Origin: Halopseudomonas aestusnigri
GTDB lineage: Bacteria; Pseudomonadota; Gammaproteobacteria; Pseudomonadales; Pseudomonadaceae
Assembly (NCBI RefSeq): GCF_002197985.1
Contig: NZ_NBYK01000006.1
Coordinates: forward strand, 19,618 to 83,617
Reading direction: 5' to 3'
DNA length: 64,000 bases
The position numbers and the translations under genes are program-made. The notes below the pieces were generated by a model, which was not told the origin of the DNA, made no database searches, and worked only from the letters and a program-made list of their open reading frames with translations. Position 1 is the stretch's first letter, and each line of letters begins with the position of its first letter. Of the stretch, positions 1 through 64,000 are shown in pieces.

Positions 1-62
1 GATGATCCAGGGCCAGCACCCCTGGTGCAACAGAATCAATCGAGTTAGCCGCATAAACGAAA

Positions 63-100
63 AACACCCCCGCAGCCATCGGCTCCGGGGGTGTTTTTTT
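63..100. terminator. Bidirectional intrinsic terminator
   Basis: A perfect 10-bp stem (63-72 pairs with 86-95) encloses a 13-nt loop and is followed on the plus strand by seven T residues (94-100). On the minus strand it is followed by five T residues (complement of 60-64). It can therefore end both the minus-strand gene at 108-500 and a plus-strand gene lying before the window. I see no convincing gene in bases 1-62. Confidence 0.85.
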
Positions 101-107
101 GCTTCGG

Positions 108-500
108 CTATTTAATCAACCGCCAGCAGAACGGATAGCGGTAGGCCTGACCCTCATTGGCCTTGATCGCGGCAATGATGGTCAGCACCAGCGCACCCAC
201 GCCTACGACCCACATCAGCAGCAGGCCGATAACCACCAGCGCCAGCAGCAGACAGACCAGCATCAGCAAGGCGACCGTGATCTGAAAATTCAGCGCTTCC
301 TTGCCCTGATCATCCACGAAGGGATCCATGTCCTTTTTCAGTTGCCAGATGATCAAGGGACCAACCAGATTACCGAACGGAATAATGAATCCGAGCAGGG
401 CTGACAGGTGCACGAACAACGCCCACTGACGCGCTTCCGGACCAGGGGCACCGGGCGGCGGTGGCGGCGTGTTGTCAACTTGGGTTACGGGATCAGTCAT
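108..500 (-). CDS. DUF4870 family small membrane protein
   Basis: This 130-residue protein has a proline-rich N-terminus (four to five consecutive Pro at about 12-16), then hydrophobic stretches at about residues 23-48 and 68-112, the layout of DUF4870/Tic20-like small membrane proteins. The start is taken at the ATG at 500 because AAGGAG lies 8 nt before it; a GTG three codons further up (509) overlaps the ribosome binding site. It stands downstream of rph in the same orientation, but the terminator at 599-623 separates them. A DUF4870-type protein next to rph is also what I remember from P. aeruginosa. The biochemical function is unknown. Confidence 0.8.
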   Translation of the reverse strand: MTDPVTQVDNTPPPPPGAPGPEARQWALFVHLSALLGFIIPFGNLVGPLIIWQLKKDMDPFVDDQGKEALNFQITVALLMLVCLLLALVVIGLLLMWVVGVGALVLTIIAAIKANEGQAYRYPFCWRLIK

Positions 501-598
501 CGCAGGCACTCCTTGGCGTCAAAACAGATTCAGGCGAGTTTTAGCAGAGTTTACACACCCTGCCTATGGTGCTACCCGCGCCAGCGTGCATGCCACAC

Positions 599-623
599 AA
601 AAAAAGGCCGCTCAGTGGCGGCC
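599..623 (-). terminator. Intrinsic terminator of rph
   Basis: GGCCGC (618-623 on the complement) pairs with GCGGCC (606-611) around a 6-nt loop and is followed on the minus strand by seven T residues (complement of 599-605). It lies just after the rph stop codon. Confidence 0.85.
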
Positions 624-650
624 CTCATCGATATAACTACAGACCCGCAA

Positions 651-1370
651 TCAGTCTTCCAGCGCAGCGCGCTGCAGCGCGAACAACTCGTCAGTCCCCT
701 TGCGCGCCAGCGTTAGCATGGCGTTCAGATCCTCGGCACTGAAAGGTGCCGCTTCGGCGGTGCCCTGCACTTCGATAAAACCGCCCTTGTCGGTCATCAC
801 CACATTCAGGTCGGTATCGGCAGCCGAGTCTTCCGGATAGTCCAGATCCAGCACCGGCACACCCTGATAGATGCCGACCGAGATCGCGGCAATCATCTGC
901 ACCTCGGGCACCTTCTTGATCGCACCGCGCTGCTTCATGGCCCGCAGTGCATCGACCAGCGCCACGCAGGCACCGGTGATCGACGCGGTACGGGTACCGC
1001 CGTCGGCCTGAATAACATCGCAGTCGATGTACAGGGTGTTTTCACCCAGCGTCTTCAAATCAACCGCAGCGCGCAGCGAACGACCGATCAGGCGCTGAAT
1101 TTCCAGTGTGCGACCACCCTGCTTGCCTTTGCTCGACTCACGCTGCATGCGCGAGCCGGTAGAGCGCGGCAGCATGCCGTATTCGGCGGTGATCCAGCCC
1201 TGACCGCTGCCACGCAGGAAGCGCGGCACCCCGGCCTCGACACTGACGGTACAGATGACCTTGGTGTCGCCAAACTCGACCAGCACGGAGCCTTCGGCAT
1301 GCTTGGTGTAGTGACGGGTCAGGGTAACCTGGCGCATCTGGTCGGCGGCGCGTTCGCTGGGGCGTTTCAT
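651..1370 (-). CDS. rph: Ribonuclease PH
   Basis: This 239-residue phosphate-dependent 3'-5' exoribonuclease matures the 3' ends of tRNA precursors and forms a hexameric ring in the cytoplasm. The start [11 protein letters not shown], the block [16 protein letters not shown], and [19 protein letters not shown] followed by [20 protein letters not shown] are hallmark RNase PH sequences, and the length is typical. The frame stays open far upstream across yicC, but homology begins at the tandem ATG codons at 1373/1370, with AAGGA 6 nt before the first. The gene is divergent from yicC and ends at a strong terminator (599-623). Confidence 0.97.
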
Positions 1371-1408
1371 CATCTGGAATCCTTGTACTGCAGGTGGGAA
1401 GACCGCGG

Positions 1409-1456
1409 AGTATAGCACCCCGACGATACCCCCGGACCGCAGCAAGGCGCTACAAT
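1409..1456. promoter_or_regulatory. Divergent rph/yicC promoter elements
   Basis: Two -10-like hexamers face away from each other: TATACT on the minus strand (1409-1414) for rph and TACAAT on the plus strand (1451-1456) for yicC. Each lies about 35-40 nt before its start codon. Neither has a good -35 hexamer at 17 bp, so this is a suggestion only. Confidence 0.4.
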
Positions 1457-1490
1457 GCCCATCCGCCAACCAACCAGACAGAGGATCAGC

Positions 1491-2357
1491 ATGGTTTACA
1501 GCATGACCGCCTTCGCCCGCAGCGAACTCAGCACCGATCAGGGCAACCTGGCCTGGGAACTGCGGTCGGTGAACCACCGCTATCTGGAAGTCACCCTGCG
1601 CCTGCCCGAAGCCTTCCGCGAGCTGGAAGGCCCCTTGCGCGAGCTGCTGCGCAAGCAAGTGGCCCGCGGCAAGGTCGAGTGCACCCTGCGCTTCAATCCG
1701 GCCGAGCAGCAGTCCAGCGAGCTCAGCCTGAACCAGCCACTGCTCGATCAGCTGATCCGCACCACCGAGCAGCTCAGCGCCCGCCTGCAGAACGCCGGCC
1801 CGGTCAACCCACTCGAGCTGCTGGCCTGGCCGGGCGTGGTGATTGGCGAGAAGACGGATCAGGGTGACCTGGTCAAGCAGGCACGCCAGCTGTTCGATCA
1901 GGCCCTCAAGGAACTGAAGGAACACCGCGCGCGCGAAGGCGCCGAGCTGAAGCAACTGATCGAGGACCGCCTGAGCAGCATCAGCGAGCGCACTGCAGTG
2001 ATCCGCGAAATGATGCCGACCCTGCTGACCACCCACCGGCAGAAGCTGATCGACCGCCTCAACGACGCCAAACTCGAGCTGGACAGCACCCGCGTCGAGC
2101 AGGAAATCGTACTGCTGGCGCAGAAGATCGACGTGGCAGAAGAACTCGACCGCCTCGATACCCACGTCGCCGAAACCCGCCGGGTGCTCGACAGCAAGGA
2201 CGCCATCGGCCGCCGCCTGGACTTCCTGATGCAGGAGTTCAACCGCGAAGCCAACACCCTCGGCTCCAAGGCCATCGACACCCGCAGCACCCAGGCGGCG
2301 GTGGATCTGAAGGTGTTTATCGAGCAGATGCGCGAGCAGATCCAGAATATCGAGTAA
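1491..2357 (+). CDS. yicC: YicC/YloC family endoribonuclease
   Basis: This 288-residue protein begins [12 protein letters not shown] and ends MREQIQNIE, both diagnostic of the YicC family (N-terminal YicC-like domain plus C-terminal DUF1732). The C-terminal block [23 protein letters not shown] is strongly conserved. Family members are described as endoribonucleases acting in RNA turnover, including small RNA decay with PNPase; that role is family knowledge. The start is the ATG preceded by AGAGGA, not the open frame beginning at 1455. It is divergent from rph and lies upstream of gmk, as in other pseudomonads, although here about 7 kb of other genes separate them. Confidence 0.95.
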
Positions 2358-2361
2358 GCCC

Positions 2362-2386
2362 ATACCGCTCCGTTGCGGAGCGGTAT
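2362..2386. terminator. Hairpin between yicC and allA (possible bidirectional terminator)
   Basis: A perfect 11-bp stem (2362-2372 with 2376-2386) with a TTG loop sits between the convergent ends of yicC and allA. It lacks a run of T on either strand, so termination strength is uncertain. Confidence 0.5.
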
Positions 2387-2402
2387 CAAACTCAGCGCAG
2401 GA

Positions 2403-2903
2403 TCATTCCAGCGTCACCCGGATGTTGATCGGCTGCTCGTCACAGTTGTGCCCGGCCCCCCCGCGATCGACCACCAGAAACTCCCCTTCACGCTCCAGCA
2501 CCGACTGGATGGCATGCCAGGTGCCAATGCGGTAGTTGACGCCCTGACGACCGTCAGTAATGAAAGCGCGTACCTCGGCCGGATCAATCACATCACCCGG
2601 CGGCGCCACCACAATCAGAAACTGCTCCTCGTGCAGCGGCATGAAGGCCTGACTGCCGAGCGGATGGCGCTCCAGAAAAGTCAGCTCCAGCGGCACGGTG
2701 ACCGGCTGGCTGACAAAGATGCTGATCAGCACCCGTGGTGATTCACCGGCCACCTCGACCTTGGCCAGATCATGATGGCGACGGGTACGACCCGAGTTGA
2801 TCAAGAAGTGCTCGGAGCTGCGTGAGTCGATCACCTCACCGAAGGCCGCGAAGGCCTCCGATGTCAGGGGCTGGGCAGTCAGTTGCAATGCGTCAGCGCT
2901 CAT
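2403..2903 (-). CDS. allA: Ureidoglycolate lyase
   Basis: This 166-residue protein matches the AllA family: N-terminal LTSEAFAAFGEVID, a central RHHDLAKVEV segment, then HPLGSQAFMPL and IGTWHAIQSVLE. The enzyme splits ureidoglycolate into glyoxylate and urea, the last step of allantoin breakdown. The length is normal. The ribosome binding site GAGGAG overlaps the end of the preceding aminohydrolase gene, whose stop lies 10 bp upstream, so the two are probably translated from one message (puuE, aminohydrolase, allA). Confidence 0.93.
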   Translation of the reverse strand: MSADALQLTAQPLTSEAFAAFGEVIDSRSSEHFLINSGRTRRHHDLAKVEVAGESPRVLISIFVSQPVTVPLELTFLERHPLGSQAFMPLHEEQFLIVVAPPGDVIDPAEVRAFITDGRQGVNYRIGTWHAIQSVLEREGEFLVVDRGGAGHNCDEQPINIRVTLE

Positions 2904-2913
2904 CCCCTGCTCC

Positions 2914-3759
2914 TCAACGGCCGAAGGTCGGCAGTTTCATGTGGCGGTTGACGTCTTTGTACAGCAGGTAGCGGAACGGGCCCGGGCCACCGGCATAGCA
3001 AGCCTGCGGGCAGAAGGCGCGGAGCCACATGTAGTCGCCGGCTTCGACTTCAACCCAATCCTTGTTCAGCAGGTACACCGCCTTGCCTTCCAGCACGTAG
3101 AGGCCGTGCTCCATGACGTGGGTCTCGGCAAAGGGGATTGCGCCACCCGGCTGGAAGTTGACGATATTCACGTGCATGTCGTGGCGCATATCGCTCATGT
3201 CGACGAAGCGGGTGGTGCTCCAGGCGCCGTTGGTGCCGGGCATTTCCAGCGGGGTAATGTCGTTTTCGTTGGTGACGAAGGCTTCCGGCACGTCAACGCC
3301 CTCGACTTTCTCGTAGGCCTTGCGTACCCAGTGGAAACGCACCACCGCGCCGCTGTTGTTACGCACCTGCCAGTCACTGTTCGGGGGGATAAAGGCGTAG
3401 CCGCCGACGCCCATCTGGTGGGCCGTGCCGTTCAGGGTCAGCGTCAGGCCGCCTTCGACAATAAACAGCACACCTTCGGCACTCGGGTCGGTCTCCGGCT
3501 TGTCGCTGCCGCCGCCCGGTTGCACTTCCATGATGTACTGCGAGAAGGTCTCGGCAAAGCCGCTGAGCGGACGCGACAGCACCCACAGACGGGTACCGGT
3601 CCAGCAGGGCAGGTGGCTGGTAACGATATCGCGCATCACGCCCTTGGGAATCACCGCGTAGGCCTCGGTGAAGACCGCGCGGTCGGTGGTCAACTGCGTC
3701 TGCGGCGGGTGCCCGCCGGTTGGTGCGTAGTAGCTGCGGGGTTCGGATTGCTTACTCAT
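2914..3759 (-). CDS. allE: (S)-ureidoglycine aminohydrolase, bicupin
   Basis: This 281-residue protein carries two cupin domains (about 45-150 and 180-265). The second contains the Mn-binding region around ETHVMEHGLYVLEGKAVY, seen in YlbA/AllE and plant UGLYAH. The reaction is deamination of ureidoglycine to ureidoglycolate, feeding AllA. Some databases label pseudomonad members as bifunctional allantoicase, which the sequence does not support by itself. Its ATG overlaps the TGA of puuE by 4 nt (3756-3759), implying translational coupling. Confidence 0.9.
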   Translation of the reverse strand: MSKQSEPRSYYAPTGGHPPQTQLTTDRAVFTEAYAVIPKGVMRDIVTSHLPCWTGTRLWVLSRPLSGFAETFSQYIMEVQPGGGSDKPETDPSAEGVLFIVEGGLTLTLNGTAHQMGVGGYAFIPPNSDWQVRNNSGAVVRFHWVRKAYEKVEGVDVPEAFVTNENDITPLEMPGTNGAWSTTRFVDMSDMRHDMHVNIVNFQPGGAIPFAETHVMEHGLYVLEGKAVYLLNKDWVEVEAGDYMWLRAFCPQACYAGGPGPFRYLLYKDVNRHMKLPTFGR

Positions 3760-4697
3760 GCTGACTCCTGGTTCTGTGCGGGATGATGCTCGGCCCAGTG
3801 ACGGGCGATATCGACACGGCGGGTAACCCAGACCCGATCATGGGATTCGATGTAATCAAGAAAACGCTGCAGCGCGCGGAAGCGGCCGGGGCGGCCGATC
3901 AGCCGACAGTGCAGACCGATCGACAGCATCTTCGGCAGCTCTTCACCCTCAGCGTAGAGCACGTCGAAAGCGTCTTTCAGATACTGGAAGAAGTGGTCGC
4001 CCGTATTGAAGCCCTGGGGTGAGGCAAAGCGCATGTCGTTGGTATCCAGCGTGTAGGGCACGATCAGGTGATTATGCAGCGCGCCGGCGCTGTCCGCCTC
4101 ACGGGTCCAGAATGGCAGATCATCACCGTAATAGTCGCTGTCATACAGAAAGCCGCCCTGATCCAGCAACAGACGCCGGGTGTTGGGGCTGTCCCGCCCG
4201 GTGTACCAACCCTCCGGCTGGGCGCCGTAGAGGCGCTGGAAGATGTCCAGTGCACGCTGCAGATGCTCGCGCTCAACCGCTTCGGGGATGTTCTGGTAGT
4301 GAATCCAGCGCCAGCCGTGGCAGGCGATCTCGTGGCCCAGCTCATGGAACGCCTGCGCTACTTCCGGATGCCGCTCCAGTGCCATCGCCACGCCAAACAC
4401 GGTCAGCGGCAGGCCGCGCCGCTCAAATTCGTTGAGCAGGCGCCAGACACCGACCCGCGAGCCGTACTCATAGATCGACTCCATACTCATGTGGCGATCA
4501 TCGAACGCCGCCGCACCAATGATTTCCGACAGAAACTGCTCGGAGTGACTGTCGCCGTGCAGCACACAGTTCTCACCGCCCTCTTCGTAGTTGAGCACAA
4601 ATTGAACGGCGATCCGCGCACGGCCGGGCCAACGGGCTTCCGGCGGGGTGCGACCGTAGCCGATCAGATCGCGTGGATACACAGCGCTATCGCTCAT
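3756..4697 (-). CDS. puuE: Allantoinase, PuuE (polysaccharide deacetylase-like) type
   Basis: This 313-residue protein begins MSDSAVYPRDLIGYGRTPP and holds a NodB-like fold with FVLNYEEGGENC near residue 35 and GHEIACHGWRWIHY near 125, signatures of the cofactor-independent PuuE allantoinase. It opens the hydantoin ring of (S)-allantoin to give allantoate. The start at 4697 is chosen for AGAGGTG 5 nt before it; a 36-codon extension to 4805 is open but lacks a ribosome binding site and would run into the promoter palindrome. It is the first gene of a three-gene operon with allE and allA. Confidence 0.93.
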   Translation of the reverse strand: MSDSAVYPRDLIGYGRTPPEARWPGRARIAVQFVLNYEEGGENCVLHGDSHSEQFLSEIIGAAAFDDRHMSMESIYEYGSRVGVWRLLNEFERRGLPLTVFGVAMALERHPEVAQAFHELGHEIACHGWRWIHYQNIPEAVEREHLQRALDIFQRLYGAQPEGWYTGRDSPNTRRLLLDQGGFLYDSDYYGDDLPFWTREADSAGALHNHLIVPYTLDTNDMRFASPQGFNTGDHFFQYLKDAFDVLYAEGEELPKMLSIGLHCRLIGRPGRFRALQRFLDYIESHDRVWVTRRVDIARHWAEHHPAQNQESA

Positions 4698-4782
4698 TAA
4701 GACACCTCTTTCGCTGAAGAAAGCCCGCAATTCGACCACGCAGCGTTTATTACGCGCGATAACTGCAGGGCATTTTGATTTT

Positions 4783-4830
4783 TTGACTCGAGTGATTGTA
4801 TACAATTAGTCTATTGTTTTGTGTACATAC
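4783..4830. promoter_or_regulatory. Putative GntR-type operator in the divergent puuE/racemase promoter region
   Basis: ATTGTATACAAT (4795-4806) is a perfect 12-bp palindrome lying between the divergent puuE and racemase genes. A TTGACT hexamer stands just before it (4783-4788). A second, partial copy, GTGTACAT around 4821-4828, has the same TGTACA-type core. Such short TTGTATACAA palindromes are typical of FadR/FCD-type GntR regulators, and a GntR-FCD gene closes this cluster (7086-7841). The regulator-site pairing is inference. Confidence 0.55.
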
Positions 4831-4847
4831 ATTGGCAGGCCAGATTC

Positions 4848-5591
4848 ATGCATATTCGCGTCATCAACCCGAACACCACCCACGCCATGACCGAGACCAT
4901 CGGCGCGGCGGCCAAAGCCGTTGCCGCACCCGGCACGCGGATCACCGCCAGCCAGCCAGACAGCGGCCCGGTGTCGATCGAGAGCCATTTTGACGAGGCG
5001 GTCAGTGCTCTGGGCGTTATCGAGGAAGTACGTGCGGGTGAGCGCGAAGGCACCGATGCCTACATCATCGCCTGCTTTGGCGATCCCGGCCTGTATGCCG
5101 CCCGCGAGCTGACCCGCGCCCCGGTGATCGGCATCGCCGAAGCCGCCTTCCATGTCGCCAGTCTGATCAGCACCCGCTTCTCGGTGGTTACCACCCTGCC
5201 GCGCACCCTGATCATCGCCGAGCACCTGCTCGACAATTACGGCTTCCGCCACAGCTGCCGACGCCTGCGCGCGGCCGACATTCCGGTGCTGGATCTGGAA
5301 GAGAACCCGGATATCGCGCTTGAGCGCATCATCGACGAGTGCCTGAAGGCCAAGCGCGAAGACAACATCGGTGCCATCGTGCTGGGTTGCGGCGGCATGG
5401 CCGACCTCACCCCGCAGATCAGCGATGCGGTCGGTCTGCCCGTGGTGGAGGGCGTCACCGCGGCAGTGAAGCTGGCCGAAGCCGTGGTTGGGCTGGGGCT
5501 GGGTACCAGCAAATTTGGCGATCTGGCGTTTCCGGGCAGCAAACGCTTCACCGGACGCTTTGCCGAGTACTCTGATCTGGCCCACGGCTGA
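4848..5591 (+). CDS. Aspartate/glutamate/hydantoin racemase family protein, likely allantoin racemase
   Basis: The 247-residue protein begins MHIRVINPNTT, the typical start of hydantoin racemases. The two catalytic cysteines of the family are visible: Cys76 in IIACFGDPG and Cys181 in IVLGCGGMADL. In this context it most likely interconverts (R)- and (S)-allantoin so that the stereospecific PuuE can use both (HpxA-like role, inferred). The internal ATG at 4848 fits the family start better than the GTG at 4821, although its ribosome binding site is weak. It leads the plus-strand arm of the cluster, followed by the NCS1 permease. Confidence 0.85.
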   Translation: MHIRVINPNTTHAMTETIGAAAKAVAAPGTRITASQPDSGPVSIESHFDEAVSALGVIEEVRAGEREGTDAYIIACFGDPGLYAARELTRAPVIGIAEAAFHVASLISTRFSVVTTLPRTLIIAEHLLDNYGFRHSCRRLRAADIPVLDLEENPDIALERIIDECLKAKREDNIGAIVLGCGGMADLTPQISDAVGLPVVEGVTAAVKLAEAVVGLGLGTSKFGDLAFPGSKRFTGRFAEYSDLAHG

Positions 5592-5658
5592 TCAGGTGAC
5601 AGCACGCCCCGCGGGGCACACAAGAAACCGCAGGATCGGATGATCCGGGGAGACAACA

Positions 5659-5691
5659 ATGCATAACACAGCCCACGGGGGAGTCTCATGA
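5659..5691 (+). CDS. Possible 10-codon leader peptide overlapping the permease start
   Basis: An ATG at 5659 is preceded by GGGGAG at a 6-nt spacing and opens a frame MHNTAHGGVS whose TGA overlaps the ATG of the permease in the arrangement ATGA (5688-5691). The permease ribosome binding site (GGGGGAG, about 5677-5683) lies inside the little frame. A short hairpin (5633-5646) and a GC palindrome (5606-5617) precede it. It could couple or tune permease translation. It may also be chance; nothing but the arrangement supports it. Confidence 0.35.
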   Translation: MHNTAHGGVS

Positions 5692-7046
5692 ACACTGACG
5701 CCAGCACGCTCACCACCGGCAGCCAGCCGAGCAACGAAACCAAGGCCGCCGGCGAGGAGTCTCTTGCGCCCCAGAAAGTCCGCATCATGGGGCGCCTGTC
5801 CTATCTGCTGGCCTGGTTTGGCGGTTGCGTTTCCATCGGCACCTTTACCATGGGCTCCAGCGTGGTCGGCAGCCTCAACCTGATTCAGGCCACCATCGCC
5901 ATCGCCATCGGCTGTTTCGTTATTGGTATTGCGCTGGTGCTCAACGGCGCCGCCGGTTACAAGTACGGCATCCCGTTCATGGTGCAGGCGCGCAGCGCCT
6001 TCGGCTTTGCCGGCACCCGACTGCCCGGTCTGGTACGCGCGGTTCCCGCGATCGTCTGGTACGGCTTCCAGAGCTGGATTGGCGCCGGCGCCCTGAACAT
6101 GGTGTCCGCTACCCTGTTCGGCTTCGATAATCTGGTGTTCTTCTTTATCACCTTCCAGTTCCTGCAGATCGGCCTGTCGGTCATGGGCTTTCAGGGCATC
6201 AAGTGGCTGGAGAATGTCGGCAGCGCCTTTATCCTCGCCTCGCTGGTCTACATGTTCTACAGCACCGTGCAGCGTTACGGCGACGAACTCTCGAGCAGCC
6301 TGCTGACCATGCAGGGCTCATGGGGCCTGCCGTTCTGGAGCGCGACCATGCTGTTCCTCGGCATCTACAGCACCATGATCCTCAACGTCAGTGACTACGC
6401 CCGCGAGCACAAACACGGCACCGGCCCGGGTCTGCTGACCACCATCTACTCGATGTCGATTCTGCCCTGCACCCTGTTCATGGGCCTGATCGGCTACATG
6501 GTCTCCGAAGCCACCGGCGTCGCCGACCCGATCCAGGTGTTTGCCAACGCGGTCGACAACACCCCACTGCTGATGACCACCCTGCTGTTCATCGCCTTTG
6601 CCCAGGTCACCACCAACGTACTGAACAACGTGGTGCCGCCGACCTACGTGCTGATGGATGTATTCAAGCTGAAGTTCCGCCCGGCCACCGTCATCGTCGG
6701 CCTGCTGGCCTTTGCCACCTTTCCGTGGAAACTGGTCAGCGAGGATTCGGCCGCCGGCCTGCAGGTGTTCGTGCAGACCTACTCGGCGTTCCTGGGCCCG
6801 ATCTTCGCGATTCTGGTGGTGGACTATTACCTGATCCGCAAGCGCACGCTGAATCTGGAGCACCTGTACGACGCCAACGGCCCGTATCAGGGCGTCAACT
6901 ACGCCGCGCTGATAGCGACCGCCATTGGTGCCGCAGTCGCGCTGAACGTATCCAGTGTGTCGTGGTATGCCAGCCTGATTCCGGCCGGGCTCAGCTACTA
7001 TCTGCTGATGCAATACTGGGGTCCCTGCCAGCGCTTCCTCCGCTGA
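5688..7046 (+). CDS. NCS1 family allantoin/nucleobase permease
   Basis: This 452-residue, about 12-helix inner-membrane transporter has the NCS1 signature GYKYGIPFMVQARSAFGF followed by RLPGLVRAVPAIVWYGFQSW, and a later NNVVPPTYVLMDV stretch. NCS1 carriers bring in allantoin, hydantoins or nucleobases with Na+ or H+. The position beside an allantoin racemase and allantoin-degrading enzymes points to allantoin; exact substrate is inference. GGGGGAG lies 4 nt before the ATG. A 10-codon frame overlaps its start. Confidence 0.88.
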   Translation: MNTDASTLTTGSQPSNETKAAGEESLAPQKVRIMGRLSYLLAWFGGCVSIGTFTMGSSVVGSLNLIQATIAIAIGCFVIGIALVLNGAAGYKYGIPFMVQARSAFGFAGTRLPGLVRAVPAIVWYGFQSWIGAGALNMVSATLFGFDNLVFFFITFQFLQIGLSVMGFQGIKWLENVGSAFILASLVYMFYSTVQRYGDELSSSLLTMQGSWGLPFWSATMLFLGIYSTMILNVSDYAREHKHGTGPGLLTTIYSMSILPCTLFMGLIGYMVSEATGVADPIQVFANAVDNTPLLMTTLLFIAFAQVTTNVLNNVVPPTYVLMDVFKLKFRPATVIVGLLAFATFPWKLVSEDSAAGLQVFVQTYSAFLGPIFAILVVDYYLIRKRTLNLEHLYDANGPYQGVNYAALIATAIGAAVALNVSSVSWYASLIPAGLSYYLLMQYWGPCQRFLR

Positions 7047-7057
7047 GCCCCGAGGCT

Positions 7058-7081
7058 GCCGACGGTGCCTGCACCGTCGGC
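7058..7081. terminator. GC-rich hairpin between permease and GntR gene
   Basis: An 11-bp perfect complement (7058-7068 with 7071-7081; 10 bp with a 4-nt loop in practice) fills the 39-bp gap between convergent genes. No T run follows on either strand, so it is a probable but not proven terminator. Confidence 0.5.
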
Positions 7082-7085
7082 GTCA

Positions 7086-7841
7086 TCAGCCGCGATAGGC
7101 GGCAAAGATATCCTGCAGATCCGGCGTGGTTTGCGGCGAGTCGGCAATCGCCAGCGAGCCCTCAATGGCATCCAGATGCTGCGCCATAAAGGCGGCAGCC
7201 GCCTCACCATCCCGACCTTCCAGCAGAGTGATCAGGCGGTTGTGATCGGTGCAATCGCAGCCCAGATTCCCGGCGTTGCCGTACACCGCCAGAATCAACG
7301 ATGAACGCGAACACAGCTGGACGACAAAACTCGCCAGCGTCTGATTGCCGGCCAGCACCGCCAGCTGACTGTGAAACTCCGCCGAGCACTTGATCGCCGC
7401 ACTCTGATCGCGCGCCGCCAATGCCTGCTGCTCCTGCTCGGCCAGCGCGCGCAAGGCCGCCAGTGCCGCCTCATCAATCTGCCGTGCCAATTGCCGCATC
7501 AGGCCACATTCCACCATCCGCCGCGCATCAAAGACTTCCCGCGCCTCCTCGGCGGAGGGCCGGGTGACACTGGCGCCCTTGCCGGGGGTCAGGGTAATCA
7601 GCTGATCCATGGCGAGGCGCTGCAGCACCTTGCGAATACCGGTCCTGCTGACCCCAAACACCTCGGCCAACGCATCCTCGCGCAAGCGCGCGCCCGGCTG
7701 CAGGCGGTGCTCGATGATGGCGTCGCTGATGGCCTGATAGATTCGATCCTGACGCAGAGCGCCAGCACCGGAGGCTGGCGTTCTGGAAACAGCTCTTTTG
7801 TCAGCAGCGCGCAACGCTGATGCAACCCGACGTGCGGTCAT
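7086..7841 (-). CDS. GntR family transcriptional regulator, FCD domain
   Basis: This 251-residue protein has an N-terminal winged helix (about 32-98; QAISDAIIEHRLQPGARLREDALAE then GVSRTGIRKVLQRL) and a C-terminal all-helical FCD ligand domain (about 105-235, with EFHSQLAVLAGNQ and a later HL pair that would bind metal). The first 30 residues are a basic, disordered extension. FCD regulators usually repress transport and catabolic genes and release DNA on binding a small carboxylate or ureide. It is convergent with the permease and probably controls the cluster through the palindrome at 4795-4806. Confidence 0.85.
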   Translation of the reverse strand: MTARRVASALRAADKRAVSRTPASGAGALRQDRIYQAISDAIIEHRLQPGARLREDALAEVFGVSRTGIRKVLQRLAMDQLITLTPGKGASVTRPSAEEAREVFDARRMVECGLMRQLARQIDEAALAALRALAEQEQQALAARDQSAAIKCSAEFHSQLAVLAGNQTLASFVVQLCSRSSLILAVYGNAGNLGCDCTDHNRLITLLEGRDGEAAAAFMAQHLDAIEGSLAIADSPQTTPDLQDIFAAYRG

Positions 7842-7955
7842 CAGGGGGGGTCCTCGACAGGATGAAAGGGCAAGGCGCCCTATTGTAGCGGGTTCAGGGC
7901 AACGGGTGCTGCCAGTTGATCCGCGCCCGATGATCAGGCGCGGCCAGCGGGAGAA

Positions 7956-8267
7956 TCAGGCAACAACCTGACTGATGGTGACAACCGGCGTGATGTCCGT
8001 GTAATTGGCCATGTCCTGATTCAGCGCCTTGCCGCCGGCGGCGAAAGCGGCCTGAAACTGCGCCATATCGGCAAAGAACAGATGCGCGCAGGCCACAAAC
8101 TGCGGCGCCTGCCCCGCGCCATCGGCCAGGCACTGGTCCACTTCGAGCTTGAGCAAGCCGTGTGCATCCAGCTGCTCATGGATCAATCTGGCGTGCTGCT
8201 GCTGGTAATAGCTGTGGTCAAAACGCGCATTGTCCTGCGCGGGGTAGGCAACGGTGATTCGAATCAT
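7956..8267 (-). CDS. EthD family protein
   Basis: This 103-residue ferredoxin-like alpha/beta barrel protein begins MIRITVAYPAQDNARFDHSYYQQQHARLI, the classic EthD N-terminus, and ends DMANYTDITPVVTISQVV. EthD proteins are small dimers of poorly known role often found with catabolic genes. The start at 8267 has GGAG 9 nt upstream. It lies 114 bp upstream of the GntR gene on the same strand, with a hairpin (7921-7943) between them, so cotranscription is uncertain. Confidence 0.8.
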   Translation of the reverse strand: MIRITVAYPAQDNARFDHSYYQQQHARLIHEQLDAHGLLKLEVDQCLADGAGQAPQFVACAHLFFADMAQFQAAFAAGGKALNQDMANYTDITPVVTISQVVA

Positions 8268-8326
8268 GCTGCAGAACTCCACTATTTGTTTGAACGGTCT
8301 GGCGGGGTCGGTCCACGATAACACCC

Positions 8327-8348
8327 GTAACGGCGATATTGCCGTTAC
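8327..8348 (-). terminator. Hairpin after the DUF2254 gene
   Basis: GTAACGGC (8327-8334) pairs perfectly with GCCGTTAC (8341-8348) around a 6-nt loop, 21 bp past the stop of the DUF2254 gene. There is no T run, so it may be an RNA 3' end rather than a classical terminator. Confidence 0.4.
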
Positions 8349-8369
8349 CCCGAGATGCCGAATGCGGCG

Positions 8370-10399
<2,030 letters not shown>

Positions 10400-10487
10400 A
10401 GCCTCAGCCAGTAAACTGTCAGGTCCTGCGTCCGGCCCCGTGCCGGGCGCGTCGATTTGTTCACTTGTTACCTTTCCGGAGTACCCC

Positions 10488-10748
10488 ATGGCCCGCGTCA
10501 CCGTTGAAGACTGCCTGGAAAATGTAGATAACCGTTTTGAACTGGTCATGCTGGCCTCCAAGCGCGCCCGTCAGCTGGCCACCGGCGGCAAGGAGCCCAA
10601 GGTAGCATGGGAAAATGACAAGCCGACCGTCGTTGCCCTGCGTGAAGTCGCCGAAGGCCTGGTTTCCAATGAAATCCTCGCCGAAGAAGCCCTGCAGGAT
10701 CAGCAGGAGCCGCTGTACTCGCTGGAAACTACCGAACTGGCCGAGTAA
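10488..10748 (+). CDS. rpoZ: RNA polymerase omega subunit
   Basis: The 86-residue protein begins [21 protein letters not shown] and includes ASKRARQL and [15 protein letters not shown], the defining omega motifs. Omega helps assemble core RNA polymerase and forms part of a (p)ppGpp site. GGAG stands 6 nt before the ATG. It lies between gmk and spoT as in most gammaproteobacteria. Confidence 0.97.
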
Positions 10749-10782
10749 ACGGATTGCGCAGGCCGGGCATTCCTGAGGTCAT

Positions 10783-10800
10783 CACCCGTTACCACGGGTG
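10783..10800 (+). promoter_or_regulatory. Hairpin immediately before the spoT ribosome binding site
   Basis: CACCCG (10783-10788) pairs with CGGGTG (10795-10800) around a 6-nt loop. The stem ends one or two bases before the GGGAG Shine-Dalgarno sequence (10802-10806) of spoT. It may influence spoT translation or be an inert mRNA structure. Confidence 0.4.
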
Positions 10801-10812
10801 CGGGAGAGCTGC

Positions 10813-12957
10813 ATGTCTGCGATAGAAGTTTTTGCCGACACCCTTGGCAATTACCTTGAGCCGGATCAGGTCAACCTGGTCCGGCGCGCCTATTTCTACG
10901 CCGAGCAAGCCCACGACGGCCAGACCCGACGCAGCGGCGAGCCTTACGTTACCCATCCCCTTGCCGTAGCCAATATCCTGGCCGACATGCACATGGACCA
11001 TCAGAGCCTGATGGCGGCCATGCTGCACGACGTAATCGAAGACACCGGCATTCCAAAGGATGCTCTGGTCGAGCAGTTTGGCGACACCGTTGCCGAGCTG
11101 GTGGACGGGGTCAGCAAGCTGACCCAGATGACCTTCGAGAGCAAGGCCGAAGCCCAGGCCGAGAACTTCCAGAAGATGGCCCTGGCCATGGCCCGCGATA
11201 TCCGGGTGATTCTGGTCAAGCTCGCCGACCGCCTGCACAACATGCGAACCCTGGGTGCGCTGGCACCGGAGAAGCGCCGCCGTATCGCCAAGGAAACCCT
11301 TGAGATCTACGCGCCGATTGCCAACCGTCTGGGTATGCACAGTCTGAGCACCGAGTTCGAAGACCTGGGCTTCAAGGCCATGTATCCGATGCGCTCGATG
11401 CTGATTGACCGCGCCGTGCGCAACGCCCGCGGCAACCGCAAGGAGCTGCTGAACCGGATTCTCGAGTCGCTGCAGGCCTGCCTGGAACGCGAGGGTCTTC
11501 AGGGCAAGGTGATGGGGCGCGAGAAGCACCTGTACGGCATCTACCAGAAGATGCGCGGCAAGAAGAAGTCGTTCAATGAAATCATGGACGTCTACGCCTT
11601 CCGCATCATCGTCGACAAGCCGGACACCTGCTACCGCGTGCTCGGCGCCGTCCACAGCCTGTACAAGCCATTCCCCGGCCGCTTCAAGGACTACATCGCC
11701 ATCCCCAAGGCCAACGGCTACCAGTCCCTGCATACCACGCTGTTCGGCATGCACGGGGTACCGATCGAAATCCAGATCCGTACCGACGAGATGGAAGAGC
11801 TGGCCAACAACGGCATTGCAGCGCACTGGGTCTACAAGTCCAAGGACGAGGTCATCAACGGCAACCACGCCCGTACCCGTCAGTGGCTGAAAAGCGTACT
11901 GGAGCTGCAGCAGAACGCCGGCAACTCGCTGGAGTTCATCGAAAACGTCAAGATCGACCTGTTCCCGGACGAGGTCTACATCTTTACCCCCAAGGGCCGC
12001 ATCATGGAGCTGCCCAAGGGGTCGACCCCGGTCGACTTTGCCTACGCGGTGCATACCGACATCGGCAACAGCTGCATCGCCTGTCGCGTCAACCGACGAC
12101 TGGCGCCGCTGTCCGAGCCGCTGGAAAGCGGCGAAACCGTCGAGATTATTACCGCCCCGGGCGCCCGCCCGAACCCGGCCTGGCTCAGCTTCGTGATTAC
12201 CGGCAAGGCCCGCAGCAACATCCGCCACTTCCTCAAGCACCAGCGCCATTCAGAGTCCATCGCCCTCGGCGAACGCCTGCTCGACAAGGTACTGGCGAGC
12301 TTCGGCACCCAGCTCAGCGACATTCCGGAAGCGCGCATTCAGGCCGTGCTGACCGATTGCCAGATGGAACTGATGGAAGATCTGCTGGCGGATATCGGCC
12401 TCGGCAACCGCATGGCATACGTGGTCGCCCGGCGCCTGCTGGCCGCCGAAGGCGCCAGCGAAGAGGAAGACACCCAGAAAATCAGCCCCGACAGCAACAC
12501 CGACAACAGCGAGAAGCCGCTGGCGATCCGCGGCACCGAAGGGCTGGTGGTCAGCTTCGCCCGCTGCTGCAACCCGATCCCGGGCGACCCGATCGTCGGT
12601 TATCTGTCCTCCGGCAAGGGCATGGTCATCCACCAGGAAAATTGCCGAAATCTGGCGGATAACCGCCATAACAGCGAGAAGACCCTGCACCTGACGTGGG
12701 ATAAGGACGTCAGTGGCGAATTTACCGTCGAGCTGCGCGTCGAACTGGAACACCAGCGCGGCATCATTGCCCAGCTCGCGACCGGCATCACCGTCGCCGA
12801 CGCCAGCATCGACAAGATCAGCGTCGACGAACGCGACGGGCGCGTCAGCGTCGTGCAGCTGGTCGTTCGGGTACGCGACCGCCTGCATCTGTCGCAACTG
12901 ATCAAGCGCATCCGCAACCTCAAGGGCGTGATGCGCATTACCCGTCTCAAAAACTGA
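10813..12957 (+). CDS. spoT: Bifunctional (p)ppGpp synthetase/hydrolase
   Basis: This 714-residue Rel/SpoT protein has the HD hydrolase domain at the N-terminus (His72-Asp73 in [22 protein letters not shown] near 140), a synthetase domain (about 230-350, with [19 protein letters not shown]), a TGS domain (about 385-445) and a C-terminal ACT domain (about 635-714). An intact HD motif marks it as able to hydrolyse (p)ppGpp. The start is the ATG preceded by GGGAG at 6 nt. It is downstream of rpoZ and upstream of ridA. A hairpin lies right before its ribosome binding site. Confidence 0.96.
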
Positions 12958-12974
12958 ATTCCGTCGGAGAACAC

Positions 12975-13355
12975 ATGAACAAGCAAGTCATTACCAGCGA
13001 ACACGCCCCCTCTGCCATTGGGCCTTACTCCCAGGCAATCAAGGTCGGCAACACCGTATACCTGTCCGGCCAGATCCCGCTGGACCCGGCCACCATGGAA
13101 GTGGTCGAAGGCTTTGAAGCGCAGGTCTGCCGCGTATTCGACAACCTCAGCGCCGTTGCTGAAGCCGCTGGCGGCAAGCTGCAGGACATCGTCAAGCTGA
13201 ACATTTTCCTGACCGATCTGGGCAACTTCGCCAAGGTCAACGAAATCATGGAACGCTACTTCGAGAAGCCCTACCCGGCCCGCGCCGCCATCGGCGTAGC
13301 CGCGCTGCCCAAGGGCGTGCCGGTCGAGATGGACGGGATTATGGTGGTGGGCTAA
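12975..13355 (+). CDS. ridA: RidA family reactive intermediate/imine deaminase
   Basis: The 126-residue trimeric enzyme hydrolyses 2-aminoacrylate and related imines released by PLP enzymes. [26 protein letters not shown] and [20 protein letters not shown], containing the substrate-binding arginine, are diagnostic. GGAG is 5 nt before the ATG and only 17 bp separate it from spoT, so it is probably cotranscribed. A strong terminator follows at 13401-13435. Confidence 0.95.
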
Positions 13356-13370
13356 CGCCCCCCCCCTGAG

Positions 13371-13398
13371 CGGCAAGCTACAAGCCGCAAGCTAAAAG
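13371..13398 (+). repeat. Heptad repeat array, left arm
   Basis: Four consecutive 7-mers of pattern CNNNAAG are visible: CGGCAAG, CTACAAG, CCGCAAG, CTAAAAG. They are in inverted orientation to the array at 13481-13542; CAAGCTACAAGC here is the exact complement of GCTTGTAGCTTG there. The ridA terminator sits between the arms. Confidence 0.8.
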
Positions 13399-13400
13399 AC

Positions 13401-13435
13401 AAAACCGCGCGGTTTCGACCTGCGCGGTTTTTTTT
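13401..13435 (+). terminator. Intrinsic terminator of the gmk-rpoZ-spoT-ridA group
   Basis: AAAACCGCGC (13401-13410) pairs with GCGCGGTTTT (13422-13431) and eight T residues end the structure (13428-13435). The loop itself can form a small GGT-TTCG-ACC hairpin. Confidence 0.92.
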
Positions 13436-13480
13436 CGGCCCCACTACCACAAACCGGCTTTTTGCTTTTGCTTTTGCTTG

Positions 13481-13542
13481 AAGCTTGTAGCTTGTAGCTT
13501 GTAGCTTGTGGCGGCTTGTGGCGGCTTGTGGCGGCTTGTGGC
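13481..13542 (+). repeat. Tandem repeat array, right arm (7-bp and 10-bp units)
   Basis: AAGCTTG (13481-13487) is followed by three perfect copies of TAGCTTG (13488-13508), then three perfect copies of the 10-mer TGGCGGCTTG (13509-13538) and a final TGGC. TTTTGCT-like units precede it (13461-13480). The array stops 3 bp before the stop codon of the SDR gene. A similar paired array occurs at 50311-50473. Confidence 0.9.
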
Positions 13543-13545
13543 TAG

Positions 13546-14388
13546 CTAGTGATTAAGCAGCGTCGCATATCCCTCTCGATAGGTCGGATACTGCGGTGCC
13601 CAGCCGCTTTCGCGCGCCAGTTCGTTGCTGCAGCGCTTGCTGCCCATTCGAGTACTGGCCGGGCCATCGGCCCGAGCCTCTGCTCCGACCTGCTCGCGCA
13701 GCCACTGGACGACCTCGTGCAGCGGTGCCGGCTCATCGTCCACGCCAAGGTAACAAGGCGCCAGCAGCTCGCGTGCTTCAGCCTGCAGCAGCAGGTGCTC
13801 AAGCAAGCCGACGGCATCATCACGATGAATCCGGTTGGTGTATTGCGGCGGCTCGGCCGGAACCGTCATGCCGGCACGCGCCTGCTCGATCAGCCGGTTT
13901 CTACCTGGCCCGTAAATGCCCGCCAGCCGCACTACCGACGCCGGCACACCGCTGCGCAGGGCAACATCTTCCGCGGCCAGCAGGGCCCTGCCGGTCTCGC
14001 TGTCGGCCTCGGCACGGCTGTTCTCGGTGACCCACTCACCATCCTGCTGGGCATAGACACCGGTGCTGGAAACCTGCAGCAGATGGCGCAGCCCACGCTT
14101 GCCCTGCCCCAGCCAATCGATCACATGCGCCAGCCCCTGCACGTACAGACGCTGGTACAGCTCGGCATCGCGCTTGCCTGCTGCCGGACAAAACACCAGA
14201 TAATCGACCTTCTCCGGCCAGTCCGCAGGGCACTCGGCAGCGCACAGGTCCGCCGCAATCGGCAGTACGCCGTCCGGCAACCTGGTGACATCACGACGCA
14301 CACCGTAAACCTGCCAGCCACGCGCCAGCAGCCGCACCGCCAGCGCCGACCCCACATCCCCACATCCGGCAATGACCACGCGCCGCAT
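13546..14388 (-). CDS. SDR family NAD(P)-dependent epimerase-like protein (YeeZ type)
   Basis: This 280-residue extended short-chain dehydrogenase-like protein has an N-terminal nucleotide-binding motif GCGDVGSALA at about 8-17. It carries VSSTGVYAQQDGEWVTE near residue 108, a variant of the catalytic region in which the usual YxxxK is not obvious. RLAGIYGPGRN and NRIHRDDAV follow, as in YeeZ-like sugar-nucleotide epimerase relatives. Substrate unknown. The start at 14388 has GGGAG 6 nt upstream. It is divergent from oxyR; tandem repeats abut its stop codon. Confidence 0.85.
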   Translation of the reverse strand: MRRVVIAGCGDVGSALAVRLLARGWQVYGVRRDVTRLPDGVLPIAADLCAAECPADWPEKVDYLVFCPAAGKRDAELYQRLYVQGLAHVIDWLGQGKRGLRHLLQVSSTGVYAQQDGEWVTENSRAEADSETGRALLAAEDVALRSGVPASVVRLAGIYGPGRNRLIEQARAGMTVPAEPPQYTNRIHRDDAVGLLEHLLLQAEARELLAPCYLGVDDEPAPLHEVVQWLREQVGAEARADGPASTRMGSKRCSNELARESGWAPQYPTYREGYATLLNH

Positions 14389-14549
14389 CGGTTTCTCCCA
14401 TTCTGTGTCCGCAAAGCGCCACTGTACCAGCCGGAGGCCGACGGCCACACCGCCAGCAAGGGCACTTCGATTGTTTTACTCTATCAACCAACCGGCTATG
14501 CTACAGCCCATTGTTTGACCCTCTTCCGTAGCCAGACAGACTGCAGCCA

Positions 14550-15464
14550 ATGACCCTGACCGAACTCCGCTACATCGTCACCCTTGCCCAGGAACAGCAC
14601 TTCGGCCACGCCGCCGAACGCTGCCATGTGTCCCAGCCGACCCTCAGCGTGGGAGTCAAGAAGCTGGAGGAAGAACTGGGCGTGATGATCTTCGAACGCA
14701 GCAAAAGCGCCGTTCGCGTCACCCCCATCGGTGAGCGCATTGTTACCCAGGCGCAAAAGGTGCTGGAGGAGGCGCTGGCTATTCGCGAACTGGCGACCGC
14801 CGGCAAGAACCAGCTGGCCGCGCCACTCAAGGTCGGCGCCATCTATACCATCGGGCCGTATCTGTTCCCGCACCTGGTACCGCAGCTGCACCGGGTCGCA
14901 CCGGAAATGCCGCTGTACATCGAAGAAAACTTCACCCACGTACTGCGCGACAAGCTGCGCAATGGCGAGCTTGATGCGATCATCATCGCGCTGCCGTTCC
15001 AGGAGCCCGACGTGCTGACCAAGCCGCTCTATGACGAGCCGTTCAGCCTGCTGATGCCGGCCAGCCACCCCTGGGCGGCACGGGACAGCGTGACCCTGGA
15101 CGAACTGGACGACAACAAGCTGCTGCTGCTCGGTGAAGGGCACTGTTTCCGCGACCAGGTGCTCGAAGCCTGCCCGACCCTGCGCAAGGGCGACGACCAG
15201 CACAAGCACACCACCGTCGAATCCAGCTCACTGGAGACCATCCGCCACATGGTCGCCTCGGGGATCGGCATGACCGTCTTGCCGATGTCTGCTGCCGACG
15301 ACCGCTATTACAGCTCCGACCTGCTGGTTACCAAGCCGTTCAAGGCACCAGCGCCGTATCGCACCGTCGCCATTGCCTGGCGTGCCAGCTTTCCGCGCCC
15401 GAAAGCCATTGAGCTGCTCAGCGACTCGATTCGTCTGTGCTCGGTCAATCAACCGTCAAGCTGA
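14550..15464 (+). CDS. oxyR: Hydrogen peroxide-sensing LysR regulator OxyR
   Basis: The 304-residue protein has an N-terminal LysR helix-turn-helix (about 2-60; HFGHAAERCHVSQPTLSVGVKKLEEELG) and a regulatory domain with Cys199 in GEGHCF and Cys208 in LEACPTL. These are at exactly the positions of the disulfide-forming pair of E. coli OxyR, which supports a peroxide sensor rather than a generic LysR protein. It would activate catalase and alkyl hydroperoxide reductase genes. recG follows 18 bp downstream, the order known in Pseudomonas. Confidence 0.96.
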   Translation: MTLTELRYIVTLAQEQHFGHAAERCHVSQPTLSVGVKKLEEELGVMIFERSKSAVRVTPIGERIVTQAQKVLEEALAIRELATAGKNQLAAPLKVGAIYTIGPYLFPHLVPQLHRVAPEMPLYIEENFTHVLRDKLRNGELDAIIIALPFQEPDVLTKPLYDEPFSLLMPASHPWAARDSVTLDELDDNKLLLLGEGHCFRDQVLEACPTLRKGDDQHKHTTVESSSLETIRHMVASGIGMTVLPMSAADDRYYSSDLLVTKPFKAPAPYRTVAIAWRASFPRPKAIELLSDSIRLCSVNQPSS

Positions 15465-15482
15465 TGCGGAGCCAGAGACAGC

Positions 15483-17558
15483 GTGGGTGAACAGACACCG
15501 CTGACCGTGCTCAAGGGGATTGGTCCAGCCCTCGCGGACAAACTGGATCGGCTCGGCCTGTCATCGGTACAGGATCTGCTGTTTCACCTGCCGATGCGCT
15601 ATCAGGATCGCACCCGTGTCACGCCGATTGGCGCGTTGCGCCCCGGGCTCGACGCGGTCATCGAAGGCACGGTGCTTGGCGCTGAGGTGGTCATGGGCCG
15701 GCGCCGCAGCCTGCTGTGCCGCATTCAGGACGGCAGCGGTACCCTCAGCCTACGCTTTTACTATTTTTCCGCCGCGCTCAAGGCCAACCTCAGTCGCGGC
15801 AGCCACTGGCGCTGCTATGGCGAAGTGCGGCCGGGCGCCTCCGGACTGGAAATCTATCATCCCGAGCTGCACAACCTCGACGGCGCCGAGGCGTTGCCGG
15901 TCAGCGATACCCTGACACCGATTTACCCCGCCACCGAAGGGCTGTCGCAACAGCGTCTGCGCAGTCTCAGTGACGCGGCGCTGGCCTGGCTCGCCAAAGG
16001 CAATCACCTGACCGAATGGCTGCCGCCGGAGCTGGCCGAGGCCTATCAGCTGCCGCCGCTGCGCGAAGCAGTGCAGTTGCTGCACCGCCCGCCGCCGGAC
16101 ATCGACCTCGAGGCCCTGCAGGACGGCCGCCACTGGGCCCAGCACCGACTGGCGTTCGAGGAGTTGATGGCCCATCAACTGGCCATGCTGCGACTGCGTG
16201 CCCAGATGCGGGCGCACAAGGCGCCGCCGATGCGCGCAGCCGGTGAGCTGGCCGAGCGTTTTGTCGCGCAGCTGGGCTTCCCGCTGACCGGCGCCCAGCG
16301 CCGGGTGGCTGACGAGATTCTGCTTGATCTGGCGCAACCACGGCCCATGCTGCGTCTGGTGCAGGGTGATGTCGGTGCCGGCAAGACCGTCGTTGCCGCG
16401 CTCGCCGCGCTGCAGGCCATCGAAGCCGGCTGGCAGGTGGCGCTGATGGCACCGACCGAGATTCTGGCCGAGCAGCACTTCAACAACTTCCAGCGCTGGT
16501 TTGCCGCACTCGGCCTGTCAGTGGCCTGGATCGCCGGCAAACTGAAGGGCAAGGCGCGCAGCAACCAGCTGCAACTGATCGCCAGCGGCGAAGCGGTAAT
16601 GGTTGTCGGCACCCACGCGCTGTTCCAGGACGACGTGCAGTTCCGCAATCTGGGCCTGGCGATCATCGACGAACAGCATCGCTTTGGCGTCCAGCAGCGC
16701 CTGGCACTGCGCGACAAGGGTGCCGCCGGCGGTGTCTCGCCGCATCAGCTGATCATGACCGCCACACCGATCCCGCGCACCCTGGCCATGAGCGCCTACG
16801 CCGACCTGGACACCTCGATCCTCGACGAGCTGCCGCCCGGACGCACCCCGGTCAATACCGTACTGATTTCCGATAGCCGCCGCGCGGAGGTCATCGAGCG
16901 GGTTCGCGCCGGCTGCGCCGAGGGTCGACAGGCCTACTGGGTCTGCACCCTGATCGAAGAATCCGAACAACTGCAGGCGCAGGCTGCAGAGGCAACCTGG
17001 GAGTCGCTCTGCGAAGCCCTGCCGGAACTCTCCATCGGCCTGATTCACGGGCGCATGAAGCCGGCTGAAAAGGCCGAGATCATGGCCGCCTTCAAGGAAG
17101 GCGACCTGCATCTGCTGGTCGCCACTACGGTGATCGAGGTTGGCGTGGATGTGCCCAACGCCAGCCTGATGATTATCGAAAATCCGGAACGTCTGGGCCT
17201 GGCCCAGCTGCACCAGCTGCGCGGCCGGGTCGGACGCGGCAGCGCAGCCAGCCACTGCGTGCTGCTCTACCATGCGCCGCTGTCGGCCCTTGGGCGCGAG
17301 CGCCTGGGCATCATGCGCGAAAGCACCGACGGTTTCGTCATCGCCGAAAAGGATCTGGCCCTGCGCGGCCCCGGCGAGGTACTGGGGACCAGGCAGACCG
17401 GCCTGGTGCAGTTCCGTATTGCCGATCTGGTGCGTGATGCCGACCTGCTGCCGGACGTCCAGCAGGCAGCGCAGCAACTCGCGCGCAGCCACCCGGAGCG
17501 GGTACAACCGCTGCTGGATCGCTGGATAGCCGACGGCCAGCATTTTGCCCAGGTCTGA
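15483..17558 (+). CDS. recG: ATP-dependent DNA helicase RecG
   Basis: This 691-residue helicase remodels stalled forks and branches Holliday junctions. It has an N-terminal wedge/OB domain (about 1-230), Walker A GDVGAGKTVVAALA near 296-309, a DEQHRFGVQQR box near 396 (the RecG form of DExH), TATPIPRTLAMSAYADLD, and the C-terminal helicase motifs ATTVIEVGVDVPNASLMIIE and QLRGRVGRG. The start is GTG at 15483; the ribosome binding region is weak (GGAG at about 11 nt). It follows oxyR closely. Confidence 0.96.
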   Translation: MGEQTPLTVLKGIGPALADKLDRLGLSSVQDLLFHLPMRYQDRTRVTPIGALRPGLDAVIEGTVLGAEVVMGRRRSLLCRIQDGSGTLSLRFYYFSAALKANLSRGSHWRCYGEVRPGASGLEIYHPELHNLDGAEALPVSDTLTPIYPATEGLSQQRLRSLSDAALAWLAKGNHLTEWLPPELAEAYQLPPLREAVQLLHRPPPDIDLEALQDGRHWAQHRLAFEELMAHQLAMLRLRAQMRAHKAPPMRAAGELAERFVAQLGFPLTGAQRRVADEILLDLAQPRPMLRLVQGDVGAGKTVVAALAALQAIEAGWQVALMAPTEILAEQHFNNFQRWFAALGLSVAWIAGKLKGKARSNQLQLIASGEAVMVVGTHALFQDDVQFRNLGLAIIDEQHRFGVQQRLALRDKGAAGGVSPHQLIMTATPIPRTLAMSAYADLDTSILDELPPGRTPVNTVLISDSRRAEVIERVRAGCAEGRQAYWVCTLIEESEQLQAQAAEATWESLCEALPELSIGLIHGRMKPAEKAEIMAAFKEGDLHLLVATTVIEVGVDVPNASLMIIENPERLGLAQLHQLRGRVGRGSAASHCVLLYHAPLSALGRERLGIMRESTDGFVIAEKDLALRGPGEVLGTRQTGLVQFRIADLVRDADLLPDVQQAAQQLARSHPERVQPLLDRWIADGQHFAQV

Positions 17559-17654
17559 GTGCAGCTATGCTGCAATCAGACGAGCCGCTAGAATCAAGCA
17601 AGCATCCTGCAACACCGGGGCACCAGCACCGCCTGACTCAGCAAGGAACAGATA

Positions 17655-19067
17655 ATGAATAATACCGCCGCTTCCGAGCCACTTGGCGCCAGCCTGCCCG
17701 ATCTGATTGAAAAGCTGCTGCAGCAGCAGGGGATCGCCTATCAGCTGCGCCCCGCCAACGGCAGTTGGCCTGCCTCGCAGCGTATTCAGGCGAGCCTGCT
17801 ATGCGACAGCGTTGGCACCGTCCTGACCCTGATCCCGAAAGATCATCTGCTCGACCTCAAGGCCCTCGGCGCGCTGCTCGGACGCCAGCTGGAGCCGGTG
17901 CGCAACCGCGAACTGCAGCGCATCCTCAGCAAGCATCAGCTGAACCAGCTGCCGGGCCTGCCAATCCTGTTCAACTCGCCCTGTGTCTGTGAGCGCAGCT
18001 TGCTGGATCACAGCGAGCTGATTCTCGACAGCGGGCTGGATGGCTGGAGTCTGGTACTTAATCAGGCCGATGCCCGCACGCTGCTGGCCAAGGTCAGTCT
18101 GGCCCAGTTTGCCGTCCCGCTGGCCAGCCTGGATACCCGGGCAATCAGCGCCGCGCAGGATGACGAGGACCTCAGCAACGCCGTGCAGAACTTCACTGCC
18201 CTGCGCATGAAGCAGCGCCTGGAAGAAACCATCGAGATCCCGCCCCTGCCGGAAACCGCGCAGAAGGTGATGAAGCTGCGGGTCAACCCGGATGCCGGTG
18301 TAGATGATCTGGCCGACGTGGTCGAAACCGATCCGAGCCTGGCGGCGCAGGTCGTCAGCTGGGCCGCATCGCCCTACTACGCCGCTCCGGGCAAGATTCG
18401 TTCGGTCGAGGACGCCATTGGCCGGGTGCTGGGCTTTGATCTGGTAATCAATCTGGCGGTTGGTCTGGCGCTGGGCAAGACCTTCAAGCTGCCCAACGAT
18501 GCGCCTGACCGCGCTACCCCTTACTGGGAGCAGGCGATCTACACGGCCGCAGTGATCGAAGGACTGGCCAAGGCCATGCCGCGGGAACGGCGCCCGGAAA
18601 TGGGCCTGAACTACCTGTGCGGCCTGCTGCACAACTTCGGCTACCTGGTGCTGGCGTATATCTTTCCGCCCTACTTCCAGCTGATCTGCCGCCACATCGA
18701 GGCCAATCCGCATGTCCAGCCTCACCAGATCGAGCAGCACCTGATCGGCGTTACCCGCGACCAGATCGGCAGCTGGCTGATGCGCTACTGGGACATGCCA
18801 GACGAGGTCTGCACCGCCCTGCGCCAGCAGCACAACGCCCATTACGCAGGCGACGATTGCGTGTACGCCAACCTGATCTACCTGTCACTGGCGCTGCTCA
18901 GCGAACACGATATCGGCAGCGGTCCGCGACTACACATTACGGATGCACTGCTGCAACGCCTCGGGCTGGAACGGGAAAGTGCAGACAAGGTAGTACACAA
19001 GGTGCTGGATGCGCGCGATGCGCTGCGCTCACTGGTTAGCCGCTATCAGGGCAATGCCCGGGACTGA
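17655..19067 (+). CDS. YbaK/deacylase-like plus HDOD domain protein
   Basis: The 470-residue protein joins an N-terminal YbaK/prolyl-tRNA deacylase-like region (about 15-160; SLPDLIEKLLQQQGIAYQ, VLTLIPKDHLLDL) to a C-terminal HDOD domain (about 205-400; IPPLPETAQKVMKLRVNPDAGVDDL, DPSLAAQVVSWAASPYY, CGLLHNFGYLVLA). HDOD proteins are signalling scaffolds without the metal-binding HD pair of true phosphohydrolases. The fusion is known in Pseudomonas; role unknown, and whether the deacylase half is active cannot be judged. AAGGA stands 7 nt before the ATG. Confidence 0.85.
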   Translation: MNNTAASEPLGASLPDLIEKLLQQQGIAYQLRPANGSWPASQRIQASLLCDSVGTVLTLIPKDHLLDLKALGALLGRQLEPVRNRELQRILSKHQLNQLPGLPILFNSPCVCERSLLDHSELILDSGLDGWSLVLNQADARTLLAKVSLAQFAVPLASLDTRAISAAQDDEDLSNAVQNFTALRMKQRLEETIEIPPLPETAQKVMKLRVNPDAGVDDLADVVETDPSLAAQVVSWAASPYYAAPGKIRSVEDAIGRVLGFDLVINLAVGLALGKTFKLPNDAPDRATPYWEQAIYTAAVIEGLAKAMPRERRPEMGLNYLCGLLHNFGYLVLAYIFPPYFQLICRHIEANPHVQPHQIEQHLIGVTRDQIGSWLMRYWDMPDEVCTALRQQHNAHYAGDDCVYANLIYLSLALLSEHDIGSGPRLHITDALLQRLGLERESADKVVHKVLDARDALRSLVSRYQGNARD

Positions 19068-19081
19068 GGTGAGCCGGGTGG

Positions 19082-19103
19082 CAGGGGCCCGACTGGGCCC
19101 CTG
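19082..19103. terminator. GC hairpin between HDOD gene and HU gene
   Basis: CAGGGGCCC (19082-19090) pairs perfectly with GGGCCCCTG (19095-19103) around GACT, in the short gap between two convergent genes. No T tract on either strand. Confidence 0.5.
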
Positions 19104-19118
19104 GCGCGGAAATCAGAC

Positions 19119-19391
19119 TCAGTTGACCGCGTCGCGCAGGCTTTTGCCCGGCTTGAAGGAAACGGTATTGCTGGCCTTGATCTTGACCGGTGCACCGGTC
19201 TGGGGATTTTTGCCGGTGCGTGCGCCACGATGACGCTGCAGGAAAGTACCGAAACCGACAAGTGTTACGGAGTCCTTGTTGCTCAGCGCCTGGGTAATTT
19301 CGTCCAGCACGGCGTTGAGTACTCGATTAGCCTGATCCTTGCTCAGGTCCGCCTTTTCGGCAATCGCCGCTGCGAGATCTGGTTTGCGCAT
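19119..19391 (-). CDS. DNA-binding protein HU
   Basis: This 90-residue histone-like protein begins MRKPDLAAAIAEKADLSKDQANRVLNAVLDEI and contains the beta-arm segment RTGKNPQTGAPVKIKAS and the C-terminal FKPGKSLRDAVN. It is close to the Pseudomonas HU variant that begins MRKP and lies next to the rubredoxin genes (HupP-type in P. putida). The start at 19391 is preferred over an ATG 4 codons earlier because GAGG lies 6 nt before it. HU bends DNA nonspecifically and compacts the nucleoid. Confidence 0.95.
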   Translation of the reverse strand: MRKPDLAAAIAEKADLSKDQANRVLNAVLDEITQALSNKDSVTLVGFGTFLQRHRGARTGKNPQTGAPVKIKASNTVSFKPGKSLRDAVN

Positions 19392-19601
19392 ATAAAGCCT
19401 CATTGTCTGTTGTTTTTGTTGTGACCGCCGCGTCCTCGGGGCGGGCCTGCCAGACGCTCCCGAGCCCGGTCGGGCGGTCTGTAAAGGCTCGCTCAGCATG
19501 GCACGACTGAATTCGTTTCGCCAGTCGTCGCAGGCCTGAAGCCGGGCAAAATCACGGATTTTCCCGACAAAAGGCCAAACTGTCCCACATTGTCGGTGAG
19601 A

Positions 19602-20756
19602 TCAGTCCAGCCAGGCGGGCAATTCGCGGGTCAACTGCAGCTTCTCCGCAACAGCGACACCGGTCAGCGCAAAGCCATGCAGCTGACCATTGGCGTCGAC
19701 AAAACGCGCGCGTACGTCACGCCCCTCGACGTCGCACTGCCAGCTTCCGGCAACGCCACTCAACGGCGGCGTTACCACCAGAGGACAGGCCGGTGTCTTG
19801 ACCATGATCGGCATCGCCGGATAGCCCACTTCGGTCGGCGTGCCGCTGAGGGTTTTTGCCAGCGCCCGCGCCGAGGTCATCAGCGGCATCACGTACATCA
19901 GGTTGAGGCCTGCCACCTCGGCGCAATCGCCCAGCGCATAGACATGCGGATCACTGGTGCGCAGCTGCCTGTCCACCTGCACGCCGCGCCCTGCCGCCAG
20001 CCCGGCGGCTTCAGCCAGTTCCGAGCGCGGCACCAGGCCAATCGCCGACAGCCCCTGATCAGCGACCAGCTCAACGCCGGAGTCGAGTCGCACCCGAAGG
20101 CCGTCGCCCTCCAGCGCCATATTCTCGATCGCACAACCGAGATGGAATTCAACACCAAGCTCTTCCAGCCCGGCCTGCACTGCAGCCGCAGCCTGCTCCG
20201 GCAACAGTTGCGGCATCAACCAGGGATCGGACGCCACCACAGTCACCTCGAAACCGCCGAGGCGCAGATCATTGGCGAACTCGCAACCGATCAGGCCGGC
20301 ACCTACGATCAGCACACTCCGACGCCCGTTCAGCGCCGCACGGAACCGGCCATAATCGGCCAGGTCATTGATCGACAGAAGACGTTCGGCCAGCGCCTCC
20401 CGCCAGGGCAGTGTGCGCACCTGCGCCCCGGTGGCGAGCACCAGATCACTGTAGGGCAGGCTGCGCTCACCCAGGCGAACCAGGCGCTCACGGGTATCGA
20501 TGGCAGTCACCTCCTGCCCGGTCAACACCTGGGCACCCAGCTGTTCGGCCATGGCCTCGCCATCCTGCATGGCCAGCTCGTCAGCCTCCTTGCCCTTGGC
20601 AAAGCCGGTCGACAACAGCGGTTTTGAATAGAACCGGCCGTCATCGGCACTGATCAGCATTAACGGGCGCTCGGCATCGAGCTTGCGAAATTCCTTGGCC
20701 AGGTTATACCCGGCCAGACCTGTGCCAATAATGACCAGGGGGGCGTTGTCAGACAC
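19602..20756 (-). CDS. Rubredoxin-NAD(+) reductase
   Basis: The 384-residue FAD enzyme has PLVIIGTGLAGYNLAKEFRKLD at the N-terminus (FAD dinucleotide fold), a second nucleotide-binding motif VLIVGAGLIGCEFANDL near 147, and the FAD-closing YALGDCAEV near 275. It passes electrons from NAD(P)H to rubredoxin. The start is GTG at 20756 with GGAG 7 nt upstream. A rubredoxin gene lies 42 bp upstream on the same strand, so partners share an operon, as at the rubredoxin locus of P. aeruginosa. Confidence 0.95.
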   Translation of the reverse strand: MSDNAPLVIIGTGLAGYNLAKEFRKLDAERPLMLISADDGRFYSKPLLSTGFAKGKEADELAMQDGEAMAEQLGAQVLTGQEVTAIDTRERLVRLGERSLPYSDLVLATGAQVRTLPWREALAERLLSINDLADYGRFRAALNGRRSVLIVGAGLIGCEFANDLRLGGFEVTVVASDPWLMPQLLPEQAAAAVQAGLEELGVEFHLGCAIENMALEGDGLRVRLDSGVELVADQGLSAIGLVPRSELAEAAGLAAGRGVQVDRQLRTSDPHVYALGDCAEVAGLNLMYVMPLMTSARALAKTLSGTPTEVGYPAMPIMVKTPACPLVVTPPLSGVAGSWQCDVEGRDVRARFVDANGQLHGFALTGVAVAEKLQLTRELPAWLD

Positions 20757-20798
20757 GTGGCATCTCCTGCGGTGACATGAGTTGGATCAAAGGCAGGC

Positions 20799-20966
20799 TT
20801 AGCCGATCTCGATCATTTCGAAATCTTCCTTGCCGACGCCGCAGTCCGGACACATCCAGTCCGCAGGTACATCTTCCCAGCGGGTGCCAGGGGCAATACC
20901 GTCATCCGGCCAGCCTTCGGCCTCGTCATAGATGAACCCACACACGATACACTGCCACTTCTTCAT
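20799..20966 (-). CDS. Rubredoxin
   Basis: A 55-residue protein starting [20 protein letters not shown]. The four iron-binding cysteines are visible as Cys6-x2-Cys9 and Cys39-x2-Cys42 (WMCPDCG), with the conserved [12 protein letters not shown] between. It carries one Fe(Cys)4 centre and accepts electrons from the adjacent reductase, possibly for alkane hydroxylation or oxidative stress defence. The start codon has a weak GGGA upstream. Only one rubredoxin copy is present here, where P. aeruginosa has two. Confidence 0.96.
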
Positions 20967-21112
20967 GCTTGTTTCCCACGGTGTTCAGAATTAAGGTTTC
21001 GCGACACTACCGCAATTACCTTGCAAGTCCAAGGCCAGCCGGACCGTGCCCGCTGCAGAGGGCTTTCGTGGTACCCTTTACCCACTATTTCCACGCTGCC
21101 TGCGCGTCACCC

Positions 21113-21643
21113 ATGCCCGATATGCTGCCTGACTGGTATCCCGCCAAGCGCCACCCCGCGCCTCCGGATGCTCCCCTGTTCGACTGGCTTTGCCACGAAG
21201 GATCGCTCACCCTCAGGTTGACCGAGGCCGGCGACCGGGACTTTCGTGTCGAACTGCTGAAGCAGGCACCCGAGCCCGCCCATGATGACGAAGCTGCGGC
21301 CCTCGGGCTGCCTCCCGGCACCCTGGTATGGACCAGAGAGGTATTGCTGCATACGGCCGGAGCGCCCCGGGTCTACGCCCGCTCGGTTGCACCGACCAGC
21401 GCGCTGGGCAATGCAGCGGTGGAGCTCGACAGTCTGGGCACAACCAGCCTGGGTCACCTGCTGTTCCGTAACCCGCAGATCCGCCGGGGGCCGATCGAGA
21501 TCAGCCGCTACCCCGCCGACCGGCTGCCGGACAGCTGGCGCAGCGAGGGCCTGTGGGCACGCCGCTCGCACTTCTCGGATGGCAAGTTGCAGCTGCTGGT
21601 ATGTGAAGTATTCTTGCAGGGCTGGCCGCTGGCCAGCACCTGA
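21113..21643 (+). CDS. ubiC: Chorismate lyase
   Basis: This 176-residue enzyme removes pyruvate from chorismate to give 4-hydroxybenzoate, the first committed step of ubiquinone synthesis. Typical family segments are [50 protein letters not shown] and GLWARRSHF. The start is uncertain: no strong ribosome binding site; the ATG at 21113 or 21122 fits family length, while the longer frame from 20969 overlaps the rubredoxin promoter side. ubiA follows 29 bp downstream. Confidence 0.9.
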
Positions 21644-21672
21644 GTGTCTGTCTTCTCACGGGAGAACCGCTT

Positions 21673-22563
21673 TTGCTTGGCCTGCTGATCAAACCCATTG
21701 CGCGCATCAACCCCAAGGTCAATGACTACATTCAGCTGATGCGACTGGACCGCCCGATCGGCACCTACCTGCTGCTCTGGCCAACACTCTGGGCACTCTG
21801 GCTGGCCGCCGAGGGGGTTCCGGATATCAGCACGCTGATCATTTTTGTCGTCGGCGTCATCCTGATGCGCGCCGCAGGCTGCGTCATCAACGACTACGCA
21901 GACCGCCACTTCGACGGCCACGTCCAACGCACCCGCGAGCGCCCGCTGGCCACAGGGCGTATCAGCGAACGCCAGGCCCTGATCACCTTCGCCATTCTGG
22001 TCGGACTGAGCGGCCTGCTGGTGCTGCTTACCAACGCACTGACCATCAAGCTGGCCTTCGTTGGCGTAGCCCTGGCCGCCCTCTATCCCTTCTGCAAGCG
22101 CTTCACCTTTTATCCGCAGGTGATTCTTGGCGCGGCCTTCTCCTGGGCGATTCCGATGGCCTTTGCGGCCCAGGCCGAGGCACTGCCTTTGCCCCTGTGG
22201 CTGGTGTTCCTTGCCAATCTGCTCTGGACCGTGGCCTACGACACCGAATACGCCATGTGCGACCGCGAAGATGACTTGCGCATCGGCATCAAGTCGACCG
22301 CCATCCTGTTCGGCGAGGCCGACAAGCTGATCATCGGCCTGCTGCAAGGGCTGACTCTCATCTGCCTGCTGCTGACCGGGCTGCGTTTTGAGCTGGGGCT
22401 ATACTACTACCTCGGCCTGCTGGGCATGACGCTGGGCTTTGCCTGGCAGCACTGGCTGATCCGGGACCGGGACCGTAATGCCTGCCTCAGCGCCTTTCTG
22501 GCCAACCACTGGGCCGGGATGCTGGTTTTCATCGGGATTGCACTGAACTATTGGCTTGCCTGA
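21673..22563 (+). CDS. ubiA: 4-hydroxybenzoate octaprenyltransferase
   Basis: This 296-residue inner-membrane prenyltransferase attaches the polyprenyl tail to 4-hydroxybenzoate. Both aspartate-rich motifs are visible, [15 protein letters not shown] near residue 72 and [21 protein letters not shown] near 190, with eight or so membrane helices. The start is TTG at 21673 with GGGAG 8 nt upstream. It forms an operon with ubiC, whose product is its substrate. Confidence 0.95.
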
Positions 22564-22589
22564 TCCAGAGCGGCCACAGCAATGTCGGC

Positions 22590-22632
22590 CGGTCGTTGCA
22601 ACGTCATACAACTGCAACAAAAGTGTTATCTA
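22590..22632 (+). promoter_or_regulatory. Pho box and -10 element of phoB
   Basis: Three 7-bp half-sites occur at an 11-bp period: CGGTCGT (22590), ACGTCAT (22601) and CTGCAAC (22612), each matching 5 of 7 positions of the CTGTCAT/C Pho box unit. TATCTA (22627-22632) follows 8 bp after the last unit as a -10 element. This fits autoregulation of phoBR by PhoB. Confidence 0.65.
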
Positions 22633-22671
22633 ATCGGCGCATGACTCACAGCGGCAACAAGACGGTGAACC

Positions 22672-23361
22672 ATGTCTGGCAAAAGCATTTTGATCGTTGA
22701 TGACGAAGCTCCGATCCGCGAAATGATCGCGGTGGCCCTGGAGATGGCGGGCTACACCTGCCTCGAAGCTGAAAATACACAACAGGCCCACGCCTGTATC
22801 GTCGACAGCAAGCCCGATCTGATCCTGCTCGACTGGATGCTGCCCGGCACCACCGGTATCGAGCTGGCCAGACGCCTCAAGCGCGACGAGCTGACTGCCG
22901 ACGTGCCGATTATCATGCTCACAGCCAAGGGTGAGGAAGATAACAAGATCCAGGGCCTGGAGGTTGGTGCCGACGATTACATCACCAAACCGTTCTCTCC
23001 CCGAGAGCTGGTAGCACGCCTCAAGGCAGTGCTGCGTCGCGCCGGCCCGGTCGACAGCGAGGCACCCATCGAGGTGGCCGGACTGATGCTGGACCCGGTC
23101 AGCCACCGGGTAACCATCGACAATGCCGCCGCCGAAATGGGCCCGACGGAATACCGCCTGCTGCAATTCTTCATGACCCACCAGGAACGTGCCTACACCC
23201 GCGGCCAGTTGCTGGACCAGGTTTGGGGTGGCAATGTTTATGTGGAAGAGCGTACCGTGGACGTGCACATCCGCCGCCTGCGCAAGGCGCTGGGTGAAAA
23301 ATACGAACATCTGGTCCAGACCGTGCGCGGCACCGGCTACCGGTTTTCCACCAAAGCCTGA
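22672..23361 (+). CDS. phoB: Phosphate regulon response regulator PhoB
   Basis: The 229-residue protein has a receiver domain with acidic pocket Asp10/Asp11, phosphoacceptor Asp54 in ILLDWMLPG and the conserved KPFSPREL, then a winged-helix OmpR/PhoB DNA-binding domain (about 130-229; [31 protein letters not shown]). It activates phosphate starvation genes through Pho boxes. phoR follows 64 bp later, and a Pho box stands upstream. Confidence 0.97.
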
Positions 23362-23425
23362 CAGCCAGGCCGCGACACAGGCCGTTACCCTGATCGGGAT
23401 GCCGTTGTTTTGAAGAGGATCTTCA

Positions 23426-24718
23426 GTGGCCAAGAATAGCTTCAGTCGTGTGCTCGGCCAGGTCCTGCTGCTGGTAATGATCTGTCTGCTGCTGGGCTGG
23501 ATTGTCGGCCAGCCTGCCTGGGCGCTGGTAGTCGGCCTGGGTGGCTATCTGGTCTGGACCCTTCGCCAGATGGCCCGTTTCTCCGACTGGCTCAGTGCAC
23601 ACCCCAACGATCCACCGCCGGAAGCCCGTGGCGTATGGGGCGAGATTTTCGACAGCATCTACCACCTGCAGCGCCGCGACAACAAGATGCGCTCGCGGCT
23701 GCAGGCGGTGATCGACCGCATCCAGAGCTCTACCTCCGCCCTGCGTGATGCCGTGGTCATGATCGACAGCGAAGGGCACCTGGAATGGTGGAACCACGCC
23801 GCCGAACGCCTGCTGGGGCTGCGCACCCCGGACGACAGCGGCCAGCACGTCGGCAACCTGATCCGCGATCCGCGCTTCATCGAATACTTCGAGCGCGGCG
23901 AATTCCGTGATCCACTGGAGATTCCGGCGCCAACCAACCTTAACGTTCAGCTGCAGTACGCCATCACCCGCTACGGACCCGGTGATCGGCTCATGGTCGT
24001 GCGCGACGTCACCCGACTGCACAATCTGGAGCAGATGCGAAAGGACTTTGTCGCCAACGTCTCCCATGAGCTGCGAACACCGCTGACGGTGGTAGTTGGC
24101 TACCTGGAAACCTTGCTGGATATGGAAGACGAGCTCAATCCGCGCTGGAAACGACCCCTTCAGCAAATGCAGCAACAGGCCAACCGCATGCAGGCGCTGC
24201 TGCACGACTTGCTGCTGCTGGCCCGACTGGAAACGTCGGACAACCCCGGCGAGCAGGAGCGGGTTGATGTGCGCCCGCTACTGGAGCATATCCGCAAGGA
24301 TGCCGAGGCGCTGTCCGGCGAACGCGGTCACCGCATCGCCCTGCAAATTGAGGGCAATACCCGAATGCACGGCATCGAAGGCGAACTGCGCAGCGCGTTT
24401 TCCAATCTGGCGTTCAATGCCGTGAAATACACCCCGGACCACGGCGAAATTACGCTGCGCTGGTGGAGTGACGAGCAGGGCCAGCATCTGAGCGTCAGCG
24501 ACAATGGTGTCGGTATCGCACCGCAACATATCAACCGGCTGACCGAGCGTTTCTACCGGGTCGATACCAGCCGCAACAGTACCACTGGGGGCACCGGTCT
24601 GGGTCTGGCCATCGTCAAGCATGTGCTGCTGCGTCATCAGGGCCGACTGGAGATCACCAGCGTGCCGGAGCAGGGCAGCATCTTCAGCTGCCACTTCCCG
24701 CCAGGCCGGGCTGCCTAG
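23426..24718 (+). CDS. phoR: Phosphate regulon sensor kinase PhoR
   Basis: The 430-residue sensor kinase has two N-terminal membrane helices (about 9-28 and 30-47), a PAS domain (about 95-200), HisKA with His214 in NVSHELRTPLTVVVGYLE, and a HATPase domain ending in TGGTGLGLAIVKHVLLRH. It senses phosphate status through the PstSCAB-PhoU complex rather than a large periplasmic domain. The start is GTG at 23426 with AGAGGAT just upstream. Its stop overlaps the stop of the convergent response regulator gene by 4 bp (CTAG). Confidence 0.96.
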   Translation: MAKNSFSRVLGQVLLLVMICLLLGWIVGQPAWALVVGLGGYLVWTLRQMARFSDWLSAHPNDPPPEARGVWGEIFDSIYHLQRRDNKMRSRLQAVIDRIQSSTSALRDAVVMIDSEGHLEWWNHAAERLLGLRTPDDSGQHVGNLIRDPRFIEYFERGEFRDPLEIPAPTNLNVQLQYAITRYGPGDRLMVVRDVTRLHNLEQMRKDFVANVSHELRTPLTVVVGYLETLLDMEDELNPRWKRPLQQMQQQANRMQALLHDLLLLARLETSDNPGEQERVDVRPLLEHIRKDAEALSGERGHRIALQIEGNTRMHGIEGELRSAFSNLAFNAVKYTPDHGEITLRWWSDEQGQHLSVSDNGVGIAPQHINRLTERFYRVDTSRNSTTGGTGLGLAIVKHVLLRHQGRLEITSVPEQGSIFSCHFPPGRAA

Positions 24719-25623
24719 GCGCTGGGCGAATAATGTGACTGGGCAGTGCCGGACGCGATCAGGCGAGACAGGTAATCCAGCTTCTCCGGGTCCTGATCGA
24801 CGAACTTGATCGTCACCTTGACCCACTCGCAGTCCATCTTCGCTTCCAGCGCTGCCACCGCGTGCACATAGCCATTGATACGCGCAACCGAACGATCCGA
24901 ATCCTGCTCCAGATCCAGCACTCCGCTTTCAAACACCTGCGGCAGCCGGTCGCCACGACGTACCACAACCAGGGCATCACGCAGGCTGAGGGTCTTGATT
25001 ACACAGGCGAATTGCTCGCCGGCAAGACGCAGCTGGCCCTGCCCGCGTACCGACTGGGTACTGGTGGCTGGCGCGGCCTTTTCCGGCGCACGATTACTGT
25101 TCAGCAACGGCGAGCTGACCGGTGCTGCCGCCGGAGCGGAAGGCGCCTCGGCAGGGCGACCGGCGGTCAGGTTTGCGACCGATCCCGCGGCGATTCCCGT
25201 GCTTGGCCGTGGCGCTCCACCGACCTGAAACTGCGCCAGCTTGCCGGCACGATGCAGCGCCTTTTTAACCTTGGTAATCAACTGCTCATTGCTGAATGGT
25301 TTGCCGACATAGTCGCTGACACCCGCCTGAATAGCCTCAACAACATTGGCCTTGTCACCACGACTGGTCACCATAACAAACGGCACACCCGCGCCGTCGG
25401 GCTGTGCACGAAACCATTGCAGCAGTTCCAGCCCGCTCATCTCCGGCATTTCCCAGTCGCACAGAATCAGATCGAACTGCGCTCGCGCCAGCATCTGCTG
25501 AGCCTTGCGGCCGTTGGTCGCTTCCTCGATCTGCAGGCCCGGGAAGTAACTGCGCAGTGCTTTCTTGACCAGGTCGCGGATAAAAGGCGCATCATCGACG
25601 ACCAGGACCGATACTTTCGACAT
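24715..25623 (-). CDS. Response regulator with receiver domain and unusual C-terminal domain
   Basis: The 302-residue protein has an N-terminal receiver domain (Asp10/11, phosphoacceptor Asp56 in LILCDWEMPEMSG, Lys in DYVGKPFSN near 108), a Pro/Ala-rich linker (about 135-195), and a C-terminal beta-rich region (about 195-295) that loosely resembles PilZ but lacks a clear RxxxR signature. It is an orphan regulator sitting between phoR and phoU, as PA5364 does in P. aeruginosa. AGGAAAA lies before the ATG. The output mode is unknown. Confidence 0.8.
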   Translation of the reverse strand: MSKVSVLVVDDAPFIRDLVKKALRSYFPGLQIEEATNGRKAQQMLARAQFDLILCDWEMPEMSGLELLQWFRAQPDGAGVPFVMVTSRGDKANVVEAIQAGVSDYVGKPFSNEQLITKVKKALHRAGKLAQFQVGGAPRPSTGIAAGSVANLTAGRPAEAPSAPAAAPVSSPLLNSNRAPEKAAPATSTQSVRGQGQLRLAGEQFACVIKTLSLRDALVVVRRGDRLPQVFESGVLDLEQDSDRSVARINGYVHAVAALEAKMDCEWVKVTIKFVDQDPEKLDYLSRLIASGTAQSHYSPSA

Positions 25624-25770
25624 AGTGAATTTTCCTGAAGTGCTGCGTCTAGCTTAACGCAGACTGGAGAAAAAACCGCACTTCGTATTGCGTTTGCAGC
25701 CGGCGCCTTATGTGCCGCATCAGCGCCGCTGATAGTTGCCAAGATCGTTTTGCCCATGAACACACGACAT

Positions 25771-25793
25771 AAAAAAACCGGGCAAACGCCCGG
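25771..25793 (-). terminator. Intrinsic terminator of the alcohol dehydrogenase gene
   Basis: CCGGGC (25778-25783) pairs with GCCCGG (25788-25793) around AAAC; on the minus strand seven T residues follow (complement of 25771-25777). It sits 20 bp past the stop codon. Confidence 0.88.
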
Positions 25794-25812
25794 CTTTCTC
25801 GGTACGGCGCAA

Positions 25813-26967
25813 TTACAGCTCGCCGCGCAACGCCTTGAGGAAGATCGCCTGATACTGCTCGGCGTTGTAACGCTGCGGGTTGGTGCTGCCGGCAACATCC
25901 TTGGCAGACATCGCGCCAATGGTTTCTGCCTGGGCATCGTCGATGTTGATCTCGGCCAGGGTATGCGGAATACCCAGGTCGGCACGCAGATCCAGCACCC
26001 AGTCCAGCATGCCATCGAAGTTCTGCTTCTGCAGACCCAGATAGCGAGCGGCGCGCGCCATTTCCTCTTCGATCACCGGGCGGTTGGCCTGCAGCATATA
26101 GGGCATGACAATCGCGTTCAGCAACCCGTGGTGGGCGTCATAGACAGCGCCGAGGCTGTGGGAAACAGCATGAATACCACCCAGACCACGCTGGAAGGCA
26201 ACCGCACCCATGCTCGAGGCAACCTGCATCTGCAGGCGGGCCTGGATGTCATCGCCCTGCTTGGTCGCGCGCGGCAGGAAGTCCTTGACCAGACGCATGC
26301 CTTCCAGCGCGATGCCTTCCGCCATCGGGTGGTAGACCGGCGCACAGAAGGCTTCCAGGTTGTGCGCCAGCGCATCCATACCGGTAGCGGCGGTCAGCTT
26401 GGCCGGCAGGCCAACGGTCAGCTCGGGATCCAGCAGCACGATACCCGGGACCATTTTCTGGTGGAAGATGACCCGCTTGACGTGGTTTTCGTCGTCGGTG
26501 ATCACCACCGCCTGACCCACTTCGGAACCGGTACCTGCGGTAGTTGGCACGGCGACCACCGGCAGCATCTTGCTGGCATCAACCGAACCGGGGCCCGCTT
26601 CCCACAGCGTGCAATCCTGATGGGCAACCAGCGCAATGGCTTTGGCCGCGTCAATGGCGGAACCGCCACCAAAGGCGATGACACCGTCGTGGCTGCCGGC
26701 CTTGAGAGCGGTTACGCCATCGGCCACGTTGCCACCGGTAGGGTTACCCTTGATAGCGCTGAACAGCCCGACCTGCAGGCCGGCGTCACGGCACAGCTGC
26801 AGCGCAGCCTCAACCATCGGCAGGGCCGCCAGGCCCGGGTCCGTCACCAGCAACGGAGAGGTCATGCCCAACTGGCGGCAGGCTTTCGGCAGCTCACTGA
26901 TGCGCCCTGCACCCACGCGCACGGCGGTGGGGTAATGCCAGTTCATGCTGTAAGACTTGATCTCCAT
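25813..26967 (-). CDS. Iron-containing alcohol dehydrogenase (group III)
   Basis: This 384-residue NAD-dependent enzyme has the coenzyme motif FGGGSAIDAAKAIAL near residue 99, PTTAGTGSEVGQAVVI near 141, and the metal-ligand segments MDALAHNLEAF and HAVSHSLGAVYDAHHG, giving the Asp and three His ligands of Fe-ADHs. The natural substrate is not predictable. GGAG stands 5 nt before the ATG. The gene is divergent from the cytochrome c551 gene; a functional link in alcohol oxidation is possible but only inferred. Confidence 0.93.
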   Translation of the reverse strand: MEIKSYSMNWHYPTAVRVGAGRISELPKACRQLGMTSPLLVTDPGLAALPMVEAALQLCRDAGLQVGLFSAIKGNPTGGNVADGVTALKAGSHDGVIAFGGGSAIDAAKAIALVAHQDCTLWEAGPGSVDASKMLPVVAVPTTAGTGSEVGQAVVITDDENHVKRVIFHQKMVPGIVLLDPELTVGLPAKLTAATGMDALAHNLEAFCAPVYHPMAEGIALEGMRLVKDFLPRATKQGDDIQARLQMQVASSMGAVAFQRGLGGIHAVSHSLGAVYDAHHGLLNAIVMPYMLQANRPVIEEEMARAARYLGLQKQNFDGMLDWVLDLRADLGIPHTLAEINIDDAQAETIGAMSAKDVAGSTNPQRYNAEQYQAIFLKALRGEL

Positions 26968-27059
26968 GGTATCTCCGAATTATCAGGTTTTTATGGGTGC
27001 AGACGTCCGCCACTGGCGCCCGCCTGTTTTTTTATTGGTCTTCGGGTGCGGGCAAACGC

Positions 27060-27088
27060 AAGATACAAAATGCAATTATGTCCCGCAA
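27060..27088 (-). promoter_or_regulatory. Possible promoter of the alcohol dehydrogenase gene
   Basis: On the minus strand TTGCGG (27083-27088) and TATCTT (27060-27065) are separated by exactly 17 bp, about 95 nt before the start codon. The plus-strand promoter of the cytochrome gene is less clear; TTGTCA at 27139-27144 is a candidate -35 without a good -10. Nothing else is recognised in 26968-27235. Confidence 0.4.
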
Positions 27089-27235
27089 CATACTCAAATC
27101 TGCCTCTTTCGTCCATGCTTGCTGCGACAAAAGAGCACTTGTCAAAGCAACGCGCAGCGTCCATGTTAGGGACTCGTACCGCTACGATTACACAAGCAGG
27201 CCAACCTGCACATAACAGCCCGTGAGGAACACCTG

Positions 27236-27547
27236 ATGAAACACCTGATGATCTCTGCCCTGGGCGCAGCAGCACTGCTGGCGTCAGGCTCGCTGTTCGC
27301 AACCGATGGCGAAACCCTCTACAAGACCAAGGCTTGCGTCGCCTGCCATCAGATCGACACCAAGGTCGTAGGACCATCCTACAAGGACGTCGCCGCCAAG
27401 TATGCCGGGCAGGACGGTGCGGTGGAAACCGTGGCCGGCCACATCAAGAACGGCATTTCCGGCCTTTGGGGGCCGATTCCGATGCCGGCCAACCAGGTGA
27501 CCGACGAGGAAGCCCGTATTCTGGCCGAGTGGGTGCTCAGCCAGTAA
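27236..27547 (+). CDS. Cytochrome c551-type class I cytochrome
   Basis: The 103-residue precursor has a signal peptide of about 22 residues ending LFA, then [31 protein letters not shown] with the haem-binding CVACH. The axial methionine lies in [16 protein letters not shown]. It closely follows the P. aeruginosa cytochrome c551 pattern of about 82 mature residues. It is a periplasmic electron carrier. Ribosome binding site GAGG at 8 nt. It is not next to nitrite reductase here, so the nirM name is not given. Confidence 0.93.
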
Positions 27548-27558
27548 TAACAAAACTC

Positions 27559-27594
27559 CAACAAAAAACCCGCCACCAGGCGGGTTTTTTGTTG
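27559..27594. terminator. Bidirectional terminator between cytochrome c551 and phoU genes
   Basis: A perfect 16-bp stem (27559-27574 with 27579-27594) around ACCA contains GGCGGG followed by six T on the plus strand and, symmetrically, CCCGCC preceded by six A, giving six T on the minus strand. It serves both convergent genes. Confidence 0.93.
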
Positions 27595-27608
27595 GCTCGG
27601 ATACCGAC

Positions 27609-28343
27609 TCACTCGTCAGCACCGTCCTTTTTTACTTCGGCTTCCATGCGCTTGAGGCCGATGTGACGGACATCGGTACCCTTGACCAGATAGATGACGT
27701 GTTCGGCAATGTTCCGCGCGTGGTCACCGACCCGCTCCAGCGAGCGCAGTACCCAAAGGATGTTCAGAACCCGGCCAATGGAACGCGGATCTTCCATCAT
27801 GAAGGTCACCATCTCGCGCATCGCGGTCTTGTATTCCTGATCAACCGCCTTGTCCTCACGGGCAACGGCAAACGCCTGTTCGGTGTCCATGCGGGCGAAG
27901 GCATCCAGCGCTTCCTGCACCATGCGGCGCACGTGGTGACCGATATGGCGACACTCGACGTAGCCACGCGGTGCCTGCCCCTCCTCCACCAGATCAAGCG
28001 CACGCTTGGCGATCTTCGACGACTCGTCGCCGATGCGTTCCAGATCAACGATAATCTTGCTGATGCTCACGACCAGACGCAGGTCGCTGGCAGCGGGCTG
28101 GCGACGCGCCAGGATGCGCAGGCAGTCCTGATCGATATCCAGCTCCATCTGGTTGATCGCATCGTCCTTTTCACGGACTTGCTGAGCCAGCCTGGCGTCG
28201 CCTTCAACCAGTGCAACGATGGCATCGTTGATCTGCTTCTCGACCAGGCCACCCATTTCCAGCAGGTGGGTACGGATTTCCTCCAGCTCGTCGTTGAACT
28301 GCTGGGAAATATGCTGAGTAAACGCTTCTTTATCTGACGGCAT
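27609..28343 (-). CDS. phoU: Phosphate signalling protein PhoU
   Basis: The 244-residue protein is built of two similar three-helix bundles, each with a PhoU metal-binding signature (DLERIGDESSKIAKRAL near 100 and LERVGDHARNIAEHVIYL near 205). PhoU restrains PhoR when the PstSCAB transporter is saturated. It is the last gene of the pst cluster, 18 bp after pstB, and ends at the bidirectional terminator. GGGAG lies 9 nt before the ATG. Confidence 0.97.
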   Translation of the reverse strand: MPSDKEAFTQHISQQFNDELEEIRTHLLEMGGLVEKQINDAIVALVEGDARLAQQVREKDDAINQMELDIDQDCLRILARRQPAASDLRLVVSISKIIVDLERIGDESSKIAKRALDLVEEGQAPRGYVECRHIGHHVRRMVQEALDAFARMDTEQAFAVAREDKAVDQEYKTAMREMVTFMMEDPRSIGRVLNILWVLRSLERVGDHARNIAEHVIYLVKGTDVRHIGLKRMEAEVKKDGADE

Positions 28344-28361
28344 GATGCATGTCTCCCTCGG

Positions 28362-29195
28362 TTAGCCGTACCGACCGGTGATGTAGTCTTCCGTCTGTTT
28401 CTTCGACGGATTGGTGAACAGCGTGTTGGTGTCACCAAACTCGATCAGTTCGCCCATGTACATGAAGGCAGTGTAGTCAGACACCCGCGCCGCCTGCTGC
28501 ATGTTATGGGTCACGATCACAATGGTGAACTTGGACTTCAGCTCGTTGATCAGCTCTTCGATCTTCAGGGTGGAGATCGGGTCGAGCGCCGAGGCCGGCT
28601 CGTCGAGCAGCAGTACTTCCGGCTCAACCGCAATGGTGCGGGCGATACACAGACGCTGCTGCTGACCGCCCGACATACCGAGGGCCGACTCGTTCAGACG
28701 ATCCTTGACCTCATCCCACAGCGCCGCACCCTTGAGTGCCCACTCGACTACCTCATCCAGCGTACGCTTGTTGTTTACACCCTGAATGCGCAGGCCGTAG
28801 GCGACGTTCTCGTAGATCGACTTGGGGAACGGATTGGGCTTCTGGAACACCATGCCGACACGGCGGCGCAGTTCGGTGACGTTCACGTCCTTGCCGTAGA
28901 TGTTCTTGCCGTCGAGCAGGATTTCACCGTCTACGCGGCAACTGTCGACCAGGTCATTCATACGGTTGAAGCAGCGCAGCAGGGTCGACTTGCCGCAGCC
29001 GCTCGGGCCGATGAACGCGGTTACCCGGTTGCGCGGAATCCTCATGCTGACGTTGTGCAGGGCCTGCTTGGTGTCATAAAACAGGGACAGGTCCGGCACT
29101 TCCAGCGCAATGGACTCCTTGTCCATGTTCAGTTCCTGCTGGGAGCGCCCCAGGGCGCTCATATCCATGGCATGGGTTTTGGTGGTGTTAGACAT
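28362..29195 (-). CDS. pstB: Phosphate ABC transporter ATP-binding protein PstB
   Basis: The 277-residue ATPase has Walker [10 protein letters not shown] near residue 57, the PstB-specific [15 protein letters not shown], signature [18 protein letters not shown], Walker [14 protein letters not shown] and [13 protein letters not shown]. The N-terminal extension of about 25 residues is shared with the P. aeruginosa protein and supports the start at 29195. It energises phosphate import with PstC and PstA. Confidence 0.97.
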
Positions 29196-29222
29196 AATTG
29201 TGCGTCCGCCTAGAAAGAGTGA

Positions 29223-30893
29223 TCAGTTTTCCAGCGCCTTGTACTTTTCGCGCAGGTGGTTGCGAATCGAAACCGCAGCAAAGTTGAGCGCGGCAATGAC
29301 GCCCACCAGCAGCAGCGCAGTGGCATATACCAGCGGCCGCGCTGCCTCGACGTTGGGGCTCTGGAAGCCGACGTCATAAATATGGAAGCCCAGGTGCATG
29401 AACTTCTGATCCAGGTGCAGATAGGGATAGTTGCCATTGAGCGGCAGGGTCGGTGCCAGCTTGACCACACCGACCAGCATCAGCGGTGCCACCTCGCCGG
29501 CGGCGCGGGCAACGGCGAGAATCAGACCGGTCATCATCGCCGGGCTGGACATCGGCAGAATCACCTTCCACAGGGTTTCCGACTTGGTTGCACCGAGGGC
29601 CAGCGAGCCCTCTCGCAGCGACCGTGGAATCCGGGTCAGGCCCTCTTCAGTCGCCACAATCACCACCGGCACGGTCAGCAGCGCCAGGGTCAGTGAGGCC
29701 CACAACAGACCGCCGGTGCCCAGGGTCGGCGCCGGCAGCGACTCGGGGAAAAACAGCTGGTCGATATTGCCACCGAGCAGGTAGATGAAGAAGCCGAGAC
29801 CAAATACGCCGTAAACGATCGAGGGAACACCGGCGAGGTTGTTCACCGCGATGCGGATGGTGCGTGTCACCGCACCCTGCTTGGCATATTCGCGCAGGTA
29901 GACCGCAGCCAGCACACCGAACGGCGTAACGATGATCGACATCAGCAGCACCATCATCACGGTACCGAAAATCGCCGGGAACACCCCACCCTCGGTGTTG
30001 GCCTCACGGGGCTCATCGCTGACGAACTCCCACAGCTTGCTGAAATAGTGACCAACCTTCGCAGTCGGGCCCATGGCGTTGGGCTGGAATACGCGCACTA
30101 CCGCACTCAGGTTGATGTCCTTTTCGCGGCCGTCCATCGCTCGCACGCGGATGCTGTCGCGATTGAACTCCCGATAGAGGTCGATCAGGTTGGCTTCCAG
30201 CTCCGCATACAGATCATTCTGAACCTTGCGCTCGGCTTCCAGCTGCGCCTTGCGGTCATCGGTCAGCGCATTGTCCAGTTCGTAGCCACGCTCGCGAAGA
30301 CGAATGCGCTCCAGCTCGGCGTTGATCTTGCCGATAGCGCCGGTCTCCAGCGCATGGATCTCATCGTAAATACCCAGTGCCCGGTCAACCGCCGGCTGCA
30401 GTGCTGTCCAGGCCTGATCGCCTTCGGCGATGAGCTGACCGGCCTGCTTGACCTGCAGCAGATAGCCATAGAAGTTGCCCCACTCGCGACGCTCGATAAC
30501 AACGATATCCTCGGGCGTGCGCTCGTTTTCCAGCCAGTCGGCGACGATCCAGCGGAAATCCGCGCCGTACAGGTCACGATTGCCGACTTTCAGCAGCTCG
30601 CGATCCATAAACTCGGTTTTTTCCGGATCCACCGGCAGGCCGGCACCATGCAGACGCTCGGTCGGCACCTGTTCGCGGGTAGTGACCTCACCGATCAGGG
30701 TAATGGTCGGCTGACCGGGTATGGTGTATTCCGCCTCGATGACGTCAGCCGGCCAGAAGTGGCTCAGGCCGCGCACAGCGATCAGCAGCAGCAGACCCAG
30801 GGTCATGATCACCGCGATGGCGACCGCGCCTGCATTCATCCAGACCCAGGGGCTGCCCGATTTGAACCAGGTTGTGAAGTTGCCTTGTTTCAC
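29223..30893 (-). CDS. pstA: Phosphate ABC transporter permease PstA
   Basis: This 556-residue permease has an N-terminal helix (about 17-37), a long periplasmic insert (about 40-290) rich in coiled-coil-like sequence (ELERIRLRERGYEL, QLEAERKVQNDLYAELE), and a C-terminal five-helix permease domain with the EAA loop LREGSLALGATKSETLWKVILP. The large insert makes it about twice the length of E. coli PstA but is usual in pseudomonads. The start is GTG at 30893 with AGGA 9 nt upstream. It pairs with PstC. Confidence 0.94.
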   Translation of the reverse strand: MKQGNFTTWFKSGSPWVWMNAGAVAIAVIMTLGLLLLIAVRGLSHFWPADVIEAEYTIPGQPTITLIGEVTTREQVPTERLHGAGLPVDPEKTEFMDRELLKVGNRDLYGADFRWIVADWLENERTPEDIVVIERREWGNFYGYLLQVKQAGQLIAEGDQAWTALQPAVDRALGIYDEIHALETGAIGKINAELERIRLRERGYELDNALTDDRKAQLEAERKVQNDLYAELEANLIDLYREFNRDSIRVRAMDGREKDINLSAVVRVFQPNAMGPTAKVGHYFSKLWEFVSDEPREANTEGGVFPAIFGTVMMVLLMSIIVTPFGVLAAVYLREYAKQGAVTRTIRIAVNNLAGVPSIVYGVFGLGFFIYLLGGNIDQLFFPESLPAPTLGTGGLLWASLTLALLTVPVVIVATEEGLTRIPRSLREGSLALGATKSETLWKVILPMSSPAMMTGLILAVARAAGEVAPLMLVGVVKLAPTLPLNGNYPYLHLDQKFMHLGFHIYDVGFQSPNVEAARPLVYATALLLVGVIAALNFAAVSIRNHLREKYKALEN

Positions 30894-30910
30894 TGTCTAG
30901 AGTCCTGTGG

Positions 30911-33187
30911 TCAGAGAGAGGCGTATTTCTTGCGCAGGCGCTGACGAATCAGCTCCGCCGCCGTGTTCATCAGGAAGGTAAAACTGAGCAGCACCAGCGC
31001 TGCCAGGAACAGCACCCGGTAATGGGTACTGCCCACTTCCGATTCCGGCATTTCGACCGCGATATTGGCCGACAGAGTGCGCATGCCTTCGAAGATGTTC
31101 CAGTCCATGATCGGCGTGTTGCCGGTGGCCATCAGCACGATCATGGTTTCACCTACCGCACGGCCCATGCCGATCATCACCGCGGAGAAGATACCCGGGC
31201 TGGCGGTCAGAATGACCACGCGACTGAGCGTCTGCCACGGGGTGGCGCCCAGCGCCAGCGAGCCTTGAGTCAGGTGGCGGGGCACACTGAATACCGCGTC
31301 TTCGGCAATCGAGAAGATGGTCGGGATCACCGCAAAGCCCATGGCCAGACCCACCACCAGTGAGTTGCGCTGATCGAAGTTGATGCCCATGTCGCGGGTC
31401 AGGAACACCCGCATGTCGCCACCAAAGAACCAGGCCTCGATATAGACGCTCATGGCAAAACAGGCCCAGCCCAGCAGCATCACCACCGGGATCAACAGCA
31501 CCGCTTCCCAGCCCTCGGGTACCCGCAGCCGGATACGTGCCGGCAGACGGCTCCAGCCGTAGGCAAAGGCGATAAACACGATCGGCGTCAGGATCAGCAG
31601 AGAGACGATACCCGGCAGATTGTCTTCCAGCAGAGGCGCCAGCCAGAGACCGGCGAGGAAGCCGAGAATCACCGTCGGCAGCGCCTCCATCAGCTCGATA
31701 ATCGGCTTGACCTTGCGGCGCAGCGCCGGCGCCATGAAGTAGGCGGTGTAGACCGCGGCGGCGATCGCCAGCGGCGTTGCCAGCAGCATGGCGTAGAAGG
31801 CCGCCTTGAGGGTACCGAAGGTCAGCGGCGCCAGGCTCAGCTTGGGTTCAAACTCGGAGGTGGCCGAGGTCGACTGCCAGACGTAATCCGGCTCCGGATA
31901 GCTTTCGTACCAGACCTTGCCCCACAGCGAGCTCCAGGAAATCTCCGGGTGCTCGTTATGCACGTCCCAGTAGCTCAACTCGCCGTTACCGTGCTCCACC
32001 AGCAGATGATCGGCACGCGGACCGATGGCTACGGCGCTCACCGTACCCTCGCCCAGCGGCTCGACCAGCAGATTATTGTGCGCGGTTGAGTTGTAGATGC
32101 CCAGCTGACCAGCCGTATCGACAGCAAGGAACACCTTGCGACGCTCTTCAGGCTGGATCAGCGCAATCGACTCGCCCTGCTGCTGATCGAAATCACGTAC
32201 TTCGGTCAGCAGCGGGTGGCCGTTGCCACGCACCATAAACCATTGTTTCAGCTCGCCGCTGCTGTCACCGACAATCAGCGAAATACCGCCGAGCATCAGA
32301 TTGACCGAAGTAATCGAGGTGCCCATGCCCTCAACCACCTTGTAGCGACCATTGAGCTCGCCCTTTTTGCGCAGCGCCAGCACATCGATGTGCTGCTCAC
32401 CGTTGACCACATACATCCACTGACGCAGCGGATCGATCAGGATGCGAGTGACCTCGCCTTGAGCGGGGTCGAGTGCCAACCGGGATTCGCTGCGAGTTTC
32501 GGCACCGGTCATCATGTTGCGCTTGATGCTGACACTGGTCGCCACCAGATCGCTGCCGATGCTGCCGGCCAGGGTCAGACCGTTACTGTCGCTGCTCATG
32601 GCGACCTGATCCAGTGCACGCCCCTGCTCGTCCAGGGTGATCGCTTCCTGACCGTAGGGGAAGTTAAGGCTGGGCGTAATCAGCCGCACATCGTCCGGAT
32701 AGGTCACCTTGTAGTCATGCTGGGCAATCAGCACCTGGCCATTGCTCAGCCCCACCACAAAGCGACGGGAATTGGGGGTTTCCACACTAAAGCTGGTCAC
32801 CTGCGCACCGGCCGGAATCGGCAGCTGCTGTTGCAGCACCGCCTTGCCGTCACGGGCATTGAAAAAGCTCACCTGGCCGCTCCGGGCCACGCGAATCGCC
32901 ACCTCGCCCTGCTCTTCCATCGCCAGCATCAGCGGCGGATCGTCGGCCTGCACCCAGCTTGCACTGTAACGCTCGCGTTCCTCGATCTCGGCCCCACCGA
33001 ACAGCGGCAGCACCTCATACAGCAGATAGAGGAAAATCAGCAGGACAGCGACAATAACGCCAAGACCACCGACCGCAACGTACCAACGGGTAAAATGGTC
33101 CTTGAAATGACGCATGGCCCGATGGCGCTGCATCGCCGGAGTATTGAAGTCGACGCTGGACGTCTTGGATGGGGATTGGGTAGTCAT
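30911..33187 (-). CDS. pstC: Phosphate ABC transporter permease PstC
   Basis: The 758-residue protein has an N-terminal helix (about 36-60), a roughly 380-residue periplasmic region with beta-propeller-like character, then a permease domain (about 450-750) with the EAA loop LTQGSLALGATPWQTLSRVVI and GRAVGETMIVLMATGNTP. The extended periplasmic part is much larger than in E. coli PstC and matches pseudomonad homologues. ATG at 33187 is preferred over the GTG at 33196 because AGGG precedes it at a suitable distance. A strong terminator lies between pstS and pstC. Confidence 0.94.
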   Translation of the reverse strand: MTTQSPSKTSSVDFNTPAMQRHRAMRHFKDHFTRWYVAVGGLGVIVAVLLIFLYLLYEVLPLFGGAEIEERERYSASWVQADDPPLMLAMEEQGEVAIRVARSGQVSFFNARDGKAVLQQQLPIPAGAQVTSFSVETPNSRRFVVGLSNGQVLIAQHDYKVTYPDDVRLITPSLNFPYGQEAITLDEQGRALDQVAMSSDSNGLTLAGSIGSDLVATSVSIKRNMMTGAETRSESRLALDPAQGEVTRILIDPLRQWMYVVNGEQHIDVLALRKKGELNGRYKVVEGMGTSITSVNLMLGGISLIVGDSSGELKQWFMVRGNGHPLLTEVRDFDQQQGESIALIQPEERRKVFLAVDTAGQLGIYNSTAHNNLLVEPLGEGTVSAVAIGPRADHLLVEHGNGELSYWDVHNEHPEISWSSLWGKVWYESYPEPDYVWQSTSATSEFEPKLSLAPLTFGTLKAAFYAMLLATPLAIAAAVYTAYFMAPALRRKVKPIIELMEALPTVILGFLAGLWLAPLLEDNLPGIVSLLILTPIVFIAFAYGWSRLPARIRLRVPEGWEAVLLIPVVMLLGWACFAMSVYIEAWFFGGDMRVFLTRDMGINFDQRNSLVVGLAMGFAVIPTIFSIAEDAVFSVPRHLTQGSLALGATPWQTLSRVVILTASPGIFSAVMIGMGRAVGETMIVLMATGNTPIMDWNIFEGMRTLSANIAVEMPESEVGSTHYRVLFLAALVLLSFTFLMNTAAELIRQRLRKKYASL

Positions 33188-33240
33188 GGCGCACACCCTA
33201 CAGGGTCAATGTGACGAATTGATTACAGCCTGGTGACGGC

Positions 33241-33275
33241 AAAAAAGGGGCGTGTCAGTGACACCCCCCTTTTTT
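33241..33275 (-). terminator. Terminator/attenuator between pstS and pstC
   Basis: On the minus strand a long hairpin (AAAAAAGGGG and GGTGTCA arms pairing with TGACACGCCCC, 33241-33275) ends in six T residues. It lies 30 bp after pstS and would reduce read-through into pstC, matching the higher need for binding protein than permease. Confidence 0.85.
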
Positions 33276-33305
33276 GCCCGGCATCCGTGCCCGACAGCTG
33301 CGAAC

Positions 33306-34274
33306 TTAGAAACCCAGTTGCTCGTGGACGTTGTCCACAGCGCGCTTGGGCATCGGCACGTAACCGTCCTTGAAGACCACTTCCTGACCCTGCTTGGACA
33401 GCATCATCTTGACGAACTCGCGCTCCAGCGGAGCCAGCTCGCCGTTCGGGGCCTTGTTCACGTAAACGTAGAGGAAGCGCGACAGCGGGTAAGTACCGGC
33501 GATAGCGTTCTCTTCGTTGGCTTCGATGAACGGCTGACCTTCTTCTGCCGCCAGCGGGATGGCGCGAACGCTGGAGGTACGGTAGCCCAGACCGGAGTAG
33601 CCGACCGCGTTCAGCGACTGGCTGACCGACTGAACAACAGAAGCAGAGCCCGGCTGTTCGTTCACGCCGCTGCGGAAGTCACCCTTGCACAGCGCATTTT
33701 CCTTGAAGTAACCGTAGGTACCGGAAACCGAGTTGCGGCCGTAGAGCTGGATGTCACGATCAGCCCAGGCACCGGTCAGACCCAGCTTGCCCCAGGTATC
33801 CAGATCTTCACCACCGCACAGGCGGGTAGCAGAGAAGATACCGTCAACCTGAGCCATGGTCAGGCCTTCGATCGGGTTGTCCTTGTGAGCGAAGACAGCC
33901 AGGGCGTCGATAGCAACCGGAACAGCGGTCGGCTTGTAGCCATAACGCTCTTCAAATGCCTGGATCTCGCTGTCTTTCATCATGCGGCTCATCGGAGCCA
34001 GGTTGGAGGTACCCTCGGTCAGAGCCGGCGGCGCAGTGGACGAACCTGCGGCCTGGATCTGAATGTTGACGTTGGGGTACAGGCGCTTAAACTCTTCGGC
34101 CCACAGGGTCATCATGTTGGCCAGAGTATCGGAGCCGACGCTGGACAGGTTGCCGGATACACCGCCGACACGCTGGTAGTCTTCCAGGGCCGGATCAACG
34201 GCGGCAAAGCTGGAGCTGGCGGCGACGCCGGCGGCAGCGAAGGTCACAGCAGCGAACAAGCGCTTGAGTTTCAT
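33306..34274 (-). CDS. pstS: Periplasmic phosphate-binding protein PstS
   Basis: The 322-residue precursor has a 24-residue signal peptide ending FAA. The phosphate-binding loops are recognisable: [37 protein letters not shown] and [18 protein letters not shown] Cys pair (RLCGGED, ALCKGD) may form a disulfide. It delivers phosphate to PstCA. The ATG at 34274 has AGGAG 6 nt upstream. A Pho box stands upstream and a terminator downstream. Confidence 0.97.
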
Positions 34275-34336
34275 GTCATTCTCCTGTTGAGGTAGTGTTT
34301 GCAACACGCGACTCAGTATTGGGATGCGATGTGACA

Positions 34337-34370
34337 ACTCTATTCAGGAATTATGACAATTGTGTGAAGG
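34337..34370 (-). promoter_or_regulatory. Pho box of pstS
   Basis: On the minus strand CCTTCAC (34364-34370) and TTGTCAT (34353-34359) are separated by 4 nt, giving the 11-bp period of a Pho box (5/7 and 6/7 matches to CTGTCAT/C). TAGAGT (34337-34342), 10 bp further, is a candidate -10 element. Confidence 0.65.
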
Positions 34371-34415
34371 GCGCAAACTCCGCGAGATAGCGGGCACAAC
34401 GCGCTCACACAACGA

Positions 34416-34444
34416 TTGAGAGCCTGCCCCCAATCCCTTACCAT
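34416..34444 (+). promoter_or_regulatory. Possible promoter of the thioesterase-TRAP group
   Basis: TTGAGA (34416-34421) and TACCAT (34439-34444) are separated by 17 bp, giving a predicted transcript start near 34451 and a leader of about 70 nt before the thioesterase gene. Confidence 0.4.
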
Positions 34445-34520
34445 AGGCGGCTTGCCGCGCGATCGGCGTTCCGCCGAAGCTTGGCACAACAATTACAATA
34501 GACCACTGTCGAGTCTACCA

Positions 34521-34913
34521 ATGCACGAATTAGATACCGATCCCGTGCCACAGGGCGAACTGGCGCTGAAAATTACGGCCCTGCCGCGGGACTGCAACAG
34601 CTTTGGCGACATTTATGGTGGCTGGCTGGTAGCCCAGATGGATACCGCCGGCACCAGTATCGCGGCCCGCATAGCACGCGGCCGCGTTGCCACCGTTGCG
34701 ATTGACCGCATGGGGTTCATGGTGCCGGTTCCGGTTGGCGCCCAGCTCGCGTTCCATGGCGAAGTACTGGATATCGGCCGCAGCTCGATCAAGATCCTGG
34801 TCGAAGTCTGGAGCGAAGATCTGGCCCACGACGAAAGCCGCAAGGTAACCGAAGCCACCTTCGTCTTCGTAGCCATCGACGATCGCGGCCGCACCCGGGT
34901 CATCCCGTCCTGA
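34521..34913 (+). CDS. Acyl-CoA thioesterase, hotdog fold (YciA-like)
   Basis: The 130-residue hotdog protein contains DCNSFGDIYGGWLVAQMDTAG, the N/D-x-x-G-x-x-x-GG motif of the YciA/BACH thioesterase class, and ends with TEATFVFVAIDDRGRTRVIP. It hydrolyses acyl-CoA esters; chain preference unknown. The ribosome binding site is weak (GAG). TRAP transporter genes follow 40 bp later and may be cotranscribed. Confidence 0.88.
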   Translation: MHELDTDPVPQGELALKITALPRDCNSFGDIYGGWLVAQMDTAGTSIAARIARGRVATVAIDRMGFMVPVPVGAQLAFHGEVLDIGRSSIKILVEVWSEDLAHDESRKVTEATFVFVAIDDRGRTRVIPS

Positions 34914-34953
34914 TCTAGACGGCTGCCCGGCGGCCCTGACGGACTGCTGTCAC

Positions 34954-35514
34954 ATGTTCCAACGCCTTACCGCTGCGGGCCTCTCACTGGCCTGCCTCAT
35001 CGACCGTGCCACCAGCCTGCTGGGGCGTAGCGTTGCCTGGCTGACACTGCTCATGGTACTGCTCACCTGCGCCGTGGTGGTGCTGCGTTACGGCTTCGAT
35101 ATCGGCGCCACCGCCACCCAGGAACTCATTCTCTACGCGCACTCGCTGGTGTTTCTCGGCGCCGCAGCCTGGGCTCTGCAGCGCGATGCCCATGTACGCG
35201 TCGACATTTTCTTCCGCCGCCTGCAGCAGCGCGGCAAGGCGCTGGTCGACCTGACCGGCAGCCTGCTGTTTCTGCTGCCCATGTGCCTGTTTCTGGCGTA
35301 CAACTGCTGGGATTACGTCGGCATGTCGTGGCAACGACAGGAGCGCTCGGCCGATGCCGGCGGTCTGCCCTGGGTCTATCTGCACAAGAGTTTCATCCTG
35401 CTGCTGGTCGCCAGCCTGCTGCTGCAGGCCGTGGCACAGATCCTCAAAACGCTGGCGGTACTGAGTGGCGTCCGGCCAGGACACCTGCCAGCCAGTCATG
35501 AGGAGCACCTGTAA
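34954..35514 (+). CDS. TRAP transporter small permease (DctQ family)
   Basis: This 186-residue protein has four predicted membrane helices (about 27-47, 58-78, 102-122, 145-168) with the DctQ-typical VVVLRYGFDIGATATQELILYAHSLVFLGAAAWAL and HVRVDIF. With DctM it forms the membrane part of a tripartite, ion-driven carboxylate importer. The ribosome binding site is poor. Its stop overlaps the start of dctM (TAATG). The only binding protein in the window is 12 kb away (49204-50304). Confidence 0.9.
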   Translation: MFQRLTAAGLSLACLIDRATSLLGRSVAWLTLLMVLLTCAVVVLRYGFDIGATATQELILYAHSLVFLGAAAWALQRDAHVRVDIFFRRLQQRGKALVDLTGSLLFLLPMCLFLAYNCWDYVGMSWQRQERSADAGGLPWVYLHKSFILLLVASLLLQAVAQILKTLAVLSGVRPGHLPASHEEHL

Positions 35515-36890
35515 TGGGCGGGGAATTCATGGCGATTGCGCTGTTCGTCTGTCTCTGTCTGGCGTTGATGGCCGGCTACCCGGTGGCTTTCACCCTGGGC
35601 GGCATCTCGCTGCTGTTCGCCGGTATCGGCATCGTCTTTGACCTGTTTGAGCCGAGCTTTCTGGGCGCCCTGCCGAGCCGACTGTATGGCACCATGACCA
35701 ATCAGACACTGATGGCGGTGCCGCTGTTCGTGTTCATGGGTGTCATGCTGGAGAAATCACGCATCGCCGAGGATCTGCTCGACGCCATGGCGCGACTGTT
35801 CGGTGGTTTGCGTGGCGGACTGGCCTTCTCGGTCTGCATTGTCGGGGCGTTGCTCGCCGCCAGCACCGGCATTGTCGGCGCCACCGTGGTCACCCTCGGC
35901 CTGCTGGCGCTGCCGACCATGCTGCGCCGCGGCTACGACCCGGCGCTGGCTACCGGCACGCTGGCGGCAACCGGCACCCTCGGGCAGATTATTCCGCCGT
36001 CGATCATTCTGGTGCTGCTCGGTGACGTGCTGTCCAACGCCTATCAGCAGGCGCAGCAACGGCTCGGCATTTTTTCACCCAAGACCGTCACCGTCAGCGA
36101 CCTGTTCGTCGGCGCGCTGCTGCCGGGATTGCTGCTGGTAGTGCTGTATCTGCTGTATCTGGCCTTTGTCGCCTGGCGCCAGCCGGAAAAACTGCCAGCG
36201 CCGACGCCGCAAGAGCGCAGCGCCGTCTCAATCGCCCAATTGCTGCGCAGCCTGCTGCCACCGTTGCTGCTGATCGTGGCGGTGCTCGGCTCCATTCTGG
36301 GTGGTGTCGCCACACCGACCGAGGCCGCCGCTGTCGGCGCGTTGGGGGCAGGTCTGCTGGCGCTGGGCAAGGGGCAGCTGAGTATCGTCAAGCTGCGCGA
36401 GGTGGCCCAGGCCACCGCCGAAATCAGCGCCATGGTATTCATGATTCTGCTCGGCGCGTCGATCTTTTCGCTGGTATTCCGCGGGTTCGGTGGCGACGAG
36501 CTGATCCACGAGCTGTTCCACTCGCTGCCGGGCGGCGCCTTTACCGCCACACTGGTGGTGATGCTGGTGATCTTTCTGCTCGGTTTTATTCTCGACTTTA
36601 TCGAGATCACCTTCGTGGTCGTGCCGATTGTCGGCCCGGTACTGTTGAGCATGGGCATCGACCCAGTCTGGCTCGGAGTGATGATCGCGCTGAACCTGCA
36701 AACCTCGTTCCTCACCCCGCCGTTCGGCCTGTCGCTGTTCTATCTGCGCGGCGTCACGCCTGCCAGCGTCCCTACCTCGGCCATCTACCGCGGGGTATTG
36801 CCGTTTATCGTCATACAGTTGCTGATGCTGGTGATCGCCGCCTGCTGGCCAGGGCTGGTGACCTGGTTGCCCACACTGCTGGCGCAATAA
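35514..36890 (+). CDS. TRAP transporter large permease (DctM family)
   Basis: This 458-residue, about 12-helix protein is the transport channel of the TRAP system. VPLFVFMGVMLEKSRIAEDLLDAMARLFGGLRGGLA, GALLAASTGIVGATVVTLGLLALPTML and GTLGQIIPPSIILVLLGDV are family landmarks. The sequence resembles the subgroup used for 2-oxoacids and mannitol-like substrates (an impression, not a search result). GAGGAG lies 8 nt before the ATG, which overlaps the dctQ stop. Confidence 0.93.
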   Translation: MGGEFMAIALFVCLCLALMAGYPVAFTLGGISLLFAGIGIVFDLFEPSFLGALPSRLYGTMTNQTLMAVPLFVFMGVMLEKSRIAEDLLDAMARLFGGLRGGLAFSVCIVGALLAASTGIVGATVVTLGLLALPTMLRRGYDPALATGTLAATGTLGQIIPPSIILVLLGDVLSNAYQQAQQRLGIFSPKTVTVSDLFVGALLPGLLLVVLYLLYLAFVAWRQPEKLPAPTPQERSAVSIAQLLRSLLPPLLLIVAVLGSILGGVATPTEAAAVGALGAGLLALGKGQLSIVKLREVAQATAEISAMVFMILLGASIFSLVFRGFGGDELIHELFHSLPGGAFTATLVVMLVIFLLGFILDFIEITFVVVPIVGPVLLSMGIDPVWLGVMIALNLQTSFLTPPFGLSLFYLRGVTPASVPTSAIYRGVLPFIVIQLLMLVIAACWPGLVTWLPTLLAQ

Positions 36891-36936
36891 CACCGGCCCA
36901 ACCGGGCACCCGCCCGGTCGGGCCGCCTGCAGCGCT

Positions 36937-39000
36937 TCAGCCATCCTTGCCGGCAGCCACCTCAACACCCACTCTATCCTCCAGCAGCGCACTGGTCGCG
37001 GTCTGCACATAGGCCTTGAGCTGCTCCTGCAGATCGTCCGGCACCTGTGCCTGCTCGGTGACAGTGGCCTGCGGACCGAGCTGGTAGCGGTAGGCACGGG
37101 GCTGCTCACCACGCGGCTGCACCACCAGTTCATCACCGCGCAACAGCCCCACCGTCTGACCGCCGCCTGACGGCTTGATCACGCCAAAGCCCTTGTCACC
37201 GGCAGGCAGCGCCAGCAGATCACGCCCCCAGCACTGCTGCTGCACCGCGCCGCCGAGGCGCCCCATGATGGTCGGCACTACGTCAACCTGGGTGCCGACA
37301 ATGTCATTGCGCTGGCCAAAGCGCTCGGTGATACCGGGCGCGATCAGCAGCAGGGGCACGTTGAAGCGCAGCAGATCGAGATCGGTCAGCTGGCGCGGCG
37401 TGCCGAATCCATGATCGCCGATCACCACAAACAGCGTGTCCTTGTACCAGGGCTCATTGCGGACCTGATCGAAGAACCGGCCCAGCGCCCAGTCGGAATA
37501 GCGCATGGCGGTCAGGTGCTCGTCGTTAACACCCTGCCCGCTCACGGCACCCACCGGCAGCGGGTCTGGCAACGCGTAAGGCGTATGGTTGGACAGGGTC
37601 TGCAGCAGCGCGTAGAACGGGCGCGTATGATCCAGCGCATTCAGTTCGGTGACAGCGCGGTCAAACATGTCCTGATCGGATACGCCCCAGGTCGGGTCGG
37701 AAAAGACCGGATTGACGTAGTCATTGCGGCCGATGAAGTGGCGCATGCCCTGCTTGCCGAAAAAGCCCTTCTGATTGTCCCAGGCAAAGTCGCCGTTATA
37801 GACATACAGGTCGTCAAAACCGCGCTGGCTCAGCAGCTGCGGCAACCCGGAAAACGCATGGCCACCCTCCGGCTCCTGCATCAGGTACTCGAAGCCCGGC
37901 AGGTTGGGGAAGCAGGCCATGGTCGCGAACATGCCCTGATGGGTGTGGGTGCCGTTGGAGAAGTAGCGGGTAAACAGCAACCCCTCCCTGCTCAGCCTGT
38001 CGAACTCGGGGGTAATGCCCAGCGGCGAGCCCAGCGCACCGGTGTAGTAGCCGGCAAAGCTCTCCATCAGTACCACCACCACATTGCGCACCGGCAATAC
38101 GCTATCGACAGCGGGTTCAGATACGCGACGCACCGGCGCCAGCTCAGCGTCAATCAGCCGGTCATGTTCGGTCAACAGCAGGCTTCGGGTAATCCCGGTC
38201 GCCTGGTCATCGTCCATCAAACCAAGCCAGGCGTTATTGCGATGATCAGAGAACTGCGCCTTGGCGGCCGAATACAGGGTCAGCGCCGGCGTCAGGCCGA
38301 GTTGATTGGCAAAGGTCGAATCGGTGGTGAAAGCGTCCCCCCAGCGCAGCGGCGGGCCCTGACGCAGGGTGCCACGAGCCAGAACCGTTGAACTGACCAG
38401 CAACAGCAGCAGCACCGAGATGCGAGCTGTCAGCGCACCCAGACGGCTGTGCCTACGGTTCGCTGCGGTCGCGGGCAGCCTGGTACTGCGGTCCAGCCAG
38501 CGAAAACCGCGATACATCAGCCAACTGACCAGCGCCATACCCAGCAGCAAGCGCACCACCGGAAAGCCATACCAGAGCATGCTCAGTACAGTCGCCGGAT
38601 CTTCCTGCAGATACTGGAACACCAGCGTGTTCAGGCGCTGGTGAAACTCACGGTAGAAGCTCAGCTCGACAGTGCCAAGCAGGCAAAGCAGCACGGTTGC
38701 CAGCGTCAGCCACAGGCACTGCAGCGTGCGCATGGCCATCAGCCGCGCGCTGAGGACGGTCAGCATCAGCGGCGCACCGACGATAACGACGACCCGCAGG
38801 TCGAAACGCAGGCCGTTGAAGAAGGCTTCCAGCAAATCGCCACGGGTTACCTCGGCGGCCAGCTCCCAGTTCCAGGCCAGCAGCGCGCCGCGCAGCAGGG
38901 TCAGCATGAGCGTCAGCGCCGCCAGCGCACCGACGATAAATATCAGTTGACCGCGCAGGCCAACCACCGGCCGGCTGGCCGGAGCAGTAGAAAGGGTCAT
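36937..39000 (-). CDS. LTA synthase family sulfatase-fold membrane phosphotransferase
   Basis: The 687-residue protein has five N-terminal membrane helices (to about residue 210) and a periplasmic alkaline-phosphatase-like domain. The metal site and nucleophile are visible: VVVLMESFAGYY, then NGTHTHQGMFATMACFPNLPG with the catalytic Thr, and FVVIGDHGFG. Relatives transfer phosphoglycerol or phosphoethanolamine from phospholipids to glycans or lipid A, releasing diacylglycerol. It is the last gene of a run warA-inaA-dgkA-LTAS behind colRS; DgkA would recycle the diacylglycerol. ATG at 39000 is preferred over TTG at 39003. Confidence 0.88.
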   Translation of the reverse strand: MTLSTAPASRPVVGLRGQLIFIVGALAALTLMLTLLRGALLAWNWELAAEVTRGDLLEAFFNGLRFDLRVVVIVGAPLMLTVLSARLMAMRTLQCLWLTLATVLLCLLGTVELSFYREFHQRLNTLVFQYLQEDPATVLSMLWYGFPVVRLLLGMALVSWLMYRGFRWLDRSTRLPATAANRRHSRLGALTARISVLLLLLVSSTVLARGTLRQGPPLRWGDAFTTDSTFANQLGLTPALTLYSAAKAQFSDHRNNAWLGLMDDDQATGITRSLLLTEHDRLIDAELAPVRRVSEPAVDSVLPVRNVVVVLMESFAGYYTGALGSPLGITPEFDRLSREGLLFTRYFSNGTHTHQGMFATMACFPNLPGFEYLMQEPEGGHAFSGLPQLLSQRGFDDLYVYNGDFAWDNQKGFFGKQGMRHFIGRNDYVNPVFSDPTWGVSDQDMFDRAVTELNALDHTRPFYALLQTLSNHTPYALPDPLPVGAVSGQGVNDEHLTAMRYSDWALGRFFDQVRNEPWYKDTLFVVIGDHGFGTPRQLTDLDLLRFNVPLLLIAPGITERFGQRNDIVGTQVDVVPTIMGRLGGAVQQQCWGRDLLALPAGDKGFGVIKPSGGGQTVGLLRGDELVVQPRGEQPRAYRYQLGPQATVTEQAQVPDDLQEQLKAYVQTATSALLEDRVGVEVAAGKDG

Positions 39001-39026
39001 CAAACAGGTTCCACAGACAGGCCCGC

Positions 39027-39431
39027 TCAGGCGGGCGAGAACAGAATCAGGCTCCAGACGCTGGTGATCAGCAGCAACGCCAGCATTTGTGCGGCGCTGC
39101 CCAGATCCTTGGCGCGCTTGGACAGCGGGTGCAGCTCAAGCGAAATACGATCCACTACCGCCTCTATGGCCGAATTGATCAGCTCAACGATCAGTGCCAG
39201 CAGCACCACCCCGACCATCAGTGCGCGCTCTACGCCGCTGACCGGCAACCAGAACGCCAGCGGGATCAGCACTACGGCCAAAAACAGCAACTGGCGGAAG
39301 GCGGCCTCAAAGGTCAAGGCTGCCCGCAGGCCGGCGAGCGAGTAACCCGCCGCCTTGATGATCCTGACCACACCTCCGCGACTTTTCAGTTTCAGCGCAT
39401 CGTCAGCGCCGGACAGGGGCTCAGGCCGCAT
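39027..39431 (-). CDS. dgkA: Diacylglycerol kinase
   Basis: The 134-residue integral membrane enzyme has three helices and the signature ELINSAIEAVVDRISLELHPLSKRAKDLGSAAQ near residues 83-115. It phosphorylates diacylglycerol to phosphatidic acid. It overlaps the end of the inaA-like gene by 11 bp and precedes an LTA-synthase-type gene by 26 bp, so a diacylglycerol producer and its recycler share an operon. Confidence 0.95.
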   Translation of the reverse strand: MRPEPLSGADDALKLKSRGGVVRIIKAAGYSLAGLRAALTFEAAFRQLLFLAVVLIPLAFWLPVSGVERALMVGVVLLALIVELINSAIEAVVDRISLELHPLSKRAKDLGSAAQMLALLLITSVWSLILFSPA

Positions 39432-40131
39432 GACGGCTGTCCCCGTTACCGCCGGTCAGGCTCTGATAGCAGGCCAGAAAATACTGCCAATCCTCGTCAG
39501 GCATCCCTTCGCGGTGGCGGCGCAGCTGGTCCAGGTCATGCCGCACCGCTCGACTGCGCAGCAGGCGACGACGGCTCTTCTCCAAATCCAGCAGTGCGAC
39601 CTCGGCCCGGTCGCCGTTAACCCGGACATAGATATGCTTGGCGTACAGACAACCGTGCTGACGGCGCCCCCCGTGCAGCCGCCGCAGCACCACAGCCAAC
39701 TGCTGCAGTACGGCACGTCGCCGGGTTACTGTCTCATCGCTGGCGTACCACTGGCCCAGACTGACAAAACCAGTCAGCTCTTCGGTCACCAGCAACCCTT
39801 GCCACTGTCCTTGATGCTCACGGGCAGCACAAAAAACCAGTTTGGGTACCGGCACACCAAGTTGCTCGCAGGCACGCAGCGCCAGCTCCTCCCTCAGCAC
39901 CGTGGGCCGGCCAAGAGGGTGCAACCAGGTACGATAGACATGCCCAACCTGACGCTTGCTGTACAAGCGGGGCAAGCCGCGACTCTGGGGCGGCAGCAAC
40001 TTGACCCCGCTCTGGCCACCGCGGCGCTGATTCGGCTCCTCTACCCACTTGCCGTCCATTTCCCACCAACGCTCGAAGCGTGCCTGACCAAAGGATGGCA
40101 ATCGGCCCCGAGCCGAGATCACGGCGCTCAT
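39421..40131 (-). CDS. inaA: LPS kinase-like protein, InaA/WarB family
   Basis: This 236-residue protein of the Kdo/WaaP kinase-like fold contains RLYSKRQVGHVYRTWLHP, LREELALRACEQLGVPVPKLVF, a catalytic-loop-like LRRLHGGRRQHGCLYAKHIYVR and ALLDLEKSRRRLLR (DFG-like position). In Pseudomonas the gene beside the ColRS methyltransferase gene is inaA/warB, implicated in LPS modification (family knowledge). The start overlaps the methyltransferase stop by 4 nt (ATGA), with AAGG at 7 nt. Confidence 0.85.
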   Translation of the reverse strand: MSAVISARGRLPSFGQARFERWWEMDGKWVEEPNQRRGGQSGVKLLPPQSRGLPRLYSKRQVGHVYRTWLHPLGRPTVLREELALRACEQLGVPVPKLVFCAAREHQGQWQGLLVTEELTGFVSLGQWYASDETVTRRRAVLQQLAVVLRRLHGGRRQHGCLYAKHIYVRVNGDRAEVALLDLEKSRRRLLRSRAVRHDLDQLRRHREGMPDEDWQYFLACYQSLTGGNGDSRHAA

Positions 40132-40820
40132 GCGTCCGCCTTGCGCAGCACGTAGACCCGCCACATGGCGTAGCCGGGCAGGAAATCGTGGTGGCTGATT
40201 TCGCTGAAGCCCGCCTCGCGAAACTCGGCTTCAATGACCTCGCGGGCCACAACAAAGCGGTTCTGATTCTGGCCGGCACGTCCTCGCTTTGCCCGGCGCG
40301 CTTCCAGACGACTGCGCTTCCAGGACTTGTAATTGCCATCGACCCAGAGCGAGATGATCAGGGTATCGCGGGTGACACGGGCGCATTCACGCAGCAGGGC
40401 AAGACGGTGCTCATGGTCGGCAACGTGGTGAATCAGCCGCATGCAGAAGATGCTGTCGACCGCGTTATCGCCCAGATCGATATCAAAGGCAGAGGTCTGG
40501 AACGCCTTGACCCGCCTTACCACCTCCGTCGGCTGGCCGGCCAGTGCGGTCTGGATCATGTCCGCCGAATTGTCGGCAGCCAGAATGACCCGATTCGGCG
40601 CCTCGGCCAGCAACGGCCAGAAGCGGCCAGCGCCGCAGGGCAGGTCCAGCACCAGATTGGGATCACCGGCGTCTTTCAGCGCGCGGCGGGCCAACTGCAT
40701 GTCACGCCAGTTGGACAAACGACGCGACAAACCGGCCTGATGCTTGTCGAAATACTGTTGTGAGTGATCGCGGTCGTACTTGTCGGAGAACGCGAGCTCG
40801 ATCGGTTTGCTTTCGGACAT
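40128..40820 (-). CDS. warA: Class I SAM-dependent methyltransferase, WarA-like
   Basis: The 230-residue enzyme has motif I NLVLDLPCGAGRFWPLLAE near residue 55, an acidic post-motif ILAADNSADMI, and IFCMRLIHHVADHEHRLALLRECARV. Its place between colRS and an InaA/WarB gene matches warA of pseudomonads, described in LPS biosynthesis. The methyl acceptor is not visible from sequence. A motif shared with the LTA-synthase gene promoter at 42.9 kb lies about 60-80 bp before its start. Confidence 0.85.
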   Translation of the reverse strand: MSESKPIELAFSDKYDRDHSQQYFDKHQAGLSRRLSNWRDMQLARRALKDAGDPNLVLDLPCGAGRFWPLLAEAPNRVILAADNSADMIQTALAGQPTEVVRRVKAFQTSAFDIDLGDNAVDSIFCMRLIHHVADHEHRLALLRECARVTRDTLIISLWVDGNYKSWKRSRLEARRAKRGRAGQNQNRFVVAREVIEAEFREAGFSEISHHDFLPGYAMWRVYVLRKADA

Positions 40821-40878
40821 GACAATAACCCTGGTGGGAGTAGGTGCTGCCAGACTAGGCGCCCACGGATCAAGGTCG

Positions 40879-40903
40879 TGTCAAAGCGATGTCAAAATTT
40901 CGT
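40879..40903 (-). promoter_or_regulatory. Putative ColR box upstream of warA
   Basis: On the minus strand ACGAAATTTTGACA (40890-40903) is followed by TCGC and TTTGACA (40879-40885), so TTTGACA occurs twice at an 11-bp period. The same arrangement, nearly base for base, precedes the divergent LTA-synthase-type gene (42927-42951) in the same orientation relative to that gene. Eleven-bp direct repeats are what OmpR/PhoB-class regulators such as ColR bind. Confidence 0.6.
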
Positions 40904-40958
40904 GAAAAGCCAGAGGCCGAGCGATATCGGCCCGCGCGCTCGGCGGTGCAGCGGGCAA

Positions 40959-42221
40959 TCAACCCAGCCGCACATCGAAACAGCTGCCGCCGGCGGCCAG
41001 CGAATGCATGCTGACTGACCAGCCCTGATGGGCGCAGATACGCTTGACCAGCGACAGCCCCAGCCCCAGCCCTTCACCACGGGCCTGGTTGCCACGGACA
41101 AAGGGTTCGAAGATGTCGCTTTGCTGGTCGGTTGGCACCCCGGGCCCGGTATCTTCCACGCGGAAGCAGCCCGCCCCCAGCAGCAATCGAACCTGCCCCT
41201 GTTCGGTGTAGTGCAGCGCATTGCGCAGCAGATTGGACATGACCGTGCCGAGCAATCCCGGATGATACTGGCCGCTATCCTCCGCCTCGACGATCAGCTC
41301 AAAACCCAGGCCCTTGTCGGCAAAGGCGCCCTGCCAGCGCTCGACCTGCTCCTGCGCAACCGAGAGCAAGGACGCATTGCCGGTCATCCTGACCGGCTGG
41401 CCCTTGGCTCGCGCCAGCAGCAGGAAGGTACCAACCAGCTCGCGCATCTCCTCGGCAGCTCGGGCGATGCGCTCGACCTGCCGTTGCTCGCGCTCGCTCA
41501 ACTCGGCCGCTTCCAGCAGCTCGGTCGAGGTGGCGATAATCATCAACGGCGTGCGCAGTTCGTGACTGACATCGCCGGTAAACAGCCGTTCGCGCTCCAG
41601 CGACAGACGCAGGCGGCTGAGGGTGGAATCGAAGGCCTCGGCCAGGTGGCCAACCTCGTCGTCCGGGTATTCCGGCGCCAGTGGCGGTGCCAGCGGCAGC
41701 AATTGATCCCGGTGTCGCACCTGACCGGCCAGCCGGATGATCGGCGCCAGAATCTTTTGTGCCATCAGCAAACCCAGCAGACAGCCCAGCAGCACACTCA
41801 GCAGGAAGCCGGCAAATACTACGGCAAACAGCACCCGCTCGCGGGCCTCGAACTCAGCCTGCTCCTGAACCAGAATAAAACGCTGCGCGCCAATCTCGCG
41901 AACGTAGACATAGGCAGCCTGATCGTCGCCCACCAGTTCGCTGAAGCCCCCGTCGAGCGAGCGCAGCGACTCCGGTATCTCATAGCCCGGCATGTGAGAG
42001 GCATACAGCCGGGTCTTGCTGTCGAGCCGGGGCGGCTGACCGCGGGCCAGGTCCTGCTCCAGTACGGTAGTCAGTTCCTCGCTCATCTCCTGGGAGACCA
42101 GATGCTCCTCGACAAAATGCACAATGCCGACAATCCCCAGCGAAAACACCCCGCTGACCGCCAGCGTCATCAAGGTGAAGGCAATTACGATACGCCGGCG
42201 CAGCGGCTGTTTGCGAATCAT
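40959..42221 (-). CDS. colS: Sensor histidine kinase ColS
   Basis: This 420-residue kinase has two membrane helices (about 11-34 and 131-152) around a roughly 95-residue periplasmic domain, HAMP (about 152-210), HisKA with His220 in TGDVSHELRTPLMII, and HATPase with GEGLGLGLSLVKRI. Periplasmic His35, Glu38 and Glu-x-x-Glu pairs (120/123, 125/128) sit where metal-sensing residues of P. putida ColS are described, from memory. It overlaps colR by 4 nt. ColS responds to excess zinc and iron in other pseudomonads. Confidence 0.92.
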   Translation of the reverse strand: MIRKQPLRRRIVIAFTLMTLAVSGVFSLGIVGIVHFVEEHLVSQEMSEELTTVLEQDLARGQPPRLDSKTRLYASHMPGYEIPESLRSLDGGFSELVGDDQAAYVYVREIGAQRFILVQEQAEFEARERVLFAVVFAGFLLSVLLGCLLGLLMAQKILAPIIRLAGQVRHRDQLLPLAPPLAPEYPDDEVGHLAEAFDSTLSRLRLSLERERLFTGDVSHELRTPLMIIATSTELLEAAELSEREQRQVERIARAAEEMRELVGTFLLLARAKGQPVRMTGNASLLSVAQEQVERWQGAFADKGLGFELIVEAEDSGQYHPGLLGTVMSNLLRNALHYTEQGQVRLLLGAGCFRVEDTGPGVPTDQQSDIFEPFVRGNQARGEGLGLGLSLVKRICAHQGWSVSMHSLAAGGSCFDVRLG

Positions 42222-42895
42222 TGCGCCGGCTCCGAAAGGCTGTAACCAACCCCGTGCACGGTGTGAATCAGCGGCGTTTCAAAGGGTTTGTCGACGATCT
42301 GACGCAACTGGTGAATATGGCTGCGCAGGCTGTCACTGTCGGGTAGCTCGTCGCCCCAGAGCGCCTCTTCCAGCACAGTACGGCGAATCACCGCCGGGCT
42401 CTTGCGCATCAGCACTTCCAGCAGCTTGAGCCCGACCGGGTTGAGCTTGAGCGCCTTGCCGGCACGGCTGACCTGAAGGGTATCAAGGTCATAGCTCAGA
42501 TCGCCGACCTCCAGTCGATGACGACCGCCACCGCTGCTGCGGCGCAGGATGGCTTCAATACGGGCTACCAGTTCGGATAGCGCAAAGGGTTTGAGCAGGT
42601 AATCATCGGCGCCAACCTTCAGGCCCTTGAGCCGATCGTCCAGCGCATCACGCGCGGTCAGCATGATGATCGGCGTGTCACGACCGGCGTCCTCGCGCAG
42701 CCGCTGACACAGCTGATAGCCGTCCATGCCCGGCAGCATGATATCCAGCACAATCAGATCGTAGTGCTCGCTGACCGCCAGATGCAGCCCCGAAACCCCA
42801 TCCTGGGCGCAGTCCACCGTGTAGCCCTTGAGCTGCAGGTAGTCCATCACGTTGGCGAGGATATCGCGGTTATCCTCAATGACCAGAATACGCAT
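42218..42895 (-). CDS. colR: Response regulator ColR
   Basis: The 225-residue OmpR-type regulator begins MRILVIEDNRDILANVMDYLQLKGYTVDCAQDG, with phosphoacceptor Asp51 in LIVLDIMLPGMDGYQL and KPFALSELVARIEAILRR. It ends with a winged helix containing DSDSLRSHIHQLRQIVDKPF, all very close to P. aeruginosa ColR. It is first in the minus-strand run colR-colS, and divergent from an LTA-synthase-type gene. It regulates envelope stress and LPS-modifying genes. Confidence 0.94.
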   Translation of the reverse strand: MRILVIEDNRDILANVMDYLQLKGYTVDCAQDGVSGLHLAVSEHYDLIVLDIMLPGMDGYQLCQRLREDAGRDTPIIMLTARDALDDRLKGLKVGADDYLLKPFALSELVARIEAILRRSSGGGRHRLEVGDLSYDLDTLQVSRAGKALKLNPVGLKLLEVLMRKSPAVIRRTVLEEALWGDELPDSDSLRSHIHQLRQIVDKPFETPLIHTVHGVGYSLSEPAQ

Positions 42896-42926
42896 GCAGG
42901 AGCTCTCCAGAAAACCACACGGCTTG

Positions 42927-42951
42927 ACGAAATTTTCACAGCGCGTTGACG
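42927..42951 (+). promoter_or_regulatory. Putative ColR box upstream of the LTA-synthase-type gene
   Basis: ACGAAATTTTCACA (42927-42940), GCGC, then GTTGACG (42945-42951). TTTCACA and GTTGACG lie 11 bp apart. Aligned with the box before warA (40879-40903 on the other strand), 21 of 25 positions agree. It ends 46 bp before the ATG at 42998 and also lies about 30 bp upstream of colR, so it could act in both directions. Confidence 0.6.
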
Positions 42952-42997
42952 CAGCGCCGACAGCAAGATCACCACACTGCGACGGTCGATTTCAACT

Positions 42998-44971
42998 ATG
43001 GACTGTCACATGCCCCTGCTCAAATCCGCCCAGGCCCGTTTCCTTGGCTTGCTCGCAGCCCTCTGGCTCGGTGTTTTCGTTGTCACCCGTTCGATCCTGT
43101 TGCTGACCCACCTGGGCGAAGCGCAGCTCAGCGCCAGCGGTGTGCTGCGGCTGTATGGCGAAGGAATGATCTATGACCTGACCTTCCTGCTCTACGCCTT
43201 CGCGCCACTGGCGCTCTACCTGCTGCTGTGCCCTGCCAGGGTCTGGCGCAAGCGCTGGCATCTGCGTCTGCTGCAGGCAGCCATGACCTTCGGCGTCTTC
43301 CTGATGCTGTTCACTGCGGTCGCCGAATGGCTGTTCTGGGACGAGTTCGGGGTGCGCTTCAACTTCATCGCGGTCGACTATCTGGTCTACTCCGACGAGG
43401 TGATCAACAACATCCTCGAGTCCTACCCGGTCTATCCGCTACTGGCAGCGCTGACCGTCATCGCCGTGATCACCACCGCGCTGCTGCAACCACGAGTTCG
43501 CCGCATCGCCGCAGCCCCCTTGCTGAGCTGGCCCGAACGCGGCATCAGCCTGGCAGGCGCAGTTACAGCCGTCGCCCTGAGCATTCTGGTGGTTGGGCAG
43601 GGCTTTCCGCGCAGCAGCGGCGGCAACGCCTATCAGCACGAGCTGGCCAGCAACGGGCCGTACCAGTTCTTTGCCGCCTTCCGTAACAACGAACTGGACT
43701 ACACCCAGTTCTACCCGCAACTGCCCGAGGCAACCGCTGCGAGCGCCCTGCGTGAGGAAGTCAGCGAAGCAAATGCCCGCTTTGTCGACACCGACCCGAT
43801 GGGCGTTCGCCGGCAGATCGACAACCCCGGCCAGCCGCGCAAGCTGAACCTGATTCTGGTCACCATCGAAAGCCTCAGCGCCAAGTACATGGGCAGCGAA
43901 GGCGATGCCCGCAACCTGACCCCAAACCTCGATGCGCTGCGCAAGCAGAGCCTCTACTTCAGCCAGTTCTACGCCACCGGCACCCGCACCACCCGCGGCC
44001 TGGAAGCCATCACCCTGTCGATCCCGCCGACCCCCGGCCGCTCGATCGTCAAGCGCATCGGCCGCGAAACCGGGTTTGCCAGCCTCGGCCAGCAACTCGG
44101 CGCGCAGGGCTACGACAGCGTGTTTGTCTACGGCGGTCGTGGCTACTTCGACAACATGAACGCCTTCTTCGCCGGCAACGGCTACCGGGTAGTCGATCAG
44201 GCCAGCGTACCTGACGAGGAAGTGACCTTCACCAACGCCTGGGGTATGAGCGACGAAGACCTCTACAACCAGACCCTGAAGCTGGCCGACGCCGATGCCG
44301 CTGCAGGCAAGCCGTTCCTGCTGCAGCTGATGACTACCTCCAACCACCGCCCCTACAGCTATCCGGAAGGTCGCATCGACATCCCCTCCGGCACCGGCCG
44401 CGAAGGCGCGGTGAAATACACCGACTATGCCATCGGCCAGTTCCTCGCGCAGGCGCGTGAGAAACCCTGGTTCAAGGACACTGTCTTCGTGTTCGTTGCC
44501 GACCACACCGCCGGCAGCGCCGGCAGGGAAGACCTGCCGGTGCACAACTACCACATCCCGCTGTTCGTCTACGCCCCAGGCCTGATCGGCGCCCGCGAGG
44601 ACAGCCGCGTGGCCAGCCAGATCGATCTGGCGCCGACGCTGATGGGCCTGCTGAACATGGATTACACCTCGACCTTCTTCGGCCACAACCTGCTGCGCCC
44701 GGATACCGGCCCGGGGCGGGCGCTGATCGGTAACTATCAACATCTGGGCCTGTTTGACGGTCAGGATCTGGCGATCCTCAGCCCACGCGGCCTGATCCGT
44801 CGGCACGACGACGCCATGGGCCTGAGCGTAGAAAAGGCGGCGCAGGCCACTGATCCGCTGGTCCGTCGCGCCATCGCCTACTACGAGGGCGCCAGCTACG
44901 ACTACGGCCACCAGCTATTGGCGTGGCAACCTTCCAGCAGCCACCCTGTCCGTCAGGTAAGCCAGCGATGA
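42998..44971 (+). CDS. LTA synthase family sulfatase-fold membrane phosphotransferase
   Basis: This 657-residue protein has five N-terminal helices (to about residue 205) and a periplasmic catalytic domain with ILVTIESLSAKYMG, the nucleophile segment ATGTRTTRGLEAITLSIPPTPG, and FVFVADHTAGSAG. It is only distantly similar to the other LTA-synthase-type protein at 36937-39000. It likely transfers a phospholipid head group in the periplasm; acceptor unknown. The start may be ATG 42998 or 43010. PAP2 and dual-specificity phosphatase genes follow with overlapping ends. Confidence 0.88.
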   Translation: MDCHMPLLKSAQARFLGLLAALWLGVFVVTRSILLLTHLGEAQLSASGVLRLYGEGMIYDLTFLLYAFAPLALYLLLCPARVWRKRWHLRLLQAAMTFGVFLMLFTAVAEWLFWDEFGVRFNFIAVDYLVYSDEVINNILESYPVYPLLAALTVIAVITTALLQPRVRRIAAAPLLSWPERGISLAGAVTAVALSILVVGQGFPRSSGGNAYQHELASNGPYQFFAAFRNNELDYTQFYPQLPEATAASALREEVSEANARFVDTDPMGVRRQIDNPGQPRKLNLILVTIESLSAKYMGSEGDARNLTPNLDALRKQSLYFSQFYATGTRTTRGLEAITLSIPPTPGRSIVKRIGRETGFASLGQQLGAQGYDSVFVYGGRGYFDNMNAFFAGNGYRVVDQASVPDEEVTFTNAWGMSDEDLYNQTLKLADADAAAGKPFLLQLMTTSNHRPYSYPEGRIDIPSGTGREGAVKYTDYAIGQFLAQAREKPWFKDTVFVFVADHTAGSAGREDLPVHNYHIPLFVYAPGLIGAREDSRVASQIDLAPTLMGLLNMDYTSTFFGHNLLRPDTGPGRALIGNYQHLGLFDGQDLAILSPRGLIRRHDDAMGLSVEKAAQATDPLVRRAIAYYEGASYDYGHQLLAWQPSSSHPVRQVSQR

Positions 44972-45711
44972 GCCGCAGCGCGCGCCCAACCAGCCCCTTT
45001 CCGGTCGGACGCTGGCTGCTGATTCCGGCTGCGGTCATGGCGCTGATGCTGGTGTTTGACACCAGCACGCTGGACTTCTGGTTCTCCGACCTGTTCTACG
45101 TACCGGGCGACGGCTTCGTCGGCCGCCACAGTTTCTTCCTCGAAGATATCCTGCACGACCGGGTCAAGCAGGCGGTGATCGTGATCGGCGTGCTGGCGAT
45201 TATCGGGTTTGTGCTGAGCCTGCTGCCGACCCGGCTGCGGCGCTGGCGGCCGGAACTGGGCTATCTGGTGCTGTCGCTGGCACTGGCTACCAGCCTGGTC
45301 ACCCCGCTCAAGCAACTGACCAACGTGCCCTGCCCCTGGAGTCTGGTGCAATACGGCGGCACGGAGATTCACACACCGCTGCTGTCGGCCCGCCCGGACA
45401 CTAACAAGGCCGGGCGCTGCTGGCCCGGCGGTCATGCCTCCTCCGGGTTCTCCCTGCTGGCCTTGTTCTTTGCCCTGCGTGACCGCTTTCCCCGGGCCGC
45501 CCGCGGCGCCCTGATCGGCGCACTGGCTCTGGGCACCGTGCTGTCACTCGGGCGCACCATGCAGGGCGCGCATTTCCTCTCGCACAACGTCTGGACCCTG
45601 TTGTTCGACTGGTGCATCTGTCTGCTCTGCTACCGGCTGCTGCTGTATCGGCCAGCCGTCGCAGCCCGTAACGTCAGCCAGGCTGGGGAGCTCCGCCATG
45701 AAGCCGCGTAA
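44968..45711 (+). CDS. PAP2 family lipid phosphatase/phosphotransferase
   Basis: The 247-residue membrane protein has about six helices and the three PAP2 motifs: Lys115 in KQLTNVPCP, PGGHAS at 153-158, and SLGRTMQGAHFLSH at 193-206. In the first motif (K-x6-R-P) the arginine is replaced by Cys122. Such proteins remove or transfer phosphate from isoprenyl or glycerolipid phosphates, or from undecaprenyl pyrophosphate to lipid A. The ATG overlaps the preceding stop (ATGA) and its own end overlaps the next gene by 14 bp. Confidence 0.87.
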   Translation: MSRSARPTSPFPVGRWLLIPAAVMALMLVFDTSTLDFWFSDLFYVPGDGFVGRHSFFLEDILHDRVKQAVIVIGVLAIIGFVLSLLPTRLRRWRPELGYLVLSLALATSLVTPLKQLTNVPCPWSLVQYGGTEIHTPLLSARPDTNKAGRCWPGGHASSGFSLLALFFALRDRFPRAARGALIGALALGTVLSLGRTMQGAHFLSHNVWTLLFDWCICLLCYRLLLYRPAVAARNVSQAGELRHEAA

Positions 45712-46411
45712 CATATTGCTTGCAACCGGCCTGCCGTTGGCGCTGCTGAGCATCATCGCTCTGGCCCGGCCCGACGTCTTGCGCAGCGACCACGTCGACA
45801 TGCCGGCCCCCACCCTCAGCGCCGGGCAGGCACGTCCAGCCAACTGGGCCACCCCGATTGATCCGCAGCTGCGTCTGTATCGCATGGGCCCCAACCTGTA
45901 TCGCAGCGCCCTGCCGGACAGCGGAGACCTGTCGACGCTGCATGCGCAAGGTATCCATACCGTGATCAATTTCTACCAGCGCAACGACGACTGGCTCGAC
46001 GGCAGCGAGCTGACCGCCATCCACGAACCACTGCACGCCGACCGGGTAACCGACACCGACGTGATCCGCGTGCTGCGCGCGATCCGCGCCAGTCAGCAGC
46101 AGGGTGGTGTGCTGATCCACTGCAAGCACGGGCAAAACCGCACCGGGCTGATGGCCGCCATGTACCGCATGGTGTTCGACGGCTGGAGCCGCGAACAGGC
46201 GCTGGCCGAGATGCTCGAAGGCGGCTTCGGCGACGGAGAGCTGATGACCGATGCGGTCGGCTACCTGAATCGGGTCGACGTGGCGGCCGTGCGCGCCGCA
46301 ATAGACGGCGGCAGCTGCAGCACCAGCGTGCTGGCGCTGTGTCACGTCAGCGACTGGTGGCGCCACCAGAGCAGTGAGATCGATCAGCAGGTCGCGCAGC
46401 TGGAAGACTGA
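45698..46411 (+). CDS. Dual-specificity/tyrosine phosphatase family protein, membrane-anchored or exported
   Basis: The 237-residue protein has an N-terminal hydrophobic segment (about 6-23) and a phosphatase domain with the loop HCKHGQNRTG: catalytic Cys142 and Arg148 of C-x5-R. GPNLYRSALP and HTVINFYQRNDDW are typical of the bacterial DSP group found beside PAP2 genes. A lipid or head-group phosphate substrate is plausible from context, not shown. GGGGAG is 7 nt before the ATG, inside the PAP2 gene. It ends 4 bp from the convergent lepB stop. Confidence 0.85.
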   Translation: MKPRNILLATGLPLALLSIIALARPDVLRSDHVDMPAPTLSAGQARPANWATPIDPQLRLYRMGPNLYRSALPDSGDLSTLHAQGIHTVINFYQRNDDWLDGSELTAIHEPLHADRVTDTDVIRVLRAIRASQQQGGVLIHCKHGQNRTGLMAAMYRMVFDGWSREQALAEMLEGGFGDGELMTDAVGYLNRVDVAAVRAAIDGGSCSTSVLALCHVSDWWRHQSSEIDQQVAQLED

Positions 46412-46415
46412 GCCA

Positions 46416-47270
46416 TCAGGGTGCCGGGTGGTCCGGCTTGCTGATCAGCCAGACCATCTGGCCAACCACCCGCTCGGCAGCGACCGATCCCCAGTAACGG
46501 CTGTCGTTTGAGTTATCGCGGTTGTCACCGAGGAAGAAGTAATGCCCCTCCGGCACCCTGAAGGTCTGAATCGACTGCTGAGCCGCACTGTCCAGCTGCT
46601 GCACCCGATAGGATTGCCCGCCCAGTTGCTCGCGGTAGATTCGCACCCCATTGGCGTCTGACAGCAGCTCGCGCGGCAGGCGCTCACCATTGATCACAAC
46701 CCCATCCCGCGTCAGGGCAATCACGTCACCGGGCAGCGCGATCAGCCGTTTGACGTAGAGCATGTCGTGGTCAGGCGGATAGAACACATAGACCTTTCCG
46801 CGCTGCAGGCGGGCCGCATCCAGGCGGTCGCTACCGGGCAGGGTGAAGCCAAACAGGCTGCGATGGGCAAAACCCCACTTCTGCGCCACAAACAGATTGC
46901 CCTCAACCAGCGTCGGGTGCATTGAGGCCGACGGCACCTGATAAGGCTCGTAAAGGAAGGTCCGCGCACCCAGAATCGCGAACATCACCGCCAGATAAAG
47001 CCCCACTGCCACGCTGGCACGATTGAACCAGCGGCGCGGCGTCGATGCATCGTGGCGGCGCGCGATCAGCACCGCGTGCAGCGGACAGATCAGGCTGAAC
47101 GCCAGTGTCAGGGCCAGCTCGAAGTACCAGTCGATCCCGGCGACCACCAGCGTCACCGGAAGATAACCCCAGAACAGACGCGGGCGATTGACGTAGAGAA
47201 ACACGAACGGCTGCAGCACGATACCCAGCAGCACAGTCAGCCAGAGGCGGGGTTTCCAGGGTGACGGCAC
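46416..47270 (-). CDS. lepB: Signal peptidase I
   Basis: This S26 protease removes signal peptides at the outer face of the inner membrane. It has about four N-terminal membrane helices, the nucleophile segment QVPSASMHPTL (Ser116 before Met), the general-base lysine in LYVKRLIALPGD (Lys174), and GDNRDNSNDSRYWG. The GTG at 47270 is chosen because a perfect AAGGAG sits 5 nt before it; the ATG at 47285 overlaps that sequence and has none. This gives 284 residues. With no lepA or rnc beside it, it is probably a second, divergent copy. Confidence 0.9.
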   Translation of the reverse strand: MPSPWKPRLWLTVLLGIVLQPFVFLYVNRPRLFWGYLPVTLVVAGIDWYFELALTLAFSLICPLHAVLIARRHDASTPRRWFNRASVAVGLYLAVMFAILGARTFLYEPYQVPSASMHPTLVEGNLFVAQKWGFAHRSLFGFTLPGSDRLDAARLQRGKVYVFYPPDHDMLYVKRLIALPGDVIALTRDGVVINGERLPRELLSDANGVRIYREQLGGQSYRVQQLDSAAQQSIQTFRVPEGHYFFLGDNRDNSNDSRYWGSVAAERVVGQMVWLISKPDHPAP

Positions 47271-47324
47271 AACAGCTCCTTGCATACAGGGCCAACGCGG
47301 CCCATCAGAGCGTTATGACCACAA

Positions 47325-47720
47325 TCAGGCGGCCGTGTTGCAACCGGCTTCAAGGCGGATGATCAACACACACAGCAACAGCGCAGGCAGCGTGGTCGTT
47401 ACCGGGTTGAATGCACCGACCAACAGCGCCGGGGTAACCCGGGCAACGCCGGCAAGCAGGCCGAGTAACCCGAGTGCGGCGGCGACCACGGGCCAGCGGC
47501 CAAACCAGCCGAACAGAATTACTAGCCCGAGCAGTACCTCGGCCACCCCGGCCAGTGATGAAATCACCTGTGCATCAAGCCCCAGACCGGCCGCCTCGAT
47601 CATCTGCATTTCGACCGGACTGGGAAACAGCAGCTTGGGTATCAGACCGTGATAAATGAAAACAAATGCCAGCATCCAGCGGCACCAGCGGGCCATCTTC
47701 AGCAGGTCCGGGTTACTCAT
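47325..47720 (-). CDS. DoxX-like membrane protein
   Basis: The 131-residue protein has four membrane helices and begins MSNPDLLKMARWCRWMLAFVFIYHGLIPKLLF, typical of DoxX-like proteins (DUF4395/DoxX_3 type), with LAGVAEVLLGLVILFGWF. No enzymatic role is known. It starts inside the end of the DCC thiol oxidoreductase gene (8-bp overlap), so the two are likely cotranscribed. Confidence 0.8.
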   Translation of the reverse strand: MSNPDLLKMARWCRWMLAFVFIYHGLIPKLLFPSPVEMQMIEAAGLGLDAQVISSLAGVAEVLLGLVILFGWFGRWPVVAAALGLLGLLAGVARVTPALLVGAFNPVTTTLPALLLCVLIIRLEAGCNTAA

Positions 47721-48114
47721 CGACAAAGCGCCCCGCGTGATCGGCCGAGGGCAGCCGGCACAGGTCATAGCGGCCAAACAGCCGGTAGCGATTCAGCGCA
47801 ATACGGTCGTACAGCCAGTCGCGCAGCGGGCGCGGGATCAGCTGAAACACGCACAGAGCGCGCCATGGCCAGCCAAGCTGATGCATGACAACAAAGAACG
47901 CCGCGCTCTTCTCGAAGCGGCGCTCGCCATCCACCACCAGCATGGTTTCAAAGGTATCGGTCGGATAGTTGTGCTCCGCGAGCAGCCGCTGCCCCGCCGC
48001 CGACTGCACGCTGCACAGCCGGAACCGGCGCGCGGCATCGTGCTCGATAATAAAGTTGGCCCAGGCGCTGCAGAGCTTGCAGACACCGTCGAACAGAATG
48101 ATGGGGGCGGGCAC
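47713..48114 (-). CDS. DCC family thiol-disulfide oxidoreductase (DUF393)
   Basis: The 133-residue protein begins MPAPIILFDGVCKLCSAWANFII, carrying the DxxCxxC motif (Asp9, Cys12, Cys15) that names the family, and ends with the usual R-Y-R-LFGRYDLCRLP. It is presumed a thioredoxin-like redox protein. The start is GTG at 48114, with AAGGA 6 nt upstream. Confidence 0.88.
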   Translation of the reverse strand: MPAPIILFDGVCKLCSAWANFIIEHDAARRFRLCSVQSAAGQRLLAEHNYPTDTFETMLVVDGERRFEKSAAFFVVMHQLGWPWRALCVFQLIPRPLRDWLYDRIALNRYRLFGRYDLCRLPSADHAGRFVDE

Positions 48115-48178
48115 GATCTATCCTTTGCAGTTGCAGCCGGGAACACTCCCAAAGCATAACAGCCGCCAGCGGCAGATG

Positions 48179-48580
48179 TCAGATCACCTGCTGGTACAGT
48201 CCGGCCCGGTACTGGCAGTAAGTATCAAGGAACTCCCAGACCTCACAGATCTTTGCGTCGCAGCAGCGAAAGCGCAGCAGATACTGGTTCAGATAGGGCT
48301 CACCGCTGCAGGTCTGCGCCGTCAGCTCGAAATGCACGACGACATTGTCGCCTTCCCATATCAGCGCATGGCGACGGATCTGCAGGGTAGCAAAATCCAG
48401 CCAGCCGGCCCCCTTGGCCATCATCCCGAGAACACCGTCAATGCCGGAAAAAACGCTGCCGAAAGGGTGCGCCGGCGGCAGGTGCCAGCGAATATCCGCA
48501 GCCAGATAGTCGGTAATCGGTGCCGCACTGCGCCCCTCTACCGAATCGAAATAACGCTCAACCAGTTCCTTGCTGTTCAT
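48179..48580 (-). CDS. SnoaL-like (NTF2-fold) protein
   Basis: The 133-residue protein begins MNSKELVERYFDSVEGRSAAPITDYLAADIRWHLPP and shows the cone-shaped NTF2/SnoaL pattern (GIDGVLGMMAKG, VVVHFELTAQT, EVWEFLDTY). Members are small isomerase/hydrolase-like or ligand-binding proteins; no substrate can be named. GAGG is 6 nt before the ATG. It lies 82 bp downstream of the acetyltransferase gene. Confidence 0.78.
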   Translation of the reverse strand: MNSKELVERYFDSVEGRSAAPITDYLAADIRWHLPPAHPFGSVFSGIDGVLGMMAKGAGWLDFATLQIRRHALIWEGDNVVVHFELTAQTCSGEPYLNQYLLRFRCCDAKICEVWEFLDTYCQYRAGLYQQVI

Positions 48581-48662
48581 GTTCAGCCTCACAATGAATT
48601 CAGCAAAGCCTGCCCGAGCCTCTCGGGAAACAAATCGTTCAGATGGAGGAGACGTGCCGGCG

Positions 48663-49124
48663 TCAACCCGCCCCAAGCAACTTGCTGAAATGCAGAAACT
48701 GCCGGTCACGCTCCCAGCCACTGGCTTCGTACAATCGCTGCGCCGAAGTGTTGTCGGTCGCGGTTGCCAGCTCTATGCGCACCGCGCCCTGCGCACGCGC
48801 CTGATCTTCGGCAGCCGCCAGCAGGGCTCCGGCAACGCCCTGACGACGATGGCCGGAGCCGACATACAGGTCATACAAGATGCTGATTGGCGCCATGTCG
48901 ACCGAACAGAACGTCGGATACAGCTGACAGAATCCGGCCAGCTCGCCTTCGCCGACCATCGCCATCAGCACCACTGAGTCGCCACGCTGCAGACGCAGGC
49001 GCAGATAGTCGATCGCGCCCGCCCGATCGGCCGGCTGCTGATAAAACTGGCGATACAGATCAAACAACTCGCCCACCCGCTCGGCATCCGCCGCACTGGC
49101 GCGCTTGATATGGATACTGGGCAT
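48663..49124 (-). CDS. GNAT family N-acetyltransferase
   Basis: This 153-residue protein begins MPSIHIKRASAADAERVGELFDLYRQFY and has the acetyl-CoA pyrophosphate-binding segment LYVGSGHRRQGVAGALLAAAEDQA near residue 88-111 (R/Q-x-x-G-x-G/A), then RIELATATDNTSAQRLYEASGWE. The substrate is unknown. A strong GGAGG lies 7 nt before the ATG at 49124. Confidence 0.88.
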   Translation of the reverse strand: MPSIHIKRASAADAERVGELFDLYRQFYQQPADRAGAIDYLRLRLQRGDSVVLMAMVGEGELAGFCQLYPTFCSVDMAPISILYDLYVGSGHRRQGVAGALLAAAEDQARAQGAVRIELATATDNTSAQRLYEASGWERDRQFLHFSKLLGAG

Positions 49125-49156
49125 TGTGCTTCCTCCGCAGCGGACGCTGTTGAGAC

Positions 49157-49186
49157 CCCGCGAGGCCTGACCGGCGCACTCGCGGG
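49157..49186 (-). terminator. GC hairpin downstream of the TRAP binding protein gene
   Basis: CCCGCGAG (49157-49164) pairs with CTCGCGGG (49179-49186) in the gap between the dctP-type gene and the acetyltransferase gene. No T run follows, so it is a weak terminator or an mRNA end. Confidence 0.4.
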
Positions 49187-49203
49187 ACCGGGAAGGGGCT
49201 GAA

Positions 49204-50304
49204 TCAGCTACGCAGATCGTACATGGCCTTTTCGCTGATCGCGTGCCAGGCCTGGATCTTCTCGCGGAAGGCCTGCATGGAATCCCACACCTCACGGTTC
49301 AGCGGATCCATCGCGGCGGTCTCTTCCAGCACATCAGCACTGATGTCGCGCAGGCGCTCCAGCACCGCATCAGGCAGCCGACGCAGCTGGACGTTATGCT
49401 CGTCGACCAGGGTATGCAGCGCCTCGGCATTGCGCCGGCCATACTCATCCAGCATGGCCTGGTTGGTCGAGCGGGCCGCATCGATGACAATACTGCGCAG
49501 GTCGTCCGGCAGCTCGGCCAGCTTCTGCTTGTTGATGGTCAGCTCCAGCACCGCGCAGGGTTCCTGCCAGCCCGGGTAATAGTAGAACTGCGCCGCCTTG
49601 TGCAGACCAAAGGCCAGATCGTTATAGGGGCTGACCCAATCGGTCGCATCGATGACGCCGGTCTGCAGCGAGGTGAAGATCTCGCTGCCCGGCAGGTTGA
49701 CCGTAGTGGCACCGGCACGCGACAGCACCTCGCCGCCAAAGCCCGGCATACGGATTTTCAGGCCCTGCAGGTCGTCCAGACTGTTGATCTCCTTGTTGAA
49801 CCAGCCGGCCATCTGCACGCCGGTGTTGCCGCACGGCAGCGGCACCACGCCGAGCGGGTCATAGGCCTTCTGCCACAACTCCAGCCCGCCGCCCTCGTAC
49901 AGCCAGGCATTCATCTCCTGGGCGTTCATGCCGAACGGCACGGCGGTAAAGAACGGCGCCGCCGCGCTCTTGCCCTTCCAGTAATAGGCCGCGCTGTGGC
50001 CCAGCTCAGCGGTGCCGCCAGAAACAGCGTCAAAGACTTCAAGCGCCGGAACCAGAGCACCGGCGGCAAACACCTGAATGCTCAGCCGGCCATTGGACAG
50101 CCGCTCAACCGTGTCCGCAAAGTGCTGGGCGGTGGTGCCCAGACCAGGAAAGTTCTCCGGCCAGGACGTCACCATCTTCCAGCGAAAGCGCTGTTCGGCT
50201 GCCGCCGGCGCACTGCCGGCAGGCGCGCTGTCGTCCTTGCAGCCAACCAGTGCCGCCGCGCCCAGACCCAGACCCGCGGCCGTCAACAATTCACGTCTAT
50301 CCAT
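49204..50304 (-). CDS. TRAP transporter substrate-binding protein (DctP family), Tat lipoprotein
   Basis: The 366-residue precursor begins MDRRELLTAAGLGLGAAALVGC: a twin-arginine start plus a lipobox with Cys22, so export by Tat and lipid anchoring are likely. The mature part follows the 2-oxoacid-binding (TakP-like) DctP pattern: FRWKMVTSWPENFPGLG, YYWKGKSAAAPFFTAVPFGMN, KIRMPGFGGEVLSRAG and DWVSPYNDLAFGL. It lacks neighbouring permease genes; the window's DctQM pair is 12 kb away. Its ribosome binding site GGAG is part of a heptad repeat (50311-50345). Confidence 0.92.
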   Translation of the reverse strand: MDRRELLTAAGLGLGAAALVGCKDDSAPAGSAPAAAEQRFRWKMVTSWPENFPGLGTTAQHFADTVERLSNGRLSIQVFAAGALVPALEVFDAVSGGTAELGHSAAYYWKGKSAAAPFFTAVPFGMNAQEMNAWLYEGGGLELWQKAYDPLGVVPLPCGNTGVQMAGWFNKEINSLDDLQGLKIRMPGFGGEVLSRAGATTVNLPGSEIFTSLQTGVIDATDWVSPYNDLAFGLHKAAQFYYYPGWQEPCAVLELTINKQKLAELPDDLRSIVIDAARSTNQAMLDEYGRRNAEALHTLVDEHNVQLRRLPDAVLERLRDISADVLEETAAMDPLNREVWDSMQAFREKIQAWHAISEKAMYDLRS

Positions 50305-50310
50305 TCTTTT

Positions 50311-50345
50311 AGCTCCAAGCTGTTAGCGGCAAGCTGCAAGCTGTC
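50311..50345 (-). repeat. Heptad repeat array, arm at the dctP side
   Basis: Five consecutive 7-mers: AGCTCCA, AGCTGTT, AGCGGCA, AGCTGCA, AGCTGTC. Read on the minus strand the first supplies the TGGAGCT that contains the dctP-type ribosome binding site. It is inverted relative to the array at 50432-50473. Confidence 0.8.
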
Positions 50346-50431
50346 CGCGTCTGATTTTGGACTGATGCTCAAGCGCCGACAGCCGCTCCAACACTCTCAC
50401 TTCGCACAATGCTTCCCGCACGCACAACCCA

Positions 50432-50473
50432 CTTGCAGCTTGCGGCTTGAAGCTTGCCGCTCCAGGCTGCAGG
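50432..50473 (+). repeat. Heptad repeat array, arm at the uvrD side
   Basis: Six consecutive 7-mers: CTTGCAG, CTTGCGG, CTTGAAG, CTTGCCG, CTCCAGG, CTGCAGG, stopping 2 bp before the uvrD stop codon. CTTGCAGCT here is complementary to AGCTGCAAG at 50332-50340. About 86 bp of non-repetitive sequence separates the arms, as at 13371-13542. Confidence 0.8.
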
Positions 50474-50475
50474 CG

Positions 50476-52650
50476 CTACAGCGCCTGCAGCTTGGCATAC
50501 GCCACCATCAGCCACTTGCTGCCTTCCGAATCAAAGTTGACCTGTATCCGTGCCTGCGCGCCGTGGCCTTCATAATTGAGCACCACACCTTCACCGAACA
50601 GCGCATGTTCGACGCGCTGGCCAAGGGCAAAGCCGGTGCTTTCGGTCGCTTCGCTGGCGAACAGATTGCCCTTGGCCGGGCCAAAGGGTCGGCTGACCTG
50701 GCTGCCCAGGCGCACTTCGCGAATCAGTTCAGGTGGAATCTCACGGACAAAGCGCGACACCTTGTTGAAGGTTTCACTGCCGTACAAGCGGCGGGTTTCG
50801 GCCCAGGTAATCACCAACTGCTGCATCGCCCGGGTAATGCCCACGTAAGCCAGCCGGCGCTCTTCCTCCAGCCGGCCCGGATCTTCCAGGCTCATCTTGT
50901 GCGGGAACAGCCCTTCCTCTACCCCGGCCATAAATACCAGCGGAAACTCCAGGCCCTTGGCGCTGTGCAGGGTCATCAGCTGTACGCTGTCTTCAAAGCG
51001 GTCAGCCTGGGTTTCACCCGCTTCCAGCGAAGCATGCGCGAGGAAGGCCAGCAGCACGTCGCCTTCCTCCTCCTCGTCGGCCATGTCGTTCTCGAAACCA
51101 CGGGCGGCGGAGACCAGTTCTTCCAGGTTTTCGACCCGCGCCTGCGCCTTGTCACCCTTTTCCTGCTCATGAAAGCGCAGCAGGCCGCTTTGCTCAATGG
51201 CAATCTGGGTCTGGCTGTAGAGCGGCAGCCCTTCGGCGCGCTCGGCCATTTCCTCGATCAGCACCAGAAAGCCCTGCACCGCGTTGGCGGCGCGGCCCGG
51301 CAGGCCCTTGTTGTCGATCAGATCGCAGGCCGCCTGCCACATGGAGACATCGCGCTCACGCGCCTGCTGACGCAGCAACTCGACCGTCTTGTCGCCGATA
51401 CCGCGGGTCGGCAGATTGATGATGCGCTCCAGCGCGCCGTCATCACCCCGGTTGGACATCAACCGCAGGTAGGCCATGGCGTTCTTAATCTCGGCGCGCT
51501 CGAAGAAGCGCTGACCGCCGTAGATGCGATAGGGAATGCCGCTGCGCAGCAGGGCCTCTTCCAGCACCCGCGACTGGGCGTTGGAGCGGTAGAGAATCGC
51601 CATCTCGCTGCGCGCCAGCCCGTCGCGAATGCCCTGCTCGATCCGTTCGACGATAAAACGCGCTTCATCCTGCTCGTTGAAGCCGGCGTACAGGGCAATC
51701 GGCTCGCCTTCGTTGCCGTCGGTCCACAGCTCCTTGCCGAGCCGCCCCGAGTTGTTGCCGATCAGCGCATTGGCGGCCTTGAGAATGGTTGCGGTGGAGC
51801 GGTAGTTCTGCTCCAGACGGATCATTTCGGCATTCGGATAGTCGGTCTGGAACTGCTGGATATTTTCGATCCGCGCGCCGCGCCAGCCATAGATTGACTG
51901 GTCATCGTCACCGACCACCATCAGGCTGGGTGTCTTGCCCGCGAGATGGCGCAGCCAGGCGTACTGCACCGCGTTGGTGTCCTGGAACTCGTCGACCAGA
52001 ATGTGCTTGAAGCGCGCCCGATACTGCTCGCGCAGCGCCGGATTATCGCGCCACAGTTCCAGCGAACGCAGCAGCAACTCGGCAAAGTCGACGGCCCCGG
52101 CACGATTGCAGGCCTGCTCATAGGCTTCGTAGATGCGCACCATGGTACTCAGGTACAGATCACCGGCCGGCTGAATATTCTGCGGGCGCAGGCCTTCGTC
52201 CTTCTGGGCGTTGATCCACCACTGGGCCTGCTTGGGCGCCCACTGGTTCTCGTCCAGCCCAAGTTCACGGATAACCCGCTTGACCAGCCGCTGCTGGTCG
52301 TCGCTGTCGAGAATCTGGAACTGTTCTGCCAGCCCGGCCTCGCGCCAGTGCGCGCGCAGCAGTCGATGTGCCAGGCCGTGGAAGGTGCCGACCCACATGC
52401 CCTGCGGCGCGATGCCGAGCAGTTGCTCGATCCGCGCGCGCATTTCGTAGGCGGCCTTGTTGGTAAAGGTGACGGAAAGAATGCTCCAGGGTGAGGCCTG
52501 TTCGACCTGCACCAGCCAGGCGATACGGTGAACCAGGACCCGGGTCTTGCCGGAGCCGGCGCCGGCCAGCACCAGCTGTTGGCCGACCGCGGCAGTCACG
52601 GCCTGACGTTGAGCATCATTGAGCGAATTAAGCAGGTGGGAGATATCCAT
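50476..52650 (-). CDS. uvrD: DNA helicase II UvrD
   Basis: This 724-residue SF1A helicase acts in nucleotide excision and mismatch repair. Visible motifs include Q motif LNDAQRQAV, Walker A LAGAGSGKTRVLVHRIAWL (about 27-46), motif II ILVDEFQDTNAVQYAWL, VVGDDDQSIYGWRGA, LEQNYRSTATIL, LMTLHSAKGLEFPLVFMAG and LAYVGITRAMQQLVITWAETR. Length and C-terminal part match UvrD rather than Rep. The ATG at 52650 gives the usual MDISHLLNSLNDAQ start. Confidence 0.96.
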   Translation of the reverse strand: MDISHLLNSLNDAQRQAVTAAVGQQLVLAGAGSGKTRVLVHRIAWLVQVEQASPWSILSVTFTNKAAYEMRARIEQLLGIAPQGMWVGTFHGLAHRLLRAHWREAGLAEQFQILDSDDQQRLVKRVIRELGLDENQWAPKQAQWWINAQKDEGLRPQNIQPAGDLYLSTMVRIYEAYEQACNRAGAVDFAELLLRSLELWRDNPALREQYRARFKHILVDEFQDTNAVQYAWLRHLAGKTPSLMVVGDDDQSIYGWRGARIENIQQFQTDYPNAEMIRLEQNYRSTATILKAANALIGNNSGRLGKELWTDGNEGEPIALYAGFNEQDEARFIVERIEQGIRDGLARSEMAILYRSNAQSRVLEEALLRSGIPYRIYGGQRFFERAEIKNAMAYLRLMSNRGDDGALERIINLPTRGIGDKTVELLRQQARERDVSMWQAACDLIDNKGLPGRAANAVQGFLVLIEEMAERAEGLPLYSQTQIAIEQSGLLRFHEQEKGDKAQARVENLEELVSAARGFENDMADEEEEGDVLLAFLAHASLEAGETQADRFEDSVQLMTLHSAKGLEFPLVFMAGVEEGLFPHKMSLEDPGRLEEERRLAYVGITRAMQQLVITWAETRRLYGSETFNKVSRFVREIPPELIREVRLGSQVSRPFGPAKGNLFASEATESTGFALGQRVEHALFGEGVVLNYEGHGAQARIQVNFDSEGSKWLMVAYAKLQAL

Positions 52651-52857
52651 CGCGGCATTCTAGCAGCCCGCCGTCCCGCGCCGGAAGCCGCACGGCTAAA
52701 CCGCATGGCAGACGCTTCGGATGTCATATTTTGCGACCGAGGGACTGTGCCGAACGACAGGGCTGGTGTAAGGTGATGAGCCTGATCCGACAGTAACACC
52801 CGACGTAGCACGCATGATAACAATAACAATCACGGGCCAACGGAGCGCAAAACAGCC

Positions 52858-55725
52858 ATGACTGGCAGCCGAGCCACGTTCAGCCCCATCTCGCACAGTG
52901 ATCTGCGCCTGCCGCAGATGAACCAGCTGTATGCCCAGTCACGGCTACCGCAGTGGCTGTTGCTGTGCACTGCGCTGATGGTCACGCCCCTTGTCTGGAA
53001 CCAGGCATCCGCGCTGAATCTGTTCAGTTGGCTGGGAGCCCTGGTGTTGCTGGCGTTGTTGCGCCAAATGCTGGTTCGCCGCTACTGGCAGACCCCCTCC
53101 CAGGACCGCCTGCGCCGTCGCTGGAGCTTTTTCTTTCATCTCGGCAATCTGGCTTCGGGCCTTTGCCTGAGCTGGGTCTACATTGCGCTGACACCGCTCG
53201 ACGACTTCGCCCGGCAGACGCTGATGTACAGCATCGCCGGCGGCGTCAGCCTGTGTGTCGGTGTGCTCTACGCCACCCGTTTCAGTGCCTTTGCCTCGTT
53301 TCTGCTGCCGGCCTGGCTGCCGCCGCTGGCCTGGCTGGTGTACGACGGCAGCGCAAGCAGCCAGAACTGGGCGATAATGTCGGGTCTGATGCTGGTGTTC
53401 ATCGTTCTGACCGCCGCGTTGATCCATCGCACCATGCGTCAGGCGATGATCACCAACCTGCGCAATGAAACCCTGCTGGCCAATCTGGGCAGCGCGCACC
53501 AGCGAACCGAAGAGCTGAACCAGCAACTGACCCGCGAGATTGCCCAGCGCCGGCAGGCCGAGCAGTCGCTGCGCGACAGCCACATGGAGCTGGAGGAACG
53601 GGTCAGGCAGCGTACCGCGGAGCTGGAAGCGGCCACCCATAACCTGCGCGCCAGCGAGGCACAGCTGAGCCTGGCCATGGAAGCCAGTCAACTGGGGCTG
53701 TGGGACTGGGACCTGACCACCGACAAGGTCTATCACTCGCGCCTCAAGCCGCTGTTCGGCATGCCCGAGGATGCCGTGCCCAGCATGCTGGAGGACCTGC
53801 GTCCGCTGGTTCACCCGGCCGACGCGACCATGGTACGCAAGACCCTCGCCCAGCACATGAAGAACAAGACCCAGGCCTACCGCATGGAATACCGGGTGCG
53901 CCACGCCGATGGTCACTGGCTCTGGGTCGAGGACAGCGGCCGCGCGGTAGAGCGCGACGCCGACGGCCGGGTTCTGCGGATGATCGGTACCCGCCGCGAC
54001 ATCAGCGCCCGCAAGTTGCAGGATGAGCAGGCCCAGCTCTCGGCGACGGTATTCGAAGCCTCCAGCGAAGGGATCTTCATTCTCAGCCCGGCGCTGGACA
54101 TCCTGGCAGTAAACCAGGCCTACAGCGTGATTACCGGCCTGCAGCAGCAGGATGCCGTGGGCCGCAACATACTCGAGCTCAGCGGATCGGATGAGCTGCG
54201 CCAGCAGTTTTTGCACCTGCAGAGCATGCTCAACAGCAAGGACCGCTGGCAGGGAGAAATGACCGCCCGTCGCCGCAGCGGTGAGTCCTTTCCAATCTGG
54301 CTGCAGATGACCGTGGTACGCAACGCCGCGGCGCAGATTACCCACTATGTCGGGTTCTTCGCCGATCTGACCACCCACCGGCAGACCGAGGAGCAGCTGC
54401 AGTACCTGACCAACTACGACCCGCTCACCCAGCTGGCCAACCGTCGCCGCTTCAGCGAGAACCTGCAGGAAGCCACTGCCCGCGCCCGGCAGAACGACAG
54501 CCAGCTGGCCCTGCTGCACATCGATCTGGACCGTTTCAAGCACATCAACGTGACACTGGGCCATGCCGTAGCCGATGCCCTGCTGCAGGAAGTTGCCCAC
54601 CGGCTGAGCGCACTGCTGGGCGACACCCACGGCCTGGCGCGGCTGTCCGCCGACGAGTTTGTCGTCATCGTTGAGCAGGCCGACTGCAGCGATGCCCTCG
54701 GAGCGCTGGCCGACCAGATCCTTGAGCGCCTGAGCCAGCCCATGCTGATAGCCGAGCACGAGCTGGTGGTCACCGCGTCCATTGGCATCAGCCTGTTCCC
54801 GGCAACCGCACGCGACAGCCTGCAGCTGATTACCCAGGCCAACCAGGCAATGCAACACGCCAAGCACCTGGGCGGCAACCGCTGGCAGTTCTACACGCGC
54901 CAGCTGCGCGCTTACAGCCTTGACCGCCTGCAGCTGGAAAACCAGCTGCGCAAGGCCATCGACGAACAGCAGTTGATGGTGCATTTCCAGCCGAAACTGC
55001 ACCTGGCCAGCGATCGCATCCGCAGCGCCGAAGCCCTGGTGCGCTGGCAGCATCCGATACGCGGAATAATGATGCCGGGCGACTTCATCAGTATCGCCGA
55101 GGAGACCGGTCTGATCGTCGCCCTGGGCGAGCAGGTGCTGAATGCAGCCTGCGCACAGGCCAGCCGCTGGTGCCATCAGGGTCCGGCGTCTGTTGTCGTA
55201 TCGGTCAACCTGTCGGTTCAGCAGCTGCGTCAGGAGGGTTTTGCCAGCCGCGTCCGACAGGCGCTGGAACGCCATAACCTCCCGGCCCGTCTGCTGGAGC
55301 TGGAGTTGACCGAAAGCATGCTGGCCGAGCACAGCGAGGCGATCGTCGACAATATCAACGCACTGCAGGCGCTGGGTGTCAGCCTGTCGGTCGATGACTT
55401 CGGCACCGGCTATTCGTCATTGGCCTACCTCAAGCGTTTCCCGATCAGCACCCTGAAGATCGACCGGGCCTTCATCGCAGCGCTTAACGACGCGCCCGGC
55501 GACGATGCCATTGTTCGCGCCGTAATTGCCATGGCCCACAGCCTGTCGCTGCAGGTCGTGGCAGAGGGCGTGGAGACCGAGGCCCAGCTGCAGTTCCTCA
55601 AGGAAAACGGCTGCGATGATGTCCAGGGCTACCTGATCAGCCGGCCGATCGACGCCGAGACCTTTACCACCCTGCTGGAGCAGAGCCAGCCTGCCCGCGA
55701 CCTGCTCGATACGCTCGGACGCTGA
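52858..55725 (+). CDS. Membrane PAS-GGDEF-EAL protein, probable c-di-GMP phosphodiesterase
   Basis: The 955-residue protein has about five N-terminal membrane helices (to about 200), a coiled-coil linker (about 205-265), two PAS/PAC domains (about 265-390 and 395-515), GGDEF (about 515-675) and EAL (about 695-940). The GGDEF loop reads SADEF (about 597-601), so cyclase activity is doubtful. The EAL domain keeps EALVRWQHP, ELELTESML, DDFGTGYSSLAYL and VAEGVETEAQ, so c-di-GMP hydrolysis is likely. The start is uncertain (weak ribosome binding site; ATG 52918 is possible). The 207 bp upstream hold no recognisable feature. Confidence 0.9.
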   Translation: MTGSRATFSPISHSDLRLPQMNQLYAQSRLPQWLLLCTALMVTPLVWNQASALNLFSWLGALVLLALLRQMLVRRYWQTPSQDRLRRRWSFFFHLGNLASGLCLSWVYIALTPLDDFARQTLMYSIAGGVSLCVGVLYATRFSAFASFLLPAWLPPLAWLVYDGSASSQNWAIMSGLMLVFIVLTAALIHRTMRQAMITNLRNETLLANLGSAHQRTEELNQQLTREIAQRRQAEQSLRDSHMELEERVRQRTAELEAATHNLRASEAQLSLAMEASQLGLWDWDLTTDKVYHSRLKPLFGMPEDAVPSMLEDLRPLVHPADATMVRKTLAQHMKNKTQAYRMEYRVRHADGHWLWVEDSGRAVERDADGRVLRMIGTRRDISARKLQDEQAQLSATVFEASSEGIFILSPALDILAVNQAYSVITGLQQQDAVGRNILELSGSDELRQQFLHLQSMLNSKDRWQGEMTARRRSGESFPIWLQMTVVRNAAAQITHYVGFFADLTTHRQTEEQLQYLTNYDPLTQLANRRRFSENLQEATARARQNDSQLALLHIDLDRFKHINVTLGHAVADALLQEVAHRLSALLGDTHGLARLSADEFVVIVEQADCSDALGALADQILERLSQPMLIAEHELVVTASIGISLFPATARDSLQLITQANQAMQHAKHLGGNRWQFYTRQLRAYSLDRLQLENQLRKAIDEQQLMVHFQPKLHLASDRIRSAEALVRWQHPIRGIMMPGDFISIAEETGLIVALGEQVLNAACAQASRWCHQGPASVVVSVNLSVQQLRQEGFASRVRQALERHNLPARLLELELTESMLAEHSEAIVDNINALQALGVSLSVDDFGTGYSSLAYLKRFPISTLKIDRAFIAALNDAPGDDAIVRAVIAMAHSLSLQVVAEGVETEAQLQFLKENGCDDVQGYLISRPIDAETFTTLLEQSQPARDLLDTLGR

Positions 55726-55732
55726 CGCTCGC

Positions 55733-57199
55733 CTAGCGCTGGTCCAGCCAGCGGTGACCGCGCCGCTCGAGCAGGCTGTCGGCCGCTTCCGGGCCCCAGC
55801 TGCCGGCAGGGTAACGCTTGGGTGACCGATAGCAGTCACGCCAGCCGTCGATGATCGGATCAACCCAGCGCCACGCGGCACCGATTTCGTCCCGCCGCAT
55901 GAACAGGGTCGCGTCCCCTTCGATGACATCCAGCAGCAGCCGCTCGTAGGCGTCCCAGCGGCGACGGGTAAAGGCCTCGTCGAAATTCAGGTCCAGCTCC
56001 ACTTCCTGCAATCCCATCCCGCGGCCGGGCGACTTGGCCATCAGCGACAGACGAATGCCCTCATCCGGCTGCAGGCTGATGGTCAGCCGGTTGTTTTCCG
56101 GACTGTCACCATGCTGCGGGAACAACTTGTGCGGCACCGGTTTGAACTGGATGACAATTTCGGACTTGCGCTGTGCCATGCACTTGCCCGTGCGCAGGTA
56201 AAACGGCACACCGGCCCAGCGCCAGTTGTCGATCTCGACCTGCAGAGCAACAAAGGTCTCGGTGTTGCTGTCGTGGTCGACACTTTTCTCGAAGTAGTAG
56301 GCCGGCAGCCGCTCGCCGGCATGCTCACCGGCAGCATACTGGCCACGTACGGTGCGGTCCTGAACGTCCATACCGGTAATCGGCCGCAGCGCCTCGAGAA
56401 TCTTCAGCTTCTCGTTGCGCACCGCCTCCGGCTCGAAATGCACCGGCGCTTCCATGGCCACCAGGCAGAGCAGTTGCAAGAGGTGGTTCTGCACCATGTC
56501 ACGCATCGCCCCGGCGCGGTCGTAATAGTCACCACGATTTTCCACGCCGACACTTTCCAGCACGCTGATCTGCACATGGTCGATATGCGCATTGCGCCAC
56601 AACGGCTCGAACAGGGCGTTGCCAAAACGCAACGCCAGCAGATTCTGTACCGCTTCCTTGCCGAGGTAGTGGTCGATCCGGAACACCCGCGACTCATCAA
56701 ACACCTGGCCTATCTGCTCGTTGATCATGTTCGCCGTCTGCAGGCTCTCGCCCAGCGGCTTTTCCAGCACCACGCGGGCATGCTCGTCGACCAGGCCAAC
56801 CGAGGCCAGGTGCTGAACTGTGGGCGCAAACAGATTCGGCAGGGTCGCCAGATAAAACACCCGAACCCGACCGGTGCCGGGCTTGAGAACCTTGGTCAGC
56901 CGCGGAAAGGCCACCCGCTGGCTGACATCCAGCGACAGGTAGTCCAGGCGCTCGGCGAACACCTCCCAGACGCTTTGGTCAAAATCGCGGCGTGAGACAT
57001 GCTGGCCAACATGGCGCTTGACCAGCTTGCGATAGCTTTCAAGGCTGTGCTCGGCGCGGGCCAGCGCCAGAATCCGCGTCTCCGGGTGCAGATGACCGTC
57101 GCGATGCAGGTAATAGAGCGCTGGCAGCAACTTGCGCATGGCCAGATCGCCGGTGCCGCCGAACACCACCATGTCACACCTGATTCCCGCCCGAGCCAC
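55733..57199 (-). CDS. zwf: Glucose-6-phosphate 1-dehydrogenase
   Basis: The 488-residue enzyme oxidises glucose-6-phosphate to 6-phosphogluconolactone, feeding the Entner-Doudoroff and pentose phosphate routes. It has the coenzyme loop FGGTGDLAMRKLLPALYYL near residue 13 and the active-site RIDHYLGKEAVQNLLALRFGN near 174, then GVPFYLRTGKCMAQRKSEIVIQF. The start is GTG at 57199 with a perfect AGGAGG 7 nt upstream. pgl and eda, usually next in Pseudomonas, are absent; the stop is 7 bp from the convergent GGDEF-EAL gene. hexR is divergent. Confidence 0.95.
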   Translation of the reverse strand: MARAGIRCDMVVFGGTGDLAMRKLLPALYYLHRDGHLHPETRILALARAEHSLESYRKLVKRHVGQHVSRRDFDQSVWEVFAERLDYLSLDVSQRVAFPRLTKVLKPGTGRVRVFYLATLPNLFAPTVQHLASVGLVDEHARVVLEKPLGESLQTANMINEQIGQVFDESRVFRIDHYLGKEAVQNLLALRFGNALFEPLWRNAHIDHVQISVLESVGVENRGDYYDRAGAMRDMVQNHLLQLLCLVAMEAPVHFEPEAVRNEKLKILEALRPITGMDVQDRTVRGQYAAGEHAGERLPAYYFEKSVDHDSNTETFVALQVEIDNWRWAGVPFYLRTGKCMAQRKSEIVIQFKPVPHKLFPQHGDSPENNRLTISLQPDEGIRLSLMAKSPGRGMGLQEVELDLNFDEAFTRRRWDAYERLLLDVIEGDATLFMRRDEIGAAWRWVDPIIDGWRDCYRSPKRYPAGSWGPEAADSLLERRGHRWLDQR

Positions 57200-57234
57200 G
57201 TCAAATCCTCCTGCCCGCCACACCCCAGCCGTTT

Positions 57235-57251
57235 TTGTAGTATAACTACAA
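57235..57251. promoter_or_regulatory. HexR operator between zwf and hexR
   Basis: TTGTAGTATAACTACAA is a perfect inverted repeat (7 bp arms, 3-bp centre), fitting the TGTA-N7-TACA pattern known for HexR sites in gammaproteobacteria. A -10-like TATACT on the minus strand (57239-57244) overlaps it, so binding would block zwf transcription and probably autoregulate hexR. Confidence 0.75.
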
Positions 57252-57334
57252 GCATTACTACACCACGGGTGATCGAACTATCCCAGATACGGCAGCCAAG
57301 CTGCCCCTCATTCGCTGCCAGACATCATGCCATC

Positions 57335-58204
57335 ATGAACATGCTCCAGCACATCGCTGCCCACCGTGACCAGCTCAGAAAGTCCGAGCTGAAGGTCGCC
57401 GATTTTGTCATCGCGCAGGCCGCGCAGGTGATGCACTCATCGATGGCCGACCTGTCGCAGCAGGTCGGCGTCAGCGAGCCCACCATCGTACGCTTCTGCC
57501 GGGCAATTGGCTGCAGCGGATTTCAGGATCTCAAGCTGAAACTGGCCCAGAGCCTCGCCGCCGGGGCCAGTTTCGGACAGTTCTCGATCAGCGAGGACGA
57601 CAGCGTCGACACCCTGTCGCACAAGATCTTTGACACCACCCTAGCCACCCTGATGGATGTGCGCGAACGCCTTGATCCCGCCGCCATCGAACAGGCCATC
57701 AGCGCCCTAACCCACGCCCGCCGCGTAGAGTTTTACGGCTTTGGAGCCTCCGGCGCCGTGGCCAGCGATGCCCAGCACAAGTTCTTCCGCCTGCTGGTCT
57801 CCACCGCCGCCTATTCCGACCCGCACATGCAGGCCATGTCTGCCGTGACCCTGGGCCCGGAAGATGTGGCGGTCGCGATCTCGCAGACCGGACGCACCAA
57901 GGACCTGCTGCACTCGGCCAGTCTGGTGGTGGAAACCGGCGCGACCCTGATCAGCCTGTGCCCGAGCCGCACACCGCTGGCCGAACTCGGTCAGGTGCAC
58001 ATTCCGATCGACGTGCCCGAAGACACCGACATCTACACGCCGCTGTCCTCACGCATCGCCCATCTGGTGGTCATTGATGTGCTGGCGATGGGCATGGCCA
58101 TGCGCCGCGGCCCGGAGTTGGTCAACCACCTCAAGAGCGTCAAGCGCAGCCTGCGCGGCCTGCGCCTGTCGAACAAGGCTAGTCGCAGCGAGCTGGGCGA
58201 GTAG
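57335..58204 (+). CDS. hexR: Transcriptional repressor HexR
   Basis: The 289-residue RpiR-family protein has an N-terminal HTH (about 1-75; SSMADLSQQVGVSEPTIVRFCRAIGCSGFQDLKLKLAQSLA) and a SIS sugar-phosphate domain (about 120-255; VEFYGFGASGAVASDAQHKFFRLL, AISQTGRTKDLL). It is nearly identical in pattern to Pseudomonas HexR, which releases DNA on binding 2-keto-3-deoxy-6-phosphogluconate. The ribosome binding site is not evident. Its last 26 bp overlap the end of the convergent arsJ gene. Confidence 0.95.
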   Translation: MNMLQHIAAHRDQLRKSELKVADFVIAQAAQVMHSSMADLSQQVGVSEPTIVRFCRAIGCSGFQDLKLKLAQSLAAGASFGQFSISEDDSVDTLSHKIFDTTLATLMDVRERLDPAAIEQAISALTHARRVEFYGFGASGAVASDAQHKFFRLLVSTAAYSDPHMQAMSAVTLGPEDVAVAISQTGRTKDLLHSASLVVETGATLISLCPSRTPLAELGQVHIPIDVPEDTDIYTPLSSRIAHLVVIDVLAMGMAMRRGPELVNHLKSVKRSLRGLRLSNKASRSELGE

Positions 58205-59411
58205 CGCCGGCCGGCAGCGCCAGCGAGATCAGACCGGCTGCCAGTACCAGCGCCGCCGACAGCCAGAGGCAGGCCACCAGCCCGTACTGCTGATACACCC
58301 AACCGGAGAGCAACGTGCCCAGCAGGCGCCCAGCCGCATTGGACATGTAGTAGAAGCCGACATCCAGCGACACCGCATCGCGCGCAGCCCAGGATACGAT
58401 CAGGTAACTGTGCAGCGCCGAATTGAGCGCGAACACCACGCCAAACACCAGCAAGCCGCCGAGCAGCGCCCAGCGCGATTGCCCATCCAGCATCAACCCA
58501 AGCGCAATCAGCGCCGGCACCACGGCCAGCGCCAGCGCCCAACCAGCCGCTGCGCGTCCGCCCGGCTGGTGACTACTGCGTCGCCCGGTCACGGCTGGTG
58601 CGCGGGCCTGCACCACGCCGTAACCAATTACCCAGAGCGCCATAAAGGCACCCACCGACCAGACATCCCAGCCAAATACCGCCGACAGATAGACCGGCAG
58701 GGCGACCACAAACCAGACGTCACGCGAGGCAAACAGGCATAGCCGAGCGGCCGACAGCAGGTTGATCGCCCGGCTCTTGGACAGCAGGTCACGAAACTTG
58801 AGTTTGCCCTTGGTGCGGCCCAGATCACGGCGCAGCAGGCGCAAGCTCAGAAGCCAGACCAGCGCCAGCGCGATGGCCATCGCCAGCACCGCACCACGGA
58901 ATCCGAGCAGCGCCAGCAGCCCCGCGCCGAGGAAGAAACCAACGCCCTTGAGCGCGTTTTTCGAGCCGGTCAGCAGCGCCACCCAACGGTACAGCGCACC
59001 CTGCTGTTCGTCCGGCAGCAGCAGTTTGACCGCGCTCTTGGCACTCATCTTGTTCAGGTCCTTGGCGATGCCCGACAGCGCCTGCGCCGCCATCACCCAG
59101 CCCACCGTGAGCCAGCCGGTCGGCACCGCCAGCATGCCGAGCGCCAGCACCTGCAACGCCAGGCCGATATTCATGGTGCGGTTCAACCCGATCCGCGCGC
59201 CCAGCCAGCCACCCAGCAGGTTGGTCACCACACCGAAGAATTCGTAGAACAGGAACAATCCGGCGATCTGTAGCGGGCTGTAGCCGAGCTGGTGGAAGTG
59301 CAACACCACCAGCATGCGCAGCGCCCCGTCGGTGAGAGTGAAGCTCCAGTAGTTGCCGGTGACCACCAGATACTGCCGAACCTCCGCCGGCAACTGCATC
59401 AGTCGCCGCAT
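58179..59411 (-). CDS. arsJ: Organoarsenical efflux MFS transporter ArsJ
   Basis: The 410-residue, roughly 12-helix carrier begins [40 protein letters not shown], the ArsJ hallmark, followed by LFLFYEFFGVVTNLLGGWLGARIG and ALSGIAKDLNKMSAKSAVK. ArsJ exports 1-arseno-3-phosphoglycerate made by the partner GAPDH, conferring arsenate resistance. Its ATG overlaps the GAPDH stop (TGATG), so translation is coupled. Its 3' end overlaps hexR by 26 bp with no terminator. Confidence 0.93.
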   Translation of the reverse strand: MRRLMQLPAEVRQYLVVTGNYWSFTLTDGALRMLVVLHFHQLGYSPLQIAGLFLFYEFFGVVTNLLGGWLGARIGLNRTMNIGLALQVLALGMLAVPTGWLTVGWVMAAQALSGIAKDLNKMSAKSAVKLLLPDEQQGALYRWVALLTGSKNALKGVGFFLGAGLLALLGFRGAVLAMAIALALVWLLSLRLLRRDLGRTKGKLKFRDLLSKSRAINLLSAARLCLFASRDVWFVVALPVYLSAVFGWDVWSVGAFMALWVIGYGVVQARAPAVTGRRSSHQPGGRAAAGWALALAVVPALIALGLMLDGQSRWALLGGLLVFGVVFALNSALHSYLIVSWAARDAVSLDVGFYYMSNAAGRLLGTLLSGWVYQQYGLVACLWLSAALVLAAGLISLALPAGATRPARCD

Positions 59412-60418
59412 CAATTGCCCGCCTGCCCCACCTTGCGCGCCAGCTCGACCAGGCGGTTGCTGTAGCCCCACTCGTTGTCGTACCAGCTGTAAATCTTCAC
59501 CTGGGTGCCGTTGACCACCATGGTGCTGAGCGCGTCGATGATCGAGGAGCGCGGATCGGTACGATAATCGATCGACACCAGCGGCCGTTCCTCGTAACCG
59601 AGAATCCCCGCCAGCGGGCCCGCAGCGGCGGCCTTGAACAGCGCGTTGACCTCATCCACCGTGGTCGCACGTTCGACCTCGAACACACAATCAGTCAGCG
59701 AAGCGTTGGCCAGCGGCACCCGTACCGCGTGGCCGTTCAGCTTGCCGCGCAGCTCGGGGAAGATTTCAGCAATCGCGGTTGCCGAGCCGGTGCTGGTCGG
59801 GATCAGGCTCATGCCGCAGGCGCGGGCGCGGCGCAGATCCTTGTGCGGCTGATCAAGAATGCTCTGGGTGTTGGTCAGGTCGTGAATGGTGGTGATCGAG
59901 CCGTGACGAATGCCCAGCGCCTCGTGGATCACCTTGACCACCGGGGCCAGGCAGTTGGTGGTGCAGGAGGCGGCGGTCACAATCGGGTGCGCGGCCGGGT
60001 CGAACAGCTGGTCGTTTACACCCAGCACCACGTTAAGCACCCCCGGCTCCTTGACCGGCGCACTGACTACCACCCGGCGTACGCCCTGATCCAGATAGGG
60101 TTGCAGCGCAGTGCTGGTCTTGTTGACGCCGCTGGCCTCGATCACCAGATCGCAACCAGACCAGTCGGTATCGGCAATCGCCCGGTTGCGTGTCAGCGGC
60201 AGCCGGCGGCCCTCAATGACAATCGCATCACCATCGGCCTGTGCCTCGTGCTGCCAGCGCCCGTGTACCGAGTCGAAGTTGAGCAGATGGGCGTGGGTTG
60301 CAGCGTCACCGCCCGGGTCGTTGATCTGCACAAACTCCAGCTCCGGCCAGTCCCAGGCGGCGCGCAGGGCCAGCTTGCCGATGCGGCCGAAGCCGTTGAT
60401 GCCAATCTTGATGCTCAT
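59411..60418 (-). CDS. ArsJ-associated glyceraldehyde-3-phosphate dehydrogenase
   Basis: The 335-residue enzyme has the NAD fold [17 protein letters not shown] at the N-terminus, catalytic Cys152 in [15 protein letters not shown], and [20 protein letters not shown] and [16 protein letters not shown]. Coupled to arsJ, it is of the type that uses arsenate in place of phosphate to form 1-arseno-3-phosphoglycerate for export. GGAGG stands 8 nt before the ATG. It follows arsR by 70 bp and is the middle gene of arsR-gap-arsJ. Confidence 0.93.
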
Positions 60419-60488
60419 GTTGCGTCCCTCCGATTGACCCGCACCGATTGCGCCGGGCCCTTGTTCTCAGAATAGTCCCTGGCGCGGC

Positions 60489-60848
60489 TCAGCGACGCGC
60501 AGGAGGCTCACAGCAGGTGGCCGCAGCGCCCGCCAAACGGGCCCGCTGAGCCTCCAGCCAGCACGGCTGGCTGTGCGCGGCCTGCCTGATCACCTCACCC
60601 GCCCAAGCCGGCAAATCCGGGTGCAGCCGGTAATAGACCCACTGCCCGCGCCGCTCATCCATCAGCACATTCAGCTTGCGCAGCAGCGCCAGATGTCTGG
60701 ATATCTTCGGCTGCGACAGGGCCAGCGCGCCGGTCAGCTCGCAGACGCAGAGTTCCGGGCTGTCGACCAGCAGCGCGCAGATGCGGGCACGGGTGTCATC
60801 GGCCAGCGCCTTGAACAGCGCTGGCGGCGTCAAAGGGTCATTCAACAT
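60489..60848 (-). CDS. arsR: Arsenic-responsive repressor ArsR
   Basis: The 119-residue winged-helix repressor begins MLNDPLTPPALFKALADDTRARI, carries the As(III)-binding pair Cys34 and Cys36 in PELCVCELTGAL, a recognition helix SQPKISRHLALLRKLNVL, and a C-terminal TCCEPP pair. The sensor sits in the classical alpha3 position. The Shine-Dalgarno is weak (AAGTGA). It is divergent from acr3 and heads arsR-gap-arsJ, with a palindromic operator between. Confidence 0.94.
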   Translation of the reverse strand: MLNDPLTPPALFKALADDTRARICALLVDSPELCVCELTGALALSQPKISRHLALLRKLNVLMDERRGQWVYYRLHPDLPAWAGEVIRQAAHSQPCWLEAQRARLAGAAATCCEPPARR

Positions 60849-60857
60849 AAAATTCAC

Positions 60858-60905
60858 TTGTACAATCAGCCTGCGGGCAATATATATGAAATACCGTATA
60901 TACGG
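60858..60905. promoter_or_regulatory. Divergent arsR/acr3 promoter with palindromic operator
   Basis: On the plus strand TTGTAC (60858-60863) and TATATA (60881-60886) are 17 bp apart. A perfect palindrome CCGTATATACGG (60894-60905) follows near the predicted acr3 transcript start, a position suited to ArsR repression. The AT-rich stretch resembles other ArsR operators. Confidence 0.6.
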
Positions 60906-60943
60906 GAAAGTGAATATTTTGTGACACCAGACAAGGTCCGCCC

Positions 60944-62002
60944 ATGCACAGCAGCATTGAATCCACCCGCCAACCCTCACCCATGGGCCGTTTTGAACGC
61001 TACCTGACGCTCTGGGTAGCCCTCTGCATTGCCCTCGGCACCCTGCTCGGCGTGCTGCTGCCGGCCCCCATGCAGGCACTGGGCTCGCTCAGCGTGGCCA
61101 ACGTCAACCTGCCGGTCGGTCTGCTGATCTGGGTGATGATCATCCCGATGCTGATGAAGGTCGACTTTGCCTCGCTCGGCGAAGTGCGGCAGCAGACCCG
61201 CGGCATTGCCATCACCCTGCTGGTGAACTGGGCGATCAAGCCTTTTTCGATGGCGCTGTTTGCCTGGCTGTTCATTCGCCAGCTGTTTGCCGGCTGGCTG
61301 CCGGCCGAGCAACTGGACCACTACGTCGCAGGTCTGATCCTGCTGGGTGCTGCGCCCTGCACGGCAATGGTGTTTGTCTGGAGCAACCTGTGCCGCGGCA
61401 ACCCGCAGTTCACCCTGAGTCAGGTGGCGCTGAACGATGCGGTGATGGTGATCGCCTTTGCGCCGATTGTCGCGCTGCTGCTCGGGGTCAGCGATATCGT
61501 CGTGCCCTGGGATACCCTGCTGCTGTCGGTCGGCCTGTATATCGTGCTGCCGCTGGCGATTGCCCAGACTGCACGCTATCTGCTGCTGCGCCGCGGCAAG
61601 GCCGCGCTGGAGCAGGCACTAAGCGCCATTGCCCCCTTGTCGATGGGGGCGCTGCTGGCGACGCTGGTACTGCTGTTTTCGTTTCAGGGCGAGGCGCTGG
61701 TGCAACAACCGCTGGTGATTGCCCTGCTGGCCATCCCGATTCTGCTGCAGACGCTGTTTATCGCCGCGCTCGGCTACGGCCTGAACCGGCGGTTTGGGGT
61801 ACGCCATGACGTGGCGGCACCCTCGACCCTGATTGGCGCCTCCAATTTCTTTGAGCTGGCCGTCGCGGTAGCCATCGCCCTGTACGGTTTCAACTCCGGC
61901 GCCGCACTGGCAACGGTCGTTGGCGTGCTGATTGAAGTACCATTGATGCTCTGGCTGGTCGGTATCATCAACCGCAGCCGCCCCTGGTACGAATCCCGCT
62001 GA
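60944..62002 (+). CDS. acr3: Arsenite efflux transporter, Acr3 family
   Basis: The 352-residue, ten-helix transporter expels As(III). LGAAPCTAMVFVWSNLCRGNPQFTLSQVALND contains the essential membrane cysteine (Cys139), and LIGASNFFELAVAVAIALYG holds the conserved glutamate near 307. AAGG stands shortly before the ATG. It is transcribed away from arsR and shares its operator. No arsC or arsH is beside it; a parvulin gene follows 18 bp later. Confidence 0.94.
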   Translation: MHSSIESTRQPSPMGRFERYLTLWVALCIALGTLLGVLLPAPMQALGSLSVANVNLPVGLLIWVMIIPMLMKVDFASLGEVRQQTRGIAITLLVNWAIKPFSMALFAWLFIRQLFAGWLPAEQLDHYVAGLILLGAAPCTAMVFVWSNLCRGNPQFTLSQVALNDAVMVIAFAPIVALLLGVSDIVVPWDTLLLSVGLYIVLPLAIAQTARYLLLRRGKAALEQALSAIAPLSMGALLATLVLLFSFQGEALVQQPLVIALLAIPILLQTLFIAALGYGLNRRFGVRHDVAAPSTLIGASNFFELAVAVAIALYGFNSGAALATVVGVLIEVPLMLWLVGIINRSRPWYESR

Positions 62003-62020
62003 ACCGAGAGGACCCCCGTC

Positions 62021-62299
62021 ATGCCCGTCGCCATGGCCCGCCATATTCTGGTCAAGACCGAAGCCGAAGCGGCCGCGCTGAAGAAACGCATCGCCGCCGG
62101 CGAAGCCTTCGATGTGCTGGCAAAGAAGTATTCAACCTGCCCGTCGAAAAAGCGCGGCGGCGATCTGGGTGAGGTACGTCCGGGTCAGATGGTTCGCGCC
62201 ATCGACCAGATCATCTTCAAGAAGCCGCTGAAAATGGTGCACGGTCCGGTCAAGAGCCAGTTCGGCTACCACCTGGTGCAGGTGTTCTACCGCGACTGA
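62021..62299 (+). CDS. ppiC: Parvulin-type peptidyl-prolyl isomerase
   Basis: The 92-residue single-domain parvulin contains ARHILVKTEAEAAALKKRIAAGEAFDVLAKKYSTCPSKKRGGDLGEVRPGQMV and PVKSQFGYHLVQVFYRD, essentially a bare PpiC domain for cytoplasmic folding. The start at 62021 has AGAGGA about 9 nt upstream. Its last 13 bp overlap the end of the convergent XRE-cupin gene. It lies 18 bp after acr3 but is a housekeeping type. Confidence 0.93.
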   Translation: MPVAMARHILVKTEAEAAALKKRIAAGEAFDVLAKKYSTCPSKKRGGDLGEVRPGQMVRAIDQIIFKKPLKMVHGPVKSQFGYHLVQVFYRD

Positions 62300-62856
62300 G
62301 GCGGGTAGTAGATCAGGTCATGGAATACCGCAGGCTGGGTGCCCGCGTTGCGATAGCCATGCGGCTGATCCGCGGCGAAGCGCACCGCCTCACCTTCTTT
62401 CAGTTGCTGCCAGACGCCCCGCACCAGCAGCTCCATGACCCCGCGCACCACGATTACATGCTCAACGACGCCTTCACTGTGCGGCTCTGACAGCCGCTCA
62501 TAACCCGGCAACAGGGTCAGCTCGAACAGCTCAAAGCCGTAGCGCGCATCAAACGGAAACAGCGGTGCAATCAGCATGGCATCGGCGGCCGGGCGCTGGC
62601 GCAGGGTGTCGGCGCTGCGCAGGGTAACGCCACGTTGCTCGGCCGGCGGTGGCTCGATAAAGCTCGACAGCGACGTACCAAAGCCCGAGGCAATCTTCCA
62701 CAGTGTCGCCACCGTCGGACTGGATTCGCCGCGCTCTATCTGGCCGAGCATCGCCTTGCTGACGCCACATTCGGTCGCCGCACGATCCAGACTCCAGCCA
62801 CGGTCAGTGCGCAGCTGCCTGAGGGTATCGGCGAGGTACTGGCTGATTTCCTGCAT
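62287..62856 (-). CDS. XRE family regulator with C-terminal cupin domain
   Basis: The 189-residue protein has an N-terminal helix-turn-helix (about 8-65; LRTDRGWSLDRAATECGVSKAMLGQIERGESSPTVATLWKIA) and a cupin sensor domain (about 110-185; EPHSEGVVEHVIVVRGVMELLVRG, GEAVRFAADQPHGYRN). These proteins usually control a neighbouring transporter or catabolic gene in response to a small ligand. It is divergent from the benE-type gene and a perfect inverted pair of sites lies between. An ATG 11 codons earlier (62889) is possible. Confidence 0.88.
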   Translation of the reverse strand: MQEISQYLADTLRQLRTDRGWSLDRAATECGVSKAMLGQIERGESSPTVATLWKIASGFGTSLSSFIEPPPAEQRGVTLRSADTLRQRPAADAMLIAPLFPFDARYGFELFELTLLPGYERLSEPHSEGVVEHVIVVRGVMELLVRGVWQQLKEGEAVRFAADQPHGYRNAGTQPAVFHDLIYYPPQSR

Positions 62857-62901
62857 CACAGGTCCGCTAAGTTGAGGGCCGCACAGCATAGCAACACCCC
62901 T

Positions 62902-62957
62902 TTGTGCGTTATAGCGCACGGTGCTAGGATCGGCCAACCGGGCGCTATAACGCACAA
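62902..62957. promoter_or_regulatory. Paired operators between the XRE-cupin gene and the benE-type gene
   Basis: TTGTGCGTTATAGCGC (62902-62917) and GCGCTATAACGCACAA (62942-62957) are perfect 16-bp inverted copies with centres 40 bp apart (about four helical turns). The first copy, extended to 62919, is itself near-palindromic (GTGCG and CGCAC flanking TTATAG). The arrangement suggests cooperative binding of a dimeric regulator, most simply the adjacent XRE-cupin protein. Confidence 0.7.
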
Positions 62958-62979
62958 ACCGCCGATTGAGGATCGTCAC

Positions 62980-64000
62980 ATGCTGAAGGCCTGGTTCAAC
63001 CCGTCCCACATTGCCGCCGGTTTTATCGCCGTGCTGGTGGGGTACACCAGCTCGGCGGTGATCATCTTTCAGGCCGCCGCGGCCGCCGGCGCCTCACCGG
63101 ACCAGATCAGCTCATGGTTGTGGGCATTGGGCATCGGCATGGCGGTTACCAGCATCGGCCTCTCGCTGCGCTTTCGCGCCCCGGTGCTGATCGCCTGGAG
63201 CACCCCGGGCGGTGCACTACTGGCAACCGGGCTGCCCGGATTCAGCCTGAACGAGGCCATTGGGGTGTTTCTGTTCAATGCCGCACTGATCACTCTGTGC
63301 GGTCTGCTCGGCTGGTTCGATCGCATCATGCGACTGATTCCCGCGCCGCTGGCCGGCGCCATGCTGGCCGGCGTACTGCTGCCGTTCGGCCTCAACCTGT
63401 TCGGCGCGCTGCAGCAGCAAACCCTGCTGGTCGGACTGATGCTGGCCTGTTATCTGGCCGGTCGGCTGCTGTTCCCGCGGTACGTGATACCGGTCACCCT
63501 GCTGGTTGGGATACTGGTTGCCGCACTGGCTGGGCAATTGCACCTGGAACAGCTGGAGTGGTCGCTGGCTGAACCTGTCTGGACGACCCCGGCGCTGTCG
63601 GTTCCGGCATTGCTTGGGGTCGGCATCCCGCTGTTTATCGTCACCATGGCCTCGCAGAACGTGCCGGGCATGGCAGTACTGCGCGCCAACGGCTATCAGC
63701 TGCCCGCCTCGCCGCTGATGACCACCACCGGCATCACCGGCCTGCTGCTGGCGCCCTTTGGCGGCTACACCTTCAACCTGGCCGCGATCAGCGCGGCGAT
63801 CTGTGCCGGCAAGGATGCCGATGCCGACCCGAGCCAGCGCTTTCGCGCCAGTGCCTGGGGTGGCTTTTTCTATCTGCTGACCGGATTGTTTGGCGCCACG
63901 GTCGCGAGCCTGTTCGCCGCCTTCCCGCAGGCACTGGTGATGGCGATTGCCGGTCTGGCGTTGCTGGGCACCATCGGCAACGCGCTGGCTACCGCGCTGC
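62980..64000 (+). CDS. BenE family benzoate/H+ symporter (cut by window end)
   Basis: The visible 340 residues begin MLKAWFNPSHIAAGFIAVLVGYTSSAVIIFQAAAAAG and continue through about nine to ten hydrophobic helices with APVLIAWSTPGGALLA, FIVTMASQNVPGMAVLRANGY, APFGGYTFNLAAISAAICAG and ASAWGGFFYLLTGLFGA, all BenE landmarks. It imports benzoate or a related aromatic acid; no aromatic catabolic genes are visible here. GAGG stands 8 nt before the ATG. The stop codon is outside the window. Confidence 0.92.
   Translation, partial: MLKAWFNPSHIAAGFIAVLVGYTSSAVIIFQAAAAAGASPDQISSWLWALGIGMAVTSIGLSLRFRAPVLIAWSTPGGALLATGLPGFSLNEAIGVFLFNAALITLCGLLGWFDRIMRLIPAPLAGAMLAGVLLPFGLNLFGALQQQTLLVGLMLACYLAGRLLFPRYVIPVTLLVGILVAALAGQLHLEQLEWSLAEPVWTTPALSVPALLGVGIPLFIVTMASQNVPGMAVLRANGYQLPASPLMTTTGITGLLLAPFGGYTFNLAAISAAICAGKDADADPSQRFRASAWGGFFYLLTGLFGATVASLFAAFPQALVMAIAGLALLGTIGNALATAL

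Follow-up and report, generated by a model that had tools for sequence, protein, structure and literature searches.

Predicted ColR operators with a tandem-pentamer layout on both sides of colRS in Halopseudomonas aestusnigri

Gene content and tandem arrays at the colRS locus

The window, by which we mean the whole 64-kb stretch of DNA analyzed here, contains a single colRS locus on the minus strand, with the sensor kinase gene colS at 40959-42221 and the OmpR-family response regulator gene colR at 42218-42895. The nearest named relative of ColR is that of Halopseudomonas oceani (97% identical), and the segment presumed to be its recognition helix reads SDSLRSHIHQLRQ here versus SDSLRSHVHQLRQ in the P. 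putida-group loci L010 and L040. The pair was assigned to ColRS on the grounds of this ColR orthologue with a P. putida-type recognition helix and of the FExRE metal motif at residues 124 to 128 of ColS. In Pseudomonas putida ColS, the glutamates of this motif are required for zinc and iron sensing (PMC4074579).

On the colS side, also on the minus strand, lie warA, a class I methyltransferase gene (Methyltransf_25; 40128-40820) named after the sequence-only reading and PMC8805031; warB/inaA, a Kdo/WaaP-family LPS kinase gene (39421-40164; below the NCBIfam cut-off for InaA); the diacylglycerol kinase gene dgkA (39027-39431); and a gene for a second sulfatase/LTA-synthase-type membrane enzyme (36937-39003). 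The first three overlap one another in turn; the fourth, 23 bp away, is probably the last gene of the warA operon. The same gene order, second LTA-synthase-type gene included, is found in L003, L053 and L047, the latter without a dgkA match. On the colR side, the plus strand carries an LTA-synthase/phosphoglycerol-transferase-type gene (42998-44971; all NCBIfam matches below cut-offs), followed by a PAP2-family phosphatase gene (44923-45711) that overlaps it and corresponds in family and position to P. putida PP0900, and by a gene for a dual-specificity/tyrosine-phosphatase-like protein (45698-46411) that overlaps the PAP2 gene. Translation of the LTA-synthase-type gene may instead start from the ATG at 43010 (MPLLKSAQ...); the protein of the relative L206, read from its first in-frame start, begins MPRLRVAQ. 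We infer that each flanking gene set forms one operon. Two distinct sulfatase/LTA-synthase-type enzymes are encoded beside this one colRS locus, one in each cluster.

The genes colS and colR sit between two tandem boxes, which the sequence-only reading had described as matching and as placed before warA on the minus strand and before the LTA-synthase-type gene on the plus strand. The 24-letter pattern ACGAAATTTTSACANCGCNTTGAC has exact matches at 40880-40903 (minus strand) and 42927-42950 (plus strand), ahead of warA and of the gene that diverges from colR. The distance to the start codon, given in that reading as about 45 to 60 bp, is 58 bp before warA (40820) and 46 bp before 42998, the earliest start available to the LTA-synthase-type gene. 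Elsewhere in the window, the pattern had no match at up to three mismatches (0 in 100 shuffles), and a scan of the whole genome (3.83 Mb) at the same tolerance returned just these two, versus none for the reversed-pattern control. The 11-bp period noted earlier is also correct. Regarding the extent of the boxes, the 24-letter core held, but the first repeat had been missed, and each array begins one element earlier. Thus, the array upstream of warA reads TTCAC-N6-TTGAC-N6-TTGAC-N6-TTGAT at 40869-40906 on the minus strand (E1, TTCAC, 40902-40906; E2, TTGAC, 40891-40895; E3, TTGAC, 40880-40884; E4, TTGAT, 40869-40873). The array between colR and the LTA-synthase-type gene (42924-42961, plus strand) reads TTGAC-N6-TTCAC-N6-TTGAC at 42924-42950 (E1, TTGAC, 42924-42928; E2, TTCAC, 42935-42939; E3, TTGAC, 42946-42950), followed in register by the degenerate, weak E4 CCGAC at 42957-42961. 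Both have the general form TTSAC-N6-TTSAC-N6-TTGAC plus a degenerate fourth element, that is, direct repeats of three to four elements with the 11-bp period expected for OmpR-family regulators. Exact TTSAC-N6-TTSAC-N6-TTSAC occurs at these two places only in the genome, and allowing one mismatch gave four places, among them a one-element shift of the warA array, versus two in the control.

Comparison with footprinted ColR sites

P. putida is already known to have ColR sites flanking colRS (PMC2689224); there, ColR bound and activated PP0903 (10-fold) and PP0900, footprints and lacZ data exist at PP0903 and PP0900/colR, and the authors noted two direct repeats in the sites. The seven DNase-footprinted sites in Table 1 of that paper were turned into a weight matrix. 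With the 16-base matrix, the two boxes ranked first and second of 127,970 window positions (15.99 and 15.58 bits; the next position scored 14.48), and they were again first and second, of 127,948 positions, with a 27-base version. The strict published consensus, YYNASNNYTTTTTSAC, is matched by both boxes at 14 of 16 letters, with A in place of Y/T at core positions 8 and 9; position 9, A in both boxes, is T throughout the seven published sites. Scanning the whole genome with this consensus at up to one mismatch missed both boxes and gave 69 matches versus 103 in the control. The colRS loci of a second genus in the family (g14, e.g., L180) and of Alcanivorax (L058) have the AAATTTT core variant too. 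When the pentamers were searched for in the seven published sites, exact TTSAC was found at E2 in 7, at E1 in 5 and at E3 in 2.

The window and the P. putida locus (Kivistik et al. 2009, PMC2689224) share the regulator, the same two places around colRS, a T-rich core plus SAC in direct repeats, and a site some 60 nt ahead of the warA-equivalent gene; that both flanking genes are activated is published there and predicted here. They differ in the core (AAATTTT versus a pure T tract), in the number of repeats (three to four in register versus the two direct repeats of the paper), in the first divergent gene (LTA-synthase-type ahead of PAP2 versus PP0900, itself PAP2), and in dgkA, which is inside the warA cluster here and away from it in P. 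putida, with a site of its own. In the extracts of PMC8306577 and PMC9952513, we found no ColR operator data.

A local ColR regulon, as the sequence-only reading had proposed, fits the rest of the genome, in which there is no further exact array and looser matches are not clearly above the control. The three-element array with a T tract at up to three mismatches gave 19 places, four of which are the two boxes and their shifted registers, versus 27 for the reversed pattern, and a two-element T-tract pattern at up to one mismatch gave 39 versus 33. A genome-wide ColR regulon was not retained, as looser matches showed no clear excess over the reversed-pattern control, although weaker sites may exist. 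The other genome matches were two exact two-element patterns (L087 and L088), one array with a single mismatch (C6:150812, L086) and four exact strict-consensus matches (L140 to L143); near all of these, no match to the window's ten genes was found except for a 38% ColR match in L143. A search of this genome for eptA-type genes (PF08019), which belong to another branch of the ColR regulon, found none.

Recurrence in relatives and promoter register

In order to follow the boxes across relatives, 80 named loci were gathered by ColR, of which the 63 with at least 70% ColR identity were used and 17 set aside. Regions of 200 bases were cut where possible, the window included, which gave 63 colR-divergent and 55 warA regions. 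A TTSAC pair at exactly 11 bp, pointing toward the target, was present in 40 of the 63 and 24 of the 55 and absent from the remaining 23 and 31; the opposite strand had none in either set. Other spacings from 6 to 33 bp on the sense strand were found in at most two regions, except for spacing 22 (11 and 5). Anchoring by the published matrix retained 49/63 colR-divergent and 53/55 warA regions; in the others (14 and 2), the sense strand offered no acceptable site. The better score was on the antisense strand in 7/63 and 1/55. With one mismatch permitted in the outer elements, four-element arrays were found at both promoters of an Azonexus MAG (L062) and at the warA promoter of Alcanivorax and Alloalcanivorax (L058 and L061).

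This strand bias bears on the possibility that the intergenic box chiefly autoregulates colR rather than serving the LTA-synthase-type operon. The array does start close to colR, 28 bp ahead of its start codon and within a shared gap of 102 bp, but both the array and its putative -10 point to the divergent gene, and none of the 63 regions had an 11-bp TTSAC pair toward colR. In P. putida, the colR direction responded neither to ColR (PMC2689224) nor to metals (PMC4074579), and autoregulation is therefore the less likely use of this box; we consider it improbable.

Within the genus (37 genomes), the exact three-element array was found in 13 genomes, with two control matches in all, and every one of the 25 places listed for it (overlapping registers included) lay within 1.5 kb of colR, colS or warA. 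A ColR orthologue (>370 bits) is present in 15 of the 37, including all 13 array genomes, and the other two carry near-arrays. The resulting association (arrays in 13/15 genomes with ColR versus 0/22 without it; Fisher P = 3e-8) is confounded by linkage. A warA with more than 70% identity was found in the same 15 genomes, and the colRS-warA module comes and goes as a whole. Given this confounding, we put the weight on the comparison between linked and unlinked warA copies. All 16 colRS-linked copies in the genus had two or more exact TTSAC pentamers with the 11-bp period, versus 0/3 of the unlinked paralogues (only three copies, with no colS in the stretch examined), which instead all carry TTAAG-N6-TTAAG (CTTAAG-N5-CTTAAG), the published BqsR geometry. 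At the level of the family (298 genomes), the exact array was found in 142, against 13 control matches counted; it stood beside colR, colS or warA in 25 of 30 loci examined and, in ten genomes of one genus chosen for having two to four arrays each, in 18 of 30 arrays.

These data also bear on whether another OmpR-family regulator, of the BqsR/PmrA/CopR type, binds the boxes, with colRS as a mere neighbor. The genus does have other response regulators at 47 to 53% identity to ColR, and the published BqsR operators share the geometry (PMC4682146), with 6 bp between pentamers and as many as four or five in succession. However, the P. putida counterparts of the boxes bind ColR (PMC2689224), the exact arrays in the genus are all at colRS, the three warA paralogues without colS nearby have TTAAG-N6-TTAAG in their place, and the pentamers of the window boxes are TTSAC, with no TTAAG-N6-TTAAG. 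We regard binding by such a regulator as distinctly unlikely.

The second warA copies (60 to 63% identity) are at L280 (G030:C270:31873-32529), L282 (G024:C33:224056-224721) and L283 (G012:C2:20436-21104). By eye, all three are near a thermostable-hemolysin-like gene, with a warB-like gene between in L280 and L282, and the operator type seems to switch with genomic context in these copies.

The arrays are in a fixed register with a downstream hexamer. In the window, a putative -10 of the warA promoter (TAGTCT, 40852-40857, minus strand) begins 11 bp after E4, and that of the LTA-synthase-type operon (CACACT, 42973-42978, plus strand) is at the same offset; the best -35-like hexamer at spacers of 15 to 19 bp has at most 3/6 matches at both promoters. 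After removal of near-duplicates, which left 24 colR-divergent and 26 warA promoters, a hexamer xAxxxT was found at this single offset (50-55 from E1) in 20/24 and 24/26, respectively, while any other offset from 40 to 62 had it in at most 3 and 5 promoters. In the same sets, E3 was conserved as NTSAC in 21/24 and 20/26, and E4 was clearly weaker than E3, chiefly in the colR-divergent set. That the boxes are ordinary sigma-70 -35 elements (TTGACA is indeed present at E3 of the warA box) or chance repeats is scarcely credible, since this TTGACA is 21 bp from the -10, the hexamers at spacers 15 to 19 match so poorly, a consensus scan of 39000-43200 found no sigma-70 promoter, and chance is excluded by the shuffles, the genome-wide pattern search and the uniqueness of the exact array.

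ColR as the probable activator of both envelope gene clusters

The best explanation, which we hold with high confidence, is that both boxes are ColR operators that would turn on the neighboring cell-envelope genes. The ranks with the footprint-based matrix, the recurrence at the same two places in relatives and the published data for the PP0900/colR and PP0903 promoters (PMC2689224) argue for it, and they support the sequence-only reading, which had taken the boxes for likely ColR sites. As the first gene of the divergent cluster, the LTA-synthase-type gene is a predicted ColR target, and its operon is a probable one; the gene is also the first divergent gene in other pseudomonads, e.g., L019 and L030.

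In the mechanism that we propose, ColS would phosphorylate ColR, probably upon metal excess, and dimers of phosphorylated ColR would occupy the tandem TTSAC pentamers, one per helical turn, probably as two dimers in tandem. The T-rich E1-E2 pair is the counterpart of the footprinted P. putida core, and the E3-E4 pair, whose end is 11 bp from the -10, would take the place of the -35 element. Once bound, ColR would bring in RNA polymerase, with a presumed sigma contact, in the manner of PhoP/PhoB-class activators. The genes thereby activated would be warA-warB-dgkA-(LTA-synthase-like) on the colS side and (LTA-synthase-like)-PAP2-phosphatase on the colR side. Zinc induction has been published for P. 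putida ColR targets (PMC4074579).

The role of E3-E4 as a -35 substitute is proposed by analogy with two known systems. In Salmonella, the PhoP box is similarly placed, ca. 12 nt upstream of the predicted -10 and overlapping the -35 in one architecture (PMC3335776); its sequence and regulator are different, and the ColR arrays add a second pair upstream. The BqsR operators of P. aeruginosa (TTAAG-N6-TTAAG; PMC4682146) likewise consist of pentamers with 6-bp spacing, four of them at one promoter, where the last overlaps the -35 and pentamers 3 and 4 are critical. In contrast to these, the window has TTSAC, another regulator and a T-rich E1-E2 stretch.

With respect to function, LTA-synthase-type enzymes are expected to release diacylglycerol from phosphatidylglycerol, and DgkA, encoded in the partner gene cluster, would presumably recycle it. 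We would go one step further only tentatively, with the balance tilting against it: in this Halopseudomonas lineage, ColRS could be a self-contained cassette with no strong targets beyond its two flanks, coupling the LTA-synthase-type transferase, DgkA and the PAP2 phosphatase through four-pentamer operators in which the proximal pair stands in for the -35. We also considered lsfS, an LTA-synthase-family gene of S. stutzeri (PMC12125118), and found no tie to the colRS-adjacent gene in the extract.

In the literature search, PMC2689224 alone joined ColR, ColS, response regulator, Pseudomonas and direct repeat. No paper was found for ColR and ColS with Halopseudomonas or Stutzerimonas, and ColRS combined with LTA synthase or its synonyms did not appear among the matches listed, in a search with most subscription journals outside its reach. 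Our additions are modest: the three to four elements keep a register tied to the -10, the LTA-synthase-type operon joins the predicted targets, and similar sites are not in excess in the rest of this genome. They extend the known ColR arrangement to another genus, and the sharper operator model (TTSAC repeated every 11 bp, in as many as four copies, at a set distance from the -10) could serve to locate ColR targets in further genomes. Being a probable target of ColR, the LTA-synthase-type operon also offers a Gram-negative envelope function that is testable under zinc or iron excess.

Several loci outside the species carry related arrangements. In genomes of one genus of the family, g15 (L207, L209, L211, L213, L214, L222, L228 and L233), a TTSAC array precedes a small gene, lipoprotein-like by eye, located near PAP2 and LTA-synthase-type genes and, in several, ca. 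5.4 kb from the warA array; this gene is likely an extra ColR target. Five g11 genomes (L236 to L240) have a gene for a ColS-like kinase (58 to 59% identical to the window ColS) followed by a TTSAC array, the gene after which is unrelated in four and warA-like in L239. One of them, G046, has this locus (L236) besides an ordinary colRS-warA locus (L242), and ColRS modules seem to have been duplicated. Finally, response regulators of Vibrio, Photobacterium and Shewanella (L070 to L073 and L075 to L077), 40 to 44% identical to ColR, have TTCAC-N6-TTCAC on the strand opposite to their own gene, ca. 16 to 34 bp before its start codon, which suggests that they use a related pentamer code.
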